A stretch of 64,000 bases of DNA from Calothrix sp. NIES-4105 (lineage in GTDB: Bacteria; Cyanobacteriota; Cyanobacteriia; Cyanobacteriales; Nostocaceae), in contig NZ_AP018290.1 of the NCBI RefSeq assembly GCF_002368415.1, positions 8,361,717 through 8,425,716 of the forward strand, given 5' to 3'. A model generated the notes under the pieces. The model was given only the letters and a program-made list of their open reading frames with translations, was not told where the DNA came from and did not search any database. Made by a program: the position numbers and the translations under genes. Below are positions 1 to 64,000 of the stretch, one piece after another; the stretch's first letter is position 1; every line of letters starts with the position of its first letter.

Positions 1-1711
1 AGGTACGCTAGCAATACCAGGTGTTGGACCCATCATGCTTGCAGGTGCTACTGCAACGGCAATTGCGACTACACTCGCTGGAGCAGGTATTGGTGCAGCA
101 GCAGGTTCTTTGCTGGGAGGTTTGGTAGGTTTAGGAATCCCCGAAGAAGAAGCGCGCGGTTATAATTCACGAGTAGAGCGCGGACATTATTTAGTAATTG
201 TAGACGGCACCGCTTCAGAAATTGCAACTGCTGAAGCAATTATGCGCCGTCATGGTATTGAAGATTTTCAAGTTTATGACCAACCCGGACGTGAATACGA
301 TACAGCTTCGGTTGTAGCAGCACCTGTTGTAGCACCATATGACGCATCTGCTGTTCATCCTGCGGCTGTAGTTGCTCCCGTTTATAATTCTAATGTTCGT
401 TCATCGAACCCTTTGCATCGCAATAGACGCATAATTGGTGTATTTGAACATCGTCGCGACGCTGAAGCAGCTTTGACAGAACTGCGTGCTGCTGGTTTTT
501 CAATGGATGAAGTTTCCATTATAGGTAAAGATGCAGGTGGTAATGTTAATACTTCTGTAGGTGGTGCGACTGGTACAGACTTACGTGGTAATAAAGCTGA
601 CGATGGCGCCAAAGCAGGTGCAGCAACAGGCGCCGCTTTAGGTGGATTAGGTGGTTTACTAGTAGGTCTAGGCGCATTAGCAATTCCTGGAGTTGGACCA
701 GTACTATTAGGTGGAGCAGCGGCAACCGCACTCGCAACCGCAGCAACAGGTGCAGGTATCGGTGCAGCAGCTGGTGGTATCACTGGTGGACTTGTTGGTT
801 TGGGAATTCCTGAAAATAAAGCGCGCGTTTACAACGACAAACTCAACCGAGGCGACTATATAGTTATGGTTGACGCGACCGATGATGAAGTTCGTCGTGC
901 AGAAGCAATTCTTAGACGCCACAACATTCAAGACTACGATGTCTTCGATGCAACCGATGTCAGCGCATCACGTCGTGAAAGACCAGCTATGGACACGAAC
1001 CGTGTTGGCTACGCTAATACCAACTCACTATCTCGTGGCAGACGCATAATTGGTGTATTTGAACACCGTCGCGACGCTGAAGCGGCTTTAACCGAACTGC
1101 GCGATGCTGGATTCTCAATGGATGAAGTTTCCATCATTGGTAAAGATGCAGGTGGTAATGTTAATACTTCTGTAGGTGGTGCGACTGGTACAGACTTACG
1201 TGGTAATAAAGCCGATGATGGCGCCAAAGCAGGTGCAGCAACAGGCGCCGCTTTAGGTGGTTTAGGTGGTTTACTAGTGGGGTTGGGTGCATTAGCAATT
1301 CCTGGAGTCGGTCCAGTACTTCTAGGTGGAGCAGCGGCAACCGCACTTGCAACGGCAGCAACAGGTGCAGGTATCGGTGCAGCAGCTGGTGGTATCACTG
1401 GTGGACTTGTTGGTTTGGGAATCCCTGAAAACAAAGCGCGCGTTTACAACGACAAACTCAACCGGGGCGACTATATAGTTATGGTTGACGCGACCGATGA
1501 TGAAGTTCGTCGTGCAGAAGCAATCCTCAGACGCCACAACATTCAAGACTACGATGTCTTCGATGCAACCGATGTCAGTGCATCACGTCGTGAAAGACCA
1601 GCTATGGACACGAACCGCGCTGGGTATACTACTGATATTCCTACTACTACCGGAACCATCAACAGCGACGCGGATGTAATCATTATCGACCGTCGCGACG
1701 AAACAATCTAA
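1..1711 (+). CDS. General stress protein with repeated YflT-like modules (5' end outside window)
   Basis: The reading frame is open from base 2, before the first Met at 35, so the N-terminus lies outside the window. The protein repeats one module: an IIGVFEHRRDAEAALTEL segment like the YflT/general stress 17M family, a Gly/Ala-rich hydrophobic stretch (AGAATGAALGGLGGLLVGLG) that could enter a membrane, then GIPENKAR-YND and a short alpha/beta tail ending ILRRHNIQDYDVFD. One partial and two full copies are visible; the two full copies are almost identical in DNA. The family is linked to heat and salt stress in other bacteria; its biochemical role is unknown. The following BON lipoprotein and CAAD protein suggest an envelope or stress context. 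The glycine-rich part resembles glycine-zipper membrane segments. Confidence 0.75.
   Translation, partial: GTLAIPGVGPIMLAGATATAIATTLAGAGIGAAAGSLLGGLVGLGIPEEEARGYNSRVERGHYLVIVDGTASEIATAEAIMRRHGIEDFQVYDQPGREYDTASVVAAPVVAPYDASAVHPAAVVAPVYNSNVRSSNPLHRNRRIIGVFEHRRDAEAALTELRAAGFSMDEVSIIGKDAGGNVNTSVGGATGTDLRGNKADDGAKAGAATGAALGGLGGLLVGLGALAIPGVGPVLLGGAAATALATAATGAGIGAAAGGITGGLVGLGIPENKARVYNDKLNRGDYIVMVDATDDEVRRAEAILRRHNIQDYDVFDATDVSASRRERPAMDTNRVGYANTNSLSRGRRIIGVFEHRRDAEAALTELRDAGFSMDEVSIIGKDAGGNVNTSVGGATGTDLRGNKADDGAKAGAATGAALGGLGGLLVGLGALAIPGVGPVLLGGAAATALATAATGAGIGAAAGGITGGLVGLGIPENKARVYNDKLNRGDYIVMVDATDDEVRRAEAILRRHNIQDYDVFDATDVSASRRERPAMDTNRAGYTTDIPTTTGTINSDADVIIIDRRDETI
426..1640 (+). repeat. 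Tandem 615-bp coding duplication
   Basis: Bases 426-1040 and 1041-about 1640 are near-identical copies with a period of 615 bp (205 codons); most differences are silent third-position changes. Both begin at GACGCATAATTGGTGTATTT. The high identity points to recent duplication or gene conversion within the stress-protein gene. Confidence 0.9.
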
Positions 1712-1820
1712 TCCTTAGTCAGGGCAGGTCAACACAATTAACTTCGGTATAGACAGAATATTGTTCTAAACCTGTCCTCCCCGCTTCAACCAATATCAAA
1801 TCACAACAACATACAAGAAA

Positions 1821-2288
1821 ATGAAAAAGCTAACTTTACTCTTTATTAGTAGTGTTCTTGCTTTGGGTACTGCTGCCTGTCAACAGCCTGCTAAAACCAG
1901 TGCAGATGCTCCTAACGATGCGACAGCTAACGTTAATCAGATTCAAACACCTAGCGCTCAATCAACCGAAGCAGCTAAAGAAGACGCTCAAAGTCAAGTC
2001 CGACGCGATCAATTAAATGCTGATATTCAAGCGCGTGAACAGCGAAACAACATTGCAAATGCTGGTGCTAGTACAAACCGAAATCCAGGTGACCTTGCTA
2101 GCCAAGTTCGCTCGAAGCTAGAAGCAAACATTCCTAATGGTGCCCTTACTGTAGAAGGCGATAAAAATGGCGCAGTCACAGTTACGGGAACTGTGCCTAA
2201 AAAAGCCCAACTTGCCAAAATTGAACCTTTAGCAAAAGAAATCAAAGGGGTCACGAAGGTAGTTGTGAATGCAAAAGCTACCGAATAA
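1821..2288 (+). CDS. BON-domain lipoprotein
   Basis: A 155-residue precursor. Residues 1-20 form a lipoprotein signal peptide (MKKLTLLF... then LGTAAC), with Cys20 as the likely lipidated residue. A low-complexity, charged linker follows to about residue 90. Residues 90-152 form a BON domain (DLASQVRSKLEAN ... GAVTVTGTVPKKAQ ... GVTKVVVNA), the fold that binds phospholipid or envelope surfaces in OsmY-like proteins. The protein should sit in the periplasm anchored to a membrane. It is 109 bp downstream of the stress protein and is followed by a hairpin, so it may be its own transcription unit. No enzymatic residues are seen. Confidence 0.8.
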   Translation: MKKLTLLFISSVLALGTAACQQPAKTSADAPNDATANVNQIQTPSAQSTEAAKEDAQSQVRRDQLNADIQAREQRNNIANAGASTNRNPGDLASQVRSKLEANIPNGALTVEGDKNGAVTVTGTVPKKAQLAKIEPLAKEIKGVTKVVVNAKATE

Positions 2289-2316
2289 ATTTGGTAGTAA
2301 ACGCTCTGGCGTTCAT

Positions 2317-2370
2317 AAACCGAACGCAGGAAAAGTTATAAACCTATCCTACGGTCGGTTTACCTTTTAA
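2317..2370 (+). terminator. Hairpin terminator after the BON lipoprotein
   Basis: Bases 2317-2331 and 2347-2361 pair at 13 of 15 positions around a 15-base loop, followed by ACCTTTT. The position, 29 bp after a stop codon, fits a rho-independent terminator with a weak T tract. Confidence 0.55.
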
Positions 2371-2426
2371 TCATCTGAATTAACATCTAAAATAGAGAAA
2401 GTTGTATTACCATTAGGGGAATTACT

Positions 2427-2885
2427 ATGGAAACTCAAGAGCAACCACAATATATTAATCCTGATATCACTCCTGAAACAACTCCTACTAGTGTAAATGG
2501 TGTAGGAACAGTTGAAGTGCCTATAAAAGATGATTTACCAAAATTACTACCGGCATCCGAATCAACTACAACTCAATTACAGCAAATCAGTAATCAAATA
2601 GCTGTTTTTCTCGCGCGCTTACCCGATTATGTCGGTAACTTTTTTAACGACTACAAGCCGCAAATTACCACTGTTGCATTGATATTCGCAGCAATTATTT
2701 CAGTCAAGCTTGTATTCGCAGTACTCGATGCAGTTAATGATATTCCTTTGTTTGCAACTTTATTTGAGTTAGTTGGTATTGGTTATACAACTTGGTTTGT
2801 TTCCCGTTACCTGCTCAAAGCTTCCACACGTCAGGAATTAGCATCTGATTTCACCACTTTCAAAAATCAAATTCTCGGTCAATAA
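2427..2885 (+). CDS. CAAD-domain membrane protein
   Basis: A 152-residue protein with a disordered acidic N-terminus (1-60), a short amphipathic helix (ARLPDYVGNFFNDYK, about 63-78), two hydrophobic segments (about 80-102 and 106-126) and a conserved tail SRYLLKASTRQELASDFTTF. This matches the cyanobacterial aminoacyl-tRNA synthetase appended domain (CAAD), which also occurs free and resembles the plant CURT1 thylakoid-curvature proteins. It is therefore expected in thylakoid membranes. No synthetase is fused to it here, so it is the stand-alone type. Its partner is not evident from the neighbours. Confidence 0.85.
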   Translation: METQEQPQYINPDITPETTPTSVNGVGTVEVPIKDDLPKLLPASESTTTQLQQISNQIAVFLARLPDYVGNFFNDYKPQITTVALIFAAIISVKLVFAVLDAVNDIPLFATLFELVGIGYTTWFVSRYLLKASTRQELASDFTTFKNQILGQ

Positions 2886-2914
2886 GTATAAATTGCTTCA
2901 ATAACAATGTACTT

Positions 2915-2979
2915 GTAGAGACGCGATTTATCGCGTCTTTATATTTATGTAAATAAGACGCGATTTATCGCGTCTCTAC
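2915..2979. repeat. Paired interspersed palindromes (GTAGAGACGCGA type)
   Basis: Two copies of AGACGCGATTTATCGCGTCT, each itself a palindrome, lie at 2915-2938 and 2956-2979 with GTAGAG and CTCTAC at the outer ends, so the block is also one large inverted repeat. Related copies with GATTAATC centres occur near 41329 and 62227. It may act as a terminator for the CAAD gene. Confidence 0.8.
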
Positions 2980-3118
2980 ATTTTATATACCTTTTGGTTG
3001 ATAACTTTAACCAAAAGCATGAATATAATTCCCCTCTCAAGATAGTGTATTTTACGCTACGAAAACTTTACTCTTAATTTTATACATGAAGAAATTCTAT
3101 TAATCGGGAGAGGTTACG

Positions 3119-3520
3119 ATGGGTAACGCTAATCAAGGCATTGACTCACACGAGCGTGCAGAAAGAGATCAATACGATAGAGGTATTATCCCAGCAGAAA
3201 CTGCAGCGCGCAAAGAACGTGAAGGCGAACTCTTCAAAACAAAACCAACTGAAGAACGTGAAGCTGCTGCACTCACTGATGACCAAACTAGCTCAGGTAG
3301 TGTTCGTACAACAGACGGCTATACCGTAGATAATGAAGGTTTACTAAATAACTATGCAGTTGAACCAGAAATGTACTACGAAACACCTGGTGACGCGCGT
3401 CAAGTAATCGAAGAAGATAAACAAGCACGTCTTGAAGAATTGGCACAAATCAAGGACCATAGCGAAGGCGAATTAAGTATGGAAGATGACGAGCGCGGTA
3501 GAGGTACTGGTGCTGTTTAA
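3119..3520 (+). CDS. Acidic, probably disordered hypothetical protein
   Basis: A 133-residue protein, very rich in Glu, Asp, Arg, Lys and Gln, with no hydrophobic core, signal peptide or Cys. A strong ribosome-binding site (GGGAGAGG) precedes the ATG by seven bases, which supports it as a real gene. Composition is typical of intrinsically disordered or hydrophilin-like stress proteins. I do not recognise a named family. The neighbourhood of general stress and envelope genes hints at stress response, but no function can be assigned. Confidence 0.7.
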   Translation: MGNANQGIDSHERAERDQYDRGIIPAETAARKEREGELFKTKPTEEREAAALTDDQTSSGSVRTTDGYTVDNEGLLNNYAVEPEMYYETPGDARQVIEEDKQARLEELAQIKDHSEGELSMEDDERGRGTGAV

Positions 3521-3531
3521 TGTAATGTAAC

Positions 3532-3559
3532 GTAGAGACGTTACATGTAACGTCTCTAC
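3532..3559. terminator. Palindrome between convergent genes
   Basis: GTAGAGACGTTACAT and its reverse complement form a perfect 28-base palindrome between the converging acidic-protein and phosphoesterase genes. It belongs to the same GTAGAGACG repeat class as 2915-2979 and could end transcription from both sides, though no T tract follows. Confidence 0.45.
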
Positions 3560-3589
3560 ATACACATACATACGGTTTGATGGGATTCT

Positions 3590-5161
3590 TTACCTACCTA
3601 CAACAAATGGTTCCATCTCATACTTATTCCATTGCCTTTGATGCCATTCTGCTACCATTGGACGCACTACAAATTTAGGCACATCTCCAGCTAAAACATC
3701 TATACGTAAACATGAATATGGGCGCCGTTTTTGCAAAGATTGTCCGTTGCGACCAACAAAGAGACGCGAACTAGCAACCTTACGCCGTTGACCATTAAAT
3801 GTTTCCATCAAATCATTACCTTCTGGACGCTGACGACGCAAGCTAAAACCACTACCCCCGCAAACTATCCAATTAATACCCGAATCACCGTATCCAGTAT
3901 CTTGGGTTTGTAAGTATTCTAAACAATGCGCGTGACCGTTCAATACTAAATCAACAATGGGACGGTCTTTCCTTATTGAATTTACTTTACCTGCTACTTT
4001 ATTTAATACTTCACGTAACCGCTTGCGAACAGCTAATGTCTGTGCTTGCTGCCACTTTGTTGCTTCGGTTACATAAGGTGGATGGTGGAAAAATACTACC
4101 CTGCCCCTAACTTCTTTATTTTGCCAAGACTCAACTAACTTTGAACCAAACCATTCGAGTTGTTCGGTGTCGGTAACGCTTTGATTATTTTTCGGCGCCA
4201 GTTGCTTTTCAATATCAAAAGCCATTTCATCCATCTGTGTAATTCGTCCATGCAAATCATCAAGTTCTTCAGCTTCGTTTGGTTTCGATGGGTCAAGCTG
4301 AGATATTCTAGCTACAATTTGCTGTTTTTGCTGCTCTAACTCTTGAAGACGCACCTCAAGCTCTTGACGTTGCGCCAAACCTTCACTTGTTTTAGGTATT
4401 GGTAACGGGTCGTTGAACGTATTAGAATCAAGAGCAAAAAAATCTATATCACCATAGCGAAACATATAATATCGATTTGGTAAACGAGTAAATTTACCTG
4501 GTTCATACCTCAAACAATAACCACTATCTGTTTTTGCGTCGTAGTGGTTATCAAGGTGTTGTATTAATTGTTCATCAGAGTTAAATGCTTTGAGATAATC
4601 TATAAATGCTTTTGCATACGCATCACCTGCCCTCGAACCATGCAAACCAACATCTAAGTCAAGTTTTGACTTCAATAAACGTCGAATTGGCATTGTGCCT
4701 AAAGATACAATGCTCCAAAATATTGGTAAGTCATAATAATCGTGGTTTCCAGGCACAGGGATTATTGGCAGTTTGAAAGTCATCTTGTCGTAAGCAATAT
4801 TTTTATAATGCTTGGCGCCGACAAGAAACTCACGATAAGGTTTAATAAAATTTTGCGGGTAATATTCGCTTGACCCGACTAAATACATAACATCCCCTGT
4901 GTGGAGCATAAACCGACATTCGTCATGATGAGGAAGCATTAGTTCTGCGACTTGACGCTGCGGGTTGTGTGAGGTGTGCGAACCAGAACCGCTATCACCG
5001 ACAACAAGAAACGAAAATTCTTGTTCTGAAGCTTTTCCATCATCAAATACAAACTTTGTTTGGTCAATACCTCTATCAACCAGTAATGGGTCTTGCCAGC
5101 GTACCCGTTGATTCATTCTACGAATTTTTTCGGCAATTGCAACTTCAGAGGCTAGTTTCAT
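3590..5161 (-). CDS. Metallophosphoesterase family protein
   Basis: A 523-residue calcineurin-like phosphoesterase. The metal-binding signatures are in order: GDSG at 55-58, GDVMY at 89-93, GNHDYYD at 138-144, HHPPY at 359-363 and GHAH at 409-412. These residues would hold two metal ions and hydrolyse a phosphomonoester or diester. A Gln/Glu-rich coiled coil (about 262-322) is inserted between the third and fourth motifs. No signal peptide is seen, so it is probably cytoplasmic. The substrate cannot be told from sequence; the acid-phosphatase-like arrangement (GDSG, GDVMY) resembles purple acid phosphatase relatives. It is followed by the lipid kinase gene on the same strand upstream, 78 bp apart. 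Confidence 0.85.
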   Translation of the reverse strand: MKLASEVAIAEKIRRMNQRVRWQDPLLVDRGIDQTKFVFDDGKASEQEFSFLVVGDSGSGSHTSHNPQRQVAELMLPHHDECRFMLHTGDVMYLVGSSEYYPQNFIKPYREFLVGAKHYKNIAYDKMTFKLPIIPVPGNHDYYDLPIFWSIVSLGTMPIRRLLKSKLDLDVGLHGSRAGDAYAKAFIDYLKAFNSDEQLIQHLDNHYDAKTDSGYCLRYEPGKFTRLPNRYYMFRYGDIDFFALDSNTFNDPLPIPKTSEGLAQRQELEVRLQELEQQKQQIVARISQLDPSKPNEAEELDDLHGRITQMDEMAFDIEKQLAPKNNQSVTDTEQLEWFGSKLVESWQNKEVRGRVVFFHHPPYVTEATKWQQAQTLAVRKRLREVLNKVAGKVNSIRKDRPIVDLVLNGHAHCLEYLQTQDTGYGDSGINWIVCGGSGFSLRRQRPEGNDLMETFNGQRRKVASSRLFVGRNGQSLQKRRPYSCLRIDVLAGDVPKFVVRPMVAEWHQRQWNKYEMEPFVVGR

Positions 5162-5239
5162 AATTTCAAGGAGTTACTATCAAACAAAAATGGGGTAATG
5201 TACGCACGGAGCGAGCAAAAATTCCCCATTTCTATTTTC

Positions 5240-6196
5240 CTACTTTTCCTCAATTACCAAATTTGGTAATCCTTCCAGTTTTTCTACCGGTTCTGGCTCA
5301 TCAACGGTAGGAACAAAGATTTGTATAGCTTTAGGAAGACACTTAACCTCAACGGGCCCTGCTTCCATAACTTCTCCATCAACGACTACTTTTTGAGGAG
5401 GATTAGTTGTAATTTTAAACTGCTTCGCCCGCATGTAGCCAATGTCATCACGTTCGGCGCCCGAACCAGATGATGCACTTTGAAATAAATGAATCGCTGT
5501 TGCAATTGCAGCAGCTTTATTAGCAGGCGCCACAATTGTCAAATCCAGCAGCCCATCATCTACAACTATACCACCACTTCCTTGAGCTAGTACAGACGTT
5601 GGTGGCGCTGCATTGGCTACAGTTACAGCTGCTGCGGTCGTTTTAACTATCTTATCTTCGGTTTCTATCTCAACGTCAAAGTATTCTAACTCCCGCAGTT
5701 CCTTTAACCCTGCAAGTAAATAAGCCATTACACCTAAACGATTTTTAGCTTCGCGGTCAGCAGCTTCAACTGCTTCAGCTTCAAACCCAATACCAGCGAG
5801 CAGTACCATTGGGTGTCCATTACAATAAGCCGCATCAATTGTCCGCGTTAATCCCTGTAAAATAACTTCACAGGCGCCTGGAATTGTATCAGGAATGCCC
5901 AATGCATTTGCAAAAGCATTTGCCGTCCCGCGCGATATTATGCCAAATTTGACATCAGTACCAATAACAGCTTCAACTGCGGCACTAAGAGTACCATCTC
6001 CTCCAGACGCAATAATTGTATTAACTCCGCGCTTTACTGCTTCTACCGCAAGTTTGTCGGCGCCGACTTCTTTTGTAGTTACTTGAATATCAAGGCTTAT
6101 TTCTGGTTCCAAAATAGAGCGAATCTGTGTTAATTCTGCTTCTGGGTTTCCTTGACCAGCTACTGGGTTAAATATAAGACAAGCTGAACGGTTCAT
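5240..6196 (-). CDS. Diacylglycerol kinase family (YegS/BmrU-type) lipid kinase
   Basis: A 318-residue protein with the lipid-kinase nucleotide-binding signature: IFNPVAGQGN near residues 9-18 and SGGDGTLS at about 64-71, followed by GIISRGTANAFANALGIP and LLAGIGFEAE, all hallmarks of the DAGK catalytic domain. The C-terminal lobe contains VVDDGLLDLTIV and the VVVDGE segment typical of YegS/Rv2252/BmrU proteins. It should phosphorylate diacylglycerol or a related lipid at the inner membrane face. It shares strand with the downstream phosphoesterase, so the two could be co-transcribed. The C-terminal 20 residues (EPEPVEKLEG) are an acidic extension. Confidence 0.85.
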   Translation of the reverse strand: MNRSACLIFNPVAGQGNPEAELTQIRSILEPEISLDIQVTTKEVGADKLAVEAVKRGVNTIIASGGDGTLSAAVEAVIGTDVKFGIISRGTANAFANALGIPDTIPGACEVILQGLTRTIDAAYCNGHPMVLLAGIGFEAEAVEAADREAKNRLGVMAYLLAGLKELRELEYFDVEIETEDKIVKTTAAAVTVANAAPPTSVLAQGSGGIVVDDGLLDLTIVAPANKAAAIATAIHLFQSASSGSGAERDDIGYMRAKQFKITTNPPQKVVVDGEVMEAGPVEVKCLPKAIQIFVPTVDEPEPVEKLEGLPNLVIEEK

Positions 6197-6737
6197 AAAA
6201 TACTTTATAAAATATAATATTTTGTCAAATTTTAAGAAAAGCGCTGTTGATTACCAACTCTTAGACATATTATTTACCTATACAGAAAGCTCAGTCTTCC
6301 TTCTGCCGATAGGTTTATGCCCATCCCGATTGCTGAATATAATCAGTAGGTTGGCTCTTTGCTCCGCGCGCAACCCAACGAAACATCATTAAATATTGTG
6401 TTGAAATTTTATGTCGGGTTGGGTTCCTCCAGCCAACCTACATATAGAGTTAACTTTTATGAATATTTCTTAAGTGTATAACACTCGGCTTCATTTCTAG
6501 CTTTTATCGCTCTAAACCTTTACCTAGCTTCAGTTTTGGCTAATTTATCTTTGATATATCACTTTACAATATATACATTTTGAAGCAATATATTTAATAT
6601 TTTAACGTTACGTGCGTAAAGATATGTTAAAAGGTTAAAAATAAACTTGCCTCAAATCCACAAGGCATAGCTCAAATGGGTCATTCACTGCGGTAGTCTA
6701 GAAAAGTATTTAGTCTCCTGTTTTGATAAACCGCTTT
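6197..6737. other. Non-coding interval with an inverted repeat (6346-6441)
   Basis: This 541-bp divergent interval between the lipid kinase and hemC holds no plausible gene. GTAGGTTGGCT at 6346 and AGCCAACCTAC at 6431 form the ends of a 96-bp inverted-repeat element whose interior carries further pairing GGGTTGGGTT and AACCCAAC. This type of repeat is common in cyanobacterial intergenic DNA. The promoter of hemC must lie in the AT-rich part at 6450-6737, but no clear boxes can be assigned. Confidence 0.65.
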
Positions 6738-7709
6738 ATGACATCCGTTGTTTCCAGTCCCCAACGTACAATTCGCATTGGTTCTCGTAAAAGTCAACTA
6801 GCCCTAGTGCAAACGTACTGGGTACAAGAACAACTCCAGAAGAGCTTTCCAGAAATGAAATTTGAAGTCCACACAATGGCAACTCAAGGAGATAAAATCC
6901 TCGACGTAGCTTTAGCAAAAATTGGTGATAAAGGACTTTTCACGAAAGAACTCGAACTGGGGATGATAAACCAGGAGATTGACTTCGCTGTTCATTCGCT
7001 CAAAGATTTGCCAACTCGTTTACCCGAAGGTTTGGCATTGGCAGCAATTACCGAGCGTGAAAATCCTGCTGATGCTCTGGTTGTTCACGAAAAATATAAA
7101 GATAAACAAATTGATACACTCCCTCCTGGCGCCATTATTGGTTCTTCTTCGCTGCGACGGTTAGCGCAACTACGGCATCATTTCCCGCATTTAGAATTTA
7201 AAGATGTGCGGGGTAATTTAAATACTCGTTTAGCAAAATTAGACGCGGGTGAGTACGATGCTTTAATTTTGGCTGTAGCAGGGTTAGAGCGGTTAGGAAT
7301 GGGTGAGCGAGTGCATCAAGTTTTGCCTAAAGAAATATCACTTCACGCAGTTGGTCAAGGTGCATTAGGTATCGAGTGTCGAGCAGACGATACTGAGTTA
7401 ATATCAATGCTTAAAGCAATTGAACATCCTCAAACAAGAAACCGTTGCCTTGCCGAGCGTGCGTTTTTACGTGATTTAGAAGGTGGTTGTCAAGTTCCCA
7501 TCGGTGTAAACACTGAAATAACTGGTAACACACTTACCATTACAGGAATTGTCGCCAGCGTAGATGGTCAGAGATTTGTAAAAGATACCGTCTCTGGGGA
7601 ATCTAACGATGCCGAAAAATTAGGAACACAGTTGGCAGACTTATTACGTAGCAAGGGCGCCCAACCAATTCTCGAAGAAATCTTCCAAACCGTTCAACGT
7701 GGCTCATAA
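6738..7709 (+). CDS. hemC: Porphobilinogen deaminase (hydroxymethylbilane synthase)
   Basis: Catalyses head-to-tail condensation of four porphobilinogen units to hydroxymethylbilane, a shared step of haem, chlorophyll and bilin synthesis in the cytosol. A 323-residue protein from the ATG at 6738; a TTG 15 bases upstream is in frame but family alignments start near MTS...[17 protein letters not shown]. Visible signatures are [50 protein letters not shown] and LEGGCQVP, whose Cys251 attaches the dipyrromethane cofactor. Full length and intact. It is not in an operon with other tetrapyrrole genes here. Confidence 0.96.
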
Positions 7710-7803
7710 TTTCTGTACGGGCGGGTTTACCTATATCCTGGTACAAATCGGAAATTTAGGTGAACCCGCCCCTTCTAACTCCTGACTCATTACTTAAAAA
7801 TAG

Positions 7804-9276
7804 ATGCGAATATTATTTGTAGCAGCAGAAGCGGCGCCGATAGCCAAAGTCGGAGGAATGGGGGATGTCGTCGGGGCATTGCCAAAAATTTTGAGACGAA
7901 TGGGGCATGATGTCAGGATATTTTTGCCTTATTACGGCTTTTTACCTGACAAAATGGAAATTCCATCTGAACCTGTTTGGAAAGGTTACGCCATGTTTCA
8001 AAACTTTCATGTTTATGAAAGCGTGTTACCTGGTACTGATGTTCCGTTATATTTATTTGGACATCCGGCTTTTGACCCTCGTCGTATTTATGCTGGCGAA
8101 GATGAAGCTTGGCGGTTTACTTTCTTTTCTAACGGCGCCGCAGAATTTTGTTGGAACTATTGGAAACCAGAAATTGTTCACTGTCACGATTGGCATACAG
8201 GCATGATACCCGTGTGGATGCACCAATCACCGGATATTAGTACTGTATTTACAATTCATAACCTTGCATATCAAGGCCCTTGGCGCGGTTACTTAGAGAA
8301 AGTAACTTGGTGTCCGTGGTACATGCAAGGGCATAATGTAATGGCGGCAGCAGTACAATTTGCCGATAGAGTAAATACTGTATCTCCAACTTATGCCGAG
8401 CAAATCCAAACAGCAGCTTACGGCGAAAAAATTGAAGGATTACTATCATTCGTTAGCGGTAAATTATCAGGTATTTTAAACGGTATAGATACTGAAGTTT
8501 TTGACCCAAACAAAGATAAATATATACCTCAAAACTTCACCCCCGAAACTTTAGATAAGCGCAAAGCAAATAAAGTTGGATTACAAGAAGAAGTTGGATT
8601 AGAGGTCAACAGCAATGCCTTTTTGATTGGTATGGTAACACGCTTAGTCGAGCAAAAAGGAATAGATATAGTATTACAAATCCTAGAAAGATTATTGTCT
8701 TATACTGATTCTCAAATAGTATTATTGGGTACAGGCGATAGAAATTATGAAAGCCAAATGTGGCAAATGGCATCGCGTTTTCCAGGACGGGTAGCAACAT
8801 ATTTACTCTACAACGATGCTTTAGCACGGCGTATTTATGCAGGTAGCGATGGGTTTTTGATGCCAAGTCGCTTTGAACCTTGCGGTATTAGTCAAATGAT
8901 GGCATTGCGCTACGGCTCGATTCCTATCGTTCGTCGTACAGGGGGATTAGTCGATACAGTACAACATCATGACCCAATAAATGGAGTTGGTACGGGTTAC
9001 TGTTTTGACCGCTATGAAGCATTAGATTTATATACTTGTTTAATCCGCGCGTGGGAAGGTTATCGCTACAAACCCCAATGGCAAGCACTACAGCAACGCG
9101 CGATGCATCAAGACTTTAGTTGGTACCAATCAGCAAAGCAATACGTTAAATTGTACCGCTCCATACTTGGTTTGCCCGAAGAAGAGGAACAAAACACAGA
9201 AGAACAAAACACAGAAAAGCAAACACAACTTGAAGTTGTAACCGACGTACTAGAACCAGTTGCTAGTCCCAGCTAG
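7804..9276 (+). CDS. glgA: Glycogen synthase (ADP-glucose type)
   Basis: A 490-residue GT5 glycosyltransferase that extends alpha-1,4-glucan chains with ADP-glucose. The ADP-glucose-binding [10 protein letters not shown] motif is at 15-24; other signatures are [41 protein letters not shown] and [17 protein letters not shown] containing the catalytic EX7E pair. The C-terminal tail ([15 protein letters not shown]) is a short acidic repeat, unlike the conserved core, and is probably disordered. The spacing from hemC is 94 bp, and no shared operon is obvious. Cyanobacteria often have two glgA genes; which one this is cannot be decided here. Confidence 0.95.
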
Positions 9277-9287
9277 TTAATACAAAA

Positions 9288-9320
9288 CTCTTGTGGAGCG
9301 GCTGTCCCCAGCCGCCCTGC
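9288..9320. repeat. TCTTGTGGAGCGG-type interspersed hairpin
   Basis: CTCTTGTGGAGCGGCTG pairs internally with CAGCCGC just after the glgA stop. Related sequences with the same CTCTTGTGG or CCACAAGAG end are at 20163-20233, 29073-29103, 30511-30539 and 44043-44072, so this is a dispersed family usually placed directly after genes. Confidence 0.7.
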
Positions 9321-9346
9321 TTATAAAAATTAGTCATGTATCTTTT

Positions 9347-9378
9347 CACCACAGAGACTCAGAGCGCACAGAGAGGGA
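9347..9378. repeat. CACCACAGAG-type interspersed repeat
   Basis: TTTTCACCACAGAGACTCAG with a following CACAGAG run. Similar blocks lie at 42119-42152, 53742-53777 (reverse) and 62214-62270 (reverse), marking another dispersed non-coding family. Confidence 0.65.
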
Positions 9379-9491
9379 AAAAAAGGCACCCCCAACCACC
9401 CCATAAATATCTATGCTTTTAGTTTTTTTGTACTATAGGGGCTGGATTTTAAGATATAATATCAAGTGAATTTATCAAATATTTCGTTGAT

Positions 9492-9719
9492 ATGCATCAA
9501 GTTGATATATCCCAAGCAACAAGCTCTCCTAAAAGCTTATTTCAAACAGCACTCGATGGTAACGAAGTTATTATTACCCAAGATAACGAACCGATTTTAA
9601 AAATAGTTCGTTTAAACCAGCCAAAAAAGCGGCGCCAAAGTGGAAGCGCTAAAGGTTTGATTTGGATGTCTGATGATTTTGATGCACCCCTAGAAGAACT
9701 TGGCGAGTATATGGAATGA
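9492..9719 (+). CDS. Phd/YefM-type antitoxin (VapB-like partner of a dead VapC)
   Basis: A 75-residue protein with the Phd fold signature: VDISQATSSPKSLFQTALDGNEVIITQDNEPILKIVRL, a DNA-binding dimer that represses its own operon, followed by a C-terminal toxin-neutralising tail (IWMSDDFDAPLEELGEYME). The stop overlaps the start of the next gene by 3 bases (9716-9719), the usual antitoxin-toxin coupling. The downstream PIN-domain toxin is broken, so the antitoxin is now orphaned at this locus and could still regulate or neutralise a related toxin elsewhere. Confidence 0.85.
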   Translation: MHQVDISQATSSPKSLFQTALDGNEVIITQDNEPILKIVRLNQPKKRRQSGSAKGLIWMSDDFDAPLEELGEYME

Positions 9720-9859
9720 GATTTCTAATTGATACTCACACATTTTTATGGTTTATTAATGGTAGTTCATAACTCAGTAGCAACGCTAAAAATTTGTTGG
9801 AATCAGATAATAACATTTGGATAAGTATTGTGAGTTTATGGGAAACTAGAATTTGGTAA
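9716..9859 (+). pseudogene. VapC-like PIN-domain toxin, remnant
   Basis: The start ATG at 9716 gives MRFLIDTHTFLWFING, the classic PIN-domain opening with its first acidic metal-binding Asp, but TAA at 9770-9772 stops it after 18 codons. The same frame continues for 28 codons (LSSNAKNLLESDNNIWISIVSLWE), clearly VapC sequence, then TRIW and a second stop at 9857. One sense-to-stop change plus loss of the rest of the gene makes the RNase inactive. About 90 expected residues are missing. Confidence 0.85.
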
Positions 9860-10004
9860 TCATTGGTGCAGTTTTAAGAGGCGCCGCAAAAAAATTTTAA
9901 AATGAGTGTGATTTTGGTGTGTTTTTTGGGAACCCTAAGTCCAGCAAGAGGTTTTGATAGAAATCGATTGCTTACTACAGTAAATACACATTGACAAGGA
10001 AATC

Positions 10005-10253
10005 ATGCCTAAACCAAGTTTTTCGACCAGTCGTAGCGCTAACCAAGTTGCACTTGAGACAGATGTAGCTATTGCAATAATTGGTATTTTTTCAGCGTTC
10101 GCAGATGAAGAAGGGTTGAGCCAAGAAGAAAGTGATGCTTTGTGTGAAATGCTTTCTAGCTCATCGGAATTTGAAGAATACTCCGAAGAAGACTTGCAAA
10201 GCTTAGTAGACTCAGCTATGGAAGTTTACTCAGGGAAGTCAAAACCAACGTAA
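10005..10253 (+). CDS. TerB-family protein, N-terminal half (split gene)
   Basis: An 82-residue ORF with a ribosome-binding site (AAGGAA) seven bases upstream of the ATG. It carries VAIAIIGIFSAFADEEGLSQEESDALCEML and YSEEDLQSLVDSAMEVYS, the first helical half of a TerB-like (tellurite-resistance family) domain with acidic loops. The usual second half, starting with an ...EG...A...L..REVAY...VV.VDGEV pattern, is absent; it is found at 15438-15719, beyond an integrase-bearing element. After MEVYS the six residues GKSKPT and stop appear to come from the inserted DNA. I infer one gene cut in two; the alternative is two unrelated short TerB-like genes. Confidence 0.7.
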   Translation: MPKPSFSTSRSANQVALETDVAIAIIGIFSAFADEEGLSQEESDALCEMLSSSSEFEEYSEEDLQSLVDSAMEVYSGKSKPT

Positions 10254-10360
10254 AATCAACACTTACAGCCACTAAACATAAAATAATGCTCAAAAACTGC
10301 TAAAAACCACTAAAACCACTACCTTTTTATAAGATTTACCAGAACATATGAACCAATTAT

Positions 10361-10380
10361 TGAACATCCAAGAATGTTCA
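10361..10380. promoter_or_regulatory. TGAACAT/ATGTTCA inverted repeat, possible integrase arm site
   Basis: TGAACAT at 10361 and ATGTTCA at 10374 form a 7-bp stem. The same heptamer recurs three times at the other end of the element (15396, 15408 and, inverted, 15439). A repeated short motif at both ends of an integrase element fits arm-type integrase binding sites. Confidence 0.4.
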
Positions 10381-10563
10381 CCGAATGCTCATTTTACCAT
10401 CCTATTAGCCAAAAGTGCTACAAATAGGGGTTTTTGTTAGACTCAAGTTAGCAAGCTGTTAAAAAATAACGTCAAAATGGTTGCTGTATAAGCAAAGTAA
10501 CGACCAGTAAGCGAATTTTTAAAACCATTTATATATTAAGTAAGTTTTTGTGAGGGTTTTAAG

Positions 10564-10578
10564 CTGGAATCGAACCAG
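10564..10578 (-). other. tRNA T-arm-like hairpin (no complete tRNA)
   Basis: On the minus strand CTGGTTCGATTCCAG has the T-loop TTCGATT in a 4-bp stem, with a D-arm-like TAGCTCGATTGG upstream. No anticodon arm or matching acceptor stem can be built, so this is at most a tRNA fragment or chance resemblance. Confidence 0.25.
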
Positions 10579-10702
10579 GTGGATTTTCCTTCCAATCGAG
10601 CTAGGCGCATCTCACCTCTAAAAACTATCCAAAAAATTCAACTCTATTTTCAAAAATTTGGGAAGGTCGAACGAAAGAATCAGGGGTCTAGCCATTAGAG
10701 GT

Positions 10703-10772
10703 AGGGTACCTATATGTTTAAAAAAAAAGATGGCATCTTTTATGCCATCTTTTAAAAAATATAAATAGATAC
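10703..10772 (-). terminator. Long hairpin terminator, element copy 1
   Basis: A near-perfect core stem AAAAGATGGCAT/ATGCCATCTTTT (10723-10757) sits inside a longer imperfect palindrome of about 70 bases. It lies just downstream of the minus-strand gene ending at 10826 and ends in a T run on that strand. A sister hairpin is at 13912-13981. Confidence 0.65.
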
Positions 10773-10825
10773 TCATCATGTGCGAAGCTAACTTTTTGTT
10801 TTGGGTACCCAAACATGCACCATAT

Positions 10826-10984
10826 TTACTTTCCTGCTGACTCTTGACTATTAAGCCATTCTTTAATTAATTCTCTAAGCTTTTCTCGATAGTCAGGTAT
10901 AGCCGTAAGCGCGTCGTAGTCGGCTTGTGTGAACCGAATACAGACTTGATGAGTTAGTGGATTATCTTTTTTTGGTATAGGCAT
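10826..10984 (-). CDS. Small ribbon-helix-helix-like protein (52 aa)
   Basis: Translation from the ATG at 10984 gives a 52-residue protein: a Lys-rich start (MPIPKKDNP), a likely beta strand HQVCIRFTQ, then DYDALTAIP and a helix REKLRELIKEWLNSQ. The strand-helix-helix order resembles small ribbon-helix-helix DNA-binding proteins of plasmids and mobile elements, which act as dimers. It reads away from the plus-strand gene at 11116, with a 12-bp inverted repeat between them that could be its operator. It is short and the family match is by pattern only. Confidence 0.55.
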   Translation of the reverse strand: MPIPKKDNPLTHQVCIRFTQADYDALTAIPDYREKLRELIKEWLNSQESAGK

Positions 10985-11040
10985 TGTAAAGTTTTGTAAC
11001 AATTAGTTGAAAGTATCTGGATTCATATATTTACATAAAA

Positions 11041-11082
11041 GGTAGGTAAGGAATCAAGTTTGGCGACTCCTCCTTACCTACC
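11041..11082. promoter_or_regulatory. Perfect inverted repeat in a divergent promoter region
   Basis: GGTAGGTAAGGA (11041-11052) and TCCTTACCTACC (11071-11082) are perfect reverse complements separated by 18 bases, extended by one A/T pair. The site lies between a leftward putative DNA-binding gene and a rightward gene, so it is a candidate operator, or an attenuator hairpin in the leader of the gene at 11116. Confidence 0.5.
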
Positions 11083-11115
11083 TATCTCGATAACCTGTAC
11101 CAAGACAATTCAATT

Positions 11116-11637
11116 ATGCATGAATTAGAGATGACCGTGTTAAAGCGTTCGCAATACCTAGCTGCTAGCCTGCTAGAACTTAAGGTTTTAGGGAAGCTGT
11201 ACGGTATTAAACCTGCTGGTAACGACAACTATAAAATTAATTGGGTAGATAACCTAGTTGCTTTTATGCCTCAGCCTGTACGTATCTGGAACTTAGGTTT
11301 TATCAGCAATGAATCTAAGCATTGCCTAGCCGAAGCATTGGATGGTTGCGATTTATTTACATCAGTGAATACTTTTAACCATCCATCAATCATGGAAAAA
11401 GCCATCATTGGTAGACTAATATTCTTTGGCTGTAACTGGAGAAGCGTTAGACGCTATGAGGTGAGTGATGAATACGATGAGCAGTTCCATGCTATTTATT
11501 CCACTATGCGTTTAGATGAGGAAGAGTTACTAAATAAATACTGGTCAATCTATCAAATCAAACAGATGAGTGTAGAGTTGCACTGGTTGTTTTCCAAGTA
11601 TTGGAGAGTAGATAAGCCTAACGACTCGATACAGTAA
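11116..11637 (+). CDS. Hypothetical protein of the integrative element
   Basis: A 173-residue protein with no signal peptide or membrane segment. It begins MHELEMTVLKRSQYLAASLLELKVLGKLYG, is rich in aromatic residues (Trp in at least five places) and ends in a charged, Trp-containing tail. I recognise no family. A strong rho-independent terminator follows ten bases after the stop, and a perfect inverted repeat lies upstream, so it appears to be a single-gene unit within the element. A role in element maintenance or defence is possible but not supported by any motif. Confidence 0.6.
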   Translation: MHELEMTVLKRSQYLAASLLELKVLGKLYGIKPAGNDNYKINWVDNLVAFMPQPVRIWNLGFISNESKHCLAEALDGCDLFTSVNTFNHPSIMEKAIIGRLIFFGCNWRSVRRYEVSDEYDEQFHAIYSTMRLDEEELLNKYWSIYQIKQMSVELHWLFSKYWRVDKPNDSIQ

Positions 11638-11646
11638 CTAAAAAAT

Positions 11647-11673
11647 AAAGGGGGTTATTACGCCCCCTTTTTT
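11647..11673 (+). terminator. Rho-independent terminator
   Basis: GGGGG and CCCCC separated by TTATTACG, preceded by AAA and followed by TTTTTTA, immediately after the gene ending at 11637. Confidence 0.85.
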
Positions 11674-11708
11674 ATTGCTTATTTTTATTAGTACTAATCA
11701 ACTAATTA

Positions 11709-12008
11709 TTAAAATGGTACATAAACTTCATCCTCTAGCTCTTCCATGAAACTCTCCCAATCACCCTGCACACTTTCACTTACCATCTGAATAGAACCTT
11801 TGTTAAGGTTAACCAATTGACTCATCATTAAATCAAAGTCAGTTACAGACATGTCTAGCTCTAAAGTTGAGAACTTGCTGTTGTAACAATCGTCAATACC
11901 AAATATCAACGTATCAATCGTATCTGTGAGTATTACATTAGTTCTAAGCGTTCTTAGATAAGGTATGAACTTTCTAGCGTTCTCGTAATCAATTTCTCTT
12001 TCAATCAT
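11709..12008 (-). CDS. Hypothetical small acidic protein, last gene of element operon
   Basis: A 99-residue acidic protein (MIEREIDYENARKFIPYLRTLRTN ... DLMMSQLVNLNKGSIQMVSESVQGDWESFMEELEDE). Its start shares one base with the stop of the upstream gene at 12008, so translation is coupled. The ending ...WESFMEELEDEVYV is similar in pattern to ...NWSKFLSDLGVEI of the preceding gene, suggesting the two are distant duplicates. Function unknown; the setting is a compact phage-like operon. Confidence 0.6.
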   Translation of the reverse strand: MIEREIDYENARKFIPYLRTLRTNVILTDTIDTLIFGIDDCYNSKFSTLELDMSVTDFDLMMSQLVNLNKGSIQMVSESVQGDWESFMEELEDEVYVPF

Positions 12009-12298
12009 TATATTTCAACTCCTAAATCAGACAAAAATTTACTCCAATTAGCATGTAAGACATACTCAATTATATGCATATACGATGTATCGATAATTCG
12101 CAAAAGCTCAAGTGTATATTTCCAATCTTCTATGCTTTTCTGAATTGTCAAAAAATCATCTCCATTATACTTCGCACTTCTAATATCTATTGCTAATGTT
12201 TCAAAATACCATTCATCATCATCAAGTGATAATTGTTGATATGTAATAAAATCACAAAACCGTAAAGCATTATTTAAGTCAATATTTTCTATAATCAT
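12008..12298 (-). CDS. Hypothetical small protein of element operon
   Basis: A 96-residue acidic protein starting MIIENIDLNNALRFCDFITYQQLSLDDDEWYFETL. It overlaps the upstream gene by four bases and the downstream gene by one. It shares general architecture (short N-terminal strand, helix, then a C-terminal W..FL..L ending) with the next gene, so I infer a tandem duplicate pair. No catalytic or DNA-binding motif is visible. Confidence 0.55.
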   Translation of the reverse strand: MIIENIDLNNALRFCDFITYQQLSLDDDEWYFETLAIDIRSAKYNGDDFLTIQKSIEDWKYTLELLRIIDTSYMHIIEYVLHANWSKFLSDLGVEI

Positions 12299-12579
12299 GC
12301 TGCTAACTCCTTTACAGTTTTAATTAATCTCTCAATAGTCAAAGTTTCAATATTACTAGAAAGATATTTTTTATCTCCCTTGCAATATATATAAACTCCT
12401 TTTGGGTACCTAGAAACACGCATTACTTTATCTTTATACAAGAGAGTAAAATAATCGTTGCTCTTCATCAAAAAAAACCACTCTTCACTATCAAAATAGA
12501 TATCAGTCCCTACCACTATCGCAGTTTTATTCTTAAAGTCGATATCTAAAACAATGGTTGTAGCTTGCACTTTTGTCAT
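12295..12579 (-). CDS. Hypothetical small protein of element operon
   Basis: A 94-residue protein predicted to be mostly beta strand (TTIVLDIDFKNKTAIVVGTDIYF ... YFTLLYKDKVMRVSRYPKGVYIYC) with a C-terminal helix ending TIERLIKTVKELAA. It overlaps both neighbours by four bases in ATGA fashion. The C-terminal helix resembles that of the next upstream gene (SIEMAVITLKELKLI), again hinting at duplication and divergence inside the operon. No known family recognised. Confidence 0.55.
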   Translation of the reverse strand: MTKVQATTIVLDIDFKNKTAIVVGTDIYFDSEEWFFLMKSNDYFTLLYKDKVMRVSRYPKGVYIYCKGDKKYLSSNIETLTIERLIKTVKELAA

Positions 12580-12932
12580 ATCAATTTTAACTCCTTTAAA
12601 GTTATTACTGCCATCTCAATAGAAGTCATACCTCTAAAGTCATTGATGTTCAATACTCTATTTTTACTACCTAAAAGTACTACACAGAAACTACCGTAGA
12701 TAGCATCACCATTTTTAAACCAACATATTGCATTAGTAGCTCTCTTGTCATAGATTACAGCTTTGCTTTGCCACCTCAATAAACCTGTAGCAATTTCAAG
12801 TTCTGCATTTTTGTCTAACTCAATTACATCTCTGATGTAATTAATATCCATATATTCAGGACAGTTAACAATGCATGGTGGCTCTTTGTTGACCATCTTT
12901 ACTAAATAACGCTCATTGTACTTTTTATTCAT
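12576..12932 (-). CDS. Hypothetical protein of element operon
   Basis: A 118-residue protein with mixed alpha/beta sequence (RYLVKMVNKEPPCIVNCPEYMDINYIRDVIELDKNAELEIATG in segments) and two Cys. It overlaps the upstream gene by eight bases and the downstream one by four. No motif that would assign a function was found. It belongs to the five-gene minus-strand operon of the integrative element. Confidence 0.55.
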   Translation of the reverse strand: MNKKYNERYLVKMVNKEPPCIVNCPEYMDINYIRDVIELDKNAELEIATGLLRWQSKAVIYDKRATNAICWFKNGDAIYGSFCVVLLGSKNRVLNINDFRGMTSIEMAVITLKELKLI

Positions 12933-13263
12933 CTTTTAATAACTTCCCTTCAAGATAATCAGCTATTTCTGAAAAATCTAAACATTGAACATCGTTTAGC
13001 TTCGCTATTTCATATGCTTCAGACATAGAAATTCCTATGTCTTGCATTACTTTTTCACATGGAAATTCATCGTCAAATGCACTTGTAAATTGATTTCTTT
13101 CTTTTGACTCTAGCCATACATCGCTTATGTTGCACTCTGGATGGATAGCAACTGCTACCCCTAAACAGCAATAGCAATTACCATCTTTTAGTTGATGCCT
13201 GCCTTGTATGTACTTATCACTACGTAAAGCTTCAACCCACTCTTTAACAAACTCTCTATTCAT
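12925..13263 (-). CDS. Phage-type hypothetical protein (LRSxKYxQG family)
   Basis: A 112-residue protein opening MNREFVKEWVEALRSDKYIQGRHQLKDGNCYCCLGVAVAI in segments. The W-x-ALRS-x-KY-x-QG...L...CCLGV pattern is a well-known small protein of tailed-phage genomes, of unknown function, which also has the late AKLNDVQCLDFSEIADYLE segment seen here. Its presence supports a phage or phage-satellite ancestry for the element. It is the first intact gene of the minus-strand operon and starts four bases after the stop of the broken gene upstream. Confidence 0.65.
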   Translation of the reverse strand: MNREFVKEWVEALRSDKYIQGRHQLKDGNCYCCLGVAVAIHPECNISDVWLESKERNQFTSAFDDEFPCEKVMQDIGISMSEAYEIAKLNDVQCLDFSEIADYLEGKLLKDE

Positions 13264-13267
13264 GTTT

Positions 13268-13680
13268 CTACCTCTGTTCCCAACCCTTAGTAGTTAACTT
13301 CCACCCTAAAGTATTCATTAACCTAGTGATATCTTTAGTCCTGGGCGTGATATCCAACTTCCCTTCATTCTGTAAAGTGCATAAATAATCCTTAACTTTC
13401 TGCGCTCCTATTATTATCTTCTGTGTTTGTAATCCACTAGAAACTAACAACTCATTAGCTTTTAACTGTGTCCCTGCTTCTTGTTCAATTAACTTATGTA
13501 AGTGTCCTATGGTAGCCGTTCCTTCTGCTAAGTAATTTGCATTGATGTAACTCCAATACTCCCCTAAGTGGTCTACCGCGTCTTGTATTGAACTCCATGT
13601 ACCTATAAGTAATCCAGTTACAACTAAATCTATACTTATAGTCCAATTAGCAGAAGTGAAGTTATCGAAGCTAAAGAGAA
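13268..13680 (-). pseudogene. 5'-truncated gene, C-terminal fragment
   Basis: The minus frame is open from about 13680 to the stop at 13268 and reads like a protein C-terminus (WSSIQDAVDHLGEYWSYINA ... KDITRLMNTLGWKL) but has no credible start; only TTG codons occur. The ending RTKDITRLMNTLGWK resembles the tail of phage/plasmid VapE-like or primase-helicase proteins, a weak match. The N-terminal part is missing at about 13.64 kb, where a second truncated gene begins on the other strand. Confidence 0.5.
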
Positions 13681-13801
13681 TGAAGCTTTAAATTTGAAGC
13701 AACTGTATGATGAATATGTAGCTAATGATATGGTTGAGGATGAAGCTTTGATGGAGATGTTCAACAACGCGCGGCAGGAGCTAGAAACTAAGAAGGGTTA
13801 G
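13643..13801 (+). pseudogene. 5'-truncated gene, C-terminal fragment
   Basis: The plus frame gives about 52 codons of charged helical protein (SRSEVIEAKENEALNLKQLY ... MEMFNNARQELETKKG) ending in TAG. There is no start codon in a suitable place and the frame closes just upstream at 13625. It diverges from the minus-strand fragment, and both lack N-termini at the same point, suggesting a deletion that removed their shared upstream region. Confidence 0.45.
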
Positions 13802-13911
13802 GCTTGGCATATCACAAGGAGTGTTGTTTGAGGGAGTTTAATAGACTCTCTCATTTTTTTATGTGTATATGTAGAACTTATCAATTGAGGGTAGCTTAGG
13901 GGTGATAGGTT

Positions 13912-13981
13912 GGGTATGTATATGTTTAAAAAAATAGATGGCGTGATTGTCGCCATCTATTAAAAAATATATACACATACT
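13912..13981 (-). terminator. Long hairpin terminator, element copy 2
   Basis: Core AATAGATGGCG/CGCCATCTATT (13926-13966) in a 70-base imperfect palindrome with A and T runs on both sides, downstream of the integrase stop. Its flanks (TATATGTTTAAAAAAA) match the hairpin at 10703-10772, so the element carries two copies of one terminator type. Confidence 0.65.
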
Positions 13982-14029
13982 CTAAGCTATAGGGGTAAAA
14001 ACCCTATTACAGCCATTGATTGATAAGGA

Positions 14030-15403
14030 CTACTTATTCCCTTTTTCTAATTGTTCTAGCCTCCTAAGTAACTCCGCGTTCTGTTCTTTCAGTAAATCTA
14101 TCTCTGATTTAACTTGATTGTTATTAGCTGGTAAGTCAGGGTTAGCTTGCATAGCGTATGAAGAAACGTCTCTATAGTGCTTACGACTAACTGCTTCACT
14201 GTGTTCACACCATGCGTTTACTATCTCTGGTTCTCTGCCTAGGTCGAATATTTGGTGAGTTACGAAAGTATGACGGCAATTGTAAAAAGGGAAATGTTGC
14301 TTAAGCTTCCCTTGTTTGATTAGCTCTGGAATTACTCCTTTATTCCGATTGTATTTGTTGCCATTCCAAAATTGGTCAACAGAGCTTTTGTTGAATTTTT
14401 TACCCATTTTAGTTTTAAACACGCATTCATTCGGTTCACCTTCTGGTAGCTCTTTAAGTAAGTTCCATAACTCACCATTCTTAGGCATCGGGAATATACG
14501 TTTAGTTCCATTCTTTGTATCTTTGAATTTTTTTACACTACTTGCATAGCTACGGCGGATATATATACACTCGTTCTCCCATTTAACATCAGTCCACCAT
14601 AAACCGTAAGCTTCACCCGGTCTACAACCTGTTAAAAACCTAAAACTAACGATATGGTACCAGCGTGAAATAGTAAGACTGTTCTTTATGTATTCTCTAA
14701 TTAGCAATGACTCATTCCAGTCATAACACTTAGTTTTATCTAATACATCTGTATCATCATCTATTTCATCATCTTGACTATAAGTTTTATTTGGTTTTTT
14801 TAACTCAATATCCTTATGTAAATCTAAAAAAGGATTATGAGTTACTAAATTTTGCTTAATCGCTAGTTGGTATGCACTATCTAAAGCTGATAAAGTTGAT
14901 TTCGCAGTAAGACCGCATTTATTTTCTATTAACCAGTTAAAAATTTTAACTGCATTATCTTCAGTACCAACCAGCGCTTGCTTAATGGCTCGATAGTATG
15001 TTCCGTTGTATTTATCGTGATAGGTCGTTACAGCTAAATTCTTTTCTCTGTATTCACAGTACATTTCATATATCTCAAGAGTTGAGAGTTGAGGTTTCTT
15101 GTTACCAGAATCACTAATACCGACAAAGTTGGTACTTTCTAAATTTTTAACTTTCTTATTTATTCCATATTTCTCTAAACTTCTATCAAAACAACCATCT
15201 TCTAAATCTAACTGCATCCTATCTGCTATCCTATTAGCCCTAGCCCAGTTAATCTCGTTATCCTCCATGTTTAGAGCATACCTAGGTTGTTCATCGGTAA
15301 AATATTGTCTAGGTAGTCTAACTTTTAGTCTTCCGTTCTCTGGATATACTGATACTCTGCCTTTTTTGCCTTTTTTATTTTCTTTGCTTTGCATAATGTT
15401 CAA
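14030..15403 (-). CDS. Tyrosine site-specific integrase
   Basis: A 457-residue phage-type integrase. An N-terminal arm-binding domain (about 14-80: GRVSVYPENGRLKVRLPRQYF ... DLEDGCFDRSLEKYG in pieces) has the pattern of the DUF3596 class; a core-binding helical domain follows (100-190) and the catalytic domain occupies 225-415. Catalytic residues: Arg261 in TGCRPGEAYGL, Lys301 in the beta hairpin, Tyr374-x-x-Arg377 (YNCRHT; Tyr replaces the commoner His), His401 and nucleophile Tyr410 (KHYRD). A Leu-rich helix ends the protein. It would integrate and excise the 5.25-kb element. It transcribes away from the adjacent right end, with ATGTTCA repeats upstream that may be binding or autoregulatory sites. 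Confidence 0.92.
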   Translation of the reverse strand: MNIMQSKENKKGKKGRVSVYPENGRLKVRLPRQYFTDEQPRYALNMEDNEINWARANRIADRMQLDLEDGCFDRSLEKYGINKKVKNLESTNFVGISDSGNKKPQLSTLEIYEMYCEYREKNLAVTTYHDKYNGTYYRAIKQALVGTEDNAVKIFNWLIENKCGLTAKSTLSALDSAYQLAIKQNLVTHNPFLDLHKDIELKKPNKTYSQDDEIDDDTDVLDKTKCYDWNESLLIREYIKNSLTISRWYHIVSFRFLTGCRPGEAYGLWWTDVKWENECIYIRRSYASSVKKFKDTKNGTKRIFPMPKNGELWNLLKELPEGEPNECVFKTKMGKKFNKSSVDQFWNGNKYNRNKGVIPELIKQGKLKQHFPFYNCRHTFVTHQIFDLGREPEIVNAWCEHSEAVSRKHYRDVSSYAMQANPDLPANNNQVKSEIDLLKEQNAELLRRLEQLEKGNK

Positions 15404-15448
15404 AAGATGTTCAAAAGTGGATATACCTTTTTAGGTAATGAACATTAT
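15393..15448. promoter_or_regulatory. ATGTTCA repeats upstream of the integrase
   Basis: ATAATGTTCA (15393-15402) and TGAACATTAT (15439-15448) are perfect reverse complements, with a third direct copy ATGTTCA at 15408. The array covers the integrase start and the start of the following gene, so it may serve as arm-type recombination site and operator. Confidence 0.45.
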
Positions 15449-15719
15449 ACAGGAAAAATCAATGCAATTACTCTCTACTCAACAAGAAGGTGTTGCAGGT
15501 GCAATGGAACTAGCAATTGCATCGTTAGATAGCAAAGAAGATAGAGAAGTTGCCTATATCACTGCAGTTTGTGTTGTAGCAGTTGATGGTGAAGTTCCGT
15601 CGAACGAAGAAGAGTATCTCAACGACCTTCAAAAAGCTTTAAAGATTTCTGACGAACGCGCGTCTGAAATTATAGATGAATTGTTCGCAGAAGAGGAATA
15701 CGAAGAAGAGGAAGAATAA
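15438..15719 (+). CDS. TerB-family protein, C-terminal half (split gene)
   Basis: A 93-codon ORF; the conserved part starts near residue 16 with QEGVAGAMELAIASLDSKED, continues REVAYITAVCVVAVDGEVPS and ends ALKISDERASEIIDELFAEEEY. This is the second half of a TerB-type domain, including the VDGEV metal-loop-like segment. The first half is at 10005-10253; placing MEVYS before QEGVAG restores a normal single domain of about 160 residues. The first 15 residues (MNIIQEKSMQLLSTQ) appear to be element-derived. It could be translated alone from 15438 or 15462, but is then only half a domain. Confidence 0.7.
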   Translation: MNIIQEKSMQLLSTQQEGVAGAMELAIASLDSKEDREVAYITAVCVVAVDGEVPSNEEEYLNDLQKALKISDERASEIIDELFAEEEYEEEEE

Positions 15720-16026
15720 AACCAATATAATTATTTCATAATGTAGAGACGCTCCGGTTCAGGAGCGTCTCTGCCGGAGCGCGCATTTTACAAATGATTT
15801 AGAACTGCTATATATATTCATTCCACATTCAACAAAGTAATTATTTGATGCTGGTGTGGCGCCTTTGTCTTTTCTAGAATAGGTACTGCATCACCTCAAA
15901 TCAATATGCATCTTGTGGCAGTTCACTTCCCTTTGCCACAAGTTTTGTATTTATGTTGAACAATGAATTTTTAACTGTAACTAAGGGAACTATATACTTG
16001 GTAACACCAAAATCTTTTCCTGAGTT
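15720..16026. other. Non-coding interval with a GTAGAGACG repeat
   Basis: A palindromic repeat GTAGAGACGCTCC...GGAGCGTCTC lies at 15743-15772, probably ending the TerB gene transcript. The rest is AT-rich promoter-side sequence for the kinase operon; no gene is evident. Confidence 0.6.
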
Positions 16027-18843
16027 ATGGAATTCCTACCCAACCAAGCTAATCACAACAGTAAGTCAAAAAAATTACCTCTACGGCTTATACTTGTAGT
16101 TCCCTTCGTCCTACAAATTTTTGCAGCGGTAGGATTGACAGGATACTTATCACTGCGTAACGGACGGCAAGCAGTTAATCAGCTTGCAACAAAACTAAGT
16201 GAAGAAGTTAGTTCGCGTATCAACCAACATCTAGATAATTATTTAGACACTGCTCGCCATCTTGCCCAAATCAATGGAGATGCAATTGACTTGGGATTAT
16301 TAGAAATACAAAATCAAGAAAAGATGGGGCATTACTTCTGGAAGCAAGTGCATTTGTACAACGTAGGTTATATTAGCTTTGGAACTCCAACAAATGAATT
16401 TACAGGCGCCGGATATTATATAGACCCAAATAAAATAATTGTTAACGCAACATCTCCGAAGAAACAAAATAATAGAGATAACTACCTTTACGAAACTGAC
16501 TCTGAAGGAAATCGTACTAAGCTGGCTGACATCTTTAAAAATTATGAATTTGAGAAGGAACCTTGGTATGCACAAACAGTCCAAGCGGGTAAACCAATGT
16601 GGAGTCCAGTTTACCAGTGGGAAATAGCTCCCTTTCCTCTAGCAATTTCTGCTAACCGTCCTGTCTACGATAAGAATAATAACCTAATTGGAGTAATTGG
16701 CATTGACCAGCGCTTAACACAAATCAGAGATTTTCTACGCCAATTAAAAGTTAGCTCCGAAGGAAAAACTTTTATTTTAGAACGTAACGGGTTACTGGTA
16801 GCAACATCAAGTCAAGAAGAGCCGTTTAAGATTACTGATGGCAAACCAAAAAGACTTTTAGTTATAAATAGTAATGACATTTTAATTCAATCTACAGCTA
16901 AATATTTGCAACAGCATTTTGCTAATTTTAATCAAATTAAGAATACACAACATCTTGAGTTTATCCATGATGGTCAGCGGCAGTTCGTCCAAGTTACTCC
17001 TTGGCGTGATGACTGGGGATTAGATTGGCTAGTAGTAGTTGCCGTTCCGGAATCTGATTTTATGGCACAAATCAACGCCAATACCCGCACTACAATTATG
17101 CTGTGTCTTGGCGCCTTAGTGCTGGCAACTATCTTAGGTATTTACACATCGCGTTGGATTGCCCGTCCGATATTAGTTTTGAATACTGCATCGGAAGCTA
17201 TAGCTAGCGGTAAACTTAACCAACAAGTTTCGGAGTCGAATGTAAATGAACTTGGTATGTTAGCACAATCATTTAACCGTATGGCACAGCAGTTGCGCGA
17301 TTCGTTTACAGCACTAGAAACAACGAATCAACAACTCGAAAAAACTAACCTGGAATTAGAAACACGGGTAGAGGAACGTACACAACAATTACAAACAGCC
17401 AAAGAAGTTGCAGACAATGCGAATAGAGCCAAAAGTGAGTTTCTCGCAAACATGAGTCATGAGTTGCGAACTCCTCTCAATGGCATTCTTGGTTATTCTC
17501 AAATTCTACGACGTTCGGAACCTTTAACTGACAGTGGAAATAAAGGTGTTGAAATTATCCATCAATGTGCTTCGCATTTACTAACTCTCATCAACGATAT
17601 TCTTGACCTTTCTAAAATCGAAGCGCGCAAAATGGAATTGCACCCGATAGATTTTCATTTCCTGTCTTTTTTGGAAGGAGTTGCCGAAATTTGCCGCGTT
17701 CGAGCAGAGCAAAAAGGTATTGCTTTTATTTATCAGCCAGATGCACGATTACCAATTGGTTTACGCGCGGATGAAAAACGATTGCGTCAAGTTTTAATTA
17801 ACCTGCTAGGTAATGCGATTAAATTTACCGACTCTGGAGGAGTTACTTTTAAAATAGATGTTATTGACCCCTCTCCAAACTTCTCCCCTGAAAGAAGAGA
17901 GGATTTAGATGAAAAGAGAAACTTCAAACTTCGCTTTGAAATTAAAGATACTGGTGTTGGGATGTCACCCGAACAATTAGAAAAGATTTTCTTACCCTTT
18001 GAACAAGTCGGTGATACTAAAAAACAATCCGAAGGTACAGGTTTGGGGTTAGCTATCAGCTTAAAAATTATCTCGTTGATGAGTAGTAAAATCGAAGTTG
18101 AAAGTACACCTTCAAAAGGCAGTACCTTTTGGTTTGACGTTGAGTTACCGGAAGCACCTAATTGGGCAGAAACTAGTAGAGTGGCGCCGCAAGGTAGAAT
18201 TGTTGGATATAAAGGAGAAAAGCAAAAAATCCTCGTTGTTGATGACAAGTGGGAAAATCGTTCGGTAATTGTTAATTTGCTTCAACCTATTGGTTTTTAT
18301 TTAGCAGAAGCAGCTAACGGTCAAGAAGGATTAGAAAAATCAAATCAATTGGCGCCTGATTTAATCATTACCGATTTAGTAATGCCTGTGATGCACGGAT
18401 TTGACCTAATAAAAAATCTACGGTCAGATGAAACATTAAACAATATTATAATTATAGCTTCCTCAGCTAGTGTTTTTGAAATCGACCAATATAAAAGCTT
18501 AGATGCAGGTGCGAATGCATTTTTACCCAAACCAGTGCAAATCGAAGCTTTGCTCGAACTAATTGGTAAACATTTATTAATTGAATGGGTATATCAAGAT
18601 GTTACTGATACTAAAAAGACTCAAACACAAACTCAATCTGATACCATCATCCTACCGTCAGAGGAGATATTAATAAACTTATATAATATAGCAAAACAAG
18701 GTGATGTATATAAAATTATTGACGAAGCAAATCAATTAAAACAAATCGATGAGAATTTGGCGCCTTTTGCCCAAAAAATAATAGTATTAGCAGAAAACTT
18801 TCAAATCAAACCTTTGTGGGAATATATTGGAAAATTTATTTAG
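16027..18843 (+). CDS. Hybrid sensor histidine kinase (Cache-HAMP-HisKA-HATPase-REC)
   Basis: A 938-residue membrane sensor. A transmembrane helix at about 21-43 is followed by a double-Cache periplasmic sensor (about 45-350), a second membrane helix (about 357-378) and HAMP ([20 protein letters not shown]). A coiled linker leads to HisKA with His478 in [11 protein letters not shown], and a HATPase with NAIKFT, DTGVGM and GTGLGLAI boxes. A receiver domain follows with acidic VDD and phospho-acceptor Asp783 in TDLVMP. The last ~85 residues are helical without a phosphotransfer His. The next gene, 24 bp downstream, encodes a receiver-kinase, so the pair is probably an operon and phosphorelay. 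The ligand is unknown; Cache domains usually bind small metabolites. Confidence 0.93.
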
Positions 18844-18867
18844 CATAAAACCTATTAACTAACTACT

Positions 18868-20154
18868 ATGTCAGATACAAGCTTTATCTTAATTGTCGAT
18901 GATAACCCCACTAACCTCTCAGTACTAGCACAAACTCTTAGAAGTGAAGGTTTTGCAATCCGCATTGCACCCGATGGAGTCAGCGCACTACAGCAACTCG
19001 AAGAAGTGTTTAGCAGTGTGGCATTAATTCTGCTTGACGTTCAAATGCCAGGAATAGATGGTTTTGAAACTTGCCGTCGTCTAAAAGCAAATCCGAATAC
19101 GCATGATATACCAGTAATCTTTATGACTGCACTTGCCGATACCGAAAGTAAAGTCAAAGGATTGTCATTAGGCGCCGTAGACTATATAACAAAACCCTTT
19201 GAAGGAGAAGAAGTACTCGCGCGCATTCGCATCCACTTACAAATGCGAGAGCTAACCAAACAACTTCAAGGATGGAACGCATTACTCGAACAACGAGTTC
19301 AAGAAAGAACATCAGCACTACAATCCACACAAGTACAATTAGTACAACAAGAGAAATTTGCCACAATTGGGCAATTAGTAGCAGGGGTTGCACACGAAAT
19401 CAATAACCCTGTTGGCTGTATCGTTAATAATGTAGCGCCTGCACATCAGTATTTAAACTCGCTTACAAAAGTTATTGGTCTTTATCAAAAACATTACCCA
19501 GACCCGGAAGATGAAATTCAACAAGCACTGATAGACGAAGATATAGACTTTGCACTTGAAGACTTAGCCAACCTTCTTCAATCAGTCCAAGTTAGCGCTT
19601 TACGAATTAAAGATATTTCTGTCTCATTGCGTTCATTTTCCAGAAATGATTCTTCTACGACCAAAGTACTTGCTGATGTACATGAAGGAATAGACAGCAC
19701 GTTGTTAATATTGCAACACCGTCTAAAACCATCCGGTAAACGTCCAGCAATTCAAGTAATTAAACAATATGGTGACTTACCACAAGTAAAATGCTATCCA
19801 GGGTTACTGAACCAAGTATGTATGAACTTATTGGCAAATGCGATTGAAGCATTAGAAGAGGCAATGGAAAATAAAGAAGACTTCACTCCTCAAATTCATA
19901 TTTACACTCAAGTAAATAATACTCCTACTCCCAGTATAACTATCCTCTTCGCCGATAATGGAATTGGGATGAGTGAATCCGTCAAGCAACGACTATTTGA
20001 ACCATTGTTTACAACCAAACCACCTGATAAAGGTACAGGGTTGGGACTATCCATCGCGCGTCAAATTATCGAAGACAAACACTTTCCAGGGTGTCTCAGT
20101 TGCAAGTCCCAACTTGGACAGGGTACAGAATTTATAATTACCTTGCCTGTATGA
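18868..20154 (+). CDS. Receiver-histidine kinase (REC-HisKA-HATPase)
   Basis: A 428-residue soluble protein. The receiver domain (1-125) has VDDN at 10-13, Asp57 in LLDVQMPG and the conserved Lys109 of TKPF. After a coiled coil (130-165) comes a dimerisation helix with His176 in GVAHEINNPV, then a HATPase with NLLANAIEAL, ADNGIGM, FTTKPPDKGTGLGLSI. The AHEINNP type matches the cyanobacterial class of kinases that use a receiver as their input. It lacks an output domain and likely receives phosphate from, or signals back to, the hybrid kinase upstream. The C-terminal part is closely similar in pattern to that of the PAS kinase at 25386-29021. Confidence 0.92.
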   Translation: MSDTSFILIVDDNPTNLSVLAQTLRSEGFAIRIAPDGVSALQQLEEVFSSVALILLDVQMPGIDGFETCRRLKANPNTHDIPVIFMTALADTESKVKGLSLGAVDYITKPFEGEEVLARIRIHLQMRELTKQLQGWNALLEQRVQERTSALQSTQVQLVQQEKFATIGQLVAGVAHEINNPVGCIVNNVAPAHQYLNSLTKVIGLYQKHYPDPEDEIQQALIDEDIDFALEDLANLLQSVQVSALRIKDISVSLRSFSRNDSSTTKVLADVHEGIDSTLLILQHRLKPSGKRPAIQVIKQYGDLPQVKCYPGLLNQVCMNLLANAIEALEEAMENKEDFTPQIHIYTQVNNTPTPSITILFADNGIGMSESVKQRLFEPLFTTKPPDKGTGLGLSIARQIIEDKHFPGCLSCKSQLGQGTEFIITLPV

Positions 20155-20162
20155 TTAGCAAA

Positions 20163-20233
20163 TCTCTTGTGGAACAAGCATAGAAAGCCTGTTCTAAATC
20201 TAGGGCGGGCTTTTGACGCCCACTCCACAAGAA
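20163..20233. repeat. TCTTGTGGAAC-type interspersed repeat
   Basis: CTCTTGTGGAAC at the left and CCACAAGA at the right bracket inner pairs AACAAGC.../GCCTGTT and AGGGCGGGC/GCCCACTC. It follows the receiver-kinase stop directly and may act as its terminator. Confidence 0.65.
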
Positions 20234-20291
20234 ACAGTAAGTATCTATATATAGTCAATCTAATATCACTCTAAACTTTTACTTTGGATTC

Positions 20292-21083
20292 ATGAAAAAA
20301 GGCGCCTTACTCCCTATCTATGGCTTGGTTGGATTAATCTTGGCATTGGTACTAAGTATTAATACTCCTGCTAGAACACAAACTACCAATTCTACTTCAG
20401 GTTTTATTTATCCAGCACAAGGAATATTATCGCGCGGTTTTCGTAAATATCAGCACGAAGGAATTGATATTGCTGGCGCCAGTGGAACACCAATTTATGC
20501 AGCAGCAGCAGGTAAAGTTATTAAAGCAGGTTGGGATGATTGGGGTTTAGGCAATGCCATCACAATTCAACATCCTGATGGTCGAGTTACAGTTTATGGT
20601 CATAATCGGCGCCTATTAGTTAGCGTTGGACAACAAATTGACCAAGGTCAAATTATAGCAGAGATGGGGTCTACAGGTAATAGCTCTGGACCCCATCTTC
20701 ACTTTGAAATTCATACTAGTCAGCGCAATTCTGTTGACCCTATTGCTTTTTTACCAGCACAAAACGCTGTGGCTACAAGTACGACACGTGTTTCTACAAT
20801 TAGTTCCAATCAAAAAGTTTTTTGTAACGGTACAACATTAATTGCGGGTGAAACAAAAAACGCGCGCGTTAAAGTTTGCCAAGAAAAAGGTCAATTGTTC
20901 TATATTGGCGAATTAAAACAAAACCCCAATCAACCCGTTAAACTACCTGCTTGGAGCATTAGCAATTCCAAATATCGCGCGGAGAATGGTAGTTTTTCTT
21001 ACTTTGTCACCCCACAAGGAGTTGAGATTTGGCGTAATGGGCGCCGCTTCCGTAACGATATATTTTACACAAATCATAGTTAA
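20292..21083 (+). CDS. M23 (LytM-type) peptidase, exported
   Basis: A 263-residue protein with an N-terminal signal or anchor segment (residues 6-27, hydrophobic, followed by TPARTQ). The LytM/M23 metallopeptidase domain spans about 38-155: zinc ligands His55 and Asp59 in HEGIDIA, His104 in YGHN, and His135-x-His137 in PHLHFEIH. Such enzymes cut peptide cross-links of peptidoglycan, or act as inactive activators; all ligands are present here. The C-terminal 100 residues form a separate beta-rich region with two Cys (FCNGTTLIAGETK, VKVCQEKG). A second cell-wall-binding protein follows downstream. Confidence 0.9.
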   Translation: MKKGALLPIYGLVGLILALVLSINTPARTQTTNSTSGFIYPAQGILSRGFRKYQHEGIDIAGASGTPIYAAAAGKVIKAGWDDWGLGNAITIQHPDGRVTVYGHNRRLLVSVGQQIDQGQIIAEMGSTGNSSGPHLHFEIHTSQRNSVDPIAFLPAQNAVATSTTRVSTISSNQKVFCNGTTLIAGETKNARVKVCQEKGQLFYIGELKQNPNQPVKLPAWSISNSKYRAENGSFSYFVTPQGVEIWRNGRRFRNDIFYTNHS

Positions 21084-21324
21084 TCTCCTGCTATCCCCCT
21101 TGTAATAAGGGGAATCTCCATCCGGAGGAATGTAGCAAATTTTATTTTTTCTTAATTTTTCTCTCAGTAAGAACGCCTTAAAATATTCAGTAACCTAAGA
21201 TACACCAAAGCAAATTGGCTTTCTAAATGAGAAATCAAGAGTAAATTAAAGTATTTCAAGTTTTCTCATTTGGAAGAAACCTATTTGTTTGACTTGAAAC
21301 AATAATTAATATTAGGAGATCAAC

Positions 21325-21918
21325 ATGGAATTTCTAGCTTATTCTTCGATGTTTGATGCGAATGAAACAGCAGAACCAGAATTAGGACTCCCCGAAATAC
21401 AATTCAACTACCAAAAATTTTTCAATCAGAACCTATTTAAATCTACAAGCTTGACCTTAGCAAGTCTCGGTCTTGTGTTTGCAACCTTTGGAGAAGCGCA
21501 AGCAGCAGTTAGAGGATTCGTTCGTACTAATGGTAGTTGTTTAAATTTGCGTACTAAACCGAGTCTGAATTCACGAGTCGTTGGATGTTTGCCGAATGGT
21601 TCACGAATAGGAATAGTCGTAGATACCGAAAACGGTTTTTCTCGACTGAATTCAGGTTATTACGTTTCAACCAGATATATAAGCGCTCGTGCAGGAGGAG
21701 GAACTACTATTCCTGGGCCTGGTGTTGGTGGACCAGTAACTCTGGGTGTTGGTTCAGCAGGCGCCCCAGTTTCACAAGTTCAGCGTCGTTTGGGAATACA
21801 ACCCACTGGATATTATGGTTCAATAACAGAGCGCGCGGTGCGTAACTTCCAAGTTAATAATGGTTTACTAGCCGATGGTAAAGTTGGGGCACAAACTAGA
21901 ATTGCACTAGGACTGTAG
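21325..21918 (+). CDS. SH3-like and peptidoglycan-binding protein, exported
   Basis: A 197-residue protein with a ribosome-binding site (TAGGAGAT) before the ATG. A hydrophobic stretch SLTLASLGLVFATFGEAQAA (about 41-60) looks like a signal peptide set unusually far from the N-terminus. Residues 62-112 are a bacterial SH3-like domain (GSCLNLRTKPSLNSRVVGCL with paired Cys), and 135-196 a PG_binding_1 domain (VSQVQRRLGIQPTGYYG, AVRNFQVNNGL, ADGKVGAQTR). It should bind cell wall in the periplasm. With the M23 peptidase upstream it suggests a small wall-remodelling cluster. A hairpin terminator follows. Confidence 0.88.
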   Translation: MEFLAYSSMFDANETAEPELGLPEIQFNYQKFFNQNLFKSTSLTLASLGLVFATFGEAQAAVRGFVRTNGSCLNLRTKPSLNSRVVGCLPNGSRIGIVVDTENGFSRLNSGYYVSTRYISARAGGGTTIPGPGVGGPVTLGVGSAGAPVSQVQRRLGIQPTGYYGSITERAVRNFQVNNGLLADGKVGAQTRIALGL

Positions 21919-21961
21919 ATATAACAAAATCAACACCTTGAAAGGTATTGCTGGGTGAACA

Positions 21962-21992
21962 AAGCCTGCGAAGGCAGGCTTTTGATTTTTTA
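21962..21992. terminator. Bidirectional terminator between convergent genes
   Basis: AGCCTGC and GCAGGCT pair around GAAG, followed by TTTTGATTTTTTA on the plus strand. It serves the wall-binding gene, and possibly the convergent cupin gene ending at 21995. Confidence 0.85.
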
Positions 21993-21994
21993 TA

Positions 21995-22354
21995 TTATTC
22001 CACGATATTCAAAAATGATTTGCGGACACGTTCACATTTAACTTCCCAAATTATAATTTCCCCTTGCTTGATTAAAAAAGAATCACCAGGGCGATATGTG
22101 TGAGACAAACCCGACTTATCTGTTATAGTTACTTCACCTTCTAAGATAGTGGCATGTTCTGTGTATGGAAAATCAATTTCCACTTTACCTCTAGTTGATT
22201 CAAATATTCCTGCTGTCATTCCATCTTTTTTATAGTCCACTCGCGCTGAAATCTTCATATTTCCCTCCAGCGCCTTAGCACCCAGATTTTCTGGAGAACC
22301 CAGGTCTATTAAATCAGAGTCTTGTGTAACGGTATAAACTTGGTAAACAATCAT
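21995..22354 (-). CDS. Cupin-domain protein (DUF861/EutQ-like)
   Basis: A 119-residue single-domain cupin. The segments GIFESTRGKVEIDFPYTEHATILEGEVTITD (in parts) and YRPGDSFLIKQGEIIIWEVKCERVRKSF match the DUF861 cupins, in which W-E-V replaces a metal ligand; the family often has no established enzyme role. It is divergent from the nitrilase gene with 97 bp between start codons, so they could share a control region. Its metal-binding set looks incomplete, so a binding rather than catalytic role is possible. Confidence 0.8.
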   Translation of the reverse strand: MIVYQVYTVTQDSDLIDLGSPENLGAKALEGNMKISARVDYKKDGMTAGIFESTRGKVEIDFPYTEHATILEGEVTITDKSGLSHTYRPGDSFLIKQGEIIIWEVKCERVRKSFLNIVE

Positions 22355-22451
22355 ATTCTTTGTTACGTATTGTACGCAACATTATATTAGGCGTATATGC
22401 ACAAGTACAGTCCAGCAGTTATAAATGTGTTGGTAGAGTCGTAAAATATAC

Positions 22452-23462
22452 ATGTCAAAACATCCTAATTTTAAAGCAGCAGTTGTACAAGCTGCACCAG
22501 TCTTTCTTGACCTTCAAGGGACGGTAGATAAAGCAGTTTCATTAATAGACGAAGCTTCTGCAAGTGGCGCCAAGTTAATTGCATTCCCAGAAACTTGGAT
22601 ACCTGGTTATCCATTTTGGATTTGGCTTGGTTCACCAGCTTGGGGTATGCAGTTTGTTCAGCGATATCATGATAATTCATTGCAAAGCGGAAGTTTTCAA
22701 GAACAGCAACTGTGTTCTGCTGCCAAACGTAATAGTATCTATATATTAATGGGACATAGTGAGAAAATAGGCGGTAGTCTTTATATGGCTCAATGGCTTA
22801 TTAGTCCTGAAGGTGAAGTGATTACTCGGCGCCGTAAACTTAAACCCACTCATGTTGAACGTGCAATGTTTGGTGATGGTAATGGAAGCGACCTTTTAGT
22901 TAAGGATACAGAAATTGGAAGTATTGGATCATTATGTTGTTGGGAGCATCTGCAACCACTAACTAAATATGCTATGTATTCGATGCACGAACAAATTCAT
23001 ATCGCTTCATGGCCTAGTTTTAGTGTGTACAATAATATCGCTTATGCTCTTGGCTCAGAATTAAACATGGCAGCCAGTCAGGTATATGCTGCTGAGGGTC
23101 AGTGTTTTGTTTTAGCCGCTTGTGGAGTTGTATCTCAAGAAATGGTTGATTTACTTGTTGATACACCTGATAAAGCTCAACTTTTTCGCACGGGTGGTGG
23201 TTACTCAATGATTTTTGCGCCTGATGGCTCACCGATGTGTAAACATTTACCAGAACATGAGGAAGGAATACTTTACGCTGATATTGATTTAAGTCTTATT
23301 TCCATTGCTAAATCTGTTGCAGACCCAGTTGGACATTATGCGCGTCCTGATGTTACACGCTTAATGCTTAATAAAGATGGCGCCAGTTGTGTTGAAGCTT
23401 TCTCTACACCAATGCAACCAATGCCAGTGATAGTTGAAGCAGTAGAGGCACACTTAAAGTAA
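22452..23462 (+). CDS. Nitrilase (carbon-nitrogen hydrolase)
   Basis: A 336-residue branch-1 nitrilase that would hydrolyse an organic nitrile to acid and ammonia. The catalytic triad is Glu47 in [10 protein letters not shown], Lys131 in [10 protein letters not shown] and Cys163 in [10 protein letters not shown]. The true-nitrilase CWEH signature is present instead of the amidase pattern, and the length fits aliphatic nitrilases known in cyanobacteria. No signal peptide, so cytosolic. The conserved Nit1C cluster partners (radical SAM, GNAT, AIR-synthase-like) are not next to it, so the natural nitrile is unknown. It diverges from a small cupin gene. Confidence 0.92.
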
Positions 23463-23924
23463 ATAATATTTTTGGGTGGGCATTGCTCACCATCTAACTT
23501 ACTATAATCTGAGAAGTATCCTAACAAATTTTACGATTTCGCTTCAGAACTTTACCAGCAGTATTTTCTGAGGTGTTTAAGTTGATTAAATCAGATTCTT
23601 AACATAGTAGAATTAGTTTGGTAGACAATCATATTTATTTATTAGATCAATGATTTCAATTTTATTGTACTACTAATGACAACTAATTTTCTATTTTATG
23701 TTACATGAGTTATATAAGCATAACTCATGTTGATTGAGCGAATTTATATAATAGTATTTTTGTGTTTAAGTTTTCTATACTCCATAAGAATTACGGCACC
23801 ATCGGGTAGTGTGGAGATGCCGTATTTTCATATATATTAATTTAGAGACATTAGCCCCTCTGAGTATATTGGCTTCTTCAATATTGATGTTGCTCGTTAA
23901 TTATACTCCAGTATCATGTATATT
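23463..23924. other. AT-rich non-coding interval
   Basis: No gene is supported in this 462-bp stretch between the convergent nitrilase and haem-oxygenase-like genes. Immediately after the nitrilase stop TGGGTGGGCATTGCTCACCA forms a weak hairpin. The ORF at 23809 is AT-rich and not protein-like. Confidence 0.55.
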
Positions 23925-24671
23925 TCATTTACAAGCGATTAGTACCAAGTTTGAATTTTTAATATTAACAAATTCGATAGGATGGTTATGTGCATATGTA
24001 AGCAGTTCATAAGTCCATTCTGAGAAAATTTTAAAGATTGCCTCGACTACATAAGAAGCTTGTTTTTGCTGTTCCTCAGTTAATTTAATTTTAGCAAAAC
24101 AACTTTCTACTTCTGATGTACCCATAGTATGACCTGTTTCTACCTCTAGGTGGGATTCGCCAAAATATGCATATTCTTTTTGCGTTATTGAACGCAATTC
24201 TGAAGTAACTTTTGATGATGCGGTGAAAAATACATTTCCCATCGCTTCAAGTGCTTCAATTGCAGCTAGTTTTACTATTGGTTCTGCTTGCAACGTTAAT
24301 CCAGCAACTTGATAAGTAATTTGACGAGTTATTTTTGTTTCCTCTCCCCAAAGAAATTCTAGTACGTCTGTAAAACTCTTGATTGGATTCAGTTTTAATA
24401 ACTCAAGGTCAACAAGAAACCAAGGAGAGTGTGACTCATCTTCCTTTGTATGCTCGTTTATCATCTCCTGAACTTTTCGGTTGGATTGACAGTTTTCTGC
24501 TCTGAAAACGTATTTATTAAAGTCAGTAAAGCTCATAATAAAGTGAGACATACAAGGTGCAAAAGCTAAACGTTGCTTAGGTTCTATTTTGCAATCGTAC
24601 ATGTACTCAAATAATGGAAGGGTTGCAAATTTTTGTTTGTTGCTTTCAATTAGTTTTAATACTTCTTGCAT
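23925..24671 (-). CDS. Haem-oxygenase-like (iron-containing redox enzyme) family protein
   Basis: A 248-residue, mostly helical protein. The segments QRLAFAPCMSHFIMSFTDFNKYVFR, INEHTKEDESHSPWFLVDLELL and FLWGEETKITRQ, then HLEVETGHTMGT, put repeated His and Glu in helices as in the haem-oxygenase-like diiron (HDO) proteins. That fold supports oxidative chemistry on fatty acids, amino acids or metabolites; the substrate is not evident. Candidate metal ligands are Glu70/His76-type residues and the His/Glu of HLEVETGH. Related proteins are common beside natural-product genes in cyanobacteria, but none is seen here. The C-terminal tail (SNLVLIACK) overlaps AT-rich sequence and may be slightly extended. 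Confidence 0.6.
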   Translation of the reverse strand: MQEVLKLIESNKQKFATLPLFEYMYDCKIEPKQRLAFAPCMSHFIMSFTDFNKYVFRAENCQSNRKVQEMINEHTKEDESHSPWFLVDLELLKLNPIKSFTDVLEFLWGEETKITRQITYQVAGLTLQAEPIVKLAAIEALEAMGNVFFTASSKVTSELRSITQKEYAYFGESHLEVETGHTMGTSEVESCFAKIKLTEEQQKQASYVVEAIFKIFSEWTYELLTYAHNHPIEFVNIKNSNLVLIACK

Positions 24672-25385
24672 GATTTTTCCTAATTTGCTAGATTATCAAG
24701 TTAGAGAAAACGCTATAAATGTAATACCTCAATTGCAAATCAATACTACACTTATAAGTTTTGTCCTATTTGTACTAAAGTCGGCAGTGCAACCTGATAA
24801 TTTAGCATTCATCTACAAACTGTTTCATAAAAAAATTGGAAACAGATGCTTTAAACAATGTGGGAGAGGCGCTTTCGGTATCTCATCGAATCATAAATAT
24901 AATTTAGATTACAAAATTCAATTCAACAGCAGTAAAAACTCATAAAATCAAATTTTTATTTTAGAGTAAATAAATGCTTGCCTCATCTAAGTAATTACCC
25001 TGACACATGTGATTTAATATTTAAAATTATATATATTTACAATCAACATTGTATTAAATTTTGACAATGAAGATTACGTGGATTTAAAAACAATTAATAT
25101 TGCAAAATTACAAACGTAAATATTAAAGTTTAATTGAATTTAATTTGATATTTAATTAATCTAAATTAAAGATTTGATTTGAAAATTATGTGAACTACGT
25201 AACTTGCTGATATTGAAGTTGACTATAGTAGTTTTAAATCATTCCTGAAAATCATCTTTTTATATCGTAAGGTAGAGATAAATGGATGTAAATCTATTTA
25301 TTTCCACGCGCAAGTTCTCTTTTTACAACTATATTTTGGGAAAGCAACCCTGCGGAAAAAGCTTAGAAGCGTTAATATTACTTGA
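24672..25385. other. AT-rich non-coding interval, 714 bp
   Basis: Extremely AT-rich (long A, T and TTTAAT runs, especially 24940-25200) with no supported gene; ORFs here are short and low in complexity. It lies upstream of the haem-oxygenase-like gene and downstream of the PAS kinase. No GGCGCC is present. I see no clear promoter, hairpin or repeat. Confidence 0.5.
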
Positions 25386-28300
25386 TTAAGTATTACCAGC
25401 TTGGTATATGGGAATTTCAATCACAAATTCAGTACCTTTGCCTGGTTCACTTGTGCAGTGTAGCTTTCCACCGTGTCTATCTACAATAATTTGATAGCTA
25501 ATAGAAAGTCCTAATCCAGTGCCAACACCAACAGGTTTTGTAGTAAAGAAAGGGTCAAACAAACGCTGTTGAACTTCTGGTGTAATTCCTATCCCATTAT
25601 CGGCAATACTAATAATCACGCTATCATTTCCTAGTGCCTGAGTAGTTATACTAATAGTAGGGATAGACACTAAATGTTTCTTGAGCGAATCTTCTAGCGC
25701 ATCAATTGCGTTAGCAAGTAAATTCATGAATACTTGGTTTAATTTTCCTGCATAGCATACGACCTTCGGTAAAGCTGCATATTTTCTATTTATTTCAATA
25801 GCTGCTTGACGGTCTTGTTTCGGTTTAAGACGATGTTGCAAAATCATTAATGTACTTTCAATGCCCTCATGAATGTCAACCATTTTCATCTCAGCCTCGT
25901 CAAGACGGGAAAAGGTTCGCAGTGACTGAACTATTTCTCTAATTCTTTCAGAACCGACTTTCATCGAAGACATGATTTTTGGTAAATCTGAAATTATAAA
26001 ATCTAAATCTATCGCATTTATTTCCCTACATATTTTATCCGTTGCTTCAGGATATTCTTGCTGATAAAGTTTAAGTAATTGCAGTAAATCCTCAGTATAG
26101 TTGCTGGCATGAGTTATATTGCCATAGATAAAGTTGACAGGATTATTGATTTCGTGCGCGACACCAGCAACTAACTGCCCTAAACTGGACATTTTTTCAC
26201 TTTGTACTAGTTGACTTTGTGTACGCTTTAATTCAGCAAGAGCATGTTTTATTTGTTGTGCTTGTTCAGTAGCTACTATTGCTGCGTGCTGGCTCTGGGC
26301 GTATAGTTCAGCCTGGTTAATGGCAATGGCTAATTGGTCAACAACTGCTTCCAATAGTTCAACTTCGTCTGGAGTCCAAGGACGAGTTTCTGTCCAATGA
26401 CCACAGACTATTACACCAATTTGACCCGAAAGGGTTTTAATTGGTAGCACAATCTCTGATTTTATGCCCAATGACTCCAAGAATTTCCTGTGAGTCTGTT
26501 CGTGGAAATCTTTAACATCATTAATCAAAAGTATTTCTTGATTGATAAACATCTGGGTAACATTTCCAATCTTATCCGCAGCATGACAGCCTAATAAACT
26601 AGGAAAATCTGGATTTTTAGCTTCTTTAAGAGTTTCCCAAGAAGGTGGTTTATCATTTGGTCTAAACCAAGAGAAACTACAGCGGTCAACTTGGAGTAGA
26701 TGTCGAATTTCTTGTATAGCTGTTTCTATTACTTGGTCAAGGTTTAGTGACTCACGAATTTGGCTTGCTAATCTATTAATAAGCTGTTCTCTGCGCGCTA
26801 ATTCGCGAGACTTTATTTCAGATTGACATAAAGCCTCTTCATTTTTTTTGCGTTCTGATATATCTCTAGTGACAGTAGCTAAAGCTGTAGGTTGCCCTGT
26901 GTTCTCATTTTTCAGCAAGAAAACATGATATTCAATTGGAATTAATGCACCTGTCTTAAAGTTGCGAAAATGAAACTCTCCTTGCCAACGTCCCTGTTTA
27001 GCAACTATCGGGACAATATTTTCCTCTACGTAAGCCCAATCTTCAGGTGTGTGGTAATCTGATATATATGTTTCTAAATATTCTTCACGGCTTTCAATGC
27101 CTACAAGCTTTTGACCAGCTTCATTAATATATAGTGTCTTCGCATCAAGTGTTGCCATCGCGATAAAATCTGAACTATTTTCGACTAAAGATACAAACTT
27201 TTGTCTTTCTTCTTCTACCCGCTTACGCTCTGTAATATCGCGCGTTATGGTCGCGAAAGCAATCGGCTGATCATTTTTATGGTCTTTAATTGTAAAAATA
27301 TTATACTCAATCGGGATAAGGGCGCCAGTTTGAAAATGTCGAAAGCTAAGTTCTCCTTGCCAACTCCCTTGTTCAGTAACTTGAGGTAAAACTTCTTGTT
27401 CCAAAAACTCTACATCTTCAGGCGCGTGAAAATTTAGTAGAGAGATTTGCCGAATTTGTTCGTTGTTTTCTATTCCTACAAGTTTTTGCCCTGCTTTATT
27501 AATAAATAACGCATTACCTTCAAGCGTTGCCATACCAATAAAGTCTGGGCTATTTTCAATCAAAGCTACCAACTTTTGCCGTTCTTCTTCGGCAAATCTC
27601 CGTTCAGTCACATCCATTACTAAGCCATCCCAAACGATATCACCGTTAGGTTGCAATTCTTTTCGGGATGAACCTTGTAACCATTTGAGGCGCCCAGATG
27701 GTGTTATGATTCGCCATTCATGGTTCCAAGGTTCGAGAGTTTGGACTGAAGTCTGTATTGATTGATGGAAATCACGCAAATCTTCAGGATGTATTAGTTT
27801 GAATAGTACCTCGCTGTCATTCAATACTTGCTTGGGTTCTATTTCATAGACTTGACGACACGCAGCATTGATATATGAGAAGTAATGTGAGCCGTCAGGA
27901 CAGAGAACATATTGATACAAAACTCCTGGTATATTCGCTGATAGCTTTTGAAAGCGAGTTTCGCTTTTTCGCAGCGCTGCTTCTGCTTTTTGTCTTTCTA
28001 TGATTTCTGCTTTTAGCTGTGCGTTCGTTGTATTTAATTCACAAGTACGCTTTTCTACTAGGTTTTCTAGCAGTTCTTTATATTGATATAGCTGTGCTTC
28101 TGCTAGTTTTTTGTCGCTAATGTCTATAATTAACCCATCCCAAATGATATCGCCGTTTGCTTGCTTTTCTGGGCGCCCAATTGTACGTACCCACTTTAAC
28201 TTACCAGTGGACGTAGTAACTCGACCTTCCCATAACCAAGGCAAAAGCGTCGAAGCCGAAATTGCTATTGACTCAGTAAATGCTGAATAGTCTTCAGGAT

Positions 28301-29021
28301 GAATTCGATTACAAAATAAAGTGCTGTTTTGCTGAAGCTTTTCTGGTTCGACTTCTAGCAGTTGCTTACAACCAGGACTTACATACGGTAATTCGAGACT
28401 ACCAGAGGAATGTAACAAGCATTGGTAAATCATCCCCGGAATGTTAGCAGCTAGCTTCTGTAAACGCGCTTGACTTTTCTTGAGTGCTTGTTGTATTTGC
28501 TTTTGCTCAGTAATTACTTCAGTACAAAAAATAGTACCGCCAATTTCATCGTCTTTATCATACCAAGGACGACACTCCCACTTTAACCATTCGCATGAAC
28601 CATCTACCTGGGTAATTTTTTCTGCTTCACACTGATGTGACTCACCTGTTAAACAACGGTCATGGATGTCTTTCCACCTTTGTGCAATACTTGGCAATAC
28701 TTGGCAATTACACTGACCAATTAAAGAAAGCTCAGTACAGTTATGGTCTATCAACCACTTACGACTAACAGCGATGTAACGCATCTCCCTGTCGAACATG
28801 GCAATGGCGACAGGTGTGTGTTCCAGTAAAATTTGAGTCAGTTCTGGGATTTGCGTATACATAGCGTTGCGGTAGAGTTCAGTAGATACATGACAAGCTA
28901 ACTTATAGTTACCAAGTTTGAGAATCGTTAAACCAGTATAACCAGACTCTTCCCTATTACACTTCCGAGTTTTCTGGTAATTTTCTATGTTTTTATTGAG
29001 ATAATGCTTAATATTCCGCAA
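25386..29021 (-). CDS. Multi-PAS/GAF sensor histidine kinase
   Basis: A soluble kinase of up to 1211 residues. Five PAS/PAC units are visible by their SKW, HPED and DITERK-type joints: about 55-175, 185-310, 350-475, 485-605 and 610-730. A GAF domain follows (about 755-905, CSFSWFRPNDKP ... WTETRPWTPDEVELLEAVVDQLAIAI in parts), then HisKA with GVAHEINNPVNF, and HATPase with NLLANAID, ADNGIGI, FTTKPVGVGTGLGLSI. PAS4 and PAS5 are near-duplicates. Start choice is uncertain: TTG at 29021 gives 53 residues with no domain, while the ATG at 28862 begins right at the first PAS. There is no output domain or adjacent response regulator. It would sense small ligands, light or redox in the cytosol. Confidence 0.9.
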   Translation of the reverse strand: MRNIKHYLNKNIENYQKTRKCNREESGYTGLTILKLGNYKLACHVSTELYRNAMYTQIPELTQILLEHTPVAIAMFDREMRYIAVSRKWLIDHNCTELSLIGQCNCQVLPSIAQRWKDIHDRCLTGESHQCEAEKITQVDGSCEWLKWECRPWYDKDDEIGGTIFCTEVITEQKQIQQALKKSQARLQKLAANIPGMIYQCLLHSSGSLELPYVSPGCKQLLEVEPEKLQQNSTLFCNRIHPEDYSAFTESIAISASTLLPWLWEGRVTTSTGKLKWVRTIGRPEKQANGDIIWDGLIIDISDKKLAEAQLYQYKELLENLVEKRTCELNTTNAQLKAEIIERQKAEAALRKSETRFQKLSANIPGVLYQYVLCPDGSHYFSYINAACRQVYEIEPKQVLNDSEVLFKLIHPEDLRDFHQSIQTSVQTLEPWNHEWRIITPSGRLKWLQGSSRKELQPNGDIVWDGLVMDVTERRFAEEERQKLVALIENSPDFIGMATLEGNALFINKAGQKLVGIENNEQIRQISLLNFHAPEDVEFLEQEVLPQVTEQGSWQGELSFRHFQTGALIPIEYNIFTIKDHKNDQPIAFATITRDITERKRVEEERQKFVSLVENSSDFIAMATLDAKTLYINEAGQKLVGIESREEYLETYISDYHTPEDWAYVEENIVPIVAKQGRWQGEFHFRNFKTGALIPIEYHVFLLKNENTGQPTALATVTRDISERKKNEEALCQSEIKSRELARREQLINRLASQIRESLNLDQVIETAIQEIRHLLQVDRCSFSWFRPNDKPPSWETLKEAKNPDFPSLLGCHAADKIGNVTQMFINQEILLINDVKDFHEQTHRKFLESLGIKSEIVLPIKTLSGQIGVIVCGHWTETRPWTPDEVELLEAVVDQLAIAINQAELYAQSQHAAIVATEQAQQIKHALAELKRTQSQLVQSEKMSSLGQLVAGVAHEINNPVNFIYGNITHASNYTEDLLQLLKLYQQEYPEATDKICREINAIDLDFIISDLPKIMSSMKVGSERIREIVQSLRTFSRLDEAEMKMVDIHEGIESTLMILQHRLKPKQDRQAAIEINRKYAALPKVVCYAGKLNQVFMNLLANAIDALEDSLKKHLVSIPTISITTQALGNDSVIISIADNGIGITPEVQQRLFDPFFTTKPVGVGTGLGLSISYQIIVDRHGGKLHCTSEPGKGTEFVIEIPIYQAGNT

Positions 29022-29072
29022 TATTGCCCGTAAGATAACCTTCTGGGTACATTGAATTAATGCATAAAAGCA

Positions 29073-29103
29073 AGGGCGGGTAGGGATACCCGCTCCACAA
29101 GAG
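29073..29103. repeat. CCACAAGAG-type interspersed hairpin
   Basis: GGGCGGGTA and TACCCGCTC pair around GGGA, ending in CCACAAGAG, between the HEAT-repeat gene and the PAS kinase. Same family as 9288-9320. Confidence 0.65.
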
Positions 29104-29118
29104 GTTAGTCCTATATGT

Positions 29119-29898
29119 TTAAATTAGTACTTCCAAATCAGCGATTGCTTGTACTGCAATATCTCGCACGTCCTCACTAGAATCGTTCAAAGCTTTTTCC
29201 CAAACTTCCATTAGCCTAGGACGGTTGAGTTGTAATAGTGCTTCGGCAACTGAATCTCTAACAAAAATATTTTCGTTTTGAAGTAAAACCACTAATTCAT
29301 CAACTGCTAATTCTACGTAGCCTAAATCACTCAGTGCTTGAATTGCAATATTACGAACATCATCACTAACGTCTTTTAAAGCTTTTTTCCAAACTTCTAT
29401 TAGTGTAGAACGATTTAGTTTTAGCAGTGACTGTGCTGCTTCATCCCTCACAAAAACGTCCTCATCTTCAAGTAAGATAATTAAAGCATCTACAGCTAAC
29501 TCAGAGTTATAGTTTTGAAGCTGTTTGGCTACTTCTTGTCTTGGGCGCCTAGAAAGTTTTTCACGATGCACTTCTTCAACTAAGCAAATCAATATATCAT
29601 GGCTGTGATAGTTTTCTAAAGCAGCTATTGCAACTCCACGTACTTCTTCTGAAGCGTCTTCTTTAGCAGCTGTGATTATATAGGGTACAGCATTTACGTC
29701 CTTAATATCGCCTAAATTCCAAACTGCCGCAACTCTTACTCTAGCATTTTCATCCGATAAATAAGGAATAATAATTTCAATAGCATTAGTTGGCTTCATT
29801 GTACCGATTGTATCTAATGCTTGAATCCTGGCATGAGGATTTGAATCATTTAAAGCATCTAAAATTGTCTTTATATCCTGTGACATGAGTAACTCCAA
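29119..29898 (-). CDS. HEAT-repeat protein
   Basis: A 259-residue solenoid. At least six HEAT units of about 31 residues are visible, each with a D...VR..A...L pattern (DENARVRVAAVWNLGD, DASEEVRGVAIAAL, DEDVFVRDEAAQSLL, DVSDDVRNIAIQALSDL, NENIFVRDSVAEALL, DSSEDVRDIAVQAI). Units 3-4 and 5-6 are near copies, showing recent internal duplication. The likely start is the second Met (MSQDIKTIL). Such proteins bind partners and include phycobilin-lyase relatives, but the lyase residues are not recognisable. It begins 14 bp after the stop of the ADP-ribosyltransferase-like gene, so the two form an operon and may interact. Confidence 0.8.
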   Translation of the reverse strand: MELLMSQDIKTILDALNDSNPHARIQALDTIGTMKPTNAIEIIIPYLSDENARVRVAAVWNLGDIKDVNAVPYIITAAKEDASEEVRGVAIAALENYHSHDILICLVEEVHREKLSRRPRQEVAKQLQNYNSELAVDALIILLEDEDVFVRDEAAQSLLKLNRSTLIEVWKKALKDVSDDVRNIAIQALSDLGYVELAVDELVVLLQNENIFVRDSVAEALLQLNRPRLMEVWEKALNDSSEDVRDIAVQAIADLEVLI

Positions 29899-29912
29899 CC
29901 TCCAAGGTATAG

Positions 29913-30470
29913 TTATTTGACAAGTTTTAATATTTCTCCTGGTATTTGTCCTTCGATAAGAACTTCATCGTTTTTAGTCATATTTTTGTAAATATTTTTT
30001 GAATTGTTCCTAACTGCTTTTTCTTCATGAACCGACATTTTAGCTGCAACATCTTCCGGGGTATATATACGGATAACTCCTTGAGTTTGTAATTGTTCAA
30101 GCGTGTCCAATGCAGCTTTTAGGATTTGACTCTTTTTTATAACTTTCTTTCCTTGTTGCTCAATAATTGCCTCTGCAAACTTTTTAGCACTTTTTAAAGT
30201 TGTAGCAAACGAGGTATATCGGCTTGACTGTCCTGGTTTTTTATCTTGAACGTGTTCCCAAGGCGTTTGAATATCAGCGGCATCAGCTTCTGAGCTATTT
30301 AATTCAAATCCTATATCATCGCCTAGTTGGGATAAACCATCACCACGAAATAAATAACTTTTAGCTTTTTGGGCTTCTGCTTTAAGGTCTACAACTCCTC
30401 CCTCAATAATATTATCTCTCAGGTTCACTTGTACAACAATCTGAGAGTCATTTGTTCCTTCTTTTTGCAT
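29913..30470 (-). CDS. ADP-ribosyltransferase-like protein (putative)
   Basis: A 185-residue protein with a pattern like bacterial R-S-E type ADP-ribosyltransferases: Arg42 in YLFRGDGLSQ, a Ser-Thr-Ser-like SSRYTSFATT at 82-91 followed by SAKKFA, and Glu169 in NDEVLIEGQIP, corresponding to the E-x-E-V-L strand. Those residues bind NAD and transfer ADP-ribose to a target. The first Glu of the E-x-E pair is replaced by Asn167. No signal peptide or toxin delivery domain is seen. It sits directly upstream of the HEAT-repeat gene, which might be a partner, target-binding factor or immunity protein. The assignment is by motif reading only. Confidence 0.45.
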   Translation of the reverse strand: MQKEGTNDSQIVVQVNLRDNIIEGGVVDLKAEAQKAKSYLFRGDGLSQLGDDIGFELNSSEADAADIQTPWEHVQDKKPGQSSRYTSFATTLKSAKKFAEAIIEQQGKKVIKKSQILKAALDTLEQLQTQGVIRIYTPEDVAAKMSVHEEKAVRNNSKNIYKNMTKNDEVLIEGQIPGEILKLVK

Positions 30471-30510
30471 GTAAAATCGACTTTAACCCTGATTAATATG
30501 CAAATTATAG

Positions 30511-30539
30511 GACGCAAGAGGACTTGCGTTCCACAAGAG
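30511..30539. repeat. CCACAAGAG-type interspersed hairpin
   Basis: GACGCAAG and CTTGCGTT pair around AGGA and end in CCACAAGAG, just downstream of wecB. Same dispersed family as 9288-9320. Confidence 0.65.
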
Positions 30540-30544
30540 GTGAG

Positions 30545-31672
30545 TTAGTTATTTAGGAATTTTTGTACTATATCGAGGATACGCGCGGAAGCTTTTCCAT
30601 CACCGAATGGGTTAATTGCATTTGCCATTGTTTCATACGCAGTGACATTTGCTAGTAGTTCGGCTGCATTTGTGACAATGCTGTTTGTGTTTGTACCTAT
30701 AAGCTTGGCTGTTCCTGCTGTTACTGCTTCTGGACGTTCGGTTGTTTCGCGTAGTACTAAAACTGGTTTACCAAGACTTGGCGCCTCTTCTTGTAATCCA
30801 CCTGAGTCTGTTAATAGTAAATATGAGCGCATTATTGCTCCAACTAGTTCGGCGTAGTCGAGTGGTTCTGTTAAAAATATACGCTCATGATTGCCAAGTA
30901 ATGCTTGTAATGGCTCGCGTACTGTTGGGTTACGATGTAAGGGAAGTAACAATGCTGTATCAGGGAATTTATCTAAAATTTGTAAAAACCCTTGAGCGAT
31001 ATCCTGCAATGGTTCTCCCCAATTTTCGCGACGATGGACTGTTGCTAAGAGAACGCGGTATTTATCCCACTCTAAACCAGGTATATTACAAGGTGGTTGC
31101 TTTGCTGCCACATTTAAGAGCGCATCAATTACTGTATTCCCTGTTAAATGTATTTCACCTAATACACCTGAACGCTGTAAGTTTTCTACTGCTAAACTCG
31201 TTGGTGCAAAGTGCAACTGCGTAATTTGTGATATCAGGCGCCGATTTGCTTCTTCAGGATAAGGGTTATACAATTCGTCTGTTCTTAACCCGGCTTCAAC
31301 ATGCCCAACTGGAATTTTACTATAAAAAGCAGCTAAACCCGCTGCAAATGCGGTAGTTGTATCTCCCTGAACAATCACCAAATCTGGGTTCTCTTCTTGA
31401 AATAATGTCTCTAACCCTCTCAAACTCCGAATTGTTATATCACTTAAAGACTGCTTCGGTTGCATAATCTCTAAGTCATTATCAGCTTTTATATCAAATA
31501 ACTGCATTACCTGCTCTACCATTTCTCGATGCTGCCCAGTCAATATCACCTTTGACTTAATACCTGCAACATTTTGAAACACTTTAATCACAGGCGCCAG
31601 TTTTATCGCTTCTGGACGGGTACCCAAAATAATGTAAACACATTTATCAATAGTCATGCTTTCAATAGTCAA
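30545..31672 (-). CDS. wecB: UDP-N-acetylglucosamine 2-epimerase (non-hydrolysing)
   Basis: A 375-residue GT-B fold epimerase converting UDP-GlcNAc to UDP-ManNAc, used for cell-surface polysaccharides. Signatures: IILGTRPEAIKLAPVI near the N-terminus, TGQHREM, QGDTTTAFAAGLAAF, GHVEAGLRT, NPYPEEANRRL, TVHRRENWG and LTDSGGLQEEAPSLGKPVLVLRETTERPE, containing the catalytic His/Glu/Asp set. Start may be the second Met (MTIDKCVYIIL). The gene stands alone; neither a UDP-ManNAc dehydrogenase nor glycosyltransferases are adjacent. Confidence 0.94.
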   Translation of the reverse strand: MTIESMTIDKCVYIILGTRPEAIKLAPVIKVFQNVAGIKSKVILTGQHREMVEQVMQLFDIKADNDLEIMQPKQSLSDITIRSLRGLETLFQEENPDLVIVQGDTTTAFAAGLAAFYSKIPVGHVEAGLRTDELYNPYPEEANRRLISQITQLHFAPTSLAVENLQRSGVLGEIHLTGNTVIDALLNVAAKQPPCNIPGLEWDKYRVLLATVHRRENWGEPLQDIAQGFLQILDKFPDTALLLPLHRNPTVREPLQALLGNHERIFLTEPLDYAELVGAIMRSYLLLTDSGGLQEEAPSLGKPVLVLRETTERPEAVTAGTAKLIGTNTNSIVTNAAELLANVTAYETMANAINPFGDGKASARILDIVQKFLNN

Positions 31673-31685
31673 TATTCAATAATTA

Positions 31686-31713
31686 GTTAACCATTGGTCA
31701 ATAGTTAATGGTT
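31686..31713. repeat. TTAACCATT inverted repeat
   Basis: TTAACCATT and AATGGTTAA flank GGTCAATAGT upstream of wecB within an AT-rich tract that repeats AATAGTCAAT several times. It may be a regulatory hairpin or repeat debris. Confidence 0.35.
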
Positions 31714-31765
31714 AATTATAAATAGTCAATTAGCTGTCGTTACATAAATTTATATATATAAATAT

Positions 31766-31791
31766 GAAAAAACCCGGCATCTCACCGGGCA
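31766..31791 (-). terminator. Rho-independent terminator
   Basis: On the minus strand CCCGG-TGAGATG-CCGGG is followed by TTTTTTC, 40 bp downstream of the stop of the membrane-protein gene at 31831. Confidence 0.85.
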
Positions 31792-31830
31792 GATTCACTG
31801 TTTATCGAGTTGTGTAGCAGTATATATCTA

Positions 31831-32223
31831 CTATTTGAGTTCACAAGTCAAAGGACAAGCAGCATAAACAGTGGTCTGCATTTCTTCAGCCTCTCCGTGC
31901 AACCAGCTTAACCATTTCATATCGCTAGGATGAACGCCTTTCGCTGTCAATACACCAGCCGCAATCATAACCGCCATTACGTTAAACAGAATCAATCCAC
32001 CCGCAACTAGTAAAACTGCACTAACTGGCATTACTGATTGCAAAATTATTGATAACAGACATCCGACCGTAGCCATCAAAACAACCAAGGGAAAACCGAC
32101 AACCAATAAACATACAGCCAATGTAAAAGTCCATATTAGGAAGCTTTTAATCATTTGCAAAGAGTCAGTTTGTCTTAAATCAGATGCAGTAGCTAAAGTC
32201 ATGATATTTTCTCCCAAATACAC
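31831..32223 (-). CDS. Small membrane protein, hypothetical
   Basis: A protein of 123-130 residues; the likely start is the ATG of MTLATASDL, since the preceding MYLGENI is not conserved-looking and overlaps the ribosome-binding region (GGGAGAAAATATC). Two to three hydrophobic helices are visible (about 25-48, 50-70 and 75-97). The C-terminus is soluble with two Cys (YAACPLTCELK). No transporter motif is present and I do not recognise the family. A clear terminator follows, so it is monocistronic. Confidence 0.65.
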   Translation of the reverse strand: MYLGENIMTLATASDLRQTDSLQMIKSFLIWTFTLAVCLLVVGFPLVVLMATVGCLLSIILQSVMPVSAVLLVAGGLILFNVMAVMIAAGVLTAKGVHPSDMKWLSWLHGEAEEMQTTVYAACPLTCELK

Positions 32224-32910
32224 AGTATGAATCGAAAATTAGCGCAGAAAGCAAAGTCGGGGATCAACCTCCCATAGAAATTAAGTATATAAAACCCATC
32301 TCTAAAGATGAGCATTTATTTAATAAACTTTACAGTTAATCTTTCGTAATTATGGAAATACACCCCTCAAACGGCGCCGTCAATCTTCCTTTATGGGTAT
32401 CTATCACAGCAAACAAAGCCTCAAACAATGCTGATTTAATGGTTAAACGTCCTAATTTGATTACTTAGAGACTTAACATTTCTTATTAAAAATCCTATTG
32501 GTTCTCATAATTGTCAAATTGTCTGAAGCAATTATCCAGTACGCGATTTTGCCGGAGCGCAAGCTTTGGTTTATATTTTTAACTCCAAAAATCCTCTAAT
32601 TTAACTTTATGAGGATTATACTAATAATTTTTTGATTTTTTATACATTATAAATTCAGCGTATGTACTGAAAATAGTTATTGATATAAATATGTTAAACA
32701 AGTAATTAGAGGCAAGCGAGAATTATAGAGATTTGCGGCAGGAAATACTAGTGCAATATTTCATACTAGTATTTCGGATGCAATTGAACATCATCTCAAC
32801 ATTTGTTTAAACATGTGTTGTTACTTTTCGCTTCTTTTGTGACGGCGTTTTTCCTCCGTCGCTTGTCTTAAAGGTAAATCATTCAATATCGCTTTAAATA
32901 GTAAAGATAT
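32224..32910. other. Non-coding interval upstream of pilT, 687 bp
   Basis: No supported gene. Contains a perfect hairpin AAATACTAGT/ACTAGTATTT at about 32745-32776 and a shorter GACGG/CCGTC hairpin near 32840. One GGCGCC is at 32372. The pilT promoter must lie here, along with the promoter of the leftward membrane protein; the length suggests a long 5' leader or unannotated RNA, but no conserved RNA structure was recognised. Confidence 0.5.
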
Positions 32911-34203
32911 ATGACAGACACAATTCGCGCATCAAGCCCAGCCCCAACAGTACCTCGTGGTATTCCCCCGGCGCCACCACCACCACCATCATTGACACAG
33001 CGACAGGCAACACAAACATTAGACATGTCAGCCCAAAGAAGTACAAGGGTTGCTCCAAATAACGCACCACCAGCAGTTTCAGTTGCTCCTACCAGCGCAC
33101 CAGCAGCAGCACAGGGGAACATGCGCGTGCAGAGCAATCCGAACAGATTGACGATGGCGCAACTTATTAAAGAAGCTTATGATAAAGGATTTTCAGATAT
33201 TCACTTGGGTGTTGGCGAAGTACCACGCTTCCGCAACAGAGGTGAAATTGAACTGACCGAATACCCCCAAACCGACAAAGAAACCTTTATGGGTTGGTTA
33301 CACGAGATGATGAGCGAAGAAGAAATTCGTCGCTTCCAAGAATATCTCGAATTTGACGGCGCCACACAATATGACTTCGCGCGCGTGCGGATTAACGTAT
33401 TTGATTCACTGCTAGGGCCTGCAATGGTACTGCGGTTAATTCCATTAAAAATCTTAACAATGGAACAATTACGTTTACCTCCGGTGTTCCGCGATGTTTG
33501 TCATTACCATAAAGGTTTAATTTTGGTGACAGGGCCAACAGGTTCAGGTAAATCAACGACGATGGCGGCAATGATGGACTATATGAACAAAGAAATGCCT
33601 CGCCACATTATCACCATCGAAGACCCAATTGAATTTGTTCACCAAAGTAAGAAATCATTGATTAAACAGCGCGAAGTTGGGATGCACACCCGCAAATTCG
33701 ATAATGCCCTCAAAGCAGCATTACGGGAAGACCCAGATGTAATACTCGTGGGTGAAATGCGGGATAAAGAAACCGTAAACACCGCATTAAAAGCTGCTCA
33801 AACAGGTCACTTAGTAATGGGAACCCTGCACACCAACAGTGCGGTCAAAACAATTGAACGTATTTTGAACCTTTACGCAGCTGAAGAACAGGATGCAATG
33901 CGCGTTGCAGTCGCAGAATCCTTAGTAGCAGTAATTGCACAAGGATTGTGTCGAACAACGGATGGTAAACGCGCGGCATTCCACGATATCCTAATTAACA
34001 CAGACGCTGTTAAAGAATGGATTAAAGATGGTAAATACGATGAAATCGGCGAATTAATGAAGCAAGCCAGCTTTGATGGCATGATAACCATGAACCAAGC
34101 ACTGCTTAATCTCTACCAAGAAGGGCGTATCACCGAAGAAACCGCCTTAGAAATGTCACCAACACCTAACGAAATGGCACAATTCCTCAGAGGTCGAGTG
34201 TAA
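32911..34203 (+). CDS. pilT: Type IV pilus retraction ATPase PilT
   Basis: A 430-residue hexameric ATPase that powers pilus retraction and twitching or hormogonium gliding, at the cytoplasmic base of the pilus. The core has Walker A GPTGSGKST at 208-216, the Asp box HIITIEDPIEFVH, Walker B DPDVILVGEMRD, the His box TGHLVMGTLHTNSA and the PilT-specific AIRNLIRE-like end in variant form. The N-terminal 75 residues are a Pro/Ala/Ser-rich disordered extension (PPAPPPPPS) common in cyanobacterial PilT. No pilB or pilC neighbour is present; a KaiB-domain gene follows. Confidence 0.95.
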   Translation: MTDTIRASSPAPTVPRGIPPAPPPPPSLTQRQATQTLDMSAQRSTRVAPNNAPPAVSVAPTSAPAAAQGNMRVQSNPNRLTMAQLIKEAYDKGFSDIHLGVGEVPRFRNRGEIELTEYPQTDKETFMGWLHEMMSEEEIRRFQEYLEFDGATQYDFARVRINVFDSLLGPAMVLRLIPLKILTMEQLRLPPVFRDVCHYHKGLILVTGPTGSGKSTTMAAMMDYMNKEMPRHIITIEDPIEFVHQSKKSLIKQREVGMHTRKFDNALKAALREDPDVILVGEMRDKETVNTALKAAQTGHLVMGTLHTNSAVKTIERILNLYAAEEQDAMRVAVAESLVAVIAQGLCRTTDGKRAAFHDILINTDAVKEWIKDGKYDEIGELMKQASFDGMITMNQALLNLYQEGRITEETALEMSPTPNEMAQFLRGRV

Positions 34204-34207
34204 TAAA

Positions 34208-34270
34208 GTAAGGTGGGCAGTGCCCACCCTACAACTCCTAGTAAGGTGGGCAGTGCCCACCCTACAACTC
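34208..34270. repeat. Tandem hairpin repeat (33-bp period)
   Basis: Two identical copies of a unit containing GGTGGGCAGTGCCCACC, itself a palindrome, start at 34208 and 34241 between pilT and the KaiB-domain gene. They may terminate or attenuate the pilT transcript. Confidence 0.8.
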
Positions 34271-34291
34271 TTAACTATTAACTCCTAACTT

Positions 34292-35044
34292 TTGACACAA
34301 CCACCGCTACCAAAATTATTTAAAGGCATTGCCTTGTTTACACCTGGGGGAGATATGCTCTACTGTATCGACCCCAGTAAACAGGGCAGATGGCATTCGC
34401 ACTTGTGTATAACTTTACAAAGGATTTTAGATTTGCCAGAACCGCCGCATTTTTTAGTTCCTTGTTATACAGCTACAATAGACCATTGGTTAGATCCAAA
34501 AACCCAACAAATACAAACGTTTGCTGAAGCACATCCAGCCGTAATTCGATATCAAGCTTTATTGAATGTAATTTTTGACACTCACGGCTTAGTTTGGCAA
34601 AAGGCGCCGTGGAAATCCGGGTTATGTGATGGCATTGTATTATCTACATATCGTTCAACGTTTCCTCAACTCTGGGAAGACCATGATTTAATAGTTCGTG
34701 CAGACCTTGCAGAAAAAGAATTTAAGGCGCCGATATTAACTAAACCGATACAATCAGAAAATACACAAGCTTACGTACTCAGATTATTTGTAGCAGGACG
34801 AAGCCCAAACACCGAACAAATATTAAAATTTCTCTACGAACTACTAGAAAAACACCTATTGCATCCTTACACACTCAAAGTAATTGACGTTATGAGCCAT
34901 CCTGAACTTGCAGAAGCAAATCAAATATCAGCCACACCAACTTTAGTAAAAGTTTTTCCGCACCCAATACGGCGTGTAATAGGTGATTTAGATAACGCTG
35001 ACCGCATTTTACACATGCTAGGCGCCAAAGAACAATTGTTGTAA
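34292..35044 (+). CDS. KaiB-domain protein with N-terminal extension
   Basis: A 250-residue protein from a TTG start at 34292 (the first ATG would remove the conserved-looking LFKGIALFTPGGDM). Residues 1-150 form a domain I cannot name (LYCIDPSKQGRWHSHLCITLQ ... APWKSGLCDGIVLS in parts). Residues 160-248 are a KaiB/thioredoxin-like domain: AYVLRLFVAGRSPNTEQIL, YTLKVIDVMSHPELAEANQI, SATPTLVKVFP and RVIGDLDN. KaiB proteins are circadian clock partners of KaiC; this fused form is not the canonical short KaiB and its role is unknown. Its place after pilT suggests a link to motility, an inference only. Confidence 0.75.
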   Translation: MTQPPLPKLFKGIALFTPGGDMLYCIDPSKQGRWHSHLCITLQRILDLPEPPHFLVPCYTATIDHWLDPKTQQIQTFAEAHPAVIRYQALLNVIFDTHGLVWQKAPWKSGLCDGIVLSTYRSTFPQLWEDHDLIVRADLAEKEFKAPILTKPIQSENTQAYVLRLFVAGRSPNTEQILKFLYELLEKHLLHPYTLKVIDVMSHPELAEANQISATPTLVKVFPHPIRRVIGDLDNADRILHMLGAKEQLL

Positions 35045-35067
35045 ACAATATAATGTAAGTTTGTCAC

Positions 35068-35595
35068 TCAAACTAATGCAGTAATAAGCATCCAAGTCAC
35101 AGTAATCATTAATAAATTTAACAAAAATGTGACCGCAGCTTTTAATTGTCTGTTCGCGCTAATCTTCCACCCTGTAAATATTAGAAATACAAGCAGCAAC
35201 AGTGAGTACAACTGCATTACGCAAAGTGGAAACAAGAATAGACCAATTATCGCAGCATTAAATGCATCATCTAAAATTTTATCACTTTTACTATTTGTAG
35301 AACTTGAGTGGCGCCTCACTGTTTCTGAAGAAGGAATATTTTCGCTTGTTGATGGCGCCTCATTATAAGACTCAATCAAATCAACAGCAGTCAAAATATC
35401 AACAGCATTATCAACATCAGATTGCAAGACTTTTAATTTAATCCATCCTAAAGCAATGGTTAAATGCCAAGCCATACTCGCCGTATCATCATCCATTATA
35501 AACGCAGGAATTCCTTCTGCTTCGAGTAACTGCTTCGCGAGGGAAGCTTCGACGGAATTACCAAAAGTCGCAATTGTGATTAGTTTATTGTTCAT
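35068..35595 (-). CDS. DUF2007-domain membrane protein
   Basis: A 175-residue protein. Residues 1-75 form a DUF2007 (putative signal-transducing) domain: ITIATFGNSVEASLAKQLLEAEGIPAFIMDD followed by IKLKVLQSDVDNAVDIL. A Ser/Thr-rich linker leads to two hydrophobic segments (about 115-140 and 152-173), placing it in a membrane. The 3' end of the gene (about 35073-35134) is duplicated, 57 of 62 bases identical, at 38069-38130 inside a broken Uma2 gene. Function unknown. Confidence 0.75.
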   Translation of the reverse strand: MNNKLITIATFGNSVEASLAKQLLEAEGIPAFIMDDDTASMAWHLTIALGWIKLKVLQSDVDNAVDILTAVDLIESYNEAPSTSENIPSSETVRRHSSSTNSKSDKILDDAFNAAIIGLFLFPLCVMQLYSLLLLVFLIFTGWKISANRQLKAAVTFLLNLLMITVTWMLITALV

Positions 35596-35705
35596 AGCAT
35601 CGTAATTATCCGACGCGCGATGTCGTTAATTGCTAGCTAGTAATCTTTTCTTAATATTGAAGTTATAAAAGTTAATAATATTTTTGATCCCCCCACTACC
35701 CCCCC

Positions 35706-35880
35706 TTACTAAGGCTACGGTGTACACACATCTTTGAATAACTACCTTTTTTCTTCCCTTTGTGTACGAGCGTGACGAGAGTGGTTTTTCCTTTTAATGA
35801 ACCACAAAGACACAAAGAACACAAAGAAAGAGAAGAAAAGTAATTTTGAGAGACTTATGTGTACACCGTAGCTTACTAAG
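35706..35880. mobile_element. MITE-like inverted-repeat element
   Basis: CTTACTAAGGCTACGGTGTA at the left is matched by TACACCGTAGCTTACTAAG at the right, as an inverted TACGGTGTACACA/TGTGTACACCGTA pair with TTACTAAG in direct orientation. The interior folds further (CTTCCCTTTGTGT against ACACAAAGAA). No ORF inside. Looks like a non-autonomous hairpin element. Confidence 0.55.
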
Positions 35881-35888
35881 GGGGGAAT

Positions 35889-36016
35889 AAGAACCGTCTC
35901 TTAGCCCCCCCCTTAATAAGGGAATAAGAACCGTCTCTTAGCCCACTTATTAAGGGAATAAGAACCGTCTCTTAGCCCACTTATTAAGGGAATAAGAACC
36001 GTCTCTTAGCCCCCCT
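35889..36016. repeat. Tandem array of 34-37 bp units
   Basis: GAACCGTCTCTTAGCCC occurs at 35891, 35928, 35962 and 35996, with CTTATTAAGGGAATAA spacers between. Spacers are not unique, so this is a satellite-like array and not CRISPR. Confidence 0.85.
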
Positions 36017-36045
36017 TCCACGCGTTCTTGTTGGGGGGATTAAAA

Positions 36046-36807
36046 TTAACTTAATATATAAACGTTCGTTTGATAAGCTATATAAACAAAACCGCGTTCA
36101 TCACGAAACTGTTGGTACAAATGTTGCAAACCAGAAATAAGGCTTTCGTGACTTTCCCCTTCGCGCGGAACATAAGAAATACTCATCGCACGCCCGATTA
36201 AACCATCTAAATCTAATTCTTGGCGATATGTTTTACATTGATATTCACAATAATTAGAAAAGTATTGAGTTTGCTTTAATGATTCTACAGCTATCTGTCG
36301 CGACTTACTGCGGTGGTTATTAGATATAGTGTGGATAAAATTGCTGTACTCAAGAGTAAAATCATCATCCTTATCAAAATTATTCCATACCACAGCTAAA
36401 CGTCCAGTCGGTTTTAAAATACGCCGAAACTCCAACAAAGTTGGTTCTGGGTTAAACCAATGAAAAGCTTGAAACGCTGTCACTAAATCAACCGATGCAT
36501 CTGGTAAATTAGTCGCTTCTGCACTACCATTACGATATTCGACATTCTTGTGTGTTTGTGCAACTTCCCGCATTGCTGCATTTGGTTCAACAGCAATAAC
36601 TTTAACTCCACGTTCCGCTAACAACCGCGATGCTATTCCTGTACCTGCACCAATATCTGCTGCTAAAATTTGAGAAGCTGGCGCCAGTCCAGTAAGAATA
36701 ACATCAATTGCCTCTGCTGGATAACTGGGACGATGCTTTACATAATCATCCGCGCGTTCCGTAAATCGATTTAATGGGTCTAGTGTGTATAAAGGACTAT
36801 CTTGCAT
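36046..36807 (-). CDS. Class I SAM-dependent methyltransferase
   Basis: A 253-residue enzyme with the SAM-binding motif AADIGAGTGIASRLL (about 49-63), acidic motif II VIAVEPNAAM, then DLVTAFQAFHWFNPE and LKPTGRLAVVWNN, the methyltransferase-11 pattern shared with trans-aconitate/UbiE-like enzymes. The FHWF segment is typical of the group that acts on small carboxylates, but substrate cannot be set. A second, similar-class enzyme is at 61163-62008. Its start lies 57 bp from the divergent DUF433 gene. Confidence 0.85.
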   Translation of the reverse strand: MQDSPLYTLDPLNRFTERADDYVKHRPSYPAEAIDVILTGLAPASQILAADIGAGTGIASRLLAERGVKVIAVEPNAAMREVAQTHKNVEYRNGSAEATNLPDASVDLVTAFQAFHWFNPEPTLLEFRRILKPTGRLAVVWNNFDKDDDFTLEYSNFIHTISNNHRSKSRQIAVESLKQTQYFSNYCEYQCKTYRQELDLDGLIGRAMSISYVPREGESHESLISGLQHLYQQFRDERGFVYIAYQTNVYILS

Positions 36808-36863
36808 GAGTTTAGATTGATATAATAGAGTTTTATCGCTTTTTACAAATAAGAGTAAATAAG

Positions 36864-37196
36864 ATGCCTCTTACTAACTTACAACAGCAACTACTGGCAT
36901 TAGACCCTGCCCAAAAAGCAGAAGCTATTCAACTATTAACCCAGAACATGAGCAATGGTTCGCGAGGAATTACAAAAACACCAGGTGTGTGTGGTGGTGA
37001 TGCATGTATTGCTAAAACACGTATTCCTGTCTGGAGTTTGATTAACTATCGCCGTCTTGGTGCTAATGATGCAACTATTTTAGAAGCTTTTCCACATCTA
37101 ACTGCAGCCGATTTAGTTAATGCTTGGGCATACGCAGATGCTTATCAGCCAGAAATCGAACTGGCAATTAGGGAAAACGATGAAGTAATGCAATAA
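36864..37196 (+). CDS. DUF433 antitoxin
   Basis: A 110-residue protein. The C-terminal DUF433 domain (ITKTPGVCGGDACIAKTRIPVWSLINYRRLGAND ... FPHLTAADLVNAWAYADA in parts) is a winged-helix, VapB-like antitoxin with the conserved GG-x-x-C-I-x-x-TRIPV. The N-terminal helix (LQQQLLALDPAQKAEAIQLL) is a dimerisation segment. The toxin gene follows after 12 bp, giving an apparently intact operon, the only fully intact toxin-antitoxin pair in the window. Confidence 0.88.
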   Translation: MPLTNLQQQLLALDPAQKAEAIQLLTQNMSNGSRGITKTPGVCGGDACIAKTRIPVWSLINYRRLGANDATILEAFPHLTAADLVNAWAYADAYQPEIELAIRENDEVMQ

Positions 37197-37208
37197 AATA
37201 TTTAAACT

Positions 37209-37550
37209 GTGGCAAAATTTTACGCGGACGAACAATTCCCCTACCCTACAGTTAAATTTCTACGAAACCTTGGACATGATGTATTAACTGTACAAGAAGC
37301 AGGAAATGCCAATCAAGAAATTCCAGACAATGAAGTTTTGGCGTTTGCAACCAAGAATCAACGAGTTGTTTTAACAGGGAATAGACGCGACTATATCCGG
37401 TTACATAACTCACAGCCAGACCACGCGGGCATTATTATTTGTACGGAAGATACCAATTTTGAACGATTAGCCGCTCGAATTGATGAGGCAATTTCCACAG
37501 AAGAAGATTTGATGGGAAAACTTATTCGTGTAGTTCGCCCTTCTACATAA
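37209..37550 (+). CDS. DUF5615 PIN-like toxin
   Basis: A 113-residue protein from a GTG start (MAKFYADEQFPYPTVKFLR). It has the PIN-like acidic residues: Asp in FYADE, ELxxxGHDV-type helix (LRNLGHDVLTVQEAG), IPDNEVLAFA and VLTGNRRDYIRLH, as in the Mut7-C/DUF5615 RNases paired with DUF433 antitoxins. Likely cuts RNA and is held inactive by the protein upstream. All expected segments are present, so it looks functional. Confidence 0.85.
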   Translation: MAKFYADEQFPYPTVKFLRNLGHDVLTVQEAGNANQEIPDNEVLAFATKNQRVVLTGNRRDYIRLHNSQPDHAGIIICTEDTNFERLAARIDEAISTEEDLMGKLIRVVRPST

Positions 37551-37701
37551 AAAACCTTCGCGGCTTTCTTTGCGCTATTGTTGGCTAGAAGCATAACAAA
37601 CTCGTTTGATATTTTCTACGGCGCCATAGTAATTAAGCACGCGCGTTTCACCTCTCAAGGCGCGTTTTGCCGCTCTAGAAAAAACCACTTAATTAGGCGC
37701 C

Positions 37702-38130
37702 TTGTTCGATAATGACAGCGAACCTGAACCTGATATAACTATTTTGAGAAACAGAGGTGACGATTATCTTGACTCACATCCAAGTCCAGAAGATATTTTA
37801 CTTTTAATAGAAATTGCGGATTCCTCTTTGAAGTATGACCAAGAAGTCAAGTTGCCACTTTATGCCGAAGCAGGTATTAAATATTACTGGATATTTAACT
37901 TAGCTGATAATCATCTAGAAGCGCACAGTGAACCATTACAAGATTCTCAACCTAGATTCACTTATAGAAAGAAGGAGATTTTACTACCAACTGAATCAGT
38001 AACTCTGCCTTGTTTTCCTAATTTAACCTTAGATTTGTCGAAAGTATTTCCGCGCGTAGGATTTTACACTAATGTAGTAAAAAGCATCCAAGTAACAGAA
38101 ATCATTAATAAATTTAACAAAAACGTGACG
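37702..38130 (+). pseudogene. Uma2-family endonuclease remnant with a foreign 3' end
   Basis: From a TTG at 37702 the frame starts in mid-domain (EPEPDITILRNRGDDYLDSH), so the first ~70 residues of a Uma2 PD-(D/E)XK protein are missing. The catalytic-region segments LLLIEIADSSLKYDQEVKLPLYAEAG and YYWIFNL are present. The family-like end is near LSKVFPRV (38058). After that, bases 38069-38130 copy part of the DUF2007 gene (35073-35134). Start and tail are both abnormal, so I call it a broken gene. Confidence 0.7.
38069..38130. repeat. Copy of the DUF2007 gene 3' segment
   Basis: Bases 38069-38130 match 35073-35134 at 57 of 62 positions, in the same orientation, including CATTAATAAATTTAACAAAA. 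The DUF2007 gene is on the minus strand, so the copy is antisense within the Uma2 remnant. Confidence 0.85.
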
Positions 38131-38550
38131 GGAGGCAATGGTTGCTTACCTATTGGTCTAGACAATTCTTTAAAAGATTGGAATTCTCTTGATAACTATG
38201 TTAGCTTTTCATTTTTTGGTGACCATTCTTTTTTGACATTACAACAAGCAATGAGTCTATACTAATGCTTTGTTAACGCTTATAACTGTGGGTACGATGT
38301 AGACCTACATTGGTTCCCTATTGCCTGTTACGAGGATGCTATGTTAGCCGTTATTGGTAGTGAGAAACAGGAAGAAGCATCAACTGTTATATCTTTCTAT
38401 GATACTGATTTCACACCCACAATTGAGTGGCCAAGTCTTGCGAATATGTTATTTGCCTGGGTAGAAATTAGAGAGGGAAGGTTGGATGACTTAGTTTCAT
38501 ACGCTATACATCAAAAGTATGGAAGAAAAGCAGGTGAACTATACTGGTAA
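38131..38550 (+). pseudogene. SMI1/KNR4-like protein with an in-frame stop
   Basis: The same frame that leaves the Uma2 remnant runs on as LDNSLKDWNSLDNYVSFSFF to TAA at 38263-38265, then without a frame change as YNCGYDVDLHWFPIACYEDA, PTIEWPSLANMLFAWVEIRE to the stop at 38548. The WFPIA... and ...SLANMLFAW pattern resembles SUKH/SMI1-KNR4 proteins, which often act as toxin immunity proteins. One nonsense codon and no start of its own indicate a decayed gene; the 69-residue ORF from 38341 is only its 3' part. Confidence 0.5.
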
Positions 38551-38579
38551 ACAAAATTGCACTAGTAATTTTTAACAAG

Positions 38580-38843
38580 TTAAAAGTTACCGTCTTGAAC
38601 CAAGATATCCTCTTTTTGTCTAATGTCATCCCAGCTAATCACGGCAACCCAAATATTTTCCTCAATAGAATATTCAACAACTCCATCTACTTCTAAATCT
38701 TCGCTGTATAAAATCAAATTTTGACCGTTTTTTAACCAAACTTTGTGACGAGCTAAATCTTCAATCGTTCCAGTACAGTTAAGACGCAAACGACCTTGAG
38801 AATCAGCATTGTTGAAATCAGCAAAGACTTTTTGTTCATTCAT
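38580..38843 (-). CDS. Hypothetical protein, possible immunity partner
   Basis: An 87-residue, mostly beta protein (VFADFNNADSQGRLRLNCTG, DLARHKVWLKNGQNLILYSED, GVVEYSIEENIWVAVISWDD) with a good ribosome-binding site (GAGGAGT). No known motif. It starts 18 bp after the end of a frameshifted gene on the same strand and so was probably co-transcribed with it. Confidence 0.6.
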   Translation of the reverse strand: MNEQKVFADFNNADSQGRLRLNCTGTIEDLARHKVWLKNGQNLILYSEDLEVDGVVEYSIEENIWVAVISWDDIRQKEDILVQDGNF

Positions 38844-38861
38844 TTTCCATAACTCCTCAAT

Positions 38862-39190
38862 CTACTTGTTTGGGTTACGAATTACGGGGGTCAGAAGGCT
38901 GCTAATCTTCTCCGGTGTTAAACCAGTTAGAGTTGCATTCCTAAGCGTTTCTGCCAGAAGTACGAACAACATCACCACCGCAGGAGCGAATTTCGCCCAC
39001 CGTTGTCACACCAATTTGCCCATGAGGGATTGTTTTTGACAATTCTACTATAGATAATCAAGGGCGCGCTTTCCACCGATATGCCAGTTACGCCACTTGG
39101 ATGAGTTCCAATGCCACGTTCTATATCTTCAGGACGATTACGTCCACCTCGAACAACCAAAGCTTCATCAGGTATTTTTCCAGTACTCAC
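38862..39190 (-). pseudogene. Frameshifted hypothetical gene
   Basis: Begins GTG at 39190 with IPDEALVVRGGRNRPEDIER, THPSGVTGISVESA, then moves to another frame near 39055 (ELSKTIPHGQIGVTTVGEIR, GGDVVRTSGRNA) and back again near 38945 (ATLTGLTPEKISSLLTPVIR) before TAG at 38862. The three pieces read as one small protein of about 105 residues, of a type I recall from cyanobacterial genomes without a known function. Two frameshifts make it inactive. Confidence 0.65.
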
Positions 39191-39265
39191 AAACTAATTT
39201 AATATATTCAACTGAATACAGTATTTTAACTGATAATTAACATCTGTAAGTAAATACATTTAATA

Positions 39266-39451
39266 TTAATTCTCTTCTAAACTATTGTCTAAAATTCTAT
39301 TAATGTCTTCTTTATCTGCTTCCCTTAAGCGTTTTATTTCTTCAAGAGTTGCTTCCCAAAATTCGCCCTCAAATTTGCCAGCAAGGTCTAGAAGCGGATT
39401 TTTACTCTTCTGGGCTTTCTTCTTTTTTTGAGGTAGTTTATGAGTAATCAT
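39266..39451 (-). CDS. Hypothetical small protein, antitoxin-like
   Basis: A 61-residue highly charged protein: Lys-rich start (MITHKLPQKKKKAQKSKNP), then LLDLAGKFEGEFWEATLEEI and an acidic helix to the end. The basic-then-acidic layout resembles small antitoxins that precede PIN-domain toxins, but no toxin gene is found downstream. Could also be an orphan fragment. Confidence 0.4.
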   Translation of the reverse strand: MITHKLPQKKKKAQKSKNPLLDLAGKFEGEFWEATLEEIKRLREADKEDINRILDNSLEEN

Positions 39452-39510
39452 ATTTGTTTGTGCGAGAAGTGCGTCTATTTTACAGTCACAATCAAAAGAT
39501 ACCTTCTACG

Positions 39511-39541
39511 CGCTCAAGCCAGCAACGTTTACTATGCTGGC
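39511..39541. repeat. Hairpin AAGCCAGCA/TGCTGGCTT
   Basis: A perfect 9-bp stem around ACGTTTACTA, between two small minus-strand genes. No T tract, so termination is uncertain. Confidence 0.35.
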
Positions 39542-39613
39542 TTGTGGTTGCGGAAACTTGCCCACGGCGTTTATATTAAATTTCTGGACTTAATTTAATG
39601 CGCTTGTTTGTAT

Positions 39614-39802
39614 TTATCTATGGATTATGTGCTTTGCGTCACAAACCTTATTTGCTGATTCATCACAATCTTCTGATGAAGGCTTTGGTAGTACTTGAGA
39701 AACTCCCAGCAGTTTTCCTAAAGGTGATTGCTTTAAAAAAGCTTGCCTTTCTGCATGAGTCATTATAACCCTTGTTCCAGCTCTAACCTCTTTATGTTCC
39801 AT
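39614..39802 (-). CDS. Hypothetical small protein
   Basis: A 62-residue protein (MEHKEVRAGTRVIMTHAERQAFLKQSPLGKLLGVSQVL) with a helix-rich middle and a Cys-containing tail. It overlaps the end of the upstream gene by 11 bases, so translation is coupled to it. No family recognised; it may be a partner of the acetyltransferase-like protein upstream. Confidence 0.45.
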   Translation of the reverse strand: MEHKEVRAGTRVIMTHAERQAFLKQSPLGKLLGVSQVLPKPSSEDCDESANKVCDAKHIIHR

Positions 39803-40361
39803 AGCTTTCAGGTACTCCCCATGTGCTTTGATGTTTTTGGCAGAACTCTATGGCTTCTTGATGGAAAAATCGAAAACCGAATCCATCTTCACCTGGTGCT
39901 ATTGTAGCAGTTCCTAAATACTCCATTTGAATTTTATCTCTGTAGTATGACACGGCATCATCTAAAGATACAAGCACAACTAAAGGTACTCCGGGTTGGG
40001 TTACGCAGAATTTCATTCCGACTTGAATCGCATACCATATTAGCCATTTGCCAACAGGTTCTATAAATCTTTTCTCCAAGCTTCCACGACTTATGGGATT
40101 TGCTTCTAATTGCTCTATCTCTATATACCGAGGTTCACCCGGATAAGGATAAATACCGTACTTTACCAAGCCCCATATTTGATTGCCGTAAGATAGTTTG
40201 ACTATATTCTGGCACTCAAAATCTGTGTTTTCCCATAACCGATGCCAGTGAAACGTCCAGTTAGTTGGCATATCTTGCTCTGTAGCGGATGAAAGCAGAG
40301 CTAGTTGCCGTTGTGTTGATTCAATTTGTACGTTGACTTGATAAGAACCAATAGTAGTCAA
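39792..40361 (-). CDS. Acetyltransferase-like (GNAT fold) hypothetical protein
   Basis: A 189-residue protein. The strands and helices LVKYGIYPYPGEPRYIEIEQLEANP, GKWLIWYAIQVG, PLVVLVSLDDAVSYYRDKIQMEYLG and a C-terminal FRFFHQEAIEFCQ follow the order of GNAT N-acetyltransferases, including the YY..K.GM-like end of the fold, but the acetyl-CoA P-loop (Q/R-x-x-G-x-G/A) is not obvious. It starts a two-gene unit with the 62-residue protein. Related proteins occur widely in cyanobacteria as hypotheticals. Confidence 0.5.
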   Translation of the reverse strand: MTTIGSYQVNVQIESTQRQLALLSSATEQDMPTNWTFHWHRLWENTDFECQNIVKLSYGNQIWGLVKYGIYPYPGEPRYIEIEQLEANPISRGSLEKRFIEPVGKWLIWYAIQVGMKFCVTQPGVPLVVLVSLDDAVSYYRDKIQMEYLGTATIAPGEDGFGFRFFHQEAIEFCQKHQSTWGVPESYGT

Positions 40362-40621
40362 TTTAACTGTAAAGTGATTATTGTAAAGTTTATTGCTTCA
40401 CAGATTATAAAGCTACGGTTAAATTAAATAGCATCTGATACCAAAATTTTAATACTATATTTATTTAAAATTTTTTCGGAATCAAGATCAGGTATCTATA
40501 GGCACTCAAGTATAAGTTAAAGCTATAATAAGATGAAAGTTATATTTTTTACACTAATTCTCATTTTATCGTTACTCGTTCACTCTTGATAAGCACATTT
40601 ATACAATATTTAAGCCTACTT

Positions 40622-42049
40622 CTAAATCAATTCCTCCAAACTTACTTGTAAATCCTTTGTTAAATCTGCTACAGCTAGTTTGGCGCCTTGCCGATTACTT
40701 TTATACGCTGGATATCTATCAGAGACTGATATTGGTTGACCGATAGTAATATGAGCTTCTTGTTTACCTAAGTTTGGGCGCCTTTGAGTATCACTTTCAA
40801 TAATTCGCGTTACCATTTCCCATAAAATTAAAAGGGTTTCAGCAAAGCGTTCGGGGGTGGGATTTTCTTGTACATAATGACCTGTGACAGCAACGAAACT
40901 TTCAACGACGCGCATGTGCCACATTCTCATATTAGCTTCAAGAGCAGCACGATTGCCTAAACCTTTTTCTACAACAGATAATGCTTTAGTATCTTTAAAG
41001 TCTTCTCTAAAAATGCAGTTCCAACCAGCTTGCTCGACTCTTCGACATCTATCGCTCAAACTACCTTTGGGCTGTAACTTAAAGAAATCTTCTGCTACTT
41101 GTAATATTACATTTAATAATGCACGTAACCGCGCGGCTATAGCTTCATTTTTATCGCTTGGCACGGCGCCATCGTTTGCTGGTAATTTAGAGTGGTAGAA
41201 CTTTGTGTAAAAGGTTTCCATTATTGACAGTAAATGTTCTGCTAAACGTAGCAGTCGAGCATATAAAGAGTGGTGAGTGCTGAGTTCTGAGTGCTGAGTA
41301 GAAGAAGTTAACTCCTCACTCCGTACAGACGCGATTAATCGCGTCTCTACTAACTCATAACTATTTAGCCCGCTTTTAACTTCGAGTTCGGTAAGCAAAT
41401 CATTAATGGCACCCCACGGTTCGGTTACATAGGTATATTTTATTCCAACTGGTAATATGACAACTTGTTCGGTGCGTCCGGCTTTCTGTAAATCTTCAAC
41501 GCACCAAAATGCCATTTGCGAAATACCTGGTTCAAGTGGGCTTACTATTTCTGAAAGACCATTCGTAGCACCTTCCGGCGCCGCTGCCATTGGAAACTCG
41601 CCATTTGCAAATAAATCACGCGCGCTTTTTAGTCCTGTCCAGTCTGCCTTACCACGTTGTATGGGTGTTCCTCCTAAATGCTGTAATATCCAGCCGATGT
41701 GGGCGCCTGCCCAAAGTGGAATGCCTCGGTCATAGATACAATGAGCATGGATTGGAGCCGTGAACTTAATCCCTTTGCTGCGGGCTACGGATGGTACGAT
41801 GCGAGAAAACAAGTACCCTAATGCAATCGGGTCATCAGTTTTTGGGTGGCGAAATGCTAACATAAAACGGATTTTCCCCCCTTGGAACTGACGGTACAAG
41901 TCTACTAATGTTTCAACATTTTCTGCTTCTACCTTGGTGAGTGAAGTTTGCGCGCGCATCCACAGTGGTAGCAGTAAATGAGTAAGACGCAAAAAGTATC
42001 GGTTGTACTTGGGAGCGATAAATTCGAGAGGTGGTTGTGCTTGGTACAT
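40622..42049 (-). CDS. 1-acyl-glycerol-phosphate acyltransferase (PlsC-like)
   Basis: A 475-residue lysophospholipid acyltransferase. Motif I is FRHPKTDDP with His68 and Asp73 (HX4D); motif III is AAPEGATNG; a PVGIKY segment follows. Such enzymes acylate lysophosphatidate or a related acceptor at the membrane. The C-terminal half (about 265-475) is an extra helical domain. Residues about 229-261 (RLIASVRSEELTSSTQHSEL and neighbours) are encoded by interspersed-repeat DNA inserted in frame, between the catalytic domain and the extension, where it may be tolerated as a linker. It diverges from proS. Confidence 0.85.
   Translation of the reverse strand: MYQAQPPLEFIAPKYNRYFLRLTHLLLPLWMRAQTSLTKVEAENVETLVDLYRQFQGGKIRFMLAFRHPKTDDPIALGYLFSRIVPSVARSKGIKFTAPIHAHCIYDRGIPLWAGAHIGWILQHLGGTPIQRGKADWTGLKSARDLFANGEFPMAAAPEGATNGLSEIVSPLEPGISQMAFWCVEDLQKAGRTEQVVILPVGIKYTYVTEPWGAINDLLTELEVKSGLNSYELVETRLIASVRSEELTSSTQHSELSTHHSLYARLLRLAEHLLSIMETFYTKFYHSKLPANDGAVPSDKNEAIAARLRALLNVILQVAEDFFKLQPKGSLSDRCRRVEQAGWNCIFREDFKDTKALSVVEKGLGNRAALEANMRMWHMRVVESFVAVTGHYVQENPTPERFAETLLILWEMVTRIIESDTQRRPNLGKQEAHITIGQPISVSDRYPAYKSNRQGAKLAVADLTKDLQVSLEELI
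41268..41362. repeat. Interspersed repeats inserted inside plsC
   Basis: GTGAGTGCTGAGTTCTGAGT oligomers followed by CAGACGCGATTAATCGCGTC, repeat types otherwise seen between genes (2915-2979, 62224-62250), lie inside the plsC reading frame without breaking it. Confidence 0.85.
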
Positions 42050-42118
42050 AACAGGCTTGGGGGGAATGGGTAATTCCTCTGTGTTCTCCGCGTCTGGAGT
42101 GGTAAAATAAATAATTTT

Positions 42119-42152
42119 TTCACCACAGAGGCACAGAGAGCGCAGAGAGATA
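42119..42152. repeat. CACCACAGAG-type interspersed repeat
   Basis: TTCACCACAGAGGCACAGAG plus CGCAGAGAG in the plsC-proS divergent region. Same family as 9347-9378. Confidence 0.65.
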
Positions 42153-42235
42153 AAAATGGAGTTTGGTGTCTAGTTGATTTGTTTGATTTAAACTTAACCG
42201 AGAAAGTGATTATTTAGTACAGGAAAGGGACAACG

Positions 42236-44041
42236 ATGCGACTGTCACAAATGTTATTCGTCACACTGAGAGATGACCCAGCGGATGCTGAGATTCCTAG
42301 TCATAAATTGTTACTTCGCGCAGGTTATATTCGTCGCATCGGTGCTGGTCTTTATGCGTACATGCCGCTAATGTGGCGAGTATTGCAAAAAGTATCCCAG
42401 ATAGTGCGCGAAGAAATGAATGCTACTGGCGCCCAAGAATGTCTGTTACCACAATTGCAGCCTGCGGAATTATGGAAAGAGTCGGGACGTTGGGATACAT
42501 ACACTAAAGCTGAGGGTATCATGTTTGCGCTCACTGATAGACGTGATAGTCAGGTAGCTTTGGGTCCTACCCACGAAGAAGTAATTACGTATGTAGCACG
42601 CGATATGATTCGTTCGTACCGTCAGCTACCTCAGCACCTCTACCAAATACAAACCAAGTTCCGCGATGAAATTCGCCCTCGCTTTGGGTTAATGCGCGGA
42701 CGCGAGTTTATTATGAAGGATGGGTACTCGTTCCACGCTGACGAGGAAAGTTTAAAGAAAACCTATCAAGATATGTACCAAGCGTACAGTAATATGCTGC
42801 GTCGTTCGGGTTTGGCATTTCGTCCTGTAGAAGCAGACTCAGGCGCCATTGGTGGAAGTGGTTCAACCGAATTTATGGTACTTGCCGAAGCTGGAGAAGA
42901 CGAAGTACTTTACACCGAAGATGGGCAATATGCTGCAAACGTAGAAAAAGCAGTTTCCTTACCCGCTGATGCAGAACCTTCTCCTTTTACAAATTACGAG
43001 AAGCTTGAAACACCAGGAACCGAGACAATAGAAAAAATGTGTACGTTCCTCAAGTGTTCACCTACTAACGTTGTTAAAAACGTTTTGTACCAAGCTTCTT
43101 ACGACAACGGCATGACCGTACTAGTACTAGTAAACATTCGTGGCGACCAAGAAGTTAACGAAGTCAAATTACAAAACGAATTAACTAAGCTTGCTTCGCA
43201 GTATGGCGCCAGTGCATTATTAAAGCTAGTTGTTCCTGATGCAGACGCACAATCAAAATGGGCAGCAAAAGCTTTACCCTTGGGATATATCGCACCTGAC
43301 TTAACTGATGACCATATTAAATCAGCCAAAGATATTGCGCCGAAGTTTTTACGCCTAGTAGATAAAACTGCCGTTGACTTAAAGAACTTTGCTACAGGCG
43401 CCGATACTGCTGGATATCACGTTGTTGGCGCCAATTGGAATGAGCAAATTAAATTACCAGACATCACCGTAGATGTGCGTAAAGCTAGACCCGGAGACAG
43501 GGCAGTACATAACCCACAACAAACAATTCAAAGCGCGCGGGGTATCGAAGTAGGTCATATATTCCAACTAGGAACCAAGTACTCGCAAGCAATGGGTGCC
43601 ACATTCACCAACGAACAAGGAGAAGAAAAACCCCTTATTATGGGTTGTTACGGTGTAGGAGTTTCCAGACTGGCACAATCAGCAGTCGAACAGTCCTACG
43701 ATAAAGACGGAATAATTTTCCCCGTAGCTATCGCACCATATCATGCCATTATTTGTATACCCAACATTAGCGATGCCAAACAAGTCGAAGCCGCAGAACA
43801 ACTCTACACAGAACTTAATAAAGCAGGTGTAGAAACATTGCTCGACGATAGAAACGAGCGCGCGGGTGTTAAATTCAAAGATGCCGACTTAATAGGTATC
43901 CCCTATCGAATAGTCACAGGGAAAGCCTTAGCAAATGGCAAAGTTGAATTAGTCCAGCGCAAAACCAAAGAATCACAAGAAATTGCAGTTGAAGATGTTG
44001 TACCCACTTTAAAACAATGGATTCAAGAAGCAATTAAATAA
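42236..44041 (+). CDS. proS: Prolyl-tRNA synthetase
   Basis: A 601-residue bacterial-type class II synthetase that charges tRNA-Pro with proline in the cytosol. Motif 1 region [23 protein letters not shown], motif 2 [28 protein letters not shown], the YbaK-like editing insertion (about 225-390, with [26 protein letters not shown] and [11 protein letters not shown]), motif 3 [14 protein letters not shown], and the anticodon-binding domain to the end ([25 protein letters not shown] in parts). The editing domain would clear Ala-tRNA-Pro. All parts are present and full length. Confidence 0.97.
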
Positions 44042-44515
44042 TATCTTGTGGAACAGCCGGACCAGGCTGTTCAAAATAAATATAAAGATACAGGCGAGGA
44101 TACACATCCCACAATAATTATAAAATTGTAGGTTGGTGTAAGCTCCGCTAACCCAACATAACGTCTGTACAATTTAAACAACAAACGGCAACATTAGAAT
44201 AGGTATACCGCCTTATTTTACAACCCTTATTTTGCATTCCTTAAGAAATAAAATAAATTTTGTGAAGAGTTTTTACGAAAACCGAATTTTACCGTAAAGA
44301 AAAGGGTTCGCTTTGAAGTAATAGTCAAAAGTTTAAAATCATTGATTTTTTTGCCTGTTCCAAGCGCAAGCACTAAAAGTTTTTGGTGAGAAGTTATACC
44401 GCTGACTTATATCCAGGTTTTCCTAGATTTTTAGAAGCGGCAACAATCTGGGAGTGCAAGCTCTACAGCTTTTTCAAGTAATTCTTCAGCTTAAGAACCG
44501 TCTTAGGAGAAATTT
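44042..44515. other. Non-coding interval before the multicopper oxidase gene
   Basis: 474 bp of host-like AT-rich DNA. Holds a TCTTGTGGAACAGCC hairpin (44043-44072) and a TAGGTTGGTGTAAGCTCCGC repeat at 44130-44163 related to that at 6346. A Shine-Dalgarno TAGGAGAA lies just before the ATG at 44516, and a hairpin-like AAGAACCGTCTTAGGAG surrounds it. The GC shift begins only at the gene itself. Confidence 0.6.
44043..44072. repeat. TCTTGTGGAAC-type interspersed hairpin
   Basis: GGAACAGCC and GGCTGTTC pair around GGACCA directly after the proS stop; same family as 20163-20233. Confidence 0.65.
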
Positions 44516-47500
44516 ATGAAGGGAGAAAATTCGACAGAATCCGACAGTTCTATTTCGACACTTACTTATCACATCACAGCGCTTCAAATAACGATCTATT
44601 TCAATAGAGAAGGGGACCACGACCACAACGGTCTCATCTTCGCGCTTACCGAAAACGTCCCGATTCTGAAATATATTCGGGCACTAGGAAGGGTTGGTCT
44701 ACCGCGAGGAGCGGGTGACCATGACGGACACGATGATACGCCAGAAAAATGGTACAAGCAGGCTCTTGAGCGCGCCCAGAAAATTGGCGTTTCTCTACCA
44801 TCCAACCCCACTGAAGCGCGCCAGCCGCATCCCCTCGTGCGTCCACTTGTACTACGCGCTCGGAAGTGCGATCGCCTTCAGGTAGAACTCCACAACGAGG
44901 TGAGTGGGCGACATGTGGGCCTCCACCTCGTTGGGGACGGATACGATGTGGAGACGAATGATGGCTCCCACGTAGGCAAGAACGATTCCAGCCTCACGCC
45001 GCCCGATGAACGACGAATATATACGTGGATTTGCAACCATGAAGGCGTCTTCCCCTTCCACGATGGCGGCAACTATTCCGGCGCCGAGGACGGGACGAAC
45101 GTTCATGGACTCTTTGGTGCGTTGGTGGTGGAGCCTTTTGGCTCGATTTGGCGCGACCCGGTCACCGGTCGCCGTTCAAAAGACGAGCGGGGCGCCTTCC
45201 AAGAACTGGACGGGCTGTACCTAGACATCCTTCCGCCGGGTCTGCCCCAGACGGAATCGCAAAGCTCCTCGCACACGACCCTCGACAATCACCCCTGGCC
45301 CAAGCCATGTGCATATACTCAATTTAATGAGAAGGCCCATCGGGAGTTCGTCATCATCTTCCACGACGAACCGGAGTTCCAACCGCCCCACGGTCTGTTA
45401 GAACGCGACCCTTGTGACCGGGGCGTTCTCGGAGGTCACGGCGGTGGAGGGCATGATGGTGAGCATATGGATCAACTGCCGATTATGCCTATTTCATATC
45501 GATCTGAGCCGATGATCAACCGGGAACGGACTCTCTGGCGGCGAGTGCGCGAAGGGCATTTCCTAAAGCGGCCTGTCCTTAATGAGGAGCAACATCATAG
45601 TTCCTGGATGTTTGGAGACCCTGCCACCCCCATCCTCAAGGCCTACATCGGCGACCCCGTCCGAATCCGGCTCGTACATGCTGGGGTGAAGGAGACGCAC
45701 GTTTTCCATCTCCATCTCTACGAATGGCACGCCGTGCCACAGGACAAGGATTCTCCACGGATCGACGCCATCTCCTTTAGCCCGCAGACTGGACATACCA
45801 TCGAACCCGTATGGGGGGCTGGCAACCGCCACCAAGTTGCTGGGGATGTCATCTGGCACTGCCACCTCTATCCCCACTTCCACGAGGGCATGTGGGGCAT
45901 TTTCCGCACCTTCGAGACTCGGCAAGATGGGGAGGACGGCGACTTTCTCCAGAGTACTGACCCGATCTACCGTGGTCGCCGTATCGGGCGCTACCCAGAC
46001 GGCACGCAGATTGAACGTCTGCTGCCCCTCCCCGACCGAAACCCGCCTCCCCGTCCCACAGCCACCCGCCCTGGCTACCCGCTCTACATTCCTGGGGAAA
46101 TCCACCAGAAGTCACCCACGCCCCCGTGGCCGCTCCGGAATACGCCCATGCCAAGAGACTTCGACTATCGGCTTGTGCCTACTAGACTCGAGCGAAATGC
46201 ATTTAACGATCAGCCCGTGCCGGGTGAGATGTTTACGCGCAACCGCATAGCCAAGCAGCAGGACGATGAGTGGGCAAAAGACCCGAAGTTTCAGCAGAAC
46301 GACAAGAAGGTCGTCCGCCACAACGTGGTGGTAACGCGTTATAGGATCGAATACAACCACCACGGCTGGTTCGACCCAGATGGGCACCTCTACTACCTCG
46401 CTGCGGAGGGGGACCCTGACACCCGCTCCGATCCAAAGGAGCCGCTGTTTTTCCGGGCCCAACACGGACAAATCCTAAACCTCACGCTGGCTAACCATCT
46501 ACCGCCTTCGATCCAAGGCACCGCCTTTGACCCGCCGTTCCCCCCATGCCCAGAACGACCGTGGGAGGGCGAGTGTTCCATGCACGTTCACATGGTGAAG
46601 TTCGACCCAATTTGCGGCGATGGTGCGAGCGTAGGCTGGAATTACATTAGCGGCCCCCGGCTTGGCAAGAAAATGGTCTACCGTTGGTGGGCAGACCAGG
46701 AGTTCGGGACGATCTTCTTCCACGACCACCTCTTCGCCAACTACCGTCAAAAGCACGGCCTGTTCGGCGCCCTGATTGTGGAACCCGTTGGCGCAAAGTT
46801 CTATGACAACTTCTCCAACCGCCAGATTGTTAGTGGGTTACAGGCTAGGATCAAACTTCCTGAAAGTGTGCAGACCAAGATTCCGCGTACACCAGGACTT
46901 CCGGACACCAACTGGGTTCGCGAGTTCTGCATCGCCATCGGGGATTTCATCCCCATGTTCGACCGCACCGGAAAGCCACTTAACCCGCCGGCACACCCTG
47001 GCGGTCACGGAGACCAGGGCGTCATGGCGCTGAACTACCGCAACGAACCGATTCGCGAGCGCAAGGGCGATCCCGCTTTCTGGTTTAGCTCCCATCACCA
47101 CCCAGATCCAGCCACTACCCAGTTCGCTGCGTTCGAGAACGACCCGATCTGGTTTCGGTTGGTACAGGGTTCTCATGAGGAGCAGCACAGCTTCCAAATC
47201 CACGGTATGCGCTGGCGACGCTTCCGCGTGAATGTGGACTCTCCCATCCGCAACCAGCAGACGTTTGGAATCGCAGAGGCTTTTACCTTCATCAACCACG
47301 GACGGTTTGGTCGTGGCGACTACCTCTACAAGCTCTCTGGCGCAGACGACCTGTGGCTCGGTTGCTGGGGTCTGATTCGGTCGTTTCCAATGCCTCTCGT
47401 TGCCGCAGAGTCCCAATCTTCTCAAATGTTTGTCGCGACTGTGGAGACTGGGGGACTCCGTCGGTTGGAGGACGAAGATCTTACCGTGCAAGAGTCGGGG

Positions 47501-48820
47501 ACAGCGACCGAGGACGATCCAGTCGAAGTCGAAGCAGAATCATTAGATTTGACGGTTGCGGAAACCGTAGCGACCCAAGAGATGGAAACGCAGGTTTCAA
47601 ATGATGCCATAGTCAGGCATTTCCACGTGGTCGCCGAGCCGAGGCGCCTCGTTTACCGGGACTCAGACCTGGTAGACCCATTTGGTCTAATTTATCGGCT
47701 GGTAAGGGTGACCCATCCCGACGGCACAAGCTACGATGTCCCAACCCCAACCGTGCCCGAACCGCTCGTGCTGCGATGCCGAGAAGGGGAATGGGTGAGA
47801 GTAACCGTTGACAATCACCTTCCCCCACGCTTGCAACCGGAGCCATTTGCGCCAGAGGTACCGCTTGAGGAGCGAGAAGAGCGCACGTTCCGACCAGATC
47901 GCCCCGTCTCTAGCCACGTCTCCTTACATGCAGATCTTCTAGAGTACGACATCACGCGCTCAGACGGTGCCAACGTGGGGCTAAATCCCGAGCAGACGAT
48001 TCCACCCGGAGGCAGTCGCACCTACATCTGGCACGCTACCCGTCCCATCGATTCCAAAGTGGACGAACCCCTTGGTCCAGTGCTGTTGCAGGACATGGCA
48101 GACTTCCGCAACCACCGCCACCACGGTTTAGTGGGCGCCCTTGTTGTGGAGGCATCGGACGCAACTCCGCTCGCGGTGGGCACCTTTGAGGCAACCGCCG
48201 CCCAAGGTGCCCCACAGGCGTGGCATGGGACGCGGGTTACAGTCGTTCGTGAAACCGCGAGCCTGAAAGAGGATGAGAAGCGCTTCGAGGAAATCGTCCT
48301 CCTACTCCAAGATGGGCTGCGCCTCTACTTAAACGGCAACGTTCACTTCCCTATCCCCGATGCCCCTCCTGGCGTGGGGGAAGATGAAACGGATTCCGAA
48401 GACCAGGGACAGAAGGGGTTTAACTATCGCACGGAGCCGATTGGATCCAACACAAGACCGGACGCTCACCCGGCTTCGTTGGGGGACTGGCTGGCTAATC
48501 CGAACCCTGCCACGCCAATATGGCACGTCCCGGTGGGGAAACAGGTCCGGTTTCACTTGGTGGGCGCCTGCGACAAACCGCGCAACCACAGCTTCACCAT
48601 TCACGGGGTCACCTGGCCAGAATGGCGCTTCCTATCGCCCTTGGAGCAGCCTAGAGTCGCCTCCGAGTCAGCCATCAGTTGTGGCACAGTCCGCACCTTC
48701 GAGTTTACACCCGAACATCCGGGTGACCACGCCTACCGCAGCGGTGTGCTGAAGTGGGCTGTCTCGCAAGGACTCTGGGGAATCCTGCGAGTCGTAGGGG
48801 GTACTGATGTATCTGGATAG
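44516..48820 (+). CDS. Giant multicopper oxidase-like protein (MnxG-like, six cupredoxin domains)
   Basis: A 1434-residue protein of three two-domain cupredoxin units. Its opening (ITALQITIYFNREGDHDHNG) and size resemble the MnxG-type manganese oxidases. Unit 1 carries HVFHLH at 395-400 and WHCHLYPHFHEGMWG with His448-Cys449-His450, His454 and Met459, a type 1 copper site. Unit 2 supplies HVH at 690-692 and FFHDH at 736-738 for a trinuclear cluster. Unit 3 has only degenerate sites (HVSLHAD, HSFTIHG). All four copper motifs exist but in permuted order. No signal peptide is visible, so location is unclear. Third positions are GC-rich and the gene is far above its surroundings in GC, indicating horizontal transfer. 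It may oxidise Mn(II), Fe(II), Cu(I) or phenols. Confidence 0.88.
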   Translation: MKGENSTESDSSISTLTYHITALQITIYFNREGDHDHNGLIFALTENVPILKYIRALGRVGLPRGAGDHDGHDDTPEKWYKQALERAQKIGVSLPSNPTEARQPHPLVRPLVLRARKCDRLQVELHNEVSGRHVGLHLVGDGYDVETNDGSHVGKNDSSLTPPDERRIYTWICNHEGVFPFHDGGNYSGAEDGTNVHGLFGALVVEPFGSIWRDPVTGRRSKDERGAFQELDGLYLDILPPGLPQTESQSSSHTTLDNHPWPKPCAYTQFNEKAHREFVIIFHDEPEFQPPHGLLERDPCDRGVLGGHGGGGHDGEHMDQLPIMPISYRSEPMINRERTLWRRVREGHFLKRPVLNEEQHHSSWMFGDPATPILKAYIGDPVRIRLVHAGVKETHVFHLHLYEWHAVPQDKDSPRIDAISFSPQTGHTIEPVWGAGNRHQVAGDVIWHCHLYPHFHEGMWGIFRTFETRQDGEDGDFLQSTDPIYRGRRIGRYPDGTQIERLLPLPDRNPPPRPTATRPGYPLYIPGEIHQKSPTPPWPLRNTPMPRDFDYRLVPTRLERNAFNDQPVPGEMFTRNRIAKQQDDEWAKDPKFQQNDKKVVRHNVVVTRYRIEYNHHGWFDPDGHLYYLAAEGDPDTRSDPKEPLFFRAQHGQILNLTLANHLPPSIQGTAFDPPFPPCPERPWEGECSMHVHMVKFDPICGDGASVGWNYISGPRLGKKMVYRWWADQEFGTIFFHDHLFANYRQKHGLFGALIVEPVGAKFYDNFSNRQIVSGLQARIKLPESVQTKIPRTPGLPDTNWVREFCIAIGDFIPMFDRTGKPLNPPAHPGGHGDQGVMALNYRNEPIRERKGDPAFWFSSHHHPDPATTQFAAFENDPIWFRLVQGSHEEQHSFQIHGMRWRRFRVNVDSPIRNQQTFGIAEAFTFINHGRFGRGDYLYKLSGADDLWLGCWGLIRSFPMPLVAAESQSSQMFVATVETGGLRRLEDEDLTVQESGTATEDDPVEVEAESLDLTVAETVATQEMETQVSNDAIVRHFHVVAEPRRLVYRDSDLVDPFGLIYRLVRVTHPDGTSYDVPTPTVPEPLVLRCREGEWVRVTVDNHLPPRLQPEPFAPEVPLEEREERTFRPDRPVSSHVSLHADLLEYDITRSDGANVGLNPEQTIPPGGSRTYIWHATRPIDSKVDEPLGPVLLQDMADFRNHRHHGLVGALVVEASDATPLAVGTFEATAAQGAPQAWHGTRVTVVRETASLKEDEKRFEEIVLLLQDGLRLYLNGNVHFPIPDAPPGVGEDETDSEDQGQKGFNYRTEPIGSNTRPDAHPASLGDWLANPNPATPIWHVPVGKQVRFHLVGACDKPRNHSFTIHGVTWPEWRFLSPLEQPRVASESAISCGTVRTFEFTPEHPGDHAYRSGVLKWAVSQGLWGILRVVGGTDVSG

Positions 48821-49259
48821 AACTACCTGATTGATGCTGCTCTTTTCAAGACCGCTCTGCTGATCTGAACGGACACTGGAAGCAGCATCGCACTAACAAT
48901 CGGTTGAAGCCGACCCGCAACGCCGCAAGCCTTTTACATTTGGGGAGCTTAAGCGGGCGGCTATATTATATATTGATGTAGCTACGTTTCAAAATAAAGG
49001 TAGCTAATACATAAAAATACCTAAGTGGCTTGACTCGTGGCGCCGCTCTTGTCGTTACATGCCGTGCGCTGTAACTTCCGCTTAAGTTGAATATAGTTTT
49101 TGTTCGTTAAGTTTTGCAAAATTTTATTAATTGGATTGTATATGGCGCCGCAGAAATTACAGGCTCTTGGAAGTAGTAAAAACCTTGATATACTAGCATG
49201 AGGGATAATTGAGTAATATATAAACAACTAACATCGCATCAATTGTGATATTACAAAAT
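48821..49259. other. Interval with the GC-to-AT boundary
   Basis: GC-rich DNA continues from the oxidase gene to about 48962 and includes a GATGCTGCT/AGCAGCATC stem (48833 and 48880) and the attC-like remnant. From 48963 the sequence turns abruptly AT-rich and host-like with two GGCGCC sites. No gene is supported. Confidence 0.6.
48893..48962 (+). repeat. attC-like imperfect inverted repeat (integron cassette remnant)
   Basis: CTAACAATCGGTTGAAGCCG (48893-48912) then ACCCGC, with GCGGGCGGCT at 48953-48962. AGCCGACCCGC pairs with GCGGGCGGCT leaving one extruded A, as in attC sites of the CTAACAATTCGTTCAAGCCG type. The right-hand R' box expected after GCGGCT is missing; AT-rich host DNA starts there. 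Confidence 0.4.
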
Positions 49260-49469
49260 ATGACAGAAATATTATTTTTGGTTGAAGATGACGCAGAAGG
49301 CGGTTATATTGCAACAGCTGTGGGTGAGTCAATCTTTACTCAAGCTTCAGATATTGAAACTTTGCGCGAGATGGTTCGCGATGCTGTTCATTGTCATTTT
49401 CCTAGTAAAGAAAATCGCCCAAAAATCATTCGTTTGCATATAGTTAGAGATGAGGTAATAGCATCTTGA
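49260..49469 (+). CDS. HicB-like antitoxin
   Basis: A 69-residue protein from the ATG at 49260 (an in-frame GTG/TTG region upstream lacks similarity). The partial RNase-H-like HicB fold is recognisable: ILFLVEDDAEGGYIATAVGESIFTQASDIETLREMVRDAV. Pairs with the HicA gene that overlaps its stop (49466). It would neutralise HicA and repress the operon. The HicA partner is truncated, so it is an orphan antitoxin. Confidence 0.75.
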   Translation: MTEILFLVEDDAEGGYIATAVGESIFTQASDIETLREMVRDAVHCHFPSKENRPKIIRLHIVRDEVIAS

Positions 49470-49612
49470 AGCTTCCACGAGACTTATCTGGTAGAGAATT
49501 GGCTAACGCATTAAGCTGTTTGGGGTATGAGATAAGCCATCAAACAGGCAGCCACATTCGACTGACTACCCAAAAGAACGGTGAACATCATGTTACGTGC
49601 TTCACGAGATAG
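49466..49612 (+). pseudogene. HicA-type toxin, 3'-truncated
   Basis: TTG at 49466 overlaps the hicB stop and gives KLPRDLSGRELANALSCLGYEISHQTGSHIRLTT, the HicA dsRBD-like fold with its catalytic His in TGSHIRL, then KNGEHHVT. After that (about 49597) the sequence changes to CFTR and stops, lacking the last ~20 residues. The new sequence is the 5' end of a RelE-type toxin gene on the other strand. Confidence 0.75.
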
Positions 49613-49627
49613 TACTAATTCATACAT
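49586..49627 (-). pseudogene. RelE/ParE-type toxin, only the first codons remain
   Basis: On the minus strand ATG at 49627 overlaps the stop of the antitoxin gene and reads MYELVLSREAR, a typical RelE/ParE start, then runs into antisense hicA. The rest of the toxin (about 75 residues) is lost. Confidence 0.55.
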
Positions 49628-49862
49628 GGCGCCGTATGCTATCAAATTTTACAACTTCCCCTGCTTGTACTTGCTGTTTAGCACGCTGTAACTTTTCTTT
49701 AAAGCCAGGGATATTTAGAAGTTCAGATGTTGCCTCGTTCTCTTCTCTTTCTTCTAGGTAGCCAATAAAATCTACTACTACCCGCAGTCTATCCGGAGAA
49801 AGTCGCAGCAAACGTTCTTGTGCTTCTTGGAGCATTGCATCGTCTTCGGACTTTGAATTCAT
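49620..49862 (-). CDS. RelB/ParD-like antitoxin (orphan)
   Basis: An 80-residue acidic-basic protein: an N-terminal helix pair (AMLQEAQERLLRLSPDRLRVVVDFIGYLEERE) and a toxin-binding tail (ELLNIPGFKEKLQRAKQQVQ, GEVVKFDSIRRHV). The layout matches antitoxins found before RelE-type toxins in cyanobacteria. Its stop overlaps the ATG of the lost toxin by four bases, so the original operon order is clear. Only the toxin is missing. Confidence 0.65.
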   Translation of the reverse strand: MNSKSEDDAMLQEAQERLLRLSPDRLRVVVDFIGYLEEREENEATSELLNIPGFKEKLQRAKQQVQAGEVVKFDSIRRHV

Positions 49863-50058
49863 TTTCCTGTACCTCTTGCTCCCGCTAGTTAGATAGACTA
49901 TTTACTAAGCTATCCTCATTTTAGTATAGTTGGAGATAGGAAAGGGCAGTATAGTATCCGTATTAATGACTAATGGCGAATCTGTTTTGTCTGGACAGAT
50001 GAAAATAACGCTCATTTGTTTCAATAGCTGAAGTTTATAGCCAAATCCCTTCCTTGAA

Positions 50059-50736
50059 TTAATACTGACTAATTTTTAACATTTGATTACCACCTTTTTG
50101 AAACTCGTAGGCAACGGGTTGAACCTGCACGTTAAAGCCTTTGCTGGATAGGTCTTGAATTACTGGCTCTAGATAAGGTGATAACTCACTATCGAGTTTG
50201 AGCAAAGGAAAAATCCGAACCTCTTGGGAAATTCGCAGAAGTTCATTAATTGAAGCGATATGAAAATCGAGCGATAGCTTGTCTGAATATAGAAACAGTA
50301 AATGAGAACATAAGCATAATTCAAATTGATTGTCAGCAAATTCTAAATTTGGTAAAGATTGCGGCAAGTAGCGTCCTGCAATTGTACCAGCTTCGTAATC
50401 TAATAAGAATTTTTCCATTGTGGCAAGACGAGCTTGACCAAGTTCTTCGGCGCCATGAAAGTATTTCCAAACATATCGATTTGGATTTTGCTTTAACTGT
50501 GAAATGACTTGCTCGTAAGTTTCTTGAACACGCTGTTTGATTTGTTCAGCCAAAAATTGATATATTGGGTCAATGGACTTAACGGAGTACCCTAATTCTG
50601 TCATTTCGGCATTAAAGCTAGCGGGACCATCGCCACAACCAAGAATTTGAGTTTTTAAATCTGCCTCTGACAGGTTGAACATTAACTTATATTCTTCTAG
50701 CGTCCTGCCCCAAGGCACAACTTCATTTAGTTTCAT
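50059..50736 (-). CDS. SAM-dependent methyltransferase-like protein
   Basis: A 225-residue protein with a compact SAM-binding loop ILGCGDGPASFNAEM (about 31-45) and acidic SIDPIYQF after the second strand. The later strands (FELCLCSHLLFLY, EVRIFPLLKL) complete a Rossmann-type core, but the central linker (IKQRVQETYEQVISQLKQ) is unusually long. It acts in the cytosol; target unknown. The pattern matches a methyltransferase family common in cyanobacteria as single genes. Confidence 0.75.
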   Translation of the reverse strand: MKLNEVVPWGRTLEEYKLMFNLSEADLKTQILGCGDGPASFNAEMTELGYSVKSIDPIYQFLAEQIKQRVQETYEQVISQLKQNPNRYVWKYFHGAEELGQARLATMEKFLLDYEAGTIAGRYLPQSLPNLEFADNQFELCLCSHLLFLYSDKLSLDFHIASINELLRISQEVRIFPLLKLDSELSPYLEPVIQDLSSKGFNVQVQPVAYEFQKGGNQMLKISQY

Positions 50737-50862
50737 TGCTAAAAAATAATGTTATTTTGACCAATCGTAGTTTACACCCAATTCGTCAATTTGAGCTACT
50801 AATAAACTTAAAATGCTTATTTGAAGAACCATTAAGATTGCTATAGTTATTTTAAGGTAACT

Positions 50863-52128
50863 TTAATTGAAATCGACGTTGCTGACGATACCATTTTCAA
50901 ATCGCAGGCTAGCAGAAGTTATGTAACTATTATTAGGGTCTTGTAACTTATTATAATAACGCCAAAAAACTACAACTCCTAAATCACTAATTAAATCAGG
51001 TTTTCCGAATGCTTGAGTAACTTCATCCATTGTTTTTTTGATAACCGCATTGCGGAAATCTTCCGGAAGCATTAGCTTTGGTAACTGCACAGGATTAGCA
51101 ATATTCTGATTTGAATCAATTGCTTGCTGAGAATTAGAATGTGGCTTTGCCCCTGGTTTATTATTGTAGCTCACGGGTGTTTTATTTATTTGATTTTGAT
51201 TTTGTGGCGCCAGCTTTAACCGGGCGTTTTCTTCTCGTAATTCCTGAAGCTGTTTGTCTTTTTTTTGTAATTGTTCTTGATTACTATCTCTTTGTATCTT
51301 TAAATCTCTTTCTTTCTGTTCTAACTGATACCTAATTGAATCTTTTTCTATTTGAACTGCTTCTATCTGTTTTTGAAGTCTTATAGGCTGTTCTTGAAGT
51401 TGCTTTATTTTTGCTTCAAGTCGTTGTATCGGTGTTTGGGATTGTTGTCCTTGCTGGTCAATTTGAAAAACAACTCTTTGAACAGGGAAATTATTAACTT
51501 CAATAATCTTGATTTGGTAATTGTAAATTCCTTTGTAATTGTATACATTGCCAACCTTGCCATCTCTTATTTCTAAACTTTCATAACCGTCTGTACCAAT
51601 AGTTGCATTTATAGACATATTATACGCATTGTTGACTGCTATGGAAAGTCCCTTTGCATCAATAAAGTATTCTAGCTTTCCTTCTTTAACGGCGAGAGTT
51701 GTCAATTTAGATGGCGCCTCTTCTACTTTCTGCTGAAAATTACGAGATACAAATCCAGATATGACTGGCTCGATGTACGGACGTGCGATAAATATACCTG
51801 AGACTATAACACTAGGAATCAGCAATTTAATTCCACCAGAAATACCTTTTTGAATTTGTTGTCTAATATATTGCTGCGACTGTTGCCTTTTTGCCCGCTT
51901 TAAAGAATGTCGCTCCTCAACATTTTTTACCGCTTGTTGAATGAGTTCTGGAGGTATGCGTGCTTCTAAGCCAGCTAGTTGTAAATCTTCAAGCGAGTAA
52001 CCAGAGGTCATTTGAGCATGTAAACGGGTTGCTTCAGCTAAAACCTCCGCTGCCAAATGGTCGGGAATACGGGAACTTGGATACATCATAAGCTTTGTGT
52101 AGATTTTTCGAGCTAAACCATATGCCAC
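50863..52128 (-). CDS. Membrane-anchored coiled-coil protein, hypothetical
   Basis: A 421-residue protein. Residues 1-85 are helical and soluble; a single hydrophobic helix lies near 98-118 (LLIPSVIVSGIFIARPYI). A beta-rich region (140-230) is followed by a Gln/Glu/Lys-rich coiled coil at about 235-310, a Gln/Asn/Pro linker, and a C-terminal domain (VTQAFGKPDLISDLGVVVFWRYY ... ASLRFENGIVSNVDF in parts) resembling the SmpA/OmlA (BLIP-like) fold. Start may be MMYPSSRIP at residue 14. The function is unknown; an envelope scaffold is plausible. Confidence 0.65.
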   Translation of the reverse strand: MAYGLARKIYTKLMMYPSSRIPDHLAAEVLAEATRLHAQMTSGYSLEDLQLAGLEARIPPELIQQAVKNVEERHSLKRAKRQQSQQYIRQQIQKGISGGIKLLIPSVIVSGIFIARPYIEPVISGFVSRNFQQKVEEAPSKLTTLAVKEGKLEYFIDAKGLSIAVNNAYNMSINATIGTDGYESLEIRDGKVGNVYNYKGIYNYQIKIIEVNNFPVQRVVFQIDQQGQQSQTPIQRLEAKIKQLQEQPIRLQKQIEAVQIEKDSIRYQLEQKERDLKIQRDSNQEQLQKKDKQLQELREENARLKLAPQNQNQINKTPVSYNNKPGAKPHSNSQQAIDSNQNIANPVQLPKLMLPEDFRNAVIKKTMDEVTQAFGKPDLISDLGVVVFWRYYNKLQDPNNSYITSASLRFENGIVSNVDFN

Positions 52129-52239
52129 ACTTCTATATATTTCTCGTAAAGCGAAGGTTATGCATTTTATACAAATTGCGGGTGGTCAGATTTCCGACAA
52201 CGCAAATTCTAAAGTCGGGAATCTTAAACTTAAAACAAC

Positions 52240-52824
52240 TTATATAAGACTTTTAGTTAAACTTGCATCAATTAACACTTCTAAAGCGCTTTGGGCAAAT
52301 GTTGCTCCATCGGGTGACTGTTCAATTGTTGCCATCAAACTGGCGCCACCAATCAATAATAGATACTGTCTAGAAAAAGCATCTGGGTTTTGCACTCCTG
52401 TTTCTGCTGCCAAGCGCATGATAATTTGACGAATTGATTCACGTAAATCAATAGAAATATGGTGTGCTTTGTGCGATGCGTCTGCAATTTCTAACACCGC
52501 ATTAATAAACGGACATCCGCGAAATCCCGGTGATGCATACCAGTCTCGCAGCACATCAAACGTTGCTAATAATCGCTCTTTGGGTGTGTTACCACGTTCA
52601 CTGACTGCGTTTTCAAACCATTGAATCCATTGCTGCGCGCGGTGTTCCATTACAGACTCTATCAGCTTATCTTTGGAGGGAAACCAACGGTATAACGTTC
52701 GTTTGGCTACACCTGACTCCGCAATAACTTCGTTTATACCAACATGCTGAATTCCCTTTTGATAAAAGAGTTCAGACGCAGTTTCTAAAATTTTTAGCCT
52801 AGCAGCACTCGTATCGATGGTCAT
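52240..52824 (-). CDS. TetR-family transcriptional repressor
   Basis: A 194-residue regulator. The N-terminal TetR helix-turn-helix is clear (ILETASELFYQKGIQHVGIN, EVIAESGVAKRTLYRWFPSKDKLI); the C-terminal helices (GCPFINAVLEIADASHKAHH) form the ligand pocket. It is divergent from the AhpD-like gene, with two copies of a TetR-type palindrome in the 109-bp gap, so it very probably represses both itself and that gene until an electrophile, quinone or similar ligand binds. Confidence 0.9.
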   Translation of the reverse strand: MTIDTSAARLKILETASELFYQKGIQHVGINEVIAESGVAKRTLYRWFPSKDKLIESVMEHRAQQWIQWFENAVSERGNTPKERLLATFDVLRDWYASPGFRGCPFINAVLEIADASHKAHHISIDLRESIRQIIMRLAAETGVQNPDAFSRQYLLLIGGASLMATIEQSPDGATFAQSALEVLIDASLTKSLI

Positions 52825-52845
52825 AATTTTTTAATAAATTCAGGT

Positions 52846-52904
52846 AGACAACTTTGTCTCCATGTGTATATACTAGCATTCATTATATGTAGACAAGTTT
52901 GTCT
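52846..52904. promoter_or_regulatory. Two TetR operator palindromes
   Basis: AGACAACTTTGTCT (52846-52859) and AGACAAGTTTGTCT (52891-52904), both in TAG..CTCC context, are 45 bp apart start to start in the divergent promoter region. Size and position fit two dimer-binding sites of the TetR regulator encoded at 52240-52824. Confidence 0.75.
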
Positions 52905-52933
52905 CCCCCTATTTAATCAACGAGGAAAAACGC

Positions 52934-53491
52934 ATGGAATTTACAGTTCATACAATAGAAACGGCGCCTTCTGCTTCCAAAGAAATGCTCGCTCATGCTC
53001 TTGATACGTTTGGCATAATTCCAAATCTTGAAGGAGTTTTAGCTTCGGCGCCCGCAGTATTGAAAGCTGGAATGGCATTATGGGATTTATTCGAGACAAC
53101 TAGTTTCACACCTACTGAAAGACAAGTTATATATTTGACTATTAATTACGCACATGAATGCCATTATTGTATGGCAGCACATTCTGCGCTAGCTACTAGT
53201 TGTATGTTGCCTAGGGATATAAATTCACTTCGTAATGGGGAAATTCTAGAAAATCCAAAATTGCAAGCGTTACAGAAATTTACTCGGTGCCTAGTTGAAG
53301 CGCGAGGTTGGGTAGAAGATAATGAGGTTGAAGAGTTTATCAACGCTGGTTATACAAAAGAGCAGGTTTTAGAAATTATTTTAGGAATAGCAATCAAAGT
53401 CATTCATAACTATACAAACCATATTGCTAAAACACCTGTGGATAAAGAATTTCAACCATATTTATGGAATAATGAAAGCAATGCAAGTTAA
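52934..53491 (+). CDS. Carboxymuconolactone decarboxylase/AhpD-like protein
   Basis: A 185-residue protein with the AhpD-type redox site HECHYCMAAHS, Cys76 and Cys79, and His83, in the helical CMD fold. Such proteins reduce peroxides through a thioredoxin-like dithiol or act as alkylhydroperoxidase-like enzymes. It is controlled by the adjacent TetR repressor by position. An ECF41-type sigma gene lies nearby, a typical partner of CMD proteins. The duplicated fragment at 53664-53717 repeats its active-site segment. Confidence 0.88.
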   Translation: MEFTVHTIETAPSASKEMLAHALDTFGIIPNLEGVLASAPAVLKAGMALWDLFETTSFTPTERQVIYLTINYAHECHYCMAAHSALATSCMLPRDINSLRNGEILENPKLQALQKFTRCLVEARGWVEDNEVEEFINAGYTKEQVLEIILGIAIKVIHNYTNHIAKTPVDKEFQPYLWNNESNAS

Positions 53492-53506
53492 ATGACAGCG
53501 TAAATA

Positions 53507-53650
53507 ATGAAAACACCTAATGAGTGCGAGAATATGACAGATATTCGCGCAGAAATAGATACTATCGTTAAGTTTGTTGAATCTGTTCCACAAGATGTAG
53601 TTGAGGAAGTACAGGCAAGGATTGAGCCATTAATTTTTGAAGATTTATAA
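53507..53650 (+). CDS. Small hypothetical protein (47 aa)
   Basis: ATG at 53507 gives a 47-residue acidic helical peptide (MKTPNECENMTDIRAEIDTI ... VEEVQARIEPLIFEDL). It starts 15 bp after the AhpD-like gene and may share its operon. The sequence is protein-like but too short for family assignment, and it could be the remnant of a larger gene. Confidence 0.4.
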   Translation: MKTPNECENMTDIRAEIDTIVKFVESVPQDVVEEVQARIEPLIFEDL

Positions 53651-53663
53651 ACCTGATTTTTAG

Positions 53664-53717
53664 GTTTTCATGCACATGAATGCCCTTATTGTATGGCTGC
53701 ACATTCTGCACTAGCTA
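53664..53717 (+). pseudogene. AhpD-like active-site fragment (partial duplicate)
   Basis: A stretch encoding FHAHECPYCMAAHSALAK nearly repeats the active-site segment of the AhpD-like gene (bases 53147-53195, with only a few differences), then stops. No start or other domain parts are present. Confidence 0.75.
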
Positions 53718-53741
53718 AATAAATATTTTGCTAATCTTAAT

Positions 53742-53777
53742 CTCTCCTCCCTCTGTGTACCCTGCGTCTCTGTGGTA
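53742..53777. repeat. CACCACAGAG-type interspersed repeat, reverse copy
   Basis: CTCCCTCTGTGTACCCTGCG followed by TCTCTGTGGTAAAAAA, the reverse form of the family at 9347-9378. Confidence 0.6.
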
Positions 53778-53796
53778 AAAAATATATTATGTTGGG

Positions 53797-54702
53797 TTAC
53801 GCAAAAGCGTCCCGTCGGCTCACGGACGGACAGCCTGACCTACCCAGCTTCTCAGGATTCATAATCACAAAAATAGATTGAATTCGACTTTCAACTACTT
53901 CCAAGCTAATAGTGCTATGTAAAAATTCATTTACATAATTTACTATCCCTGGTTCTCCATTAACTAAGGCAATATTAGAAGTTAAATCAGGAAACTGTTT
54001 ATGGCGCCGAATTGCAACTAGAACACGAGCTACTTTTCTAGAACCATACAATGGCTTAAATGTCGCTGGTACTTTACCACCACCATCAGACTCATAAACT
54101 ACATCATTTGCTAACAAGTTTAATAAATCTTGTATATTTCCGTCATGCCAAGCTTGTAAAAACTTTGCCGTTATCTGTTCACGTTGCTGTAATGAAATAT
54201 TATTACAGTAATGGCGCCGTGATTGAATTGATTGGTTTGCTCTTCGTAGAATCTGACGGCAGTTTGCGGAACTCTTACCAACGATAGATGCAATTTCAGA
54301 ATATTCGTAATCAAAAACTTCTCGCAACAGAAAAACCGCGCGCTCGATAGGTGATAAACTTTCTAACATAATCAAAAAAGACATAGAAAGGGAATCGGCT
54401 AATTCGACTAAGTTAGCTGGCTCGTTGGTCGGTTGCATAACAATAGGTTCTGGTAGCCACACACCAACATACTGCTCTCTTCGTGCGCGCGCGGAACGCA
54501 TATAATCGATGCAAAGGCGAGTAATAATCTTTGTTAGATACGGTTTCGGAAATTGCACTACCTCAGATATTTGTTGCCAGCGCAGAAAAGTTTCTTGTAC
54601 CATATCCTCTGCATCTGCTACGCTTCCTAGCATTCGATACGCAATAGCGAATAAAAGTGATTTGTATTGGTTAAAAATCTCTAAGCTTTGCATAATTACC
54701 AA
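53797..54702 (-). CDS. ECF41-type RNA polymerase sigma factor
   Basis: A 301-residue sigma factor. Region 2 (LLFAIAYRMLGSVADAEDMVQETFLRW) and region 4 (LLREVFDYEYSEIASIVGKSSANCRQILRRA) are clear. A SnoaL-like C-terminal domain follows with the ECF41 motifs WLPEP, DGGGK and NPEKL, which control activity. The last 15 residues (GRSGCPSVSRRDAFA) replace the normal short tail and are encoded by an interspersed repeat. It overlaps the azoreductase gene by seven bases, and ECF41 sigmas typically sit with CMD or oxidoreductase genes, as here. Confidence 0.9.
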   Translation of the reverse strand: MVIMQSLEIFNQYKSLLFAIAYRMLGSVADAEDMVQETFLRWQQISEVVQFPKPYLTKIITRLCIDYMRSARARREQYVGVWLPEPIVMQPTNEPANLVELADSLSMSFLIMLESLSPIERAVFLLREVFDYEYSEIASIVGKSSANCRQILRRANQSIQSRRHYCNNISLQQREQITAKFLQAWHDGNIQDLLNLLANDVVYESDGGGKVPATFKPLYGSRKVARVLVAIRRHKQFPDLTSNIALVNGEPGIVNYVNEFLHSTISLEVVESRIQSIFVIMNPEKLGRSGCPSVSRRDAFA

Positions 54703-55334
54703 GTTTTTGCCAACTCTAATAATTTTGCTTCGGCGCCTTCTATACTAAGAGAGCGAATATCCGAAGGCATAAATTGATTAGGAACTTTTACACATTCCAT
54801 CTCCTCAACACCAATAAAACGCAAAACCGCACGCACATAAGGTTCGCAAAAATCTGTCTCAGGGCTTGGAGTAGCTGCACTGGGAGTAATAAGTAAAGAC
54901 TTCTTTCCTGTAGCAAGTCCAGAAAGTGTAAATGTCTCGCGGTTAAAAGCAAAGGTACGCCCGACGCGAACAATATTATCAATGTATGCTTTAAAATTGG
55001 CTGGCACGCTCAGATTATACATAGGAACCGCTAGAACTATATAGTCGGCGCCGAGAAATTCATCAATTAAAGCATCAGATGGAGCAAGGCAGTTTATCAT
55101 CTCCTGAGTTCTTTCATCTGGGAGCGTATAATTGGCTTTTACCCAAAAATCATCTGGCATCGCAGGACAGTTTGCTCCAACATCACGTACAATGTGCTGC
55201 ACGTTGGGATGATGTAGGCGCCATGCATCTACAAATAAACTAGAAAGTTGACTAGAGATAGAATTTTGCTGGCGAACACTTGTTCTTACTTCTAGTAATT
55301 TTACCTTCATACCTTTAAGAGTGGAACTGTACAC
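54696..55334 (-). CDS. FMN-dependent NADH-azoreductase/quinone reductase family
   Basis: A 204-212-residue flavodoxin-like enzyme; the Met at residue 9 (MKVKLLEVRTS) is the likelier start. It has the family segments DEFLGADYIVLAVPMYNLSVPANFKAYIDNIVRVGRTF and KKSLLITPSA. The N-terminal FMN loop (RTSVRQQNSISSQL) is of AzoR type. It should reduce quinones or azo compounds with NAD(P)H. A paralogue lies at 59296. It is cotranscribed with the ECF41 sigma, the likely target of its control. Confidence 0.85.
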   Translation of the reverse strand: MYSSTLKGMKVKLLEVRTSVRQQNSISSQLSSLFVDAWRLHHPNVQHIVRDVGANCPAMPDDFWVKANYTLPDERTQEMINCLAPSDALIDEFLGADYIVLAVPMYNLSVPANFKAYIDNIVRVGRTFAFNRETFTLSGLATGKKSLLITPSAATPSPETDFCEPYVRAVLRFIGVEEMECVKVPNQFMPSDIRSLSIEGAEAKLLELAKTW

Positions 55335-55441
55335 TTAAAGACGAGAAAGGCTTAAATTTTGTGACAAAAATTTTTAGGGATCAAAAGCGACTCTCTGCGC
55401 GCACGCTTATTTAACCCTATAAACATTACTTTTGAGTAGTG

Positions 55442-56026
55442 CTAGTTTTCACTTTGGAAAACTGCCTCTATACGCTCGTTCTCACTGGCTAAAATTTCCT
55501 TATCTTTTGCCAACAAATATTGTGAATTTATTACAGAAGATAGAATAAATTTAGCAAATTGTAAATTATCAATTTCGGATATTCTCACGTAATCATGTAT
55601 CCCCGAAGTCTGTTCCGATAGAGTATGTAGTTCTTTACTAAAAAGTGTAAATTCTTCAGGGGTAACGTAAAACACTACTCTCACATTTGAAGCTAAATTA
55701 GAATTGTCGAAATCTTCAACTGCTGATGCTAAAGAAATTACTTCTTGTTGCCCTGCACGAAACTGGTCTGGTGTTACGATGTAATCACAAAAGAAGAGCG
55801 TAAAAAGCCTAGCTTCAAGTTTGGAGCTAACATTATCAATATTTTCTGGCACCCTAGGTGGCCAATTATTTACATTTATTTCAAATCCAGGCACAAACAT
55901 TATATTAACTAAAAAATTTAATGTTACAGAATATATACCCTGATAAAACTCAGCAAATTCCGGTGATTCCTCCCATATTTGATGTCTGACGGAGATAGTA
56001 AAATTATTTGATAAAGATGGTTTCAT
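55442..56026 (-). CDS. Hypothetical protein, putative immunity partner
   Basis: A 194-residue soluble protein of mixed structure (FTISVRHQIWEESPEFAEFY, VVFYVTPEEFTLFSKELHTL, DNLQFAKFILSSVINSQYLL). No family recognised. It follows the polymorphic-toxin metallopeptidase gene by 57 bp on the same strand, the usual position for an immunity protein that binds and blocks the toxin. That role is inferred from context only. Confidence 0.5.
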   Translation of the reverse strand: MKPSLSNNFTISVRHQIWEESPEFAEFYQGIYSVTLNFLVNIMFVPGFEINVNNWPPRVPENIDNVSSKLEARLFTLFFCDYIVTPDQFRAGQQEVISLASAVEDFDNSNLASNVRVVFYVTPEEFTLFSKELHTLSEQTSGIHDYVRISEIDNLQFAKFILSSVINSQYLLAKDKEILASENERIEAVFQSEN

Positions 56027-56083
56027 TACTTAATACCTCTTAAGTTTTTGTGAGTGTTACATAGTGATTTTTCTAAATGAAAA

Positions 56084-56863
56084 CTATTCTAATACTTTGA
56101 CTATATCAAAATATCGTGATTGAAGTTCATGGATATCTGGAAAATAGTTTTGGCTCCACTGTTTTTGAGTTTGACTATATCCATCTTTCAAACCTTTTTT
56201 TCGATAAGCTTGCAGCCATAATTCTACGCCTTGAGCGTGTTCCTTCAACAATTCAAGACTTGCACCCCTTTCATACAGGCGAATAAACTCATCCAAACGA
56301 TTATGATACTCAGTAATAGTGTTTTGCCAAGTAGTTAATACTCCCTGTTGGTTTGGAGCGTTTTTTAAGCTACCATCTGAGCGCTCTACCATTCGATGAG
56401 TAGGAGGTATTGTATTACCAAACCTCTGAAGTTGTTTTATATGCCCAAATTCATGTTCGAGGTCTAAGTATCTCATATTTTCTTGAACATAAAGGACTTT
56501 CTCAACTCGAAGTACGTTTCCATTTAAGTCAACAACTTCTTTTACATCAACATAAGCCTCATTACTTATTCTAATTTCAAATCCTGCTGCCTTGATTTGT
56601 TTTATTGTTTCCTCATATTCGGGGTGCTGTTCCATTCGGACGCTACCCTCATGAATAGTCTCAAGCGTAGGATTTTTTCCTGTTGTTGCTCCGGTCGTCA
56701 GTTTCAATTGCGTAGTGATAGATTTGTTAAGGTTCCCAAAACAATAGCCTTTGTTCCTAAAATCACCAATATGACTTAATCTTATTCCATCTAGGAGCCT
56801 TGGGGCTTGCCTGGTGAGCGTACTAACAGTAATTATAATTGATAGGCAGCGTGCGGAACGCAT
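56084..56863 (-). CDS. Polymorphic-toxin C-terminal metallopeptidase domain
   Basis: A 259-residue ORF. The conserved part begins about residue 68 (IHEGSVRMEQHPEYEETIKQ) and contains DLEHEFGHIKQLQRFG, an HExxH zinc-protease signature with His137, Glu138 and His141, followed by TWQNTITEYHNRLDEFIRLYERG in parts. I recall this domain as the C-terminal tip of large secreted polymorphic toxins. The first 65 residues look unrelated and no secretion or Rhs/filament repeat domain is attached, so it is an orphan cassette or a truncated gene. It is followed by a likely immunity gene. Confidence 0.6.
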   Translation of the reverse strand: MRSARCLSIIITVSTLTRQAPRLLDGIRLSHIGDFRNKGYCFGNLNKSITTQLKLTTGATTGKNPTLETIHEGSVRMEQHPEYEETIKQIKAAGFEIRISNEAYVDVKEVVDLNGNVLRVEKVLYVQENMRYLDLEHEFGHIKQLQRFGNTIPPTHRMVERSDGSLKNAPNQQGVLTTWQNTITEYHNRLDEFIRLYERGASLELLKEHAQGVELWLQAYRKKGLKDGYSQTQKQWSQNYFPDIHELQSRYFDIVKVLE

Positions 56864-56920
56864 ATAATTACTATAGTATTTAATTATGGCTTAATTTCGT
56901 ACTGAATTTAATACTTTTTT

Positions 56921-57256
56921 ATGATTAATTTAGAAAATATTCATCCATTAACAGATTTTAAGCGTAATGTCAAGCAGTTTATAGAGCGTACTAAGGCTAC
57001 AAAATCTCCTCTTGTCCTCACTGTTAACGGCAAAGCAGAAATTGTTATTCAGGATGCAATAAGCTTTCAGGAGACTCAGAAGCGACTCGAGCTTGCAGAA
57101 GCAGAAGTGCGAAAACTCAAGCTAGAAGCTTTGCAGCGTGACATTAACCTAGGAGCAGAACAATTACGCAATGGGCAGTACACCGAATACAATGATGAGA
57201 CTCTGCCTGATTTGCTACAAAAAATTAAGGAGCGAGGAGAACGCAGGTTGCATTAA
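56921..57256 (+). CDS. Phd/YefM-type antitoxin
   Basis: A 111-residue protein. The Phd-like DNA-binding fold is clear (IHPLTDFKRNVKQFIERTKATKSPLVLTVNGKAEIVIQDAISF in parts) and is followed by a long coiled helix (RLELAEAEVRKLKLEALQRD) and an acidic tail for toxin binding. Its partner follows after 12 bp but is interrupted by a stop codon, leaving the antitoxin intact and the toxin dead. Confidence 0.85.
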   Translation: MINLENIHPLTDFKRNVKQFIERTKATKSPLVLTVNGKAEIVIQDAISFQETQKRLELAEAEVRKLKLEALQRDINLGAEQLRNGQYTEYNDETLPDLLQKIKERGERRLH

Positions 57257-57268
57257 AAGAAGGATTAA

Positions 57269-57540
57269 ATGAATACCTATAGACTGTCGGAGCTTGCTGA
57301 ACAAGATTTAGAGGATATTTAGGTTTATATTACTGAGCAAAATCCACTTGCTTCTGACAAACAAATCGCTCAAATTCTTGACCGCTTGCCAATGTTAGCG
57401 CAATTTCCTGACATGGGCAAAAAGCAAGATGCCTTACTCCAAGGACTTAGGAGCTTTCCAGTTAAGCCATATATTGTTTTTTACGTCCAAATTGAAGATG
57501 GCATTGAAATACTACGAATTTTGCATCAATCAAGGGACGA
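57269..57540 (+). pseudogene. ParE/RelE-type toxin with an internal stop
   Basis: ATG at 57269 begins MNTYRLSELAEQDLEDI, then TAG at 57320-57322 where family members have Trp (TGG). The same frame continues VYITEQNPLASDKQIAQILD, LRSFPVKPYIVFYVQIEDG, IEILRILHQSRD, complete to the usual end. One base change would restore the gene. After HQSRD the frame runs on into unrelated sequence overlapping the porin 3' end. Confidence 0.85.
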
Positions 57541-57616
57541 GCGAAAGTCAATTTGGGAACGAATAAGTTGTAGTAAATTACCATTACATCTCTTATCACT
57601 TGCTCGGCGATGCCTT

Positions 57617-59302
57617 CTAAAAAGAAAATACGGTTCGCAATGTACCTGTAAAAATCGTACCGTTTTCTTCTTGGTTCGCAGGATTGGTAATTACTTGTAC
57701 TAACGGTGTGATTCTAATGTTATCGGAAACGGGAAGATTATAGAATGCTTCAAAGTTTGTCTGAGTTGCATTACCTACTGCATTTTCAATAAACGGTTGA
57801 CCTATAGCAATACCTGCCAAGCCGCCTTCTTTAAAAAGGTCTGGAAATGCAAAACCTGCCATCCAGTAGCTGGGTTCAATGTCACCAAAAGCAGTGTCAT
57901 TATAACTACCGAAACCGTAACGACCAAAGACTGCAAAGGAGGGTGAAATTGCTAACTCAACGTTGGCGCCGAATACGTTGAACTCACCATCGAGTACATT
58001 ACCGCTTGCATATTGAAGGCGTAGTGCAGCATGTTTAGATGGAGCGTACTCTAATTCAATGACTCCCTGATAAGGGTCGCCAAATAACCCTTGGTTACTG
58101 CGACTATTGGGGTAAAGCGTATAACCGAGTGGAAAAATACCGGGAACAAAAGATGAGCTTGCTTCCTCTGGTTGATTTGCAGACGCAGCTATATAAGCAG
58201 CGCGCGCGGTGAATGAACCCTGACCAGGTTTCCAACTAACGGCAGCACCTGCTCCTAAACCTTGAACTGGAAAAAGAATATAGTTGTTGACTAGTGCTTG
58301 GGTAGAAAAATCTAAAAAGCTGAGGTTCGCATAGCTGTTTAAGTCTACGTAGTCTGTTAGGCTGATTCTTGAACCGAGGGAAACAGTAATATCTTTAGAT
58401 GGGGAGAATGTATAATACAAGCGCGAAAGTCCGAATTTTTCTAAAGGTGGTTTCGCGGAGAAGTCCAAAGTACTACCAAATCCAGGTTCTAGATATCCAG
58501 CAGCGTTATCATCCGCACCATTACTACCAATATCAAGTCGAATCTTCAGTAAATCAGTACCGCTAAAACTTGTATCTAAATCCAAAGCTGCTCGGTAAAT
58601 AAAAGTAGTGTTTGGGTTTTCTCTTGCAATCTCCCTACCTGTTACATCGATAATGCGTGTACCACTAAAACCTCCCCCAGTCAGTGCAAAAATAACTTGA
58701 CCACTTAGTTTGGTTGTTGTGGAAAATTGGTTTGCTTCCAAAGATGCTGCACGAGCTTCTAAGGAGTCTACACGACCTCTAATTAACGTCAATTCACTCT
58801 TAAACTCCTCCTGAAGTCTTTGCAATGCGGTTAAATCATCGCGGGAAATTGATGTTGTACCTTGTGCTATTAGTCCGTTAACTCGTTCAAGTGTTGTATT
58901 TAATGCAGATGCAAATTCATAACGAGTCATTGCTTTATTTCCTCGAAATGTGCCATCTGAATAACCTGCAATTACACCATTACGTTCAATTAAAGATTGA
59001 AGCGCGCGAAATGCCCAGTCAGTTGGTTGAATATCTTCTAATTGATTGACTGAAGTTACTTGCTCCTCAAAAGAAGATGTTTTCTGAGAAATTATAGCTG
59101 GGGTGGTATTTAAAGATGTGTCCGTAAAATCTTTGTTTGATAATTCTAAATGCCACTGAGCATTATTAATCACACTTCTCTCAACTGTTGCAAAGGCTGG
59201 GTTTATAACAGTAGACAAATTTAGCAGTATAGAGCTAATAATTAAGTAGATATATGTATAATTATGTAACATATATTGTTCATTCCATAATATTATCAGC
59301 AA
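57617..59302 (-). CDS. SLH-OprB outer-membrane porin
   Basis: About 551 residues from the ATG at 59272 (MLHNYTYIYLIISS), which places a clean signal peptide ending NPAFA; the upstream start at 59302 is less likely. An SLH domain (about 60-125: IQPTDWAFRALQSLIERNGV, AGYSDGTFRGNKAMTRYEFA) binds cell wall, a coiled coil (about 130-165) spans the periplasm, and a ~400-residue OprB-type beta barrel follows, ending FTGTLRTVFSF with the C-terminal Phe. These are the major cyanobacterial porins, related to iron-uptake porins. It follows the azoreductase gene, overlapping by seven bases, though the functional link is unclear. Confidence 0.9.
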   Translation of the reverse strand: MLIILWNEQYMLHNYTYIYLIISSILLNLSTVINPAFATVERSVINNAQWHLELSNKDFTDTSLNTTPAIISQKTSSFEEQVTSVNQLEDIQPTDWAFRALQSLIERNGVIAGYSDGTFRGNKAMTRYEFASALNTTLERVNGLIAQGTTSISRDDLTALQRLQEEFKSELTLIRGRVDSLEARAASLEANQFSTTTKLSGQVIFALTGGGFSGTRIIDVTGREIARENPNTTFIYRAALDLDTSFSGTDLLKIRLDIGSNGADDNAAGYLEPGFGSTLDFSAKPPLEKFGLSRLYYTFSPSKDITVSLGSRISLTDYVDLNSYANLSFLDFSTQALVNNYILFPVQGLGAGAAVSWKPGQGSFTARAAYIAASANQPEEASSSFVPGIFPLGYTLYPNSRSNQGLFGDPYQGVIELEYAPSKHAALRLQYASGNVLDGEFNVFGANVELAISPSFAVFGRYGFGSYNDTAFGDIEPSYWMAGFAFPDLFKEGGLAGIAIGQPFIENAVGNATQTNFEAFYNLPVSDNIRITPLVQVITNPANQEENGTIFTGTLRTVFSF

Positions 59303-59919
59303 TATTTAGCGACAAACTGATGAATTGCCGCATGAGCAGCAGCTATAGATTGTTGACCTTCTTGAATTCCCATTGACAAATTTTCAGCATGAATAAACGT
59401 AATATCTGTAATACCAATAAGCTCAAAGATTGCCTTTAGATAAGGTTCTTGAAAATCAAGCGTTCCATTAGAATATTTGCCTCCGCGCGTAGTAACTATC
59501 AGCATTTTTTTACCTTTCACTAAACCTTCATAACCATCTTGACCAATTATGAAAGTTCTTCTTACCCGTACAATCTGGTCAATATATGCTTTGAAATTAG
59601 CTGGTATGCTGTAGTTGTACATAGGAACACCCAAGATATATAAGTCAGCAGCTAAAAACTCATCAATTAGTTCATCGGATATTTTTAGTGCTGCCTCCAA
59701 TTCTTGAGGTAGTGTTTCAGTACGACTAAAAGCTGCTGCTATCCAAGCTTCATCGATAGGTGGGACTATATAATGTCCTAAATCTCGGTAAGTAATAGCA
59801 TCACCAGGATGAACTTGTTTCCATATCCTGATAAATTCTTCTGTTAAAGAACGAGAAATAGAGCGCGCGCTTCTTGGGCTGGTATCAATATGTAAAATGT
59901 GTTTCATATTCGTCTCCAA
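59296..59919 (-). CDS. FMN-dependent NADH-azoreductase (second copy)
   Basis: A 203-207-residue AzoR-type flavoprotein. The FMN loop HIDTSPRSARSISRSLTEEF near the N-terminus, VPMYNYSIPANFKAYIDQIVRVRRTF, the TTRGGKYSNG loop and a C-terminal helix match the family closely. Start is likely MKHILHID at residue 5. It should reduce quinones and azo dyes. It lies 129 bp downstream of the AraC regulator, likely its controller, and its end overlaps the porin gene start. Confidence 0.92.
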   Translation of the reverse strand: METNMKHILHIDTSPRSARSISRSLTEEFIRIWKQVHPGDAITYRDLGHYIVPPIDEAWIAAAFSRTETLPQELEAALKISDELIDEFLAADLYILGVPMYNYSIPANFKAYIDQIVRVRRTFIIGQDGYEGLVKGKKMLIVTTRGGKYSNGTLDFQEPYLKAIFELIGITDITFIHAENLSMGIQEGQQSIAAAHAAIHQFVAKYC

Positions 59920-60048
59920 GGCACGAAGTACTTACAGCAAAACGGCGCCAAAGCTTTGGAAACTCCCAATTGCTTGTGCGCTTGAATTTAAGTATGCGAA
60001 ATCTTTAACGTGCGCGTCTTGCAGGTTCTTTCGATATTCAGCAAATTC

Positions 60049-60987
60049 TTACTGACTTTGCATAAAAACTTTAGGACTGCTACCAAAACGGCGCCTAAAG
60101 TGGTAACTTAAATGGCTTTGATGAGTAAAGCCAACTAACGTAGAAATTTCTGCAATACTCAGTTTTCCTTCGAGCAATAATTGTTTAGCACGTTCGACAC
60201 GATACCGAATTATGTACTGATGCGGCGCCAATCCAGTAGACTGTTTAAATAAAGTAGAAAAATAACTTGGACTCATGTACACAATTGCCGCTAACTTAAA
60301 AAGCGTTAAATCTTGGTCTAGATGAGCGTGAATGTAGTCCAGTACTTGTTGTAACTTGCGCTTTGGTAAACCGTTTTTGAATAAAGGCAAGGTACACTTT
60401 TGAACAGAATAATTACGTAGCAGATGAGCCATTAATGCTGTTACCAATGAATCAACATATACACGACCACCTAATTGGTTTGATTCCAATTCAGACTTAA
60501 GAGCTAACGCAATACCATGTATAAGTGGGTCAGGATGACTTAAGGTAGGTAACAATTCAACGTTATCCACATCAATCGCTTCTGTAATGTATCGTATAAA
60601 TATATTTGGTTCAAAAGCTAGTGTAATAAATTCATACTCCGTTTCCCAAAATGCCTTATTTCTTACATTCGCTGGCAAAACAGTAATCTTTCCCCAATTT
60701 ATACGACTTGTTTGAGACACCCCTTCAATTGTCTCAATTATTGGTGGTTGCAAAGTGCAATGGTGCATGATTATACAATGTTGGTTAGAGGAGTGTTCAG
60801 GCATCTCATACTGCGGTTGAGAATGATATCGAAAATGAATATCCCAGTTAGATGCATAGCTCGATAGCAACGCAGCGCGCGGGTAAATTATTAAATCCCC
60901 ATCTTCTTTTGTAAAATCAACCACTAAAGGATTTTTTGACATCATAACTTCTATCGCTGAGTTTAAACATAGTCGAAATGACTTCAT
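60049..60987 (-). CDS. AraC-family transcriptional regulator
   Basis: A 296-312-residue regulator. The C-terminal AraC domain has two helix-turn-helix units (HAHLDQDLTLFKLAAIVYMSPSYFSTLFKQ and LSIAEISTLVGFTHQSHLSYHFRRRFGSSP, in parts), with the family-defining SPKVF ending. The N-terminal half is a sensory beta-barrel-like domain that I cannot name. Starts at MKSFR or at the MMSKN at 15-16. As it precedes the azoreductase and porin genes on one strand it probably controls them in response to an aromatic or redox signal, which is inference. Confidence 0.88.
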   Translation of the reverse strand: MKSFRLCLNSAIEVMMSKNPLVVDFTKEDGDLIIYPRAALLSSYASNWDIHFRYHSQPQYEMPEHSSNQHCIIMHHCTLQPPIIETIEGVSQTSRINWGKITVLPANVRNKAFWETEYEFITLAFEPNIFIRYITEAIDVDNVELLPTLSHPDPLIHGIALALKSELESNQLGGRVYVDSLVTALMAHLLRNYSVQKCTLPLFKNGLPKRKLQQVLDYIHAHLDQDLTLFKLAAIVYMSPSYFSTLFKQSTGLAPHQYIIRYRVERAKQLLLEGKLSIAEISTLVGFTHQSHLSYHFRRRFGSSPKVFMQSQ

Positions 60988-61162
60988 TTTAATATAATTT
61001 TAAAGCTTGCAACCCCATGCGGGTAGAAAATAAGTCGATAATTCGACAAATACTTAGTAATAATTATTGCTTACTATCTAAATAGTACAAAATATGGGCT
61101 AGCCTCAAATGGCGCCAAATCAACTTGTATTATATAGATACAAAGTGTCTTGAGGTAATTCG

Positions 61163-62008
61163 ATGAAAGACTTCAAAGAAGTGTTAAAGAGTTGTTCTGA
61201 TACTAGCTTAGAGCAGCGCAAAACTTGGTATTCACCAGCCGCCGAAGCTTATAATAAAGCAAGACCCCGCTATCCTCAACAGCTTATTCAGCGCGCGGTC
61301 GAGTTAACACAACTTCAGGACAATGCAAATATTTTGGAAGTGGGATGTGGACCTGGTATTGCTACCGTCGCTTTTGCTAAGTTAGGGTATAAGATGCTTT
61401 GTGTTGAACCAAACCCTGATTTTTGCTTGTTGACACGGCAAAACTGTCAAGAATATTCTAATGTTCAGATTCTCAATACTTCTTTTGAAGAGTGGCAACT
61501 TGAATCTAATAAATTTGATGCTGTTTTAGCTGCTACATCGTTTCATTGGATACCTCCTGAAGTTGGATATTCAAAAGCTGCTTCTTCTTTGAAAGACAAT
61601 GGTTATTTGATTTTACTATGGAATATGCGGCTAGAGCCTAGCTATGAATTATACCAAAAGTTTATTAAGATATATGAACAATATGCTCCTTCGTTGCTAG
61701 AAAAATATGAAGGTGAATATGAGGGTAAGGAAAAACAGGAAGAGCATTTGAAAAGCTTTGGAGAAATAGTTCTCGAATCTGGTCAATTCCAAGATTTAGT
61801 TACTGAGTATATTCCCTGTGAATTAACCTACAGTGTTGATGATTATTTTGCACTGTTAAATTCTTACTCACCTTACTTGATGTTAGAACCACAAGTTAAA
61901 GACGCTTTGTTTGCTGCTTTACGCGAGAAGATAGAGGATGAACATTTAGGGGGCGCCAGTATTCAGCTTTCATTTTTATCGGGGTTTAATATTGCACGAC
62001 GTGCGTAA
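61163..62008 (+). CDS. Class I SAM-dependent methyltransferase
   Basis: A 281-residue enzyme. SAM-binding motif ILEVGCGPGIATVAF (about 58-72), acidic CVEPNPDF, then AVLAATSFHWIPPEVG and LLWNMRLEP. The FHW segment and the YNKARPRYP opening place it with the methyltransferase-11 group near the protein at 36046. Substrate unknown. The coding end overlaps a small ORF on the other strand. Confidence 0.85.
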   Translation: MKDFKEVLKSCSDTSLEQRKTWYSPAAEAYNKARPRYPQQLIQRAVELTQLQDNANILEVGCGPGIATVAFAKLGYKMLCVEPNPDFCLLTRQNCQEYSNVQILNTSFEEWQLESNKFDAVLAATSFHWIPPEVGYSKAASSLKDNGYLILLWNMRLEPSYELYQKFIKIYEQYAPSLLEKYEGEYEGKEKQEEHLKSFGEIVLESGQFQDLVTEYIPCELTYSVDDYFALLNSYSPYLMLEPQVKDALFAALREKIEDEHLGGASIQLSFLSGFNIARRA

Positions 62009-62120
62009 ACTTAACAATAAATAACTCGTCCTCTAAAGCGAGATCATGAAGCACCTCTTCTGATAAGTTCGGACAATCCACGTCTTTATCAATCATTAAA
62101 TCTATATTTTCACTATTCAT
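61986..62120 (-). CDS. Small hypothetical protein (44 aa)
   Basis: ATG at 62120 follows a strong AAAGGAG ribosome-binding site by eight bases and encodes an acidic 44-residue peptide (MNSENIDLMIDKDVDCPNLS ... LEDELFIVKFTHVVQY). It overlaps the methyltransferase 3' end by 23 bases on the opposite strand. The ribosome site is the main support; no family is recognised. Confidence 0.4.
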   Translation of the reverse strand: MNSENIDLMIDKDVDCPNLSEEVLHDLALEDELFIVKFTHVVQY

Positions 62121-62213
62121 TGTTCATACTCCTTTTAAAACCGTTAATATTTTGCTTATTCTTTGTTGTTAACTCCCGCATGTAAACCTATAACAGAGAC
62201 GCTCGAATGCAAC

Positions 62214-62270
62214 TTCTCTCTGTGTACAGACGCGATTAATCGCGTCTCTACCGCCTCTGTGGTAAAAAAA
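62214..62270. repeat. Composite interspersed repeat
   Basis: CTCTCTGTGTACAGACGCGA, TTAATCGCGTCTCTAC and CCTCTGTGGTAAAAAA in a row: a GACGCGATTAATCGCGTC palindrome nested inside the CACAGAG-type repeat. It shows one repeat inserting into another. Confidence 0.75.
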
Positions 62271-62323
62271 GTAATTTCAAGCAATCCGTGAAAGTACTAG
62301 AAATTTTTGGTAAAGTCTAATGA

Positions 62324-63007
62324 ATTTACGGTTACGGTGGTAACAATACTATTTATGCTGGTGAAGCTAACAATACTGTCCTTGCTAGTAGCGGTGATAA
62401 TACCATTTATTCTGGTGCAGGTAATGATGTGTTTGGTTTAGGTAATGGCAACAACACTATCTACGCAGGTGAAGGTAAAAATACAGTTACTGCTGGTAAC
62501 GGTAATAATACTATTTATGCAGGCGCCAGTGACGATGTGTTTAATTTAGGAAATGGCGCCAACACAGTTTATGCTGCTGAAGGTAATAACAGTGTATTTG
62601 CTGGTGGTGGTAATGATACCGTTTATGCAGGCGCCGGCAATGATGTAATTAACCTTGGAGATGGCAATAATACCATTTACGCTGGTGAAGGTGACAACAT
62701 CATCACTGTTGGTAATGGTAATGACTTAATATATGCAGGTTCAGGTAAAAACACCATCAGCTTAGGTAGCGGTAACGATACTGTTTATGTAGGCAATGGA
62801 CTAGATAAATTTATTCTCTCAGCAGGTGCTGGTAGTGCCACAATTTACAATTATGCAACCAGCGACCTAATTAGTCGCGGCGCCGGACTATCTACAAACA
62901 CACAATTAACAGTTACCATCAGCGGTAGTGATACTTTAATTAGTGCTGGTAATGATTTGTTAGCAACATTGAAATGGGTTCAACTTAGTAGCCTCAATAT
63001 TGTATAA
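62324..63007 (+). pseudogene. RTX-like Gly/Asn repeat protein fragment (no proper start)
   Basis: The frame opens right after TGA at about 62321 and has no ATG until 62429, although the repeats begin near 62333 (GGNNTIYAGEANNTVLASSG). About ten Gly-Asn-Asn-Thr-Ile-Tyr-Ala-Gly type repeats (GNGNNTIYAG, GGGNDTVYAG, GDGNNTIYAG) fold as a beta helix that may bind calcium like RTX repeats, followed by a soluble tail to VQLSSLNIV. The part before the repeats appears lost. Translation from 62429 would give a 192-residue protein, so residual expression is possible. Confidence 0.6.
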
Positions 63008-63025
63008 CCACATTGGGGTGTTAAA

Positions 63026-63055
63026 GATTCCCGACTTCTTAAAGAAGTCGGAATC
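63026..63055. terminator. Hairpin between the repeat protein and prfB
   Basis: GATTCCCGACTTCT and AGAAGTCGGAATC pair with one bulge around TAAA. No T tract follows; it may be an interspersed repeat acting as a terminator. Confidence 0.45.
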
Positions 63056-63120
63056 TGAACACCGCACTTAAATCGCATTTAAGTGTAATAATCGTAAATG
63101 CAATTATTTTATTGAGTCCT

Positions 63121-64000
63121 ATGGACGTATTGGAACTAAAACGGGAAATCGAAACGTTGTCTCGCCGCCTGGGTAAAACCCAGGACTATCTTTGACCTAC
63201 CCGCACTTACAGCCAAAATTCAAGATTTAGAACAAGTATCAGCGCAACCTGAGTTTTGGAACGACCAAACCAAAGCGCAGGAAACAATGCAAGAACTTGA
63301 TGAACTCAAAGCACACCTCGAGCAGTACCAACAATGGCGAAGTAATTTGGAAGATACTAAAGCTGTTGTAGAACTGTTAGAGTTAGAAACTGACGAAGGG
63401 TTACTCAAAGAAGCAGACTCCACCGTCAATAAACTTAACCGTGAACTTGATAATTGGGAACTAGAGCAATTACTTTCCGGTACTTACGATAAAGAAGGCG
63501 CCGTATTATCAATTAACGCAGGCGCCGGTGGTACAGACGCTCAAGATTGGGCCGAGATGTTACTAAGAATGTATACTCGCTGGGGTGAAGACCACGGTTA
63601 CAAAGTTAACTTAGTCGAAGAATCCGAAGGCGACGAAGCAGGAATAAAATCAGCGACAATCGAAATTACCGGACGTTATGCTTACGGTTACTTGCGCTCA
63701 GAAATGGGAACTCACCGCTTAGTGCGAATATCACCCTTTAATGCCAACGGCAAACGACAAACCAGCTTTGCGGGAGTTGAGGTGATGCCACAAATTGATA
63801 GTAGTGTCCAATTAGACATACCAGAAAAAGACCTAGAAATCACCACATCCAGGTCTGGTGGCAAAGGTGGACAAAACGTCAACAAAGTAGAAACTGCCGT
63901 GCGTGTAGTTCACCTTCCCACAGGTATTGCCGTGCGCTGTACCGAAGAACGCAGCCAGCTACAAAATAAAGATAAAGCCCTCGCGCGTTTAAAAGCAAAA
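63121..64000 (+). CDS. prfB: Peptide chain release factor 2, 3' end outside window, programmed +1 frameshift
   Basis: Recognises UGA and UAA stop codons in the ribosome. The first frame, [20 protein letters not shown] then QDYL, meets TGA at 63193-63195 in the context CTT TGA C with an AGGA sequence 5' of it, the autoregulatory frameshift site of bacterial prfB. A +1 slip at CTT continues [20 protein letters not shown], so the join is 63121-63192 plus 63194 onwards. The GGQ peptidyl-hydrolysis motif is in [13 protein letters not shown] near the window end. It was missed by simple ORF calling. Low RF2 levels favour frameshifting and restore RF2 production. Confidence 0.94.

Follow-up and report, generated by a model that had tools for sequence, protein, structure and literature searches.

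A probably prophage-derived integrase element splits a TerB-like gene of Calothrix sp. NIES-4105

Two halves of a TerB-like gene

In the 64,000-nucleotide window of the Calothrix sp. NIES-4105 genome analysed here (window positions are used throughout; Table 1), two open reading frames at 10005 and 15438 flank a stretch of about 5.25 kb. An earlier note, made from the letters of the window, had read these frames as the two ends of one TerB-like gene of ~154 aa, separated by an integrase-bearing element. Aligning related proteins to the joined halves bore this out: a chimera of the two matches single database proteins of 150-157 aa (P0001-P0011) that cover both halves, with 69-92% identity and 88-95% query coverage. 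The genome itself holds the two halves and one remote paralogue (33% identity).

Both halves have a stop and a codon at which translation could start, as would be the case were these two separate genes, or were the split older than an element that adjoins it by chance. We give this explanation almost no credence, since the chimera is matched by one open frame in five of six other genomes of the genus (G030, G076, G127, G138 and G101; 68-93% identity), contradicting the expectation, named in the earlier note as evidence against its reading, that intact relatives encode the halves separately; in the sixth (G115), the best match is a relative of only 51% identity. Moreover, the extra codons of both halves lie in an attachment region that aligns with that of the element's relatives. 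The last codon of the left half shared with homologues is TAC at 10227-10229 (...AMEVY), from which the frame runs on to 10253 through element-derived codons; in the right half homology restarts at CAA 15483 (QEGVAG...), codons 15438-15482 being derived from the element or the junction.

The insertion site covers codons 75-76. In P0001, an intact homologue, the split lies in helix 61-90 of the prediction, the longest of the protein, and neither half should therefore be able to fold alone. Intact homologues themselves sit near the curated PF05099 cut-off of 24.4 bits, which is reached by four of the seven scanned (P0001, 24.4; P0011, 28.5; P0016, 25.2; P0017, 25.7 bits; P0003, P0010 and P0012 fall below), and the window gene differs from them in being cut in this helix; its right half alone scores 16.2 bits and its left half has no match. 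The best match among solved folds is PDB 2ou3 from Nostoc punctiforme (Foldseek E 0.071, probability 1.00, TM 0.50).

Table 1. Features of the interrupted locus, in window positions.
Feature	Position	Strand	Basis
TerB-like 5' part, 75 codons	10005..10229	+	homology to intact relatives
Integrated element, 5,249 bp, core to core	10227..15475	.	attP reconstruction with TACTCA
Core TACTCA, left copy	10227..10232	+	attP span
Left arm, ATGYTCA repeats at 10286, 10374, 10385	10286..10391	+	
Small basic ORF, 58 aa	10826..11002	-	relatives in both larger elements
ORF, 173 aa	11116..11637	+	relatives in both larger elements
Five small ORFs (99, 96, 94, 118, 112 aa)	11709..13263	-	relatives in left modules of both larger elements
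C-terminal remnant of 416-aa gene, whole in PCC 7102	13268..13657	-	
Deletion scar, left module joined to integrase module	13650..13673	.	alignment to larger relatives
C-terminal remnant of 84-aa gene, whole in PCC 7102 and PCC 7716	13673..13801	+	
Tyrosine integrase, 454 aa from ATG 15394	14030..15394	-	PF00589, phrog_1
Paired arm-type repeats ATGTTCA, 11 bp apart, integrase edge	15396..15413	+	
Core TACTCA, right copy	15476..15481	+	attP span
TerB-like 3' part, QEGVAG... to stop	15483..15719	+	homology to intact relatives

The element and its larger relatives

The tyrosine integrase that the earlier note had placed at one edge lies at the right edge on the minus strand (PF00589, 8.1e-10; phrog_1, 2.8e-26), with a TTG at 15403 as an alternative start. 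Its frame is uninterrupted and carries motifs that we take to be catalytic. Of the small ORFs scanned, which that note had called phage-like, one (12925-13263) clearly matches a PHROG (phrog_18067, 5.4e-17). As that note had observed, GGCGCC is absent: none occurs in the 5,255 bp of 10227-15481, where 8.2 would be expected from the rest of the window, and none of 268 same-length stretches elsewhere lacks it; G+C in the same interval is 34.6%, against 40.6%. An NCBIfam search assigned the integrase to no family, no relative of it was found in viral contigs, and phage records yielded four with distant integrases (25-26% identity) and none for a 676-aa or a 203-aa protein. There is no tRNA in the window, no Rfam match in 9000-17000, and no NtcA-like GTAN8TAC in 15301-15600, compared with 13 in the window. 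At nifK, a gene found in 39/39 genomes, no integrase occurs in the ~1.5-kb flanks of the 30 loci listed; the 30 best-scoring loci in a PF00148 search are presumably of the ChlB type.

The closest relatives are two phage-like elements, one in Dulcicalothrix desertica PCC 7102 (23.0 kb; integrase identity 67-68%) and one in Calothrix sp. PCC 7716 (~21.4 kb; 70%); in both, the integrase end likewise lies within a protein-coding gene. The PCC 7102 element (C5:355612-378646; 23,034 bp) sits within an epimerase gene with an exact 24-bp repeat at both ends, and that of PCC 7716 has its integrase edge in an SDR gene, the other part of which was not found in that strain. In the PCC 7102 contig there are also short runs of N, and part of the integrase start occurs a second time near the edge. 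Both elements carry, among their middle genes, an endolysin (in PCC 7102, phrog_435, 4.4e-48; Amidase_3, 2.3e-29). Among 19 proteins scanned from the larger elements, which include homologous pairs, it is the only one to match a PHROG with a known function; the label "phage" therefore rests on the integrase and the endolysin. The predicted structure of a 268-aa protein of the larger elements (mean pLDDT 81.4) gave weak whole-length matches, and a part of ~90-106 residues resembles small phage proteins, mostly uncharacterised.

The window element shares with these two a related integrase, the ends at which the arms and the left module lie, the attP span described below and an integrase edge within a coding sequence; they differ from it in their length of 21-23 kb, their middle genes and their targets. 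Its left module (10240-13657) and integrase module (13673-15465) align to opposite ends of the larger elements, the middles of which give blastn matches of only 28-57 bp. What is missing, with the endolysin in it, amounts to ~14 kb when measured on the PCC 7102 map, and none of the lysis or other middle genes is present in the window element.

Attachment edges and the reading frame across the join

The earlier note had offered TACTCA, found at both edges, as a candidate core. Taken by itself, a shared 6-mer of this kind has no significance: the longest word common to the 60-nt edges is a different 8-mer, and a shared word of that length was reached in 31/500 shuffles. We nevertheless accept it because joining the element's ends there yields an attP with the same arm-to-arm span, 56 nt from ATTATA to ACG, as the rebuilt attP of the PCC 7102 and PCC 7716 elements. 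It was the only one of six joins to do so. With the 10-bp repeat TACCTTTTTA (10320 / 15424), the 8-mer AAAATCAA (10252 / 15455) or TCAACA (10256 / 15479), one or both of ATTATA and ACG would fall outside the element, while the span is 49 with TTACTC (10226 / 15468) and 26 with the imperfect pair GGGAAGTCA / GGAAAAATCA; the latter joins in frame, yet adds joint residues found in 0/20 aligned homologues. Paired arm repeats are present at 19 of 25 loci of the integrase family. The edge repeats measure 6 bp in the window, 24 bp (exact) in PCC 7102 and 18/19 in PCC 7716.

Joining the host flanks at TACTCA shifts the frame by one base, as the earlier note had warned, and gives 92 residues followed by a stop. 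The base in excess of the orthologues is 15482, on the host side of the right edge, where none of 20 aligned homologues has an indel; the extra base could be an assembly error. The PCC 7102 junction, by contrast, is exact and in frame: its flanks, joined likewise, encode a 320-aa epimerase that aligns without gaps to an intact homologue at 92% identity. These results bear on whether the window element moves in and out of the gene in a share of cells, independently of development, as in active lysogeny. The uninterrupted integrase with its presumed catalytic motifs, the arm repeats on both sides and the exact in-frame repeat of the PCC 7102 sibling would all suit such a reversible interruption. 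However, excision that restores the host gene, which would be achieved in PCC 7102 as judged from its sequence, would fail in the window with its broken frame, no directionality factor was identified, and the genome holds no second close integrase copy (next match, 28% identical). We therefore regard active lysogeny of the SPbeta/spsM type here as very improbable.

Known interruption systems and the fate of the host gene

The earlier note had likened the layout to that of the elements in nifD, fdxN and hupL, and the resemblance stands for the split gene, the opposed integrase near one end and the TACTCA repeats; it is not supported for an excision that mends the gene. Like the elements with XisA (nifD), XisC (hupL) and XisF (fdxN) described in the parts of a survey drawn on here (PMC4874684), where similarity of xis genes was set at blastp E <= 1e-20 and tyrosine recombinases occurred in six ortholog groups, the window element lies within a protein-coding gene of a Nostocales genome, with direct repeats at its edges and a recombinase near one edge opposite to the gene. 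In addition, the gene is whole in relatives, the recombinase lies inside the element, and the 6-bp repeats are exact. The differences are that its host gene has no known role in nitrogen fixation, where those parts of the survey report serine recombinases only, and that its junction does not yield the contiguous functional gene that excision produces in the elements described there (PMC4874684). In Bacillus, a coding gene is likewise interrupted by a prophage or prophage-like element, spsM by SPbeta and sigK by skin, but there excision is reported as observed and as restoring the gene (PMC4191935, PMC5025042), whereas for the window element, known from its sequence, the frame is not restored.

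We consider it quite probable that the locus holds a prophage-derived gene-interrupting element and that the TerB-like gene is simply inactivated. A phage-like element with a tyrosine integrase would have inserted at TACTCA in the gene of a Calothrix-type cyanobacterium. It belongs to a lineage in which the attachment arms (ATGYTCA repeats in pairs, 11 bp apart) are conserved and the core varies between elements. Upon integration or later it would have lost its middle, seemingly by a single deletion, and the remaining 5.2 kb comprise the left module, the integrase and both attachment edges. Because the integrase frame is whole, excision may still occur; with the present edges, it would produce the +1 frameshift and the 92-residue product. 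The sequences show the split, the edges, the kinship, the deletion and the frame; from these we infer in what order the events took place, that the integrase is active and that the gene has lost its function.

More tentatively, and with considerable doubt, the locus may show a prophage in transition to a small gene-interruption element, its phage genes shed, within a phage-like lineage of Nostocaceae whose members could serve as gene switches. Conserved arms with a variable core of ~20-24 nt would have allowed siblings to enter different coding genes (TerB-like, epimerase, SDR; FMN reductase in G118, KptA in G151 and DUF4058 in G188 are further candidates), and the PCC 7102 insertion would, by its sequence, be seamlessly reversible. 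A MarR-like gene in G045 is another candidate target. The phage origin of interruption elements is presented as a hypothesis in the survey, changes over time making the link to their origin difficult to establish (PMC4874684). Here, a short element that retains little beyond its integrase and left module occurs in one genus with longer phage-like siblings that share its arms and attP span, so that such an origin becomes traceable. The lineage directs attention to host genes outside nitrogen fixation, and the PCC 7102 epimerase, with its 24-bp exact repeat and in-frame junction, is a clear case in which reversible interruption can be tested.

The earlier note had also pointed to developmental excision, as for nifD, hupL and fdxN; on this reading the integrase would remove the element in heterocysts or in some other type of cell and so restore the TerB-like gene. 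The integrase runs against the direction of the gene and is found close to its 3' edge, as is usual for oppositely oriented xis genes (69/70 near the element end; PMC4874684), and its frame has stayed whole though the middle of the element is gone; the PCC 7102 relative, moreover, would restore its host gene exactly. Against this stand the frameshifted 92-residue join and the lack of any indel there in homologues, the closest kin, which are phage-like and lie in genes without a known role in nitrogen fixation, and, in the available portions of the survey, serine-recombinase elements in all interrupted genes of that sort and no TerB gene named among 22 + 3 interrupted orthologues, some called hypothetical only (PMC4874684). 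Programmed developmental excision is thus not supported for the window element, and we hold it to be very improbable.

Most likely the TerB-like gene was simply inactivated, and recently. Both halves give dN/dS values of 0.09-0.20 against G030, G076 and G138, compared with 0.19-0.25 among those three genomes; relaxed selection is thus absent from either half, which argues that any inactivation is recent, and the purifying selection still visible in both would also suit a programmed element. Unrelaxed values would be expected, too, of a gene still in use. Broken homologues, truncated or stop-containing and 44-57% identical, occur in three genomes (G119, G105 and G012), perhaps as members of a paralogous group. 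A tblastn search with the integrase found no match in the 14-18-kb stretches around them, which speaks against a programmed element and indicates that the TerB-like family is dispensable at least there.

Split and composition of the TerB-like gene

Both open reading frames that the earlier note had taken for halves of one TerB-family gene are present, and comparison with relatives, proposed there, confirms the pairing. A chimera of the two halves used as query matched P0001-P0011, single proteins 150-157 aa long that are 69-92% identical to it, and a search over 192 genomes of the family found one open frame, 68-93% identical, in five of the six other members of the genus (G030, G076, G127, G138, G101), the sixth (G115) having a 51% relative only. 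The window's own genome (12.04 Mb, 8 contigs) holds the two TerB halves and a 33% paralogue. Homology to the intact genes ends on the left with TAC at 10227-10229 and starts on the right with CAA at 15483; the joint reads GTT TAC GAG CAA GAG GGT in three of the five intact genus copies, and other codons of the same length in the remaining two. The intact copy of Dulcicalothrix desertica PCC 7102 (locus L006 in G127) has GAGCACTCAGGT exactly at the joint, the window's element there carrying TACTCAGGG, perhaps by chance. In the database clusters, the right half is represented by three contigs and the integrase by two, not necessarily independent assemblies.

Four of seven intact homologues scanned reach the Pfam TerB cut-off, the P0001 model (mean pLDDT 74.9) has 2ou3 from Nostoc punctiforme as its best solved match (E 0.071, TM 0.50) and a sequence profile reaches 2ou3 weakly (E 0.044); on these three lines the intact homologues are predicted to be TerB-like. 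The split falls within helix 61-90 of the model.

The inserted DNA is foreign in composition, with a G+C of 34.6% versus 40.6% and, as previously noted, no GGCGCC between the halves; none of 268 stretches of its length elsewhere is free of this motif. Over the rest of the window (outside 10227-15481), this palindrome is over-represented, with 92 copies (1.57 per kb) against one of GCGATCGC; the inserted element stands out by lacking it.

Coordinates of the features discussed in the text
Feature	Location	Remark
Left half, TerB-like gene	window 10005-10253	
Right half, TerB-like gene	window 15438-15719	
Window's element	window 10227-15475	5,249 bp
Core TACTCA	window 10227 and 15476	
Scar	window ~13650-13673	
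Small antitoxin-like ORF	window 9492-9719	
Apparent antitoxin/toxin pair	window 9492-9860	toxin-like frame with stops
Phage-like element with integrase and endolysin, PCC 7102	C5:355612-378646	loci L046, L093, L094
Phage-like element with integrase and endolysin, PCC 7716		loci L045, L095
Stretch missing from window's element	PCC 7102 ~C5:357,801-371,941	~14.1 kb, endolysin included
Repeated small related ORFs, left modules	L094:4047-6191; window 11709-12298	~95-110 aa
nifK match, genome G159, first piece	C66:41931-43208	profile 1-431
nifK match, genome G159, second piece	C66:143464-143727	profile 428-516

Core site, attP and reading frame

An attP rebuilt by joining the two ends of the element at TACTCA has a span of 56 nt across the conserved ATTATA and ACG, and this span is identical in the attP of PCC 7102 and of Calothrix sp. 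PCC 7716, each joined at its own repeats. Five other candidate joins were tried for the window, and 0/5 give the 56-nt span. Of 25 integrase-family loci, 19 have paired ATGYTCA repeats, 11 bp apart, at their integrase edge, and 14 have a CATTRTA past these repeats; the window's left arm has similar repeats at 10286, 10374 and 10385. Because the attP span and arms agree with those of the relatives, the suspected TACTCA core is right and both element ends are of normal length.

The one-base shift that the earlier note had met on joining at this core is also real: the extra base, 15482, lies on the host side of the right edge, and the joined host flanks encode 92 aa and then a stop. Twenty aligned homologues have no indel at the TerB joint. 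Developmental excision mending the gene, suggested from a layout like that of the nifD, fdxN and hupL elements, is therefore not borne out. The PCC 7102 flanks, joined likewise, encode 320 aa that align ungapped to an intact homologue (92% identity over 319 residues). We suggest that the integrase would have inserted the element at TACTCA with loss of TerB-like gene function, and that excision may be possible but would not restore the gene.

Larger relatives and the missing middle

The window's integrase is 70% identical to that of the PCC 7716 relative and 67-68% to that of PCC 7102. The PCC 7102 element, 23,034 bp between exact 24-bp repeats, encodes an endolysin and parts an epimerase gene (N-terminal match ending at C5:355,638, remainder beginning at 378,670). 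Its contig contains N runs of 10 to 68 bases, and close to the edge the beginning of the integrase gene is partly duplicated. The PCC 7716 element has its integrase end within an SDR gene; about the last 39 residues of this gene are left, and a search of the genome did not turn up the rest. The two edges of this element, 21,362 bp apart, have 18/19 bases in common. One of 19 scanned proteins of both larger elements, a set that includes homologous pairs, matched a PHROG of known function, the endolysin; among 50,697 phage records none matched a 676-aa or a 203-aa protein of these elements, and a 268-aa beta-rich protein has relatives in 49/192 family genomes. The larger elements form a widespread lineage that seems to be undescribed; no work on it appeared among the papers listed by literature searches.

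Up to ~13657, the window's element aligns with both larger elements at the end remote from the integrase, and from ~13673 onward with their integrase ends; between these end parts, matches are of 28-57 bp only. The seam cuts two genes that are whole in the relatives (416 aa and 84 aa). The difference in total length exceeds the missing stretch because the PCC 7102 left module has repeated copies. As judged from these alignments, the window's element is a deletion derivative of the larger type, its middle probably lost by one deletion. Several of the window's small ORFs match more than one place in the repeated tract of L094.

Fate of the gene and other integrase targets

Neither half shows relaxed selection by dN/dS against G030, G076, G138 and G101 (G127, missed by the pattern, is left out): values were 0.09-0.20 against the first three, whose intact pairs give 0.19-0.25, and 0.12-0.15 against the more distant G101 (intact pairs 0.12-0.20); either the break is thus recent or the gene remains in use. 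TerB-like homologues of 44-57% identity, perhaps a paralogous group, are broken (truncated or stop-containing) in G119 (contig C38, locus L052), G105 (C42, L053) and G012 (C39, L054), with no integrase near them, and represent repeated loss in the family.

Integrases of the window's family occur in 32 of the 192 genomes (E <= 1e-40). Among 26 loci inspected, with the integrase frame recovered by script in 25, three have the integrase edge within a coding sequence (TerB-like, SDR, epimerase). An FMN reductase (L105), KptA (L114) and DUF4058 (L112) are truncated on the integrase side by Pfam coordinates, and a MarR-like gene (L106, no Pfam match) by eye only; these four are candidate targets. 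The transporter gene neighbouring L104 is not counted because the integrase start is itself lost there. No cut gene was seen at the integrase edge in the other inspected loci; some uncut edges lie near gene ends, that of L103 ~200 bp from a tRNA-Pro.

Unlike interruption elements whose excision restores the gene, of which SPbeta/spsM (PMC4191935) and skin (PMC5025042) are reportedly cases, the window's element fails on frame. It may formerly have worked in that way, or its PCC 7102 sibling may do so. PMC4874684 describes 101 interruption elements in 22 orthologues and three in cyanobacteria without heterocysts, with tyrosine recombinases in six ortholog groups and serine recombinases in all genes without a known nitrogen-fixation role; its table has no entry named TerB, some entries being called hypothetical only.

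The nifK match of G159 falls in two pieces ~100 kb apart, as if interrupted by an element of about that size. Upstream of the TerB-like gene, the small antitoxin-like ORF and the toxin-like frame after it look, on visual inspection only, like a pair that has decayed.
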